Position numbers and translations under genes: made by a program. The notes under the pieces are model-generated. The model did no database searches. It was not told the DNA's origin and worked only from the letters and a program-made list of their open reading frames with translations. 64,000 nucleotides of DNA, taken from NCBI GenBank assembly GCA_958295985.1, contig CATQHV010000001.1:1-64000 (forward strand). Reading direction: 5' to 3'. How positions within the stretch are numbered: the stretch's first letter is position 1; each line of letters opens with the position of its first letter. This document shows, in pieces, positions 1 through 64,000 of the stretch. The stretch is from an uncultured Candidatus Binatia bacterium (lineage in GTDB: Bacteria > Desulfobacterota > Binatia > UBA9968 > JAJDTQ01).

Positions 1-2
1 CG

Positions 3-3000
3 CTGGCAAGATTCGTCACCAACCTCGGTTGGCACTGGCAAGCTAGTAATCCTACAACCGCCTACACCGGGATGGACTTTGTTCCTTCACCCCAAACCGG
101 ACAAGGCGGACATCTGTACACGGCAGACCCCACCAGGAGCCGTGTATGGATCTATCACCAGGGTAGTGGATTGAACTTCGCCGGCGGCATTACTGTGCAC
201 GGCGCCCCGCGTGACGTGGCCGTCGACCCCGTCCTGGGTATGGTATACGTGGCCCAAACCGGCAACAACAGCGTCGCAGTTTACAGGACCGACAGGACCC
301 TTGCCGGCTACATCCCCCAGCTTAACGCCCCGCGCGGCGTGGCCGTCGACGAAACCACCGGCCGCATATACGTGGCCGACACCGGCAACGACCGCATCGC
401 CGTATTCAACTCCACACTGCACAGCATCACCAACATCACCGGATTCAGCGCCCCCCGGGGCGTGGATGTGGACATCTCCTCCGGACACCTGTACGTGGCC
501 GACACCGGCAACGATCGCGTCCTGGTATTCAACACCGTGTCGTCGTTTGTCGTGGAGGATCCGGCCGACGGCCGCACGCTCGCCGTAACGGTACCGGCCG
601 ACGGCGTGAACGACACGGCGGGAAACGCAAACGAGGACTCCAACAGGATCGACGTCGTCATAGACCGCAAGGCCCCCTCGGCCAACATCACCTCCGTACA
701 GGCGGGCCCGACATACCCTGCCACCGTCAACCTCCGGGTGGACTGGGACGAGCCGGTCACCGGGTTCGGGGCGGCCGACATCACCGTATCCGGGACGGCC
801 TCCCACGGCGGCATAACCAACTTTGAGGGCGGCGGCTCCGCCTACACCTTCGACGTGTCCCCTGTATCGGACGGGACCGTCCTTGTCGACATCGCGGCGG
901 GGATGGCGCATGATCTGGCCGGCAACCCCAGTGCGGCGGCGCCCCGGTTCTCGATGGCCTACGACGGATCCCCCGTCCCGACAATCACCTCCTTGCAGGC
1001 CGACCCGACCAACTCCGCCACCATCAACCTCCGGGTGGACTGGGACGATCCGGTCACCGGGTTTGAAAAGGACGACATCGTGATATCGGGCAACGCCTCC
1101 CACGGCGGCATAACCCACCTTGATGGCGCCGCAGCCGCCTACACCTTTGACATATCCCCGGTATCGGAGGGGATCATATGGGCCGACATCGCGGCCGGTG
1201 CGGCACGGGACGGGGCGGGCAACTTTAACACCAAAGCCGACCGCTTCTCGATCGTCTATGACACCATGCATCTTGCCACCGCCATCACCGCGGTACAGTC
1301 CAGTCCGACCAACGCCACCACCATCAACTTCCGGGTGAACTTTGGCGGCAACGTCACCGGGTTTGAAAAGGACGACATCGTGATATCGGGCAACGCCTCC
1401 CACGGCGGCATAACCGCCTTTGCGGGCAACGGCTCGGCCTACACCTTTGACGTGTCACCCACGTCGAACGGGACCATACTGGTCGACATCGCGGCGGGGG
1501 TGGTGCAGGATGCGGCCGGCAACCGCAACGAGATGGCGGACCGCTTTTCAATCCTGTACGACGGCACGCCCCCCACGCCCGCCATCACATCCGTACAGCC
1601 GGCCCGGACCAACGCCACCACCATCAACTTCAAGGTAAGCTGGGGCGAGCCGGTCCTCGGGTTTGAAAAGGACGACATCGTGATATCGGGCAACGCCTCC
1701 CACGGCGGCATAGCCAACCTTGCAAGCATCGACGGCGGCGCCAACCACACATTCGACGTGTCCCCGGTATCTGACGGGATCATACGGGTGGACATCGCGG
1801 CCGGCGCGGCCCGGGACGGGGCGGGCAACACCGGCAACGCCGCGCCACAGTTCTCGATCACATACGACGGCACGCCCCCCACGCCCGCCATCACATCCGT
1901 ACAGCCGGCCCGGACCAACGCCACCACCATCAACTTCAAGGTAAGCTGGGGCGAGCCGGTCCTCGAGTTTGAAAGGGACGACATCACGGCGTCCGGGACG
2001 GCCTCCCACGGCGGCGTGACCAACTTTGCGGGCGACGCCGCCGCTTACACATTCGACGTGTCCCCCGTATCTGACGGGATCATACGGGTGGACATCGCGG
2101 CCGGCGCGGCCCGGGACGGGGCGGGCAACACCGGCAACGCCGCGCCACAGTTCCTGATCGTCCATGACGGCACGCGGCCGGCCCCGACAATCTCCACCGT
2201 ACAGTCCGGTTATACCCGCCTGCCCGCCCTGTCCTTCAACATGACGTTCGACGGGACCATAAATGCGACATCCCTTGACACGTCGGACATCAACGCCACC
2301 TCGGGGATGGTACAAAACCTGCGCCCGGCCCTGTTGCATAACGGAACCTTCGGCGACGAAGGCACAAACGACGGCCAGTTTAAAAATCCGTCCGGCGTGT
2401 CAACGGACACTGCGGGCAACATATACGTGGCCGACACGGGCAACAACCGCATCCAGGTGTTCGACCCTGCCACGAGGCAGTACGCCTACGACATCACCGG
2501 CCGGTTCAACTCCCCGCACGACGTGACGGTCGACGGCACCACCGGCGACATATACGTGGCCGACTCGGGCAACAGACGCGTCGCCGTATTCGACTCCGGC
2601 CTGCAATTCGTAACCAACATCACCGGCCCGTTCAACTCGCCCAGGGGCGTGGCCGTCGACGGCGCCACCGGAACCGTATACGTGGCCGACTTTGGCAACC
2701 ACCACGTCTACGTATTCAACTCCACGGGACACCACATCGACACGATCGACGGGCTTGTCCACCCGCTCGACGTGACGGTCGACGAGACCACCGGCGACAT
2801 ATACGTGGCCGACACGAACGCCCACCTCATCCGGGTATACGACTCCGAGAGGACCCCGCTCTTTGAGATCACCAGCCGGGTCCGGCAGGGGTACGGCGTG
2901 GCAGTCGACGACTCCACCGGCAACATATACGTGTCGGACCGGCAGAACGGCCGCGTCCGGGTGTTCGACTCCGCAGGGGGCCAAATCGCCGTCACCTCCG

Positions 3001-6000
3001 AACGGTTCGCCGGCCCGTACGGCGTGGCATTAGACGGTTTTTCGGGCACCCTGTACGTGATCGAAGAGAACAACAACCGCGTCCATGCCTTTGATATTGG
3101 ATATACCTTTGACGTGGCGGATGCGGCCGACGGGCGGACGCTCGCCGTATACCTGCCGGAGGGCCGCGTGCGGGATCAGGCCGGGAACGCGGGTGTGGAA
3201 TCCAACACGGTGCGCATCGACATAGACCGGTCCTCCGTGATACCGCGCGTGTCCTCCGCACAGCCGGATCCGACCAACGCCGCCACCATCCACTTCCGGG
3301 TCGATTTCGGCAGGCCAGTCACGGGGTTCGGGGCGGGGAACATCACCGTATCGGGAAATGCCACCCACGGGGGGGTGGCCGAGTTCGAAGGCGGCGGCGC
3401 CGTCTATACCTTCGAGATCTCGCCGGTATCGGACGGCACCATACACGTGGACATCGCCGCCGGCGCGGCCGTGGATGTGGCGGGCAACCCCAGCGGGGAG
3501 GCGGCCCGGTTCTCGCGTACATACGACGGCACCCGCCCGGTACCGGTCATCACGTCCGTACAGCCGAACCCGACCAACGCCACCACCGTCAACCTCCGCG
3601 TGGACTGGGGGGAGCCGGTCCGCGGGTTTACCGCGGACAACGTCACGATATCGGGGACCGCCGAGCACGGGGGCATAGCCGCCTTTTCGGGCGGCGACGG
3701 CTCCGCCGTGTACGCCTTTGACATCGTACCGGCATCGGACGGGATCATACGGGTGGGCATACCCGCAAACGTCACCCGGGACAGGGTCGGCAACGCCGGT
3801 GCCGCCTCCGTCCCGTTCTATATGGTCTACGACGGCACGCCCCCGGTTCCGGAGGTCGTCCCAGCGCGGGCGGGCCCCACCGGCCTGCTAGTAGTGCCGT
3901 TCAACATGACATTCAGCGAGGCCGTCAACGCCACGACACTCGATATCTCGGACATCGACGCCACCTCGGGAACCGTCCGGGATCTGGTACCTGTGTGGCA
4001 CCACAACCACACATTCGGCGGCCTGGGTACGGCGGACGACCAGTTCGACAGCCCGTACGGCGTGACGGTACACCCCGTCACCGGCGCGATATACGTGGCC
4101 GACTCGGCCAACAGCCGCGTAAAAATCTTTGATCCCGACGGGACGTACACCGGCGAGATCACGGGCGGCCTTGCGAACCCGTTCAACCGCCCGTCCACCG
4201 TGGCCATAGACGCCTCCACCGGCACGACATACGTGGCATCCTGGTTCGCCAACATCATACGGGTGTTCGACTCCTCCGGGAATCACACCGGCGACATCGG
4301 CGGCGACACCGACGACCCGTTCAGCAACCCGTTCGGCGTGGCAGTCGACTCCACCACCGGCATGATATACGTGGCCGACACCTTCAAGAACCGCGTCGCC
4401 GTGTTCGATGCGGATCTGCGCCGGATAGCCTACCTGTCCGGCTCGTTCAATACTCCCTCCGGTATCGCCGTCGACGCCTACACCGGCCGCGTATACGTGG
4501 CCGACGGCAACGACCGCATCGCCGTGTTCGGCCCCGACCGGACGCCGCTGGACGACATCGACGACCGGCTCGACAACCCGACCGACGTGGCCGTAGACGA
4601 CTTTGGAACCGTATACGTGGCCGACCGCCACAACGGCCGCATCGCCGTGTTCGATCCCGCCGGGAACCTCATCGCCAACATCACCGGCGGGTTCACCACC
4701 CCGTACGGCGTGGATACGGACGGCTCCGGACGGGTATACGTGGCCGACGCCGGCACCCACTCCATCCACGTCTTTGATGCGGCATACGCCTTTAACGTGA
4801 CGGGGGCCGACGACGGGAGGATCCTCAACGTGACCCTGCCCGCCGGCGGCGTGCGGGATGCTGCCGGCAACCCCAACGCCGGATCCAACACGGCCCGCAT
4901 CGAGATCGACAGGACCGCTTTGGCCCCGACAATCACATCCGAGCGGTCCGGCTTTACCAACGCCTCGACCATAAGCTTTGCCGTCGCCTGGCGCTCCCCC
5001 GTCTCAGGATTCGGCGGGGATGACATCGTACTGTCCGGCGCGGCCGCGCCGGCGGCCGTGATCAACTTTGCGGGCGCCGGCTCCGCATACGCGTTCGATG
5101 TCGTGCCTGTGGCCGACGGGGAGCTGCACGTCGATATAGCCGAGGGGGCGGCCCGTGACATGGAGGGCCGCACCAGCGCGGCCGCCGCCCGGTTCTCCAT
5201 AGTGTACGACTCCACGCCGCCCGTCCCGGCCGTCTCTGCCGTACAGGGAAGCCCGACCAACGCCACCACCGTCGACTTCGGGGTGGACTGGGGCGAGCCG
5301 GTCCGCGGGTTCGGCGCGGCCGGTATCGTGCTTGGCGGCAACGCCACGCTGGACGGGGCGGTAAGGAACTTTGCGGGCGGCGACGGCAACAGCACATACG
5401 CGTTCGAGGTCACCCCCTCCGGGGACGGCACCATCGCCGTCGGGATCGCCGCCGGCGCGGCGGCGGACAGGGCCGGCAACCCCGGCGCGGCATCCGCCCG
5501 CCCGTTCTCCGTGGTGTATGACGGCACCCCGCCGGTACCGGAGTTCACCGCCGACCTGCCGCCCGGCCCCACGCGCCTGCACACGGTACCATTCAACCTG
5601 ACATTCGGCGAGCGCATCAACGCCACCACACTGGACACACGGGATATCGAGGTGACCTCCGGCACGGTGCAGAACCTGCGCGCGGCGCTGTACCCGGGCG
5701 GCGCCTTCGGCGGCGGCGGCGTCCTTGCCAGTCCGGAGGGCGTGGCCGTCGACGGCGCCACCGGCCGCGTGTACGTGGCCGACACCGGCGGAGACCACGT
5801 CCTGGTGTTCAACCGTACCGGACACAACGTCACCGCCATCCCGGGCCCCTTCCGCGAACCCGTCGGCGTGGCCGTCGACGGCGCCACCGGCACGCTGTAC
5901 GTGGTGGACACCCTCGGCCGCCGGATCGCCGTGTACGACCCTGCCGGGGTGCACACCGGCGACCTGGCCGGCACGACATTCGGCTTCCCGGCGGACGTGG

Positions 6001-9000
6001 CCGTCAACGGCACCGGCCACGTGCTCGTGGCCGACGGCGCCCGCGTCGCCGTGTACGACCGCGATCTGGCGTACACGGGGGACCTCCGGTCGGGATTCAC
6101 GTATGCGAGCGGCGTGGCCTTTGATCCCGCCACCGGCAGGACGTACGTCTCCGATTCGATATCGGACCACGTCAGGGTGCTGGACCCCGCCGGACGGGAC
6201 GCCGGCACCACCATCGGCGGGTTTGACACCCCCACCGGCGTGGCCGTCGACTCCCAGGGCAACCTGTACGTGGCCGACCAGAACAACGACCGCATCGCCG
6301 TGTTCAACGGTACGGGACACCCGCTGCCGGACCTCCCCGGGACCTTTGACGGCCCGCGGGGGGTGGCCGCCGACCCGGTCACCGGCCGGATATACGTGGT
6401 GGACCGCTCCGGTACGCGCGGCCACGTCCTTGACCATACGGCATACGCCTTCGAGGTGGCAAACGCCACGGCCGGCGCCGTCCTGGGGGTGGGGCTGCCG
6501 GCCGGCGGCGTGCGGGATATCGCGGGCAACCCCAGCGTGACCTCCGGCCGGACGGGCATCACCGTAGACCGGTTCCCTCCCGCCGTCTCCTCGGCGGCCG
6601 TCACCGGCCCCCTCAACGTGACGGTATGGTATACGGAGCCCGTGAACGCCACGTCGGCCGCATACGGCCGGCTGGTCGTGGACGGCATCCCCAGGACCCT
6701 GGATGCGGATCGGCCGCCTGCGGGCAACGGCACCGCCGTGCATGTCATCACGTTCACGGGGACGCCGGCGCCGCGGACCGCCGGCGGCACCCTCACGATG
6801 GACCTGACTGCCATCGCCGATACGGCCGGCAATGCAGCGGGTACGCGGACGGACGTCCTGCAGGAGCTGGTGCCGGGCCAGGCGCCGGTCGTCACGGCGG
6901 CGGCCGTCACCGGCCCGCGCCAGATAACGTTATCGTATACGGTACCGGTGAACGCCACCGGGACCGCATACGGCGTGCCCGTGATCGACGGTACGGCCCG
7001 CGCGTATGCGGCCGATCCGCTGGGGGGCAACGGCACCGCCGTACACACGCTGGCGCTTGACGGCGGCTCCGCGGTCGGGACGACGGACGCCACCGGCACC
7101 CTGCCGGTGGACTCGACGGCCGTCACGGACGTGTACGACATCACCATGGGCACCTCGACGTCCCTCCGGATACCGCTGTCCGACGGGCAGGCGCCGGCCG
7201 TCGACTCTGCCGTGATCACCGCGCCCAACCGGTTCACCGTACGGTATACCGAGCCCGTGTACGCCTACGGCGCCTCCGCATACGGCGAGCTGTCCGTGGA
7301 CGGCCTCCCGCGCAGCTATGCGTCCCCGGATCCGCTTGCCGGTAATGGCACCGCCGTCCACCTTGTCGAGTTCACGGGTGCGCCGGCACCGCGGGCGGCC
7401 GGCGGCACAGTCCTGCTGAACCTGACCCTGCTGGAGGATGCGGCCGGCAACGCCGTGGGTGCGGAACCCGCATTCCCGCAGGCGCTCTCGGGCGGCGGCC
7501 AGATGGGGGTGCTGCTGGCCACGGAGACGCCCCTGCACACCGCCCTTGATACCATCCCCTTCACCATGGGGTTCGGCAGGTCCATAAACGCCACCACACT
7601 GGACGCCTCCGACATCAACGCCACCTCGGGTACGGTGCGGAACCTGGAGCGCGTCTTTTCGGCCAACGGAAGCCTTGGCGCGGCGCAGCTGGCCGACTAT
7701 CCGTACGGCGTGGCCGTCAACGGCACCGGCCACGTGTACGTGGCGGACCGCAGCAACCACCGCATCGCCGTGTTTGGCCCCGACGGCGCCTACACGGGCC
7801 AGATCACCGGCCTCCGGTATCCCAGGGACGTGTCCATACACGGCGTCACCGGGGACGTCTACGTGGCCGACACCGGCAGCGGCCTGGTCCGGATCTTCAA
7901 CGGTACCGGGCACCCGCTCGGCGAGCTCGCAGGCAGGTTCAACGGCCCGGAGGGGCTGGCCGTCGACGGGGCGGCCGGCCGGGTATACGTGGCCGATACG
8001 GCCAACCTCCGCGTTCGAGTATTCGATACCGCGACACGGCAGGAGATCGCCGACCTGCCGGGCACGTTTGTCTTCCCGATAGGCGTGGCCGCCGATCCGC
8101 TGTCGGGAACCGTCTACGTGGTGGATGCGCAGGCCAACATGATCAGGGTCTTCAACTCGACCCTGGATCACATACACGACATCGCCGGCATGTTCGCCCT
8201 CCAGTCAGGCGTGGCCGTGGACCCCTCGTCGGGCACCCTGTATGCCGCCGAGACCGACAACGGCGTCATCGCGGTGTTCAACGGCACCTGGGACCGCGTC
8301 GCGCAGATCGACCCGCCGGGACGGCCCATCCGCATAACAGTCGATCCCTCGGCCGGAACCGTATACGTGGTCAACGATGTCGACCGCCCCGTCCGCGTGT
8401 ATGATCCCGGGTACGCCTTCGAGGTGGCCGGCGTGGAGGCCGATGAGGTGCTGGCTGTGAACATACCGCAGGGCGCCGTCCTGGATCCGGCCGGCAACGA
8501 GAACGCCGCATCCGGGACGGTGCGCATCAACATCGACCGCACGCCCCCCGTCCCGGTCGTCGGCTCGGCACATCCTGATCCGACCAACGCCACCGCCATC
8601 GGGTTCACGGTACACTTTGACATGGGGGTGCGCGGGTTCGGGGCGGACGACATCATACTGGGCGGCACCGCCGCACTTGACGGGGGGGTGAAGAACTTTG
8701 CGCGGGTAGGCGCCGACAACGGCAACGGCAACGGCAACGGCGCCGCCGCCAACTATACGTTCGAGGTCTCGCCTGTGGCGGACGGGACGGTCCTGGTGGG
8801 CGTCCCGGCGGGCGCCGCGCGGGATCTGGCAGGCAACCCCAGTGCCGCATCCGCCAGGTTCTCCGTGGTATACGACGGCACGCCGCCGCACCCCGTGGCG
8901 GCCCACACCGTCGACGAGGAGGCGCCCGCCGCCGTCAATAACCGCTATTTCGTCACGCCGCTGACCCGGGAGGTGCGGTCCCACGGGGGCGTGTGGTATA

Positions 9001-12000
9001 CCAACCTGGAGTCCGTCCCGATGGGTATAGTGTACCGCGGCGGGGCGGTCAACGCCTCGACCGTCGAGATATCGGACGTCAACGCCACGCTGGGCACGGT
9101 GTCCGACCCCCGGTGGCCGCTGCGGTACAACTCTACATTCGGCTCGGGCCCCGGCGCCCCCGGCGCCGCCGGCGGCCAGCTGAACCATCCGTACGACGTG
9201 GCGCTCGACGGTACCGCGGGTTACGCGTACGTGGCCGACACGGAGAACGACCGCATCGCGGTCTTGGAGGTTGCCACGGGACGCCATGTGGCCAACATCA
9301 CGGACGGACTCGACACCCCGTACGGCGTGGCAGTCGATCCCGCCACCGGAACCGTATACGTGGCCGACACGGAGAACGACCGGGTCCGGGTGTTCAACTA
9401 TACGGGGATGCGGGTCTCGTGGAGCTCGGCCACCGGTGTCGGCGGCGGCTCCCCCCCAACTCCACCCCCTGCCGATCCGGGCTCGGCCTGGCCCCGCATC
9501 GCCGACATCGGGGCGGACCGGCTCGACACCCCGTACGGCGTGGCCGTCGACGGCGCCACCGGAACCGTATACGTGGCCGACACGGGCAACGACCGCGTCG
9601 CGGTCTTCGACGGTGCGGGCCGCTACACGTCGGAGATTGCGGACGGGTTCGACTTTCCGGCCGGCGTGGAGGTGGACGGTGCGGCCGGCCGCATATACGT
9701 GGCCGACACGGGCAACGACCGCGTCGCGGTGTTTAACAGAACGGGGGACTTTATCACCAACGTCACCGACGGCAGGATCGACACGGCCACCGGCGTGGCC
9801 ATCGATCCCGCCACCGGGACCGTATACGTGGCCGACTTTGTCAACGAACGGATAGCCGTGTTCAACGGTACCGGACACAACACGGCCAACATCGTCCGCG
9901 CATTCAACACCCAGGCCTACGGGGAGGTGGTTCCAAGATTCGACCACTCGTTCAGCACCCCGGCCGGCGTGGGGGTGGACCCGGTCACGGGCGCGCTGTA
10001 CGTGGCCGACACCTTCGACCACGAGGTGCACCGGTTCGACGTGTCGTACGCGTTTGACGTGGGCGGGCTGGATCACGGGGACCGGTTTACGGTGGGCATG
10101 CCGGCAGGTGCCGTGCGCGATGCGGCCGGCAACCCCAACGAGGGGTCCGACAGGGCGGCCGTCGTCATAGACAGGATGCCCCCGGTACCCGTCATCAACT
10201 CCACGCAGCCCGACCCCACCAACTCGACCGTTCTGGACTTTACGGTCGCCTGGGGCGAGAACGTCACCGGGTTCGGGCCCGGCGACGTCCGGGTGTCGGG
10301 GGCGCGCCTCTCCGCGGGCGACATCGCCAACTTTACGGGGGCGGGCGCCAACTATACATTCGAGGTCCGGCCGGCCGCCGACGGGACGGTACGCGTGGAG
10401 ATACCGGCCGGTTCCGCGCACGACCTGGCCGGCAACGCCGGGCCGGGGGCCGTCCCGTTCGAGATCGTATACGACACCGGGCCTCCGGTACCGGTGATCA
10501 CGGCGGTGCAGCGGAGCCCCACCAACTCGACGGTCATCAACCTGCGGGTGGAATGGGGCGAGAACGTCACCGGGTTCGGGGCCGGCGACGTCCGGGTGTC
10601 GGGGGCCACGGTATACGGCGGCGGGGCGGTCAACCTGGGCGGACTGGACGGGTACGCCAACTATACCTTCGAGGTCCGGCCGGCCGACGACGGGAAGATA
10701 CGCATAGAGATACCGGCCGGTTCCGCACACGACCTGGCCGACAACCCCGGTGCCGCGGGGGTTCCGCTGGAGATCGTGTACGATTCCATGGGGCCGGTCC
10801 CGGAGGTCACGGCCGTGCAGTCCAGCCCCACATACGCGGACACGGTCAACATCAGGGTGGACTGGAGGGAGCCCGTCGAGGGGTTTGACACGGACGACAT
10901 CGTCGTGTCGGGGACGGCCCCGCACGGCGGTGTCACCAACTTTGCGGGGGCGGGCGCCAGCTATACGTTCGACATCTCGCCCACGGGGGACGGAAGCCTG
11001 CTGGTGGACATCCGCCCCGGCGCCGTACCGGATCCGGCGGGCAACCCCAGCGTGCCGGGCGACCGGCTCGTCATGGTGTACACCGGCTCGTCCCCCATCC
11101 CCAGGATCGCGGCTACCGTGGGCGACCCCACCCGCCTGCAGACCGTACCGTTCACCGTCACGTTCAGCGAGCACGTGGATGCGTCCACGTTCGATACATC
11201 GGATATCACGGTATCCTCGGGGACCGTCCGGAACCTGGAGCCCGCCGTACTGCACACGGATCTGGGCAACGGCACCGCCGGCGCCGGCACGGGCCGGCTG
11301 GACCGCCCCTCGGGGGTGGCCGTCGACACCGCCTCCGGAACCGTATACGTGGCCGATACGGGCAACGACCGCGTCACCGTGTTCAACACGGCCCGGCACC
11401 ATACCGCCAACATCACGGCCGGGTTCGACAACCCCGCCGGGGTGGCCGTCGACGGCGCCGGCCGCCTCTACGTGGCCGACACCGGCAGCGACCGCGTCGC
11501 CGTGATGGACGGTACCACCGGCCGCCCGGCAGGCATCGGCGAGATCACCGGCTGGCTGGACCGCCCCTCGGGGGTGGCAGTCCACATCCGGTCGGACACC
11601 GTATACGTGGCCGACCCGTTCAACGACCGGATCGCCGTGTTCGACGGTACCACCGGCCGCAACACGGCCAACATCACCGAAGGGTTGAGCGGTCCCTCGG
11701 GGGTGGCCGTCCACGACGCGTCCGGTACCGTATACGTGGCCGACACATTCAACGACCGGGTCGCCGTATACGACTCGGCTCTGGAGCCGCTCCAGGACCT
11801 GCCCGGTACATTCAAGCGTCCCGCCGGCGTGGCCGTCGACGACCGCTCCGGTGCGGTGTACGTGGCAGATACGGCCGCCGTAGCCGGCGCCGCCGGCACC
11901 GGCCGCATCGCCGTATACGATACCACGGGCCGCCACACGCACAACATCACCACCGGCGGCTTTGCAAACCCGGCCGGCGTGGCCGTCGATTCCCTGTCGG

Positions 12001-15000
12001 GCACCGTATACGTGGCCGAGCGGGGCGGCCACCGCGTCCTGGTGCTGGATCCGGCATACGGCTTTGATGTGGCGGATCCTGTGAACGGGCGGGTCCTGCA
12101 TGTGGAACTGCCGACCGGCCGCGTGTTCGACCCCGACGGCAACGCCAACACGGGGGCCGACACGTCCATCACCGTGGACAGGACCGGCCCGATACCCACG
12201 ATCCAGGCCGTGCCCTCCCGATCCGATGTGCCAAAGATGGTCTTCCGTGTGGACTGGAACGAGCCTGTCACCGGGTTCAACACCAGCAGCATCATCCTGT
12301 CGGGGCCCCCCACCGTCGGCGGAGGCGGACCCGCCGCCTTTTCGGGTGCCGGCGACACATACACATTCGAGCTCCTGCCCTCCGCGGACGGGACGGTCCT
12401 GGTGGAGATACCGGCGGGGGCGGCACGGGACGCGGCCGGCAACCCCGGTGTGGAGGCGGCCCCCCTCTCCGCGGTATACGGGACGGTCCCGCTGACGGCC
12501 GCCCTCTCCTCTCCTGACGCCCCGGGCCCCGTCAACCTGCATACCGTACGGTTCGGCATGGGCTTCAACAAGGGCGTGAACGCCTCCACCATGAACGCAT
12601 CGGACATCGGCGTCACGTCCGGTACCGTCCACGACCTGAAACCGGTGCTGCGGTACCGCGAGACGTTCGGCGGCCCCGGCAACGGCACGGACCGGTTCGA
12701 CAGTCCGCGCGGCATTGCCGTCAACGCCTCCTCGGGCATAACGTACGTGGCCGACTTTGGCAACAAGCGCGTCGCCGTCCTGGACTTTGACAGGAGCCAC
12801 ATCGCCGACCTCTTGGCCAATTTCACCACGCCGGAATACGTGGCGCTGGACCCGTCCACCGGCCGGATATACGTCACGGACTTTGGCGATCCGCGCGTCA
12901 CCGTATTCGACAGCCGTACGGGGGACCGCCTCGACGATCTCCCCGGGCCCTTCAACGGCCCCACGGGGGTGGCAGTCGATCCGGAGGCGGGCCGCATATA
13001 CGTGGCCGAGGTGCGGACCGGCACCGTCCTCGTATTCAATTCCGACGGGACCCGAGCCGGGAGCCTCCCGCGCACCCTCAGTTTCCCGCTCGGCGTGGCC
13101 GTCGACCCCGCCACCGGAACCGTGTACGTGAGCGAGAGCACCGACCAGGTCGCCATGTTCGACCGCCAGGGACGCTATACCGGCGCCATCTCCGGCGCCT
13201 TCGACCTGCCGATAGGGGTGGCCGCCGACCCGCTGTCGGGTACGGTACACGTGGCCGGCAGTCAGGACGACCGCGTCTCGGTGTTCAACGGCACCGGGGA
13301 TCTCGTCCACACCACCGGACATCTCCCGGCCCCGTACGGCGTGGCCACAGACCCCCCGCTGGGCACCGTATACGTGACGGACCGGATCGGCCACACGGTC
13401 ACCGTCTTTGACATATCATACGAGTTCGCCGTGTCCGGGGCCGCCGACGGGGAGGCCCTTGCGGTGAGCCTGCCGGCCGGCACCGTACTGGACGGGGACG
13501 GCGCCGACAACACGGACTCCAACACGGTATACGTCGACATAGACAGGACGGGGCCGGCACCCCCCCTCCTGACCCCGGAGGACGCCTCCCTGCTGCTGGA
13601 TCCTACCCGCTCGCCTGTGATAGGCTTCCGGGTGGACTGGGCCGAGAACGTCACCGGGTTTGCACCCGACGACATCCGCCTGTCCAACGGCACCGGGCAC
13701 GGCGGGGCGGCCAACCTCACGGCCGTACCGGGCGCCGGCACGGCCGCCCACACATTCGAGGTCCGGCCCCACCGCGACGGGCCCGTCCGTGTCCTGATCG
13801 GCCCCGGCGCCGCCACCGACATCGCCGGCAACAGCAACAACAACGCCTCGTCCCCGCTGTTCGTGATGTATGACGCGACGCCCCCCGTCCCCCGCCTCGC
13901 CCCCGGGCTACCGGGCCCCACCAACCTGCAGACCGTCCCGTTCCGCATGAGCTTTGGCGAGGCGGTGAACGGTTCCACCCTGGATACGTCGGACATCGCG
14001 GTCTCGTCGGGGACGGTACAGAACCTGCGCCTGATCCCGCGGTACAGCGGCACCTTTGACGGCGGCGGCCCGGGCCAGTTCGACCAGCCGTACGGCATGG
14101 CGGTGAACGGGACCGGCCACGTGTTCGTGGCGGACGAGGGCAACAACCGCGTACGGGTGTTCGATCCCGCACTGCACCACCTCACCGACATCGAAGACGG
14201 CTTTGACCTTCCGACCGACGTGGCCGTACACGGCGCCACCGGTACCGTATACGTGGCCGATTCGGGCGGCGACCGCATCGCCGTATTCAACCACACGCTG
14301 CACCACACCGCCGACATCGATGACTCGCTCGAATTTCCGACCAGCGTGGCCGTCAACGGTTCCGGCCACGTGTTCGTGGCAGACACGGGCGCCGGCCTGA
14401 TCCGGGTGTTCGATACGGCCGGACGCAACGTCACCGGTATCGGAGGGCTCGGATCCCCGTACGGCGTGGCCGTATCCCCGTCGGGCGGCATATACGTGAC
14501 TGACACGTACGACAATTCGCTCCGGGTGTTCGGTCCCGCGGGGGATCCCGCCGCCGCCCTGCCCCGCATCTTCGACAACCCGGTCGGCGTCGCCGTCGAC
14601 GGCTCCTCGGGAAACGTATACGTGGCGGATACGGAAAACGACCGCATCGCGGTGTACGACCCCGCGCTGAACCACATCGCCAACATCACCGGCTCCTTTG
14701 ACATCGTGCAGGGTATCGCCGTCGATCCCTCCACGGGCGCCCTGTACGCGGCCGACTGGGGCGCCGACAACATCCAGATCTTCGAGGCGGCGTACACCTT
14801 CGAGGTGGACGGCCCCGTCGCGGGGCGGAACCTGACCGCGCACGTGCCGGCGGGCGCCGTACTGGACAGGGCCGGAAACCCCAACGCGGGGTCCGCCCCA
14901 GCAGGGATCTTCATAGACCGGGACGGCCCCCTCCCGGTCCTCTCCACCGTACAGCCGGACCCGACCAACGCCACTACCGTGGTGGTGCTGGTAGAGTTCG

Positions 15001-18000
15001 ACGAGCCCGTGGACGACTCCACGCTCGGGGCCGCCGATCTGAACGTCACCGCGGGTACCGTCCCACGGGATCCGGACTACCGGCTGGTGCGCGACGGGGC
15101 CCTCTCCCCGGTCAGCGCCCCCTCGGGCGTGGCCGTCGACGGCACCACGGGCCGGGTATACGTCACGGAGTGGGCCGACAAGCGCGTGGCCGTGTTCGAC
15201 GGCGGCACCGGCGGCACCGGACTGCGCATCGACAACATCACCGGGGTCTCGGTACCCCGCGACGTGGCCGTCAACGGCACCGGGGGGACGGCATACGTCG
15301 TCATCGGGAACAACTTCCGCGTGGCCGCCTTTGACTCCTCGGGGGCCCAGCTGGGCACCACCCCCGCCCTCGGCGACCCGCGCGGCGTGGCCGTCGACGG
15401 TCCCACGGGAAACGTGTACGTTACAGAGTCACAGCACAACCGCATCGCCGTCTTCGACCACACACTGGAGAACCGCCTCCTCGCCATCACGGGCGGCGGC
15501 ATCAGCGCGCCGCGCGGCGTGGCGGCGGACTCTGCCCGTGACCGGATATACGTGGCCAGCAGCGGCAACGACCGCGTGCAGGTGTTCAACGGTACCGGGG
15601 GCTACGTCGGGGACCTCCCCGGCCCGTTCGACCTCCCGATGGACGTGGCCGTCAGCGGGGTCACCGGCCACGTGTACGTGGCAGACGAGAACACCCACAG
15701 CATCATCGTGTTCAACGGTACCGGGGACCGCGTCCACACCCTGGAGGGGCTGCCCGACGGCCCGCGCGGGGTGGCCGTGTCCGATGCCACCGGGACCGTA
15801 TACGTGACCGACTGGGACCACGGCCGCATCCTGGTGTTCGATATGGCATACGCATTCGGCGTGGACGGCCTGGAGCACGGGGAGACGCTTGCCGCGAACA
15901 TGCCGGAGGGCCGTGTGCAGGACACGGACGGAAACCCCAACACGGACTCCAACACGGTGCGGATAACCGTGGACCGGATCGCGCCGGTGCCTGTCATCAA
16001 CCTCACCTCCTCCTACTCCACCTCCACCTCCACCACCGGCGAATCCCCGGTGGTCTTTACGGTGGGGTGGGGCGAGACCGTGTCCGGGTTCACGGAAGGC
16101 GACATCTCCGTCTCGGACGAGACGGCACACGGCGGGGTGGTGTTTTTCGCGGATACGGACGGCGACGGCGGCGCCAACTATACGTTCGCGGTGTCCCCAG
16201 TGGACAACGGGACGATATCCGTGGACATCGCCGCCGGCGCCGCACACGACCTGGCGGGCAACCCCGGTGTCGCGGCCGCCCAGTTCTCCGTACGGTACGA
16301 GTATACCCCGCGGGAGCTGGTGCCGCTTACCGCTACGATCACCACGGCGCAACCGGACCCCACGCGCCTGCAGACGGTCCCCTTCAACATGACATTCAAC
16401 AAGCCGGTGAACGCCTCCACCCTGTCCGTCCGGGACATCAACGTCACCTCGGGTACCGTGGAGGACCTGCGCTTCACGCTGCGGCACGAACGCGACATCG
16501 ACGTCGACGTGCCGTACGGCGTGGCCATCGACGGCTCCACCGGCAGCCTGTACGTCACCGAGTGGAGCCTCGACCATGTCAAGATCTTCAACCCGGCGGG
16601 GCGCCACACCGGCACCCTCACGGGGGGAGGGCTCGACGCCCCGGAGGGCGTGGCGGTCGATCCGGGCACCGGAACGGCATACGTGGTGAACGGGGGCCGC
16701 AACCACATCCTCGCGTTCAACTCGACGGGCGGCCTGAACGGCACCTCGCGCGACCTTGTCGGCGCGCACGGCGTCGGCTTTGACGGTGCCGCGGGCCGCC
16801 TGTACGCGGCCGAGCCGGACGCCGGCCGCGTCACCGTGTTCGACCGCGCCCTGGTGGAGGTCAGCACCCTTACAGGCGGCTCGCTGGGAGACCCGTACGA
16901 CGTGGGGGTGCACGGCCCGTCCGGTACGGTATACGTGGCCGACAGGGGCGGCGGTACCGTCAGGGTCCTTGACGGCGGCTCCGGCAGCTCCCTGGGCATC
17001 CTGCCCGCCACATTCGAGTACCCGCAGGGGGTGGCCGTAGACAACGCGACGGGCAACGTGTACGTGGCCGACACCCACGGCGGCGACATCCACGTGTTCA
17101 ACTCCACCCGGGACCACCTGCACACCACCGCACCGGGCATGCTCAAGTCCCCCTACGACGTGGCCGTCGACCCGGCGTCGGGAACCGTATACGTGGCCGA
17201 CTTTGACGCCGGCCTGATCCGGGTCTTCGGTCCCGTATACACGTTCAACGTGACGGATCCCGAAGAGGGTGTGCTTGCCGTGAACCTGCCGGCCGGCCGC
17301 GTGAACGGTACGGACGGCAGCCCGAACGCGGCATCGAACACGGCGCGTATCACGGTGGACAGGTCCGGACCTGCCCCCCTGATATCCACGGCGCAGCCGA
17401 GTCCGACCAACGCCACATCCCTGGACTTCACGGTGGACTGGGGGACGCCCGTCCGCGGGTTCACCGTACGGGACATCACAGTCTCCGGGACGGCTGCACC
17501 CTCGGGCCCGGCGGGCTTTGCCGGTACGGGCCAGACATACACCTTCAGCGCGGAGCCTGCCACCAACGGTACCGTCCTCGTCGGTATAGCGGCAGGTGCC
17601 GCCATTGATCCGGCCGGCAACCCGACGGCGGCGGCCCGCTTCTCGATGGTATACGACGGCGCCCGGCCGGTCCCCGTTCTTGGCACGCCCGCCCCCCCGG
17701 ACAGGCCGGTCAACTGGGATACCGTCCCGTTCACCGTGACATTCAGCGAGCCCGTGAATGTGACGCTTGGCACCTCCTCCACCTCCACCGGCCTGACGGC
17801 CCGGCACGTCAACGTTTCATCGGGAACCGTGGGCGACCCGCTCTCCGAGATTCGGCAGGTGGCGACGATGGGCGATCCCGAATCCCCTCGCGTCAGGGAA
17901 AACTTCAAGCTGCCGTTAGGAGTGGCAGTCGATCCGGGCACCGGCCGCCTCTACGTGGCCGACGGCTCCTTTGACCAGGTCCAGGTGTACGACAGCGATC

Positions 18001-21000
18001 TGCGGTACCTGCACGCCATCGCCGGCGGGTTCGCGACGCCGAACGGCATCGCAGTCGATCCGGGTGCAGGCCTGCTGTACGTGGCCGACTCCGCCGGCGG
18101 CCACATCGCCGTATTCGATACTGGCACCAGGAGGCACATCACCGACATCGGCGAGGGCCAGTTGATCGCCCCGCGCGGGGTGGCCGTCGACGACACCCAC
18201 GGCTACCTCTACGTGTCAGATATCGACACCGACATGGTCCACGTGTTCAACCGTACCACCGGACACAGCACGGCCAACATCACCGGTCCGTTCAGCAACC
18301 CGTCCGGCGTGGCCGTCTCGCCGGTATCAGACACCCTGTATGTCGCCGACACGCTGCACGACCGCGTCGCCGTATTCGACGCCTCCACCGGACGGCATAC
18401 GGCCGATCTCACCTGCGAAAACTGCGGCCCGTCCGGCGTGTCCGTGTCATCCACGGGCGACCTGTACGTGGCGGATCTGTACGACGGCAGGGTCCGCATA
18501 TTAGACCGCACCGGACACAACAAGACCACCCTCACCGGGCTCAACCTGCCCTACGCCGTGGCCGTGGACCCCCGCACCGGAACCGCATACGTGGCCGAGA
18601 CGGGCAACCACGCCGTCAGGATATACGACACCGTACACGCATTCAACGTGACGGGCCCCGCCGACGGTGAAACGCTGGCCGTGAACCTGCTGGCCGGCGC
18701 CGTGCGGGATACGGCGGGCAACCCCAGCACGGCATCCGGTGCCGTACACGTGGTGATCGACAGGACCCCGCCCTCCGTCAACGTCACCTCCCCGCTGCCC
18801 TCCACGACCGGCGTCTCGCCCGTCGTATTCCGCGTGAACTTTACGGAACCGGTCACCGGCTTCGACGAGACGGGCATCCTGCTGTCCGGCACGGCACTCC
18901 TCCCCCGCGGCGGCGGCGCCGGCGGGTGGGTAACCGACCTTGCCGCGGTACCAGGGACGACAACTACGGTCGGCGCCACTGCGACGGCATCGGCCAACTA
19001 TACGTTCAGCGTCACCCCGACGGCCGACGGCACGATATCCGTGGGTATCGCCCAGGGTGCGGCCCGCGACGCCGCGCGCAACAACAACACGGCGACCGCG
19101 CAGGCCGATCCCTTTACGATAACATACGACGGCACGCAGCCCGTCCCGGCCGTCAGCTCCGTACAGGAGAGCCCGACCAACGCCTCCGCCGTCACATTCC
19201 TGGTGGACTGGAGCATGCCGGTCGCCGGGTTTACGGTACAGGACATCACGCTCTCCAACGGTACGGCCCACGGTGGCGTAACGGGCTTTGCCGGCGCCGG
19301 CGACGCCTACAACTTTACCGTGTACCCGACGGCAGACGGCACCATATCGGTGTACATACCCGGGGGTGTGGCGCACAACATGATCGGGGCGCCCAGCGCC
19401 CCCGCCGCCCCGTTCTCGGTATCGTACAACGGCGTCCCCATGATCCCGGAGATCGCCGCCGCCGTCACGGGCCCCACCGCCCTGCAGACGGTCCCGTTCC
19501 ATCTCAACTTCAGCAAGCCGGTCAACGCCACCACGCTGCAGATATCGGACATCGCCGTCTCACCCTCGGGCGCGGCGGTCAACATGCGCCCCGTGCTGCA
19601 CCCCGACGGGGACATCGGCGGCCCCGGCCCCGGTGCGGGCGACGGCATGTTCGACGGGCCGCGCGGCGTCGCCGTCGACACGGACACGGGCCGGATATAC
19701 GTGGCGGACAGCTCCAACGGCCGCGTCGCGGTGTACGACGGCACGCGGCACCACACCGACACCCTGGACGGCCTCTCCTCGCCGCAGGACGTGGCGGTAA
19801 ACGGGACCGGCCACCTGTTCGTGGCAGAGCGCGACGGCGGCGGCCGCATATCGGTGTTCAACGGCACGCTGGATCATGTCGCCGAGATCCGCAACGGCTT
19901 CGACCGGCCCGGCGGCGTCGCAGTCGATGCGGGCACCGGCCGCATATTCGTGGCCGATACCGGCAACGACCTGATACAGGTATTCGACCGGGCACGGAGC
20001 CACATCACGAACATCACGAGCACCGCCTCCCCGCTTGCAGGTCCCGCCGGCATCGCGGTGGACTCGGCCGTAACGGGCAACGTATACGTGGCCGACACCG
20101 GCAACGGCCGGATCCGGGCGTTCGATCCGGCGTTTGTGCCCCTGTACGATATCACGGGCCTTGCCGCCCCCGCAGGCGTGGCCACCGACGGCATGGGCGC
20201 CGTATACGTGGCCGACACCGGCACCGGCCGGATCCTGATATACAACGGCACCGGGAACCTTACCTCCGCCTACGTCCGGGACCCGCCCGGCGCACCGTCC
20301 GGCATCACCGTGGACGGCTCCACGGGGACCGCATACGCGACCGAATCTGGGGACGTCCACCGCGTCCGGGCGTTCAACGTGTCGTACGCATTCGACGTGG
20401 CCGGGGCGGCCGACGGGGATCTGCTGGAGGTGCACATGCCGGCAGGTACCGTGCGGTCATGGACCGGAAGCACGAACGTGGCATCCGGTACCGCGGAGAT
20501 CCGTGTAGACCGGTCCGCCCCCGAACCGGTCATCACGTCCAGGCAGGCCAGCCCGACCAAGGCCGCCGCCATCAACTTTACGGTGGAGTGGCGCGATCCC
20601 GCCACCGGACGCCCGGAGCCCGTCACCGGGTTCGGGGCAGGCGACATCGCCCTGTCGGGGACGGCCCAGCTGCTGGACGACGGCGGCAACGGCGGTAGCG
20701 TGGCCGCCTTCAGGGGCGGCGACGGGGACGACACCCACGCATTCGACGTGGTGCCGCTGGCGGACGGCACCGTCCTGGTGGATATCGCCGCCGGCGCCGC
20801 CGTGGATGCGGCGGGCCACCCCAGTACGGAGGCCGTGCAGTTCATGATCGTATACAACGGCACCCACCTCGCGCCGGTCATCACCTCGGTACAGGCCAGC
20901 CCGACCAACGCCACCACCATCAACTTCAACGTCACACTCGACGAGCCGGTCCGCGGGTTCTCGCCGGCTGACATCGTACTGTCCGGCAACGCCACGCTGG

Positions 21001-24000
21001 ACGGGGGCGTGAAAAACTTTGAGGGGGCGGACGGCCGCAAGGACTTTACGTTCGAGGTAACCCCGGACACCGACGGCATCATCCATGTCGATATCGCGGA
21101 GGACTCCATGCAGAACGACCTGGGCGACGGCAACACCGCGGCGGTCAGGTACTCGGTGGTATACGACGGGACGGCCCCCGAACCGGTCATCACCTCCGTA
21201 TACGGCACGCGGACCGGCTCCCCGGTCATCTCATTCGAGGTGGGGTTCGGCGAGCCGGTCCCCGGGTTCGGCGCCGGCGGCATCACGCTGTCCGGCACGG
21301 CCCTACCCGGCCCCGTGACCGGATTCGCACAGGCCGGGATCAACTATACGTTCGACGTCAGGCCCGCCGCGGCCAACGGTACCGTCCTGGTCGACATCCC
21401 GGCGGGCGCGGCCCGCGACCGGGCGGGCAACCCCAGTACGGCCGCCCCCCGGTACTCCGTGGTATACGACAGCACCCTGCAGAGCACCACCGTCACCTCC
21501 GAACCGCCGGGCCCGACCAACGCCGCGACGATCAACTTTACGGTGGGGTTCGGCAACCCGGTCACCGGCTTTGATTCGGCGGACATCGACCTGTCCGGCG
21601 GCACCGCCCCCCACGGCGGCCTAGACGGATTCGCGACCGCACCGGGCGGCGGCGGCGCCAACTATACCTTCAGCGTGTCGCCCACGGATGACGGCACCGT
21701 CACCGTCGAGATCGCCGGCGGTGCGGCCACGTACGTGACGGGCGGCGCCCCCACGGGTCCGGCTGCGTACTCCATCAGGTACGACGGCACCGCCCCGGTC
21801 CCCGCCGTCAACTCGACGCAGCACCCCGGCCCGACCAACGAGGCCGCCGTCCTCTTTACCGTCAACTTTACCGAACCGGTCGACGGCTTTGCCGCCGGCA
21901 ACATCACGGCCGCGGGTGCGGGGGGCGTCACCCTGACCGGGGGCGTGCAGAACTTTGATACGTACAACGCCTCCTCGTACACGTTTCAGCTCGTCCCCGC
22001 CGGCACCGGTAACGTCACGGTGGACATCCCCGCGGGCGGCGCCCGCGACGAGGCGGGCAACTTTAACACCGCCGCGCCCCGGTACTCCATCGAATACGAC
22101 GACCAGGCCCCGTACACGCGCATCACATCTGTACAGGGCCCGGGCCCGACGGGCGCCTCGGTCATCGGCTTCGAGGTGGGATTCGGCGAGGAGGTGCGCG
22201 GGTTTGCCGCCTCCGACATCGCGCTGTCCGGTACGGCCCTCCCCGGACCGGTCACCGGCTTTGCAAAGGCCGGCATCAACTACACCTTTAACGTAAGCCC
22301 CACCGCGAACGGCACCGTCTCCGTCGACATCGCCTCCGGGGCGGCCCGGGATACGGCCGGCAACGACAATACGGCGGCGCCACGGTACTCGATCGAATAC
22401 GACAGCTCGCTGCTGTACACCGACATCACGTCGGTGCAGACGGATCCGACCAACGCCACCACCGTCAACTTCGAGGTGGACTTTGGCGGTCCGGTGACCG
22501 GATTCGACGCCGGCGACATTGATCTGGCCGGGAGCACCGCCCCCAACGGCGGGGTCTACGCCTTTACGCCCGGCGGCGGCGGCAGCGGCAGCAGCAACTA
22601 CACCTTTGACGTAGCCCCGACCGGCGACGGCATCATCAGGGTGGACATAGCCGCCGGCGCGGGGACGTACACGGGAGGGACCGACGGCACGGCTGCGGCG
22701 ACATACTCCGTCAGGTACGACGGCTCCGCCCCCTCGCCCGTCATCAACTCGACGCAGCACCCGGGCCCGACCAACGAGGCCGTCCTCAACCTCGAGGTGG
22801 ACTTTGCAGAGGCCGTCAGCGGGTTTGACGCGGCCGACATCGAGCTGGCGTGGAGCACCTCCACCGGCGTCGCCGCCACCAACTTTGCCGGTGCAGACGG
22901 CGACACCGTGTACACATTCGACGTAGTCCCCCCGGAGGACGGCACCCTCACCGTAGACGTCGCGGCCGGCGCGGCCACGGACGATGCGGGCAACCCCAGC
23001 ACGGCGGCGGCCCAGTACCCCATCCGGTACGACGACGACGCCCCCGGCGTCCTCATCACCTCGTCGAGGGACAGCCCGACGGGCGCCTCGACCATCGGCT
23101 TTACGGTGACCTTTACGGAGCCCGTGTCCGGGTTTGCCGCCGCCGACATCTTACTTACGAACGCCTCCAAACACGGCGGCGTAGTCGACTTTGCGGCGGC
23201 CCCCGGCGGCAGGATCTACACCTTCAACGTCGTCGCCACCGCAAACGTCACCATCCGGGTCGACGTCGCGGCCGGCGCGGCCACGGACGAGGCGGGCAAC
23301 CCCAGCACGGCGGCGCCCGGGTTCTCCATGGTATACGACGACTCCCTGCTGAGCACCACCATCACATCCGCCCAGCAGAACCCCACCAACGTCACACCGA
23401 TCATCTTTACGGTGGACTTTGGCTATCCGGTCACCGGGTTTGACCCGGCCGACATCACGCTTTCAAATCCCGCGAAACACGGCGGCGTAGCCGGCCTTGC
23501 GCCCAACGCCGACGGCAGCAGCTACACCTTCAGCGTAGCGCCCACCGGGGACGTCACCATCGGGGTCGACATCGCCGACGGCGCCGCACGGTACGTGGAC
23601 GGCGGCGGCGCCACGGCGGCGGCCGCCTATTCAATCAGGTACGACGGCACACCCCCCGGGCTGGCCATCACCTCGGTGCAGCACCCCGGCCCGACCAACG
23701 CGGACACCGTCCACTTTGCGGTCAACTTTACCGAACCGGTCCGCGGCTTTGCCGCCGGCAACATCACGGCCGCGGGTGCGGGGGGCGTCACCCTGACCGG
23801 GGGCGTGCGGAACTTTGATACGTACAACGCCTCCTCGTACACGTTTCAGCTCGCCCCGGACGGCACCGGTAACGTCACGGTGGATATCCCCGCCGGGGCC
23901 GCCCGCGACGAGGCGGGAAACTTTAACGCCGCCGCCGACCGGTTCTCCATCGGCTACGACGACGAGGCCCCGGTCCCGTACATCACCACCACCAGGACGG

Positions 24001-27000
24001 ATCCGACCGGCTCCTCCCTCATCGACTTTGACATCGGCTTCGGCCAGCGCGTCACCGGATTCGAGGCCTCCGACATAACGGTGGGGGGCACCTCCTCGCC
24101 CGGCGGCATCACCGGTTTCGCGTCGGCCAACGGCGGCGCCAACTATACCTTCAACGTGTCGCCGACCGTCAACGGAACCGTCACCGTCGACGTCCCCGCA
24201 AACGCCGCCGCCGATCTTGCGGGCAACAACAACACCGCCGCATCCGGGTACACCATCACGTACAACAGCTCGCTGGTGGCCACCACCATCACCTCGGTGC
24301 AGACGGACCCCACCAACGCCACCACCATAGACTTTACGGTGGACTTTGGAGATCCGGTTGCGGGGTTCGTCCGGGAAGACATCGTGCTGGGCGGCACCGC
24401 CACGCTGGACGGCGCCGTAAAGGGCTTTGCCTACACGGGGGGGACCGCCTACACGTTCAGCGTCACGCCGACGGCCAACGGAACCGTCACCGTCACCGTC
24501 GCCCCCGCCGCCGCCACGTATCTGGATAACGGCGCCCCCACGGCCGGCGCCACGTACCGGATCACGTACGACGACATCGCCCCGGTCCCGACGGTCACAT
24601 CCGCGCCGCCCGGCCGCACCCCGGCCGACCCACGCGCCGAGACATTCTACGTGAACTTTACGGAACACGTCCGCGGGTTTGACGCCGAGGACATCGTCCT
24701 TTCGAACGATACCGCGCACGGCGGGGTGGCCAACTTTGCGGGCGCCCCCGCCGGCAGGAACTATGCGTTCGACGTGGTCTCGGCGGCGGACGGCACCATC
24801 ACGGTGGACGTCCCCGCCGGCGCGGCCCGCGACTACGCGGGCAACCCCAGCGCCGCCGCCCCGCGGTTCCTGCTCGTACACGACGGCCCGCCGTCCGTCC
24901 TGTCGGCCGCCGTCACGGGCCCGGACCGGCTAACGGTCATGTACACCGAGCCCGTATACGCGGGGGGCGCCGCATACGGCACGCAGGCCGTCGTGGGCGG
25001 TGTGAGCCGCATGCTTGCGGCCGATCCGCTGGCGGCGGGCAACGGCACGGACACCCACACCATCAGGGTGACGGCCGGCGGCGCGGACGTGCCGGCCAAC
25101 GCCACCGGCACCCTCACGCTGGACCAGACGGCGATAACGGATTCGACGGGCAACCCGCTTGGCGGCCTGACGGCGGTCGCGCTGCCGCTCTCGGACGGCC
25201 AGCCCCCCCGGATAACGGCGGCCGAGATCACCGGTCCTGACGTGGTACGCGTGTATTATGACGAGCCCGTCACCGCCGCCGGTACCGCATACGGCACGGC
25301 CACCGTGGGCGGCGAGGACCGCACCCCGGTACCGGGCCCGCCGTCGGGTGACGGCACCGCGGTCCACACCGTCGCGCTCGCCCCGGCCGACACGCCACCG
25401 CCCACCGATGCCGACGGCACGATGACCGTGGACCAGACGGCGGTGGCAGACCTCGCCGGCAACCCCCTCGGCGGCCTGACCGTGCACCCGCTGACGGACG
25501 GCCAGAGGCCGCGCTACCTGCTCGCGTTCGTGGCGGGCGGAGACTCGATCGCGGCCGTCTATACGGAGCCGGTCGTATCGGAGCCCGCCCACTATACGAA
25601 CCTGACCGTGAACGGCACCCCCGTACCGGGCGGCGCCTCGGGGACGGCAGGGTTCGGGGGAACCGTCCTGGTCTCGTGGGACTCTGCCGCCGCCGGCCCC
25701 GGCTCCGTCGTCGGATTCAACGCGGGCGGCGGCATCGCCGACCCGCGTGCAAACCCGCTTGCAAACCCGGGTGACAAGTCGACCGCCCCGGCATCCGGGC
25801 GCATCGATCTTGCGGATCTCGTGGAACGGGGCGGCGGCGGCCCCGGCCGGACGCCGCCGGTCACGGCAGTCGACGTGCCGATCACCGGCACATCCGTCAT
25901 CCGCCACATCGACGCGGCGGGCATAACGCCGGTGATCCACCTCGTACCGACCACATCCGCCGGCACCGGCACGTTCCCGCCACACAACCTCACCGTCTCG
26001 GCGACACCGGCAACCGTCGTGTTCCCGCCGTCGGCCAACGTGACCGGGCTCACCGGCAACGGGATCACCGTCGCCGAATCCGACAAGCGTTACTCCGCCG
26101 ACTTTGGGACCCTGCACGATCTTGACATCGGATCCGCGACCTTTGTAGAGTTCGGGGATCCCGGCTCGGATCTGCGCTTTGATCTGCCCGCAAAGGTCAC
26201 AATCCCGGGCCTAAAGGCCGCCGCATTCTCGATCAACACCGACGGCCACGCGCTGCTCATAGACAGCTGTCCGGGCAACCTGGGTTCGGACGGTACCCCC
26301 GAACATGCCAACGGTACACTTGGCGCCATGCCGGACAGGACGGGTTACGACCCCGGTGCGTGCCGCGTGCAGAACGGCAACACGGTGTGGACCATGCACT
26401 TTTCGGCCATAGGGGCGGCGGACAGGAATCCACCCACGACGACGCCTACCCGCGAGACGCCTACCCGCGAGACGCCTACCCGCGAGACGCCTACCCGCGA
26501 GATCCCTCCCCCCACCGGCGGCAGATCCAGCGGAGGCGGCGGAGGCGGCGGAGGCGGCGGAGGCGGCGGAGGCGGCGGAGGCGGCGGAGGCGGCGGCCCG
26601 GCCGACCAGCCGTCATCCGTCCCGGACATCTACATCCGGTCCGTATCCTGGGACTGCACCGTCGGCTCCGTCGTCATCGTGGCAGGACCGGACTCGGAGG
26701 ACATATCCGTGTCCGTACGCACGGCCGAACTCGGGCACCGGCAGGCGGACAGAATCGGCAACGCCCCTAACGCCCCCGGCGCCAACCCGCCCGGATACGG
26801 CATCTTCAAATCCGAAATGGACGAGGAGGACGACTATATCGGCGTGACGGCCGCCCTCCAGTCCGGCCGGATCCTCAGCACCGTCAGCGAATCCGTAAAC
26901 GCGAACTCTTGCACGGGCCGGACCACATACGATGTGCCGTTCCCCCCGTCCGGGCAGCCCCGACACCCCGCGCAACCCTCGCAGGACGGCGGCGGCGGCG

Positions 27001-27743
27001 CCGTGCCGGCACCGCCTGCGGCGACACCTGCAACGCCGGCACCGCCGGCACCGCCCGCAACGCCGCCACAACAACGGGCACCGGAGCCTGCCGCCGGACC
27101 CGCAGATGATCCGGTGCAGGAGGCGGCGCCTCCGGCCCCCTCCGCCCCGCCGCCGCCCCCGTCCCAGCCGCCGGCACCCAAAACAAACGGGTGCGGACCC
27201 GGAACCGTCAACCGTGACGGCATCTGCGTGGTCATCGTCCGGCCCGACACCGGGGATGAAACGAAGATCGGCGGCGCAGGAGGCGGCGGCGGCGGGGCGG
27301 CGGAAAACACTGGGGAAGGAGGAGGGTGCCTCATCGCCACGGCCGCATACGGGACCGAGCTTGCCCCGCAGGTGCAGCGACTCCGCGAGCTGCGCGACAC
27401 CGCGGTGCTCTCCACCGCACACGGCGCCGCGTTCATGGACGCCTTCAGCGCCGCATACTATGCCGTGTCGCCTGCCATAGCCGACCTTGAGAGGCAGAAC
27501 GAGGCGTTCAGGATCCTGACGCGCGCGGCCGTAACCCCCGGCATCTGGGCGCTTGGCGCCGTGATGCCGCTGGCCGATCCCGGATCGGCGGCCGAGGTGG
27601 CCGCGGCCGGCCTGCTGTCCATCGTGATACTGGCGGGCATCTATGCCGGGCCGCCCGCCCTCGGCGCATATGTTGCGGCGCGGCACCGCCTTTCCCGGCG
27701 GACGCACAGGCACGTCGGGGGCCCGCCGACTACCGCGACATGA
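3..27743 (+). CDS. Giant surface protein 1: NHL-propeller / Ig-like repeat protein with CFI-box C-terminus (5' partial)
   Basis: The track starts this ORF at ATG 72, but the same frame is open back to base 3 (LARFVTNLGWHW...), so the gene begins outside the window and at least 9,246 codons are present; stop TGA at 27741-27743. Repeats of the type GVAVDxxTGxxYVADTGNxRIxVF form NHL beta-propellers. Between them lie ~100-aa Ig-like domains (PTNATTINF...EPVTGF...DI...GTA.HGG...YTF.V.P..DGT..VDIAAGAARD.AGN), which resemble Big_12. Near the C-terminus come linkers, a CFI-box domain and one hydrophobic segment. Almost no Cys occurs before the C-terminal domains. The role is inferred: secreted, anchored adhesin or matrix protein. 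Colinearity with giant gene 2 suggests the true start is about 1.9 kb upstream. No enzymatic domain was seen. Confidence 0.93.
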   Translation: MARFVTNLGWHWQASNPTTAYTGMDFVPSPQTGQGGHLYTADPTRSRVWIYHQGSGLNFAGGITVHGAPRDVAVDPVLGMVYVAQTGNNSVAVYRTDRTLAGYIPQLNAPRGVAVDETTGRIYVADTGNDRIAVFNSTLHSITNITGFSAPRGVDVDISSGHLYVADTGNDRVLVFNTVSSFVVEDPADGRTLAVTVPADGVNDTAGNANEDSNRIDVVIDRKAPSANITSVQAGPTYPATVNLRVDWDEPVTGFGAADITVSGTASHGGITNFEGGGSAYTFDVSPVSDGTVLVDIAAGMAHDLAGNPSAAAPRFSMAYDGSPVPTITSLQADPTNSATINLRVDWDDPVTGFEKDDIVISGNASHGGITHLDGAAAAYTFDISPVSEGIIWADIAAGAARDGAGNFNTKADRFSIVYDTMHLATAITAVQSSPTNATTINFRVNFGGNVTGFEKDDIVISGNASHGGITAFAGNGSAYTFDVSPTSNGTILVDIAAGVVQDAAGNRNEMADRFSILYDGTPPTPAITSVQPARTNATTINFKVSWGEPVLGFEKDDIVISGNASHGGIANLASIDGGANHTFDVSPVSDGIIRVDIAAGAARDGAGNTGNAAPQFSITYDGTPPTPAITSVQPARTNATTINFKVSWGEPVLEFERDDITASGTASHGGVTNFAGDAAAYTFDVSPVSDGIIRVDIAAGAARDGAGNTGNAAPQFLIVHDGTRPAPTISTVQSGYTRLPALSFNMTFDGTINATSLDTSDINATSGMVQNLRPALLHNGTFGDEGTNDGQFKNPSGVSTDTAGNIYVADTGNNRIQVFDPATRQYAYDITGRFNSPHDVTVDGTTGDIYVADSGNRRVAVFDSGLQFVTNITGPFNSPRGVAVDGATGTVYVADFGNHHVYVFNSTGHHIDTIDGLVHPLDVTVDETTGDIYVADTNAHLIRVYDSERTPLFEITSRVRQGYGVAVDDSTGNIYVSDRQNGRVRVFDSAGGQIAVTSERFAGPYGVALDGFSGTLYVIEENNNRVHAFDIGYTFDVADAADGRTLAVYLPEGRVRDQAGNAGVESNTVRIDIDRSSVIPRVSSAQPDPTNAATIHFRVDFGRPVTGFGAGNITVSGNATHGGVAEFEGGGAVYTFEISPVSDGTIHVDIAAGAAVDVAGNPSGEAARFSRTYDGTRPVPVITSVQPNPTNATTVNLRVDWGEPVRGFTADNVTISGTAEHGGIAAFSGGDGSAVYAFDIVPASDGIIRVGIPANVTRDRVGNAGAASVPFYMVYDGTPPVPEVVPARAGPTGLLVVPFNMTFSEAVNATTLDISDIDATSGTVRDLVPVWHHNHTFGGLGTADDQFDSPYGVTVHPVTGAIYVADSANSRVKIFDPDGTYTGEITGGLANPFNRPSTVAIDASTGTTYVASWFANIIRVFDSSGNHTGDIGGDTDDPFSNPFGVAVDSTTGMIYVADTFKNRVAVFDADLRRIAYLSGSFNTPSGIAVDAYTGRVYVADGNDRIAVFGPDRTPLDDIDDRLDNPTDVAVDDFGTVYVADRHNGRIAVFDPAGNLIANITGGFTTPYGVDTDGSGRVYVADAGTHSIHVFDAAYAFNVTGADDGRILNVTLPAGGVRDAAGNPNAGSNTARIEIDRTALAPTITSERSGFTNASTISFAVAWRSPVSGFGGDDIVLSGAAAPAAVINFAGAGSAYAFDVVPVADGELHVDIAEGAARDMEGRTSAAAARFSIVYDSTPPVPAVSAVQGSPTNATTVDFGVDWGEPVRGFGAAGIVLGGNATLDGAVRNFAGGDGNSTYAFEVTPSGDGTIAVGIAAGAAADRAGNPGAASARPFSVVYDGTPPVPEFTADLPPGPTRLHTVPFNLTFGERINATTLDTRDIEVTSGTVQNLRAALYPGGAFGGGGVLASPEGVAVDGATGRVYVADTGGDHVLVFNRTGHNVTAIPGPFREPVGVAVDGATGTLYVVDTLGRRIAVYDPAGVHTGDLAGTTFGFPADVAVNGTGHVLVADGARVAVYDRDLAYTGDLRSGFTYASGVAFDPATGRTYVSDSISDHVRVLDPAGRDAGTTIGGFDTPTGVAVDSQGNLYVADQNNDRIAVFNGTGHPLPDLPGTFDGPRGVAADPVTGRIYVVDRSGTRGHVLDHTAYAFEVANATAGAVLGVGLPAGGVRDIAGNPSVTSGRTGITVDRFPPAVSSAAVTGPLNVTVWYTEPVNATSAAYGRLVVDGIPRTLDADRPPAGNGTAVHVITFTGTPAPRTAGGTLTMDLTAIADTAGNAAGTRTDVLQELVPGQAPVVTAAAVTGPRQITLSYTVPVNATGTAYGVPVIDGTARAYAADPLGGNGTAVHTLALDGGSAVGTTDATGTLPVDSTAVTDVYDITMGTSTSLRIPLSDGQAPAVDSAVITAPNRFTVRYTEPVYAYGASAYGELSVDGLPRSYASPDPLAGNGTAVHLVEFTGAPAPRAAGGTVLLNLTLLEDAAGNAVGAEPAFPQALSGGGQMGVLLATETPLHTALDTIPFTMGFGRSINATTLDASDINATSGTVRNLERVFSANGSLGAAQLADYPYGVAVNGTGHVYVADRSNHRIAVFGPDGAYTGQITGLRYPRDVSIHGVTGDVYVADTGSGLVRIFNGTGHPLGELAGRFNGPEGLAVDGAAGRVYVADTANLRVRVFDTATRQEIADLPGTFVFPIGVAADPLSGTVYVVDAQANMIRVFNSTLDHIHDIAGMFALQSGVAVDPSSGTLYAAETDNGVIAVFNGTWDRVAQIDPPGRPIRITVDPSAGTVYVVNDVDRPVRVYDPGYAFEVAGVEADEVLAVNIPQGAVLDPAGNENAASGTVRINIDRTPPVPVVGSAHPDPTNATAIGFTVHFDMGVRGFGADDIILGGTAALDGGVKNFARVGADNGNGNGNGAAANYTFEVSPVADGTVLVGVPAGAARDLAGNPSAASARFSVVYDGTPPHPVAAHTVDEEAPAAVNNRYFVTPLTREVRSHGGVWYTNLESVPMGIVYRGGAVNASTVEISDVNATLGTVSDPRWPLRYNSTFGSGPGAPGAAGGQLNHPYDVALDGTAGYAYVADTENDRIAVLEVATGRHVANITDGLDTPYGVAVDPATGTVYVADTENDRVRVFNYTGMRVSWSSATGVGGGSPPTPPPADPGSAWPRIADIGADRLDTPYGVAVDGATGTVYVADTGNDRVAVFDGAGRYTSEIADGFDFPAGVEVDGAAGRIYVADTGNDRVAVFNRTGDFITNVTDGRIDTATGVAIDPATGTVYVADFVNERIAVFNGTGHNTANIVRAFNTQAYGEVVPRFDHSFSTPAGVGVDPVTGALYVADTFDHEVHRFDVSYAFDVGGLDHGDRFTVGMPAGAVRDAAGNPNEGSDRAAVVIDRMPPVPVINSTQPDPTNSTVLDFTVAWGENVTGFGPGDVRVSGARLSAGDIANFTGAGANYTFEVRPAADGTVRVEIPAGSAHDLAGNAGPGAVPFEIVYDTGPPVPVITAVQRSPTNSTVINLRVEWGENVTGFGAGDVRVSGATVYGGGAVNLGGLDGYANYTFEVRPADDGKIRIEIPAGSAHDLADNPGAAGVPLEIVYDSMGPVPEVTAVQSSPTYADTVNIRVDWREPVEGFDTDDIVVSGTAPHGGVTNFAGAGASYTFDISPTGDGSLLVDIRPGAVPDPAGNPSVPGDRLVMVYTGSSPIPRIAATVGDPTRLQTVPFTVTFSEHVDASTFDTSDITVSSGTVRNLEPAVLHTDLGNGTAGAGTGRLDRPSGVAVDTASGTVYVADTGNDRVTVFNTARHHTANITAGFDNPAGVAVDGAGRLYVADTGSDRVAVMDGTTGRPAGIGEITGWLDRPSGVAVHIRSDTVYVADPFNDRIAVFDGTTGRNTANITEGLSGPSGVAVHDASGTVYVADTFNDRVAVYDSALEPLQDLPGTFKRPAGVAVDDRSGAVYVADTAAVAGAAGTGRIAVYDTTGRHTHNITTGGFANPAGVAVDSLSGTVYVAERGGHRVLVLDPAYGFDVADPVNGRVLHVELPTGRVFDPDGNANTGADTSITVDRTGPIPTIQAVPSRSDVPKMVFRVDWNEPVTGFNTSSIILSGPPTVGGGGPAAFSGAGDTYTFELLPSADGTVLVEIPAGAARDAAGNPGVEAAPLSAVYGTVPLTAALSSPDAPGPVNLHTVRFGMGFNKGVNASTMNASDIGVTSGTVHDLKPVLRYRETFGGPGNGTDRFDSPRGIAVNASSGITYVADFGNKRVAVLDFDRSHIADLLANFTTPEYVALDPSTGRIYVTDFGDPRVTVFDSRTGDRLDDLPGPFNGPTGVAVDPEAGRIYVAEVRTGTVLVFNSDGTRAGSLPRTLSFPLGVAVDPATGTVYVSESTDQVAMFDRQGRYTGAISGAFDLPIGVAADPLSGTVHVAGSQDDRVSVFNGTGDLVHTTGHLPAPYGVATDPPLGTVYVTDRIGHTVTVFDISYEFAVSGAADGEALAVSLPAGTVLDGDGADNTDSNTVYVDIDRTGPAPPLLTPEDASLLLDPTRSPVIGFRVDWAENVTGFAPDDIRLSNGTGHGGAANLTAVPGAGTAAHTFEVRPHRDGPVRVLIGPGAATDIAGNSNNNASSPLFVMYDATPPVPRLAPGLPGPTNLQTVPFRMSFGEAVNGSTLDTSDIAVSSGTVQNLRLIPRYSGTFDGGGPGQFDQPYGMAVNGTGHVFVADEGNNRVRVFDPALHHLTDIEDGFDLPTDVAVHGATGTVYVADSGGDRIAVFNHTLHHTADIDDSLEFPTSVAVNGSGHVFVADTGAGLIRVFDTAGRNVTGIGGLGSPYGVAVSPSGGIYVTDTYDNSLRVFGPAGDPAAALPRIFDNPVGVAVDGSSGNVYVADTENDRIAVYDPALNHIANITGSFDIVQGIAVDPSTGALYAADWGADNIQIFEAAYTFEVDGPVAGRNLTAHVPAGAVLDRAGNPNAGSAPAGIFIDRDGPLPVLSTVQPDPTNATTVVVLVEFDEPVDDSTLGAADLNVTAGTVPRDPDYRLVRDGALSPVSAPSGVAVDGTTGRVYVTEWADKRVAVFDGGTGGTGLRIDNITGVSVPRDVAVNGTGGTAYVVIGNNFRVAAFDSSGAQLGTTPALGDPRGVAVDGPTGNVYVTESQHNRIAVFDHTLENRLLAITGGGISAPRGVAADSARDRIYVASSGNDRVQVFNGTGGYVGDLPGPFDLPMDVAVSGVTGHVYVADENTHSIIVFNGTGDRVHTLEGLPDGPRGVAVSDATGTVYVTDWDHGRILVFDMAYAFGVDGLEHGETLAANMPEGRVQDTDGNPNTDSNTVRITVDRIAPVPVINLTSSYSTSTSTTGESPVVFTVGWGETVSGFTEGDISVSDETAHGGVVFFADTDGDGGANYTFAVSPVDNGTISVDIAAGAAHDLAGNPGVAAAQFSVRYEYTPRELVPLTATITTAQPDPTRLQTVPFNMTFNKPVNASTLSVRDINVTSGTVEDLRFTLRHERDIDVDVPYGVAIDGSTGSLYVTEWSLDHVKIFNPAGRHTGTLTGGGLDAPEGVAVDPGTGTAYVVNGGRNHILAFNSTGGLNGTSRDLVGAHGVGFDGAAGRLYAAEPDAGRVTVFDRALVEVSTLTGGSLGDPYDVGVHGPSGTVYVADRGGGTVRVLDGGSGSSLGILPATFEYPQGVAVDNATGNVYVADTHGGDIHVFNSTRDHLHTTAPGMLKSPYDVAVDPASGTVYVADFDAGLIRVFGPVYTFNVTDPEEGVLAVNLPAGRVNGTDGSPNAASNTARITVDRSGPAPLISTAQPSPTNATSLDFTVDWGTPVRGFTVRDITVSGTAAPSGPAGFAGTGQTYTFSAEPATNGTVLVGIAAGAAIDPAGNPTAAARFSMVYDGARPVPVLGTPAPPDRPVNWDTVPFTVTFSEPVNVTLGTSSTSTGLTARHVNVSSGTVGDPLSEIRQVATMGDPESPRVRENFKLPLGVAVDPGTGRLYVADGSFDQVQVYDSDLRYLHAIAGGFATPNGIAVDPGAGLLYVADSAGGHIAVFDTGTRRHITDIGEGQLIAPRGVAVDDTHGYLYVSDIDTDMVHVFNRTTGHSTANITGPFSNPSGVAVSPVSDTLYVADTLHDRVAVFDASTGRHTADLTCENCGPSGVSVSSTGDLYVADLYDGRVRILDRTGHNKTTLTGLNLPYAVAVDPRTGTAYVAETGNHAVRIYDTVHAFNVTGPADGETLAVNLLAGAVRDTAGNPSTASGAVHVVIDRTPPSVNVTSPLPSTTGVSPVVFRVNFTEPVTGFDETGILLSGTALLPRGGGAGGWVTDLAAVPGTTTTVGATATASANYTFSVTPTADGTISVGIAQGAARDAARNNNTATAQADPFTITYDGTQPVPAVSSVQESPTNASAVTFLVDWSMPVAGFTVQDITLSNGTAHGGVTGFAGAGDAYNFTVYPTADGTISVYIPGGVAHNMIGAPSAPAAPFSVSYNGVPMIPEIAAAVTGPTALQTVPFHLNFSKPVNATTLQISDIAVSPSGAAVNMRPVLHPDGDIGGPGPGAGDGMFDGPRGVAVDTDTGRIYVADSSNGRVAVYDGTRHHTDTLDGLSSPQDVAVNGTGHLFVAERDGGGRISVFNGTLDHVAEIRNGFDRPGGVAVDAGTGRIFVADTGNDLIQVFDRARSHITNITSTASPLAGPAGIAVDSAVTGNVYVADTGNGRIRAFDPAFVPLYDITGLAAPAGVATDGMGAVYVADTGTGRILIYNGTGNLTSAYVRDPPGAPSGITVDGSTGTAYATESGDVHRVRAFNVSYAFDVAGAADGDLLEVHMPAGTVRSWTGSTNVASGTAEIRVDRSAPEPVITSRQASPTKAAAINFTVEWRDPATGRPEPVTGFGAGDIALSGTAQLLDDGGNGGSVAAFRGGDGDDTHAFDVVPLADGTVLVDIAAGAAVDAAGHPSTEAVQFMIVYNGTHLAPVITSVQASPTNATTINFNVTLDEPVRGFSPADIVLSGNATLDGGVKNFEGADGRKDFTFEVTPDTDGIIHVDIAEDSMQNDLGDGNTAAVRYSVVYDGTAPEPVITSVYGTRTGSPVISFEVGFGEPVPGFGAGGITLSGTALPGPVTGFAQAGINYTFDVRPAAANGTVLVDIPAGAARDRAGNPSTAAPRYSVVYDSTLQSTTVTSEPPGPTNAATINFTVGFGNPVTGFDSADIDLSGGTAPHGGLDGFATAPGGGGANYTFSVSPTDDGTVTVEIAGGAATYVTGGAPTGPAAYSIRYDGTAPVPAVNSTQHPGPTNEAAVLFTVNFTEPVDGFAAGNITAAGAGGVTLTGGVQNFDTYNASSYTFQLVPAGTGNVTVDIPAGGARDEAGNFNTAAPRYSIEYDDQAPYTRITSVQGPGPTGASVIGFEVGFGEEVRGFAASDIALSGTALPGPVTGFAKAGINYTFNVSPTANGTVSVDIASGAARDTAGNDNTAAPRYSIEYDSSLLYTDITSVQTDPTNATTVNFEVDFGGPVTGFDAGDIDLAGSTAPNGGVYAFTPGGGGSGSSNYTFDVAPTGDGIIRVDIAAGAGTYTGGTDGTAAATYSVRYDGSAPSPVINSTQHPGPTNEAVLNLEVDFAEAVSGFDAADIELAWSTSTGVAATNFAGADGDTVYTFDVVPPEDGTLTVDVAAGAATDDAGNPSTAAAQYPIRYDDDAPGVLITSSRDSPTGASTIGFTVTFTEPVSGFAAADILLTNASKHGGVVDFAAAPGGRIYTFNVVATANVTIRVDVAAGAATDEAGNPSTAAPGFSMVYDDSLLSTTITSAQQNPTNVTPIIFTVDFGYPVTGFDPADITLSNPAKHGGVAGLAPNADGSSYTFSVAPTGDVTIGVDIADGAARYVDGGGATAAAAYSIRYDGTPPGLAITSVQHPGPTNADTVHFAVNFTEPVRGFAAGNITAAGAGGVTLTGGVRNFDTYNASSYTFQLAPDGTGNVTVDIPAGAARDEAGNFNAAADRFSIGYDDEAPVPYITTTRTDPTGSSLIDFDIGFGQRVTGFEASDITVGGTSSPGGITGFASANGGANYTFNVSPTVNGTVTVDVPANAAADLAGNNNTAASGYTITYNSSLVATTITSVQTDPTNATTIDFTVDFGDPVAGFVREDIVLGGTATLDGAVKGFAYTGGTAYTFSVTPTANGTVTVTVAPAAATYLDNGAPTAGATYRITYDDIAPVPTVTSAPPGRTPADPRAETFYVNFTEHVRGFDAEDIVLSNDTAHGGVANFAGAPAGRNYAFDVVSAADGTITVDVPAGAARDYAGNPSAAAPRFLLVHDGPPSVLSAAVTGPDRLTVMYTEPVYAGGAAYGTQAVVGGVSRMLAADPLAAGNGTDTHTIRVTAGGADVPANATGTLTLDQTAITDSTGNPLGGLTAVALPLSDGQPPRITAAEITGPDVVRVYYDEPVTAAGTAYGTATVGGEDRTPVPGPPSGDGTAVHTVALAPADTPPPTDADGTMTVDQTAVADLAGNPLGGLTVHPLTDGQRPRYLLAFVAGGDSIAAVYTEPVVSEPAHYTNLTVNGTPVPGGASGTAGFGGTVLVSWDSAAAGPGSVVGFNAGGGIADPRANPLANPGDKSTAPASGRIDLADLVERGGGGPGRTPPVTAVDVPITGTSVIRHIDAAGITPVIHLVPTTSAGTGTFPPHNLTVSATPATVVFPPSANVTGLTGNGITVAESDKRYSADFGTLHDLDIGSATFVEFGDPGSDLRFDLPAKVTIPGLKAAAFSINTDGHALLIDSCPGNLGSDGTPEHANGTLGAMPDRTGYDPGACRVQNGNTVWTMHFSAIGAADRNPPTTTPTRETPTRETPTRETPTREIPPPTGGRSSGGGGGGGGGGGGGGGGGGGGGGPADQPSSVPDIYIRSVSWDCTVGSVVIVAGPDSEDISVSVRTAELGHRQADRIGNAPNAPGANPPGYGIFKSEMDEEDDYIGVTAALQSGRILSTVSESVNANSCTGRTTYDVPFPPSGQPRHPAQPSQDGGGGAVPAPPAATPATPAPPAPPATPPQQRAPEPAAGPADDPVQEAAPPAPSAPPPPPSQPPAPKTNGCGPGTVNRDGICVVIVRPDTGDETKIGGAGGGGGGAAENTGEGGGCLIATAAYGTELAPQVQRLRELRDTAVLSTAHGAAFMDAFSAAYYAVSPAIADLERQNEAFRILTRAAVTPGIWALGAVMPLADPGSAAEVAAAGLLSIVILAGIYAGPPALGAYVAARHRLSRRTHRHVGGPPTTAT
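680..2165 (+). repeat. Five tandem Ig-like domains (~300-bp units), two nearly identical
   Basis: Units begin near 680, 970, 1270, 1567 and 1870, each about 100 codons. The string GTTTGAAAAGGACGACATCG recurs exactly at about 1059, 1359 and 1659. About 100 bp at 1561-1660 recur unchanged at 1867-1966. The last ~78 bp of units 4 and 5 are also the same. This points to recent unequal exchange. The five-domain block matches five Ig domains at 34960-36465 in giant gene 2. Confidence 0.85.
6570..7500 (+). repeat. Three SwmB-like Ig domains in giant protein 1
   Basis: Three ~100-aa units start with AAVTGPLNVTVWYTEPVNAT, AAVTGPRQITLSYTVPVNAT and AVITAPNRFTVRYTEPVYAY. Each ends in DxxAVxDxxGN-like motifs. 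The pattern (VTGP...YTEPV...AYG...DP...GNGTAVH) resembles SwmB/Big-type domains of bacterial surface proteins. A matching triplet lies at 50005-50940 in giant gene 2. Confidence 0.7.
18411..18425 (+). other. Isolated CENC motif within a propeller blade
   Basis: The codons read TCENC inside TADLTCENCGPSGVSV. In my reading these are the only cysteines of giant protein 1 before its C-terminal domains. The equivalent blade of giant gene 2 (about 61980) has no cysteine. It could be a disulfide or a metal site. Confidence 0.75.
21163..24877 (+). repeat. Twelve Ig-like domains forming a 3-domain (A-B-C) super-repeat x4
   Basis: Twelve consecutive ~310-bp Ig-like domains fall into three alternating classes by their entry motif. 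A units (YDDxAP..., PTGxSxIxF) start near 21163, 22094, 23029 and 23955. B units (YDSSLLxTxITS) start near 21464, 22396, 23334 and 24261. C units (YDGTxP...HPGPTNE) start near 21779, 22715, 23639 and 24566, the last diverged. The higher-order period is about 922-935 bp (~310 aa). Two further Ig domains (20515-21162) precede the array. C units 1 and 3 are nearly identical over ~220 bp although 1.86 kb apart. Confidence 0.8.
24885..25830 (+). repeat. SwmB-like domain group before the C-terminal module
   Basis: Three units start SAAVTGPDRLTVMYTEPVYAG, AAEITGPDVVRVYYDEPVTAA and AFVAGGDSIAAVYTEPVVSE. They are spaced ~300 bp apart and are related to the triplet at 6570-7500. They close the Ig array and lead into a distinct non-repetitive beta-rich domain at 25850-26430 (VDVPITGTSVIRHIDAAGI...), which I do not recognise. 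Confidence 0.65.
26442..26501 (+). repeat. 15-bp x4 perfect tandem repeat, TPTRE linker
   Basis: ACGCCTACCCGCGAG is repeated four times without change and encodes TPTRE pentapeptides. This is a hydrophilic linker, probably exposed and O-glycosylatable; that reading is inference. The period is a multiple of three, so copy-number change would stay in frame. Confidence 0.95.
26532..26597 (+). repeat. 9-bp tandem repeat coding 22 consecutive glycines
   Basis: GGAGGCGGC is repeated seven times plus one GGC, giving an uninterrupted run of 22 Gly. It is a flexible linker between the repeat stalk and the C-terminal domains. It is prone to length change in 3-bp steps. Confidence 0.95.
27322..27740 (+). 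other. CFI-box-type C-terminal domain with membrane segment
   Basis: GGCLIATAAYGTELAPQVQRLRELRD matches the conserved Cys-[FL]-I-ATAAYG...VQ.LR..RD signature of CFI-box C-terminal domains. It continues with YYAVSPAIADLERQNEAFR. A hydrophobic stretch, AAGLLSIVILAGIYAGPPALGAYV, follows, then a basic tail (RHRLSRRTHRH). This suggests C-terminal anchoring of the giant protein with the repeats outside the cell. Upstream lie a Pro/Ala-rich linker (26940-27180) and a CGPGTVNRDGICV motif. Confidence 0.8.
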
Positions 27744-28100
27744 TCCCGCCTGCGGGCGCGGCACATGATCGATTGCCTGCAACCTTCTCCCTCACACCTT
27801 CCGCAAACGCATGCCGGAGCGCCGCCACGAGACGCGCGATATGCGCGGACGGCGCACACTCCTCCCGGCCGAACCTCTGCCTGTGCAAAGAGTGCGGGGT
27901 CGTGCCGTTCATCAGGCTGAAAAAGAATGCGGTGACCGCGGGCGGGGCCGCGGCACCGGGACGTCTCCGATCTGACTAGTTTGTGCGGTAACCCTACAGC
28001 ATGGCCAAGTCTCCACCACACCAGGCCCCACCCTAACCCTGCTCCACTGCAACACATGCGCCGATCAGGTGTGTCCTACCGCGTCCCGTCGAGCCGTTCC
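27744..28100. other. Intergenic, no recognised gene
   Basis: Between the stop of giant gene 1 and the transposase remnant I see no convincing gene. A 60-codon minus ORF (27730-27912, MNGTTPHSLHRQRFGREE...) overlaps the end of gene 1 and has no family I recognise. No T-rich archaeal terminator is obvious directly after the stop at 27743. Confidence 0.5.
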
Positions 28101-28813
28101 CTAGCATGTCCTGGCCATCTCCTTGTCTATCAGCCCGTTGTAGATTGCCACCTTGATCCTTGCCTCCCTGATTATGGCTTCCCTGGTCAGCGAACTGACG
28201 GACTCGCCGAACATCCTCTTGAATGCGGCAAATACAATCTCCACTATCCACCTCTTGCCGTACCCGTTCAGTTTTTTCCACTCCTCGCGGTTGGCCACCT
28301 TGTCCTCGGTCGGGAGGCCGGCTACGTTTTGTTCCCCCGCCCCAAGCTGGTCGCACGCCTGCTCGTCCCACGGGCCGTCGGGGTTCTCTCCGGCATCTTT
28401 GGCGTTCTTCTCGAACAGGATCCCCGATACAAATCCGGCCTTGCTGATCGCCTCTGATGGCGCGTGTCGCGTAGGCCCTGTCGCCGAGTACTATCACAAA
28501 CGGGGTGTGTGAAATGTCCGATATCGTCTCCATTGCTATCTTGTTTATAGTTCGGCGTACGGCGGCAGGATTTGCCGGCCTGTGGTTTTGTCGGGGTTTC
28601 ATATCTGCGGTTTCGACCGCCGCAACACCCGCGGACGCCGCAGCACCCGCAACCTCCACACCCGCGGACGCCGCAGCACCCGCGGACGCCGCAGCACCCG
28701 CGGACGCCGCAGCACCCGCGGACGCCGCAGCACCCGCGGACGCCGCAGCACCCGCAACCTCCACTTTAGTGCCGCCGGCCGCCTCCTTTCTCGCCGCGGT
28801 CACCACATCGTCC
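28101..28813 (-). pseudogene. IS5-family transposase, C-terminal part (broken)
   Basis: The minus strand encodes DDVVTAARKEAAGG..., a long Ala/Gly/Ser repeat, then ADMKPRQNHRPANPAAVRRTINKIAMETIS and VIVLGDRAYATRAI, which carries the second catalytic Asp. A one-base frame change near 28455 follows. The other frame continues EAISKAGFVSGILFEKNAKD...ANREEWKKLNGYGKRWIVEIVFAAFKRMFGESV to the stop at 28101, which is the typical C-terminal Glu region of IS5-type DDE transposases. The track splits this into a 289-aa and a 65-aa ORF, and the 289-aa one runs falsely into the inserted element. The N-terminal half is at 30914-31404, beyond the 2.09-kb insertion. Confidence 0.82.
28620..28762. repeat. 18-bp tandem repeat inside the transposase remnant
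   Basis: The unit GCAGCACCCGCGGACGCC occurs about five times in tandem. It is flanked on both sides by variant copies ending in GCAGCACCCGCAACCTCCA. On the minus strand it reads as an in-frame (AGAAAS)n tract. Such a tract is foreign to DDE transposases and adds about 40 residues between the first and second catalytic Asp. Confidence 0.9.
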
Positions 28814-28817
28814 ACAT
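28814..28817. repeat. Left target-site duplication (ACAT)
   Basis: ACAT here and at 30910-30913 directly flank the inverted-repeat-bounded insertion. Removing 28818-30909 plus one ACAT rejoins the transposase reading frame as AKDDVDDVV. Confidence 0.8.
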
Positions 28818-28908
28818 CAGAACTTGAAAATGTGTGTGCAGGCAAGCAAAAGGAATGCCTGGAAATTCGTCCCCGAGGACCGCTAGACGGGCGCATTTTC
28901 AAGTTCCG
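28818..28908. repeat. Left MITE-like palindromic end copy
   Basis: A 91-bp sequence starts CAGAACTTGAAAATG and ends CATTTTCAAGTTCCG. It is itself flanked by ACAT at 28814 and 28909. An internal CAGGCA...TGCCTG stem is visible. It aligns along its length with the right copy at 30822-30909, e.g. CGTCCC.GAG.AC and the 3' CATTTTCAAGTTC. Confidence 0.8.
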
Positions 28909-28912
28909 ACAT

Positions 28913-29370
28913 GGCTGTTTTCCTCTTCATTGTGTATTATGTTGTCCACTCATAATTGTGACATGTATAACACCCACAAGGAAGATCAAGGCGATCAAAG
29001 CAAAGCTGGATTAGTAACTGGCCACGTCGTGCCTAGCACCATGACACAAAAACCGTCAACCAATCAATTTCGTGACCAGAGATCGGAATTCGGCAGAAAT
29101 GCGTGACAGGTTACCGGTATCGAAGACCGTGCGCGTATGGGCCGTCATACGCGCGCGTGGGGGATGGCGGGTGTACGGCTGGCAAGATCGTTACGCAACG
29201 CCCCCGCCGCCCTCACCCGTGAAAAACCAGAAGCGCGCCGGGCATGCAGATGAAAGGACGTCACACCCGGCTGCAAACGAACCGTAGCTTTACCCGGGCG
29301 CCGCCTGACGGCGGTTACAAAACCCGAGATTGCGGGACAGGCCGGAGATCTAAAAACCGACTCGTGTGGG
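28913..29370. other. Non-coding part of the insertion
   Basis: No supported gene lies in this ~460-bp stretch between the left end copy and the 58-aa gene. Short plus-strand ORFs in the track lack any recognisable domain. Small hairpins are present (CCGCC-TGAC-GGCGG near 29302; GCCGGG...CCCGGC near 29236-29271). No tRNA or C/D-box pattern was found. Confidence 0.55.
29351..29357 (-). terminator. Possible T-rich terminator of the protease operon
   Basis: On the minus strand GGTTTTTAG lies about 15 nt after the stop codon of the 58-aa gene. Short T-runs after stops are typical archaeal terminators. This one is weak (five T). Confidence 0.35.
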
Positions 29371-29547
29371 CTAGGTGCCGGAATACAGAATCAGCTTTTT
29401 TGCAGATTTCATATCCCTGACTATCTCGGCCAGTTTTCTTATCTCCTCGCTTTGTATCGCGGTATCGCGTATAGCATCTATCTGTGACAGCATCTCCTTC
29501 TCCTTGTCCATGTGTTCGAATATTATGTCAAACTTGCCGCCCGTCAT
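29371..29547 (-). CDS. 58-aa helical protein (not in the ORF track)
   Basis: Read from the minus strand: MTGGKFDIIFEHMDKEKEMLSQ... to ...LILYSGT, stop TAG at 29371-29373. It is short of the track's length cut-off. The start ATG lies inside the end of the zinc-ribbon gene, giving a 20-nt overlap that suggests translational coupling. The sequence is highly charged with heptad-like Ile/Leu spacing, so a single amphipathic helix or coiled coil is likely. I do not recognise a family. As third gene of the operon it may be a partner or adaptor of the protease-like protein. Confidence 0.6.
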   Translation of the reverse strand: MTGGKFDIIFEHMDKEKEMLSQIDAIRDTAIQSEEIRKLAEIVRDMKSAKKLILYSGT

Positions 29548-29854
29548 CTAATACCGCCTTTTTACCCGATTCCTGTTCGGCCCTCTGACGTATATACTTT
29601 AAGTCCACCATTCCGCCGCATTGCGGGCAGTTCATCAGATCCGTGTCCACCGGGTACGGTATCGCCCCGTCCTCCAGCGGCAGGTTCCTTTCCAGGTTGA
29701 TCTGGACCCCGATTTCATGCTTGCATGACGGACACGAAGCGCCCACCAGATAACGGCCGGGGTTTTGGACGAACCGTACCGGGGCCCCAAAGCGGTAGAT
29801 CCGAGAGCCCACAGTCTCAAAGATCTTGTATGCCGTTGACCTCTCAAAGCTCAT
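29528..29854 (-). CDS. 108-aa zinc-ribbon protein
   Basis: Starts with ATG (MSFERSTAYKIFETVGSRIYRFG). Two CxxC knuckles, CPSC (about residue 41) and CPQC (about residue 76), are spaced as in a zinc ribbon, with a beta-rich intervening segment and a polar helical tail. No membrane segment is present. It starts 35 nt after the stop of the SDH-like gene and overlaps the 58-aa gene downstream, so the three probably form one transcript. The upstream gap contains a short GCGTAATA-type direct repeat (29865-29885). Specific function unknown; a substrate- or nucleic-acid-binding partner of the protease-like protein is possible. Confidence 0.75.
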   Translation of the reverse strand: MSFERSTAYKIFETVGSRIYRFGAPVRFVQNPGRYLVGASCPSCKHEIGVQINLERNLPLEDGAIPYPVDTDLMNCPQCGGMVDLKYIRQRAEQESGKKAVLDDGRQV

Positions 29855-29889
29855 TCTTAACAGCGTGTAATAGCGCGTAATAGCGTCAT

Positions 29890-30696
29890 TCAGTTCCTTG
29901 TTTTGCTGTAATCCGTAATTTTTATTTTAAGATCCTCGAGATCCTTGATCTTGATTGAGCGTTCATGGATGAGCCATTTTGACTGGGAGCAAAGGTCGGT
30001 GGCGATATCTTTTGCCCGGTCACGCTTTTCATATTCTGTAACCTCGCGCCCGTCGGTGTGCCTGTCCCAGTACTTGAACTTGTATCTGGCGAGCCAGTCC
30101 GTGACCAGACTTTTTGAAAAGTCCTGTATGTTTTTACACTTTTGGATCTCGCCCGGGGATATGTTCTGGAGTATCGGAACGTATGCCATGTTCAGTATTT
30201 TTGTCTCTTCGACCTCCCTCTTTATCTTCTCAAACCCCTCCAGAAACGCGTCCGCCGAAAAGCTTTTCCCGTTTCCAAGCTGCAACTGGCCGTCTATCGG
30301 ACCCAGCGATGATCCGGGTCCCATTAGGATCTCATCTCCCGCCATCGCAAAAATCGTGCCGGCGCTCTTTGCAACGCCTGGAATCACCATTCCGACCTTT
30401 TCGTATTTTGCACGGACCAATTTTACGATATCCTCCACTACATCCCCCATGCCGCCGGGAGTTTCGAGTATTATGTCAAGTGCATTCCCTAACATATTGT
30501 CCAACTGATCTTGAACTGCAAGAAGATCCGTGTATTCTATCCCTGTGGGGGCCTCATTTTCGGACAGATCCGAGGAAAACACCAGGATGTCTCTGTTTTC
30601 CCTTAGTTTTGAAATGACCGACAGCATCCTTTTTCGTTCGTTGGAAATTTCATCAAAATTCTGAAATTTGTTTAGATATTCTGCGTGTATTCCCAA
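29890..30696 (-). CDS. SDH/ClpP-class serine protease-like protein (268 aa)
   Basis: The sequence contains ILETPGGMGDVVEDIVKLVR (residues 76-95), then VIPGVAKSAGTIFAMAGDEILMGPGSSLGPIDGQL (104-138). This is the core of the SDH_sah (serine dehydrogenase proteinase) group of the ClpP/crotonase fold. The likely nucleophile is Ser111 in KSAGT, and GGMGD is the oxyanion or strand motif. No signal peptide or membrane helix is evident, so a cytosolic location is expected, unlike SppA. The C-terminal third (QCKNIQDFSK...WLARYKFKYWDRHTDGREVT) is helical and polar. The start is TTG at 30694-30696: an in-frame TGA lies only 9 nt upstream of it and the first ATG is at residue 24, inside the helix. First gene of a three-gene operon carried in the insertion. 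Confidence 0.82.
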   Translation of the reverse strand: MGIHAEYLNKFQNFDEISNERKRMLSVISKLRENRDILVFSSDLSENEAPTGIEYTDLLAVQDQLDNMLGNALDIILETPGGMGDVVEDIVKLVRAKYEKVGMVIPGVAKSAGTIFAMAGDEILMGPGSSLGPIDGQLQLGNGKSFSADAFLEGFEKIKREVEETKILNMAYVPILQNISPGEIQKCKNIQDFSKSLVTDWLARYKFKYWDRHTDGREVTEYEKRDRAKDIATDLCSQSKWLIHERSIKIKDLEDLKIKITDYSKTRN

Positions 30697-30714
30697 GCCG
30701 TCTTGTCATCAGCT

Positions 30715-30728
30715 ACAATATTATCAAA
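30715..30728 (-). promoter_or_regulatory. TATA-like promoter of the protease operon
   Basis: On the minus strand TTTGATAATATTG is centred about 28 nt before the TTG start codon. With the usual ~25-nt TATA-to-start distance, the transcript would begin at or very near the TTG, implying a leaderless mRNA. No Shine-Dalgarno is visible. Confidence 0.5.
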
Positions 30729-30821
30729 TCCATCGCATGCCGGTTCGTACACGGTCGTAACCGTACCCGGAAACACCCGGATCAAAACGTATCGGTTCGA
30801 AAAAATACGGCGGAGTGATGT

Positions 30822-30909
30822 TAGAACTTAAACGTGCATGCCGGCAGACGTCACGCATACCTAAGAATCCGTCCCAGAGAACGCCAGACTGGCACATTTT
30901 CAAGTTCTG
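30822..30909. repeat. Right MITE-like palindromic end copy
   Basis: An 88-bp sequence starts TAGAACTTAAACGTG and ends CACATTTTCAAGTTCTG. It aligns in direct orientation with the left copy at 28818-28908. Its outer end is the perfect inverted repeat; its inner end has diverged. Confidence 0.78.
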
Positions 30910-30913
30910 ACAT
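30910..30913. repeat. Right target-site duplication (ACAT)
   Basis: Direct copy of 28814-28817 next to the right terminal inverted repeat. Confidence 0.8.
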
Positions 30914-31404
30914 CATCCTTGGCAGCCGCCCTGATCGCCCCGATCCTCGCCTCCTCCTCGATCTCCATGTCCGTGAACCTCTGGAACCGGACCCGGCATC
31001 TTTAGGACGTCGTCAAACATCCCCTGGAATGCGGTCGGGTCACCCACCGTCTCGTCGGTCACCTTCAGGCCCAGCACCTTTTTGGTGTCCGCATCTATCA
31101 GGAAATGTATCTTGACGAACCCGCGCTTTGTCTTCCACTTTTTCGCTATCCGCGAGCCGCAGTTGTGCTGTCTGAGCCCGGACGAGTCCACTACGAGCCT
31201 GATCATTCCGGGTTTGGACGACGCCAGTACGAAACGGTCTACGATCTTGACGTCCAGCCTGTTGATCCGCTCGCGCAGGTGGCCGTAGGACGGGACGTTT
31301 TCGGGCCCCAGCATGGCCCCCACAAAGCCCGCAAGCTGCCTGTACGGCATCCCGAGCATGCTCCTGACCGGCGCAACAGACATGATCAACGACTCCGTAT
31401 ACAT
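30914..31404 (-). pseudogene. IS5-family transposase, N-terminal part (broken)
   Basis: Reads MYTESLIMSVAPVRSMLGMPYRQLAGFVGAML...IRLVVDSSGLRQHNCGSRIAKKWKTKRGFVKIHFLIDADTKKVLGLKVTDETVGD. The first catalytic Asp is in VVDSSGL. The frame breaks near 31005 (MPGPV, then VPEVHG in the track). The restored frame is RFQRFTDMEIEEEARIGAIRAAAKDDV and stops at the insertion point. In-frame upstream codons (AELKKANRRKNGRPW) look like genuine transposase sequence back to a stop at about 31522, so the original start has been lost or lies in that segment. It continues as the fragment at 28101-28813. Confidence 0.82.
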
Positions 31405-31522
31405 CCACGGACGGCCGTTTTTGCGGCGGTTGGCCTTTTTCAGCTCCGCTTCCCTGCCCTCTCCGGCGTCCAGAACCCGCGCCGCGCCGCGCCGCGTTCG
31501 ATGTATTTTTCGTCGCGGTTTT

Positions 31523-32155
31523 TACGGCCTGCACCGGCAACACCGGAGGATCCTGCCGGAACCGGGCCTCTTGCGCAAGACATCCGTAGCAAACCTGGAG
31601 GATGCGGCGGATGCAAAAAAGGCGGCATGCCGGCAGGCGGGTACGAAGAGCCGTCGCAGGCGCAAAAAGGGCGTGGTTCGGGACGGCCGTGCAGAACGAA
31701 CCGACATTCATCGGGGCCTGCGGCGGGACTGGCGTTTGCGGGTGGTGGAAACGGCCCGACTCGCCAGCAAGACAAAAAAAAGTGCGCCGCAACGCCCCGC
31801 CCGGCCATGTCGTACAGGCCGGCGTTTCCGGTTTTGTCTCGGATCCGGGCGTTTTTGGATCCGGGCCGGGAGGCGCCTCGCATCCCGTAAGCATCACCGA
31901 TCACCGATCAACAAACACGCATCTCTGCCCGAAATTCGGTGTTTGGATCCCGCGGCATGCAAGCGCGGTACCGCGGTCCCGTATGCGGCAGCATGCGGTT
32001 TGGATCCCAAAAACACCCGGATCCGAGACGGGACCGGACACCCGGCCGTCCCCGGCGGCGGGGGTTTGGGCGTTCCTCCCCTCCCCCCACGCATGTCCGT
32101 TCCCCGGTCCGCCGAAACGTGAACCTGCCTGATCGCCTGCCGCCGCGGCAAACGT
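31523..32155. other. Intergenic, no recognised gene
   Basis: The overlapping track ORFs here (31313-32122, 31602-32132, 31440-31904 and others) show no domain or coherent protein character and run through inverted-repeat sequence, so I treat them as chance. The stretch holds the inverted repeat described separately. Confidence 0.55.
31817..32047. repeat. Inverted repeat pair (~46-bp arms, 139-bp loop)
   Basis: The left arm 31817-31862 contains GTCTCGGATCCGGGCGTTTT. The right arm 32002-32047 reads as its near-perfect reverse complement (AAAACACCCGGATCCGAGAC). TTTGGATCCC recurs in the loop near 31945. It may be a second MITE-like or REP-type element. No target duplication was identified. Confidence 0.7.
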
Positions 32156-32166
32156 AATTTTTATAC
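32156..32166 (+). promoter_or_regulatory. TATA box of giant gene 2
   Basis: TAATTTTATAC stands out in GC-rich surroundings. The expected transcription start is ~25 nt downstream, around 32188-32195 (ACAATAACAATG). The leader would be about 230 nt, long for an archaeon. Confidence 0.55.
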
Positions 32167-32191
32167 CCTTCGCCGTACACCGTTACAATAA

Positions 32192-32209
32192 CAATGATCG
32201 CAATGATCG
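32192..32209 (+). promoter_or_regulatory. Tandem 9-bp repeat at the predicted transcription start
   Basis: CAATGATCG occurs twice back to back, directly at or after the predicted start. The position would suit an operator that blocks initiation; the role is inference. Confidence 0.4.
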
Positions 32210-32422
32210 GTGGTGCATGTGGGGAGTATGCCGTCTTCCGCATCCTGCCCTTTGCCGGATCGGGGCGGCGTGGATGGAGGAGGGGGGGGGGGGTGGCGGT
32301 GGTCGGAGAGAAGGCGGGGGTTGAGGATACGCGTGTCTGACGGGCCGGGGGCCGGATTCCTGCGTATGCCCGGCGGCCTGCCGGCAGGCGTCTCTTTGAC
32401 ATCCAGAGGGGGCGTGTAACCC
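32210..32422 (+). other. Long leader of giant gene 2 with a 12-G tract
   Basis: Contains G12 at 32282-32293. A 69-codon GTG-start ORF (32210-32419) ends at TAA 32417-32419, three bases before the giant gene's ATG and in the same frame. The ORF product (MVHVGSMPSSASC...) has no recognisable family and is probably not a gene. Its stop rules out an upstream start for the giant protein. GAGGGGG at about 32406-32412 may act as ribosome binding site. Confidence 0.5.

Positions 32423-64000
<31,578 letters not shown>

Follow-up and report, generated by a model that had tools for sequence, protein, structure and literature searches.

Within the window, the 64,000-nucleotide stretch of DNA analysed here, an element of 2,092 bp (28818-30909) interrupts a gene for an IS5-family transposase and holds a protease gene and a small ORF between two MITEs (table 1). 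Its outer inverted repeats are 17 bp long and free of mismatches, with CAGAACTTGAAAATGTG at 28818-28834 and the exact complement at 30893-30909. When CAGAACTTGAAAATGTG was searched with up to three mismatches allowed, three matches were obtained in the window against 0.04 expected from shuffling; the third, on the minus strand at 28892-28908, forms the inner terminus of MITE1, which is complete. No transposase was found inside the element, either in the ORF list or in a family search. An earlier sequence-only reading had described perfect 17-bp terminal inverted repeats, ACAT on both sides and an element lacking its own transposase, and the sequence agreed with this description.

Table 1. Positions in the window of the element, its parts and the transposase gene that it interrupts.
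Feature	Positions	Strand	Evidence and remarks
3′ transposase piece and IS right end, including Ala-rich repeat tract	27977-28817	minus	84% identity to intact copy; Pfam DDE_Tnp_1 at its cut-off
Left 4-bp target duplication, ACAT	28814-28817		sequence; single copy in uninterrupted IS5 homologues
MITE1, 91 bp	28818-28908	plus	no mismatch in outer 17-bp repeat, 2 in inner repeat; ACAT at inner flank (28909-28912)
Second dispersed repeat, ~102 bp, short GTAA...TTAC inverted ends	29012-29115	plus	8 copies aligned
58-aa ORF	29371-29547	minus	no meaningful family match
SDH-type ClpP-like serine protease gene with C-terminal zinc ribbon	29528-30696	minus	PF01972, 48.2 bits (cut-off 31.3)
MITE2, 88 bp	30822-30909	plus	outer 17-bp repeat perfect; inner end decayed; inner flank ATGT 30818-30821
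Right 4-bp target duplication, ACAT	30910-30913		sequence
5′ transposase piece, truncated, 2-nt deletion near 30982/30983	30914-31535	minus	91% identity to intact copy; Pfam DDE_Tnp_1_5

An intact IS5-family transposase of 486 aa is encoded in the same genome bin (C2:76109-77569) and exceeded the cut-off of IS5 model NF033579 (160.5 bits against 140); both transposase pieces of the window align to it and meet at ACAT. For virtual excision the insert was removed, one ACAT was kept, and the joined sequence was aligned to uninterrupted IS5 copies. The alignments were gap-free at the join for C2:76730-76875 and contig 8 of bin G040 (89.7% each) and for contig 2 of bin G039 (82%), and the 4-bp target was identical in two of the three copies, with one substitution in that of G039; these copies, used as empty sites, are paralogues and not the orthologous locus. 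The proposals that the two pieces are one gene and that an element had entered it with a 4-bp duplication were thus borne out by all three uninterrupted homologues found, each of which aligned across the joined site. The reading frame of the peptide junction proposed earlier, AKDDV-DDVV, continues through the join but is not that of the 163-aa ORF beginning at 31404. Beyond 31535, a point some 80 nt within the ORF of the intact copies, homology to them is lost. Given this truncation and the 2-nt deletion, the interrupted gene appears from its sequence to be dead, or mis-sequenced, independently of the insertion. As a separate observation, the catalytic domain of these IS5-family transposases holds an Ala/Val-rich tandem-repeat tract (window ~28632-28760, and within C2 76109-77569), the sequence and length of which vary from copy to copy.

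MITE1 and MITE2 are complete members of one family, lie in the same orientation and have an inner inverted repeat each, that of MITE2 reading TAGAACTTAAACGTG at the inner end after substitutions and a 2-bp deletion. They are 71% identical to one another and belong to different subfamilies over their whole length; among solo copies, the one at G039 contig 5 3684-3773 (g39c5_3684) has 83% identity with MITE1, and the one at C3:3161-3250 (C3_3161) has 91% identity with MITE2. The best relative is the same in both halves of either MITE (identities of 0.84 and 0.81 for MITE1 with g39c5_3684, and of 0.89 and 0.93 for MITE2 with C3_3161). On these comparisons the two MITEs look like independent insertions, with the hybrid signature of MITE recombination absent. 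An Rfam search gave no family at either of them.

When the full element was searched against the whole bin, only pieces of about 90 bp were retrieved elsewhere, and on alignment these proved to be elements with 17-bp inverted repeats. About 20 non-redundant elements of the family, composite included, were collected from related contigs. Identical direct 4-bp flanks were present in 10 of the 20, all of them ACAT or ATGT, against 3.5 identical pairs expected from random re-pairing of flanks (p about 1e-4); exactly inverted flanks were present in 0 of 20, and the idea that ACAT is part of a longer inverted repeat was rejected on these two counts. On each side, 13 of the 20 flanks read A(C/T)(A/G)T, a motif found at 1.2% of positions in the 70-110 kb stretch of C2. 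A second empty site was available for G039 contig 5, where an IS66-like transposase gene is split by a solo MITE; an uninterrupted relative on C2, which is paralogous, aligns through the join and follows the same 4-bp rule. Another pair of MITEs (G039 contig 4 9098-9282) has matching outer flanks and differing inner flanks. The sequence-only reading had proposed to look for further copies of the ends that carry 4-bp duplications; such copies exist, neither of the outcomes that it had named as refuting was seen, and its suggestion that the element might have arrived as a composite gained a complete MITE at each end. That reading had recognised the insertion and the duplication; the terminal MITEs, the cargo gene, the ACAT/ATGT preference and the probable archaeal, mis-binned origin discussed below had escaped it.

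The protease gene is split by a frameshift at about 29896-29908 into two minus-strand ORFs (29890-30696, 268 aa, and 29528-29854, 108 aa), which are taken as one gene because a single 404-aa Leptospira plasmid peptidase aligns to both (36% and 28%). The protease did not reach the NCBIfam equivalog NF047768 (58 against 250), scans of GTDB and IMG/VR gave no close relatives, the matches obtained being of 26-38% and on plasmids and phages, and no defence-system match was obtained for the cargo. Cargo G+C is 50%, against about 60-62% in the surroundings, which suggests a different origin without proving one; on a plain reading the protease is a passenger. The ~102-bp GTAA...TTAC repeat nested in the cargo is unrelated to the MITEs, has further copies at C2 97383-97486 and on G039 and G040 contigs, and showed no clear target duplication among the aligned copies.

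Taken together, the locus is very probably a non-autonomous composite transposon, in which the protease gene and the small ORF between two MITEs moved as a block into the IS5 gene. We infer the order of events and mobilisation in trans as follows. The protease gene would first have become flanked through two independent insertions, of different members of the MITE family, each at an ACAT/ATGT site; a transposase supplied in trans would then have paired the two outer inverted repeats, and the 2,092-bp block would have moved to an ACAT inside the degenerate IS5-family transposase gene, duplicating 4 bp. Since neither bounding MITE has coding sequence, the unit has no means of moving itself. That the outer pair drove the last move is suggested by the perfect outer and decayed inner repeats, an argument that rests on about five changes and is weak by itself. 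The inner flank of MITE2, ATGT as against the outer ACAT, is what would be expected if it remained from an earlier insertion; the inner flank of MITE1 is also ACAT and alone cannot separate a composite move from a solo MITE1 insertion. Searches of the whole bin and of related contigs gave no second copy of composite or cargo, which leaves a single insertion as the ground for proposing that the whole moved together.

The same arrangement could be reached by recombination, if a solo MITE had entered the IS5 gene and a circular molecule with one MITE next to the protease gene had then integrated into that MITE by homologous recombination. The shared orientation of the MITEs and the ACAT at both outer flanks fit this course, which would, however, leave two hybrid MITEs, whereas each MITE keeps one best relative in both halves; a crossover close to a MITE end would still be compatible with the half-by-half identities, and we consider this route improbable. 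Still less probable is a single derived element of the mobile insertion cassette (MIC) type, its transposase swapped for a passenger and the solo MITEs being its deletion products. Perfect outer repeats, one passenger gene and a missing transposase would all suit such an element, but a deletion product would have only the outer ends in common with it, and here a whole MITE stands at each end, with its own inner repeat and an ACAT/ATGT inner flank, the two being of different subfamilies. A chimeric join made by the assembler through repeated MITE sequence has to be considered in a contaminated bin and on a contig with likely consensus errors; a mis-join would not leave one half of a single IS5 gene on each side of the element together with an exact duplication of 4 bp, and an artefact is very unlikely indeed.

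No transposase with CAGAACTTGAAAATGTG-type ends was found in the contigs and databases searched. IS5 was rejected as the parent of the MITEs since its ends differ (TAGKTTGTGCGGTAACCC), as was IS630, which has different ends (GCGGCGACAAAAAGTCTTTGCA) and a TA target. An IS66-like gene adjoins a MITE-type end at G039 contig 5 9203 and was kept as a lead, no second end having been found for it. Matches to the 18-mer in IMG/VR lacked paired ends and appear to be fortuitous. On G039 contig 5, two right ends of MITE type occur singly (6481-6583 and 9101-9203) and have about 113 bp in common that are absent from solo MITEs; it is possible that these ends, one of them beside the IS66-like gene, belong to the missing autonomous parent. 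Separately, an IS630 transposase is identical over 334 aa in two bins (C3 885-1889 and G039 contig 5 5467-6471) and seems to have moved recently; a stretch of G040, when compared, points to an empty TA site.

By sequence search, the MITE was absent from the 4.09-Mb contig C1 and from 38 related genomes. In a scan of GTDB species genomes, matches were obtained on contigs from two further MAGs, one labelled Gammaproteobacteria and the other Acidimicrobiia, besides one unpaired match in a Rhizobiaceae MAG; at up to two mismatches, all MITE matches in the three bins except one weak match were on small contigs. Two stretches of 6-8 kb of CATQHD010000001.1 (Acidimicrobiia bin) are 99.9% identical to C3, and the same DNA is therefore present in two bins. 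In the Gammaproteobacteria bin, a CATQGX contig that bears the MITE has a gene for a full-length S-layer protein of Nitrosopumilus type; the 1,690-aa product has a match from end to end with PDB 8c8k (1868 bits), an entry for the Nitrosopumilus maritimus S-layer (PMC11153153). A tRNA on the contig of the window itself contains a long insert that is probably intronic. The host is thus probably an ammonia-oxidising archaeon related to Nitrosopumilus, an assignment that has direct evidence in the case of the G039 contig and, for the window, depends on the indirect link of shared MITEs and IS5 copies. C2 and C3 (G000), CATQHD010000001.1 and CATQGX010000001.1 to 4.1 are probable archaeal contigs mis-binned in three bacterial MAGs. 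Side observations on these contigs were a 120-nt tRNA gene with a probable intron at C2 78055-78174, detected by Rfam and missed by ARAGORN, and giant ORFs with NHL-like and Ig-like repeats in the window (72-27743, 9,223 aa, and from 32423, 12,638 aa), on C2 (110847-125654, >4,900 aa) and on C3 (14483-40921, >8,800 aa).

The element can be set beside several known arrangements. As in classical IS-bounded composite transposons, two copies of one mobile element move the intervening DNA through their outer ends; unlike in those, the elements at the two ends have no coding sequence. In the Bacillus cereus group, a MIC is a single element that has IS231 ends and is activated by the IS231 transposase. 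The present element resembles them in having passenger genes between IS-type ends and no transposase of its own, and differs in structure, by the complete MITE at each end. TIME-COMPs consist of two Tn3-derived MITEs, direct or inverted, without transposition genes, and have transposed in trap assays (PMC4133298; PMC13367494). TIME-COMP2 is closest in layout, with two direct MITEs bounding passenger genes, none of them for transposition, and an outer target duplication; it is mobilised by a transposase in trans, as may by analogy hold for the 2,092-bp element. Tn3-type repeats of ~38 bp and a 5-bp duplication mark TIME-COMPs, whereas the repeats here are 17 bp of unrelated sequence (CAGAACTTGAAAATGTG) and the duplication in the empty-site comparisons is 4 bp, ACAT/ATGT; TIME-COMPs are, moreover, known from bacteria, and the present host is probably archaeal. 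With a complete MITE of the same family at each end, solo copies elsewhere, an outer duplication and uninterrupted paralogous targets, the element is, as judged from sequence, probably a MITE-bounded composite of the general kind, outside TIME-COMP. Literature searches gave no published work on MITE composites in thaumarchaeota. The family is an orphan in the sense of having no match in the searches made here, which excluded ISfinder. A wider proposal, which we regard as rather doubtful, would be an orphan MITE family of ammonia-oxidising archaea that uses ACAT/ATGT sites almost only, forms composites carrying host genes and depends on an undescribed transposase preferring 4-bp A(C/T)(A/G)T.

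The probable presence of archaeal contigs in three bacterial bins matters to users of those bins. The locus itself, on DNA that is probably archaeal, gives a clean example by computation of how a gene is moved by the two non-coding MITEs that enclose it, and the solo copies and empty sites let the transposition step be read; if the transposase were found, the outer-end rule would be directly testable.
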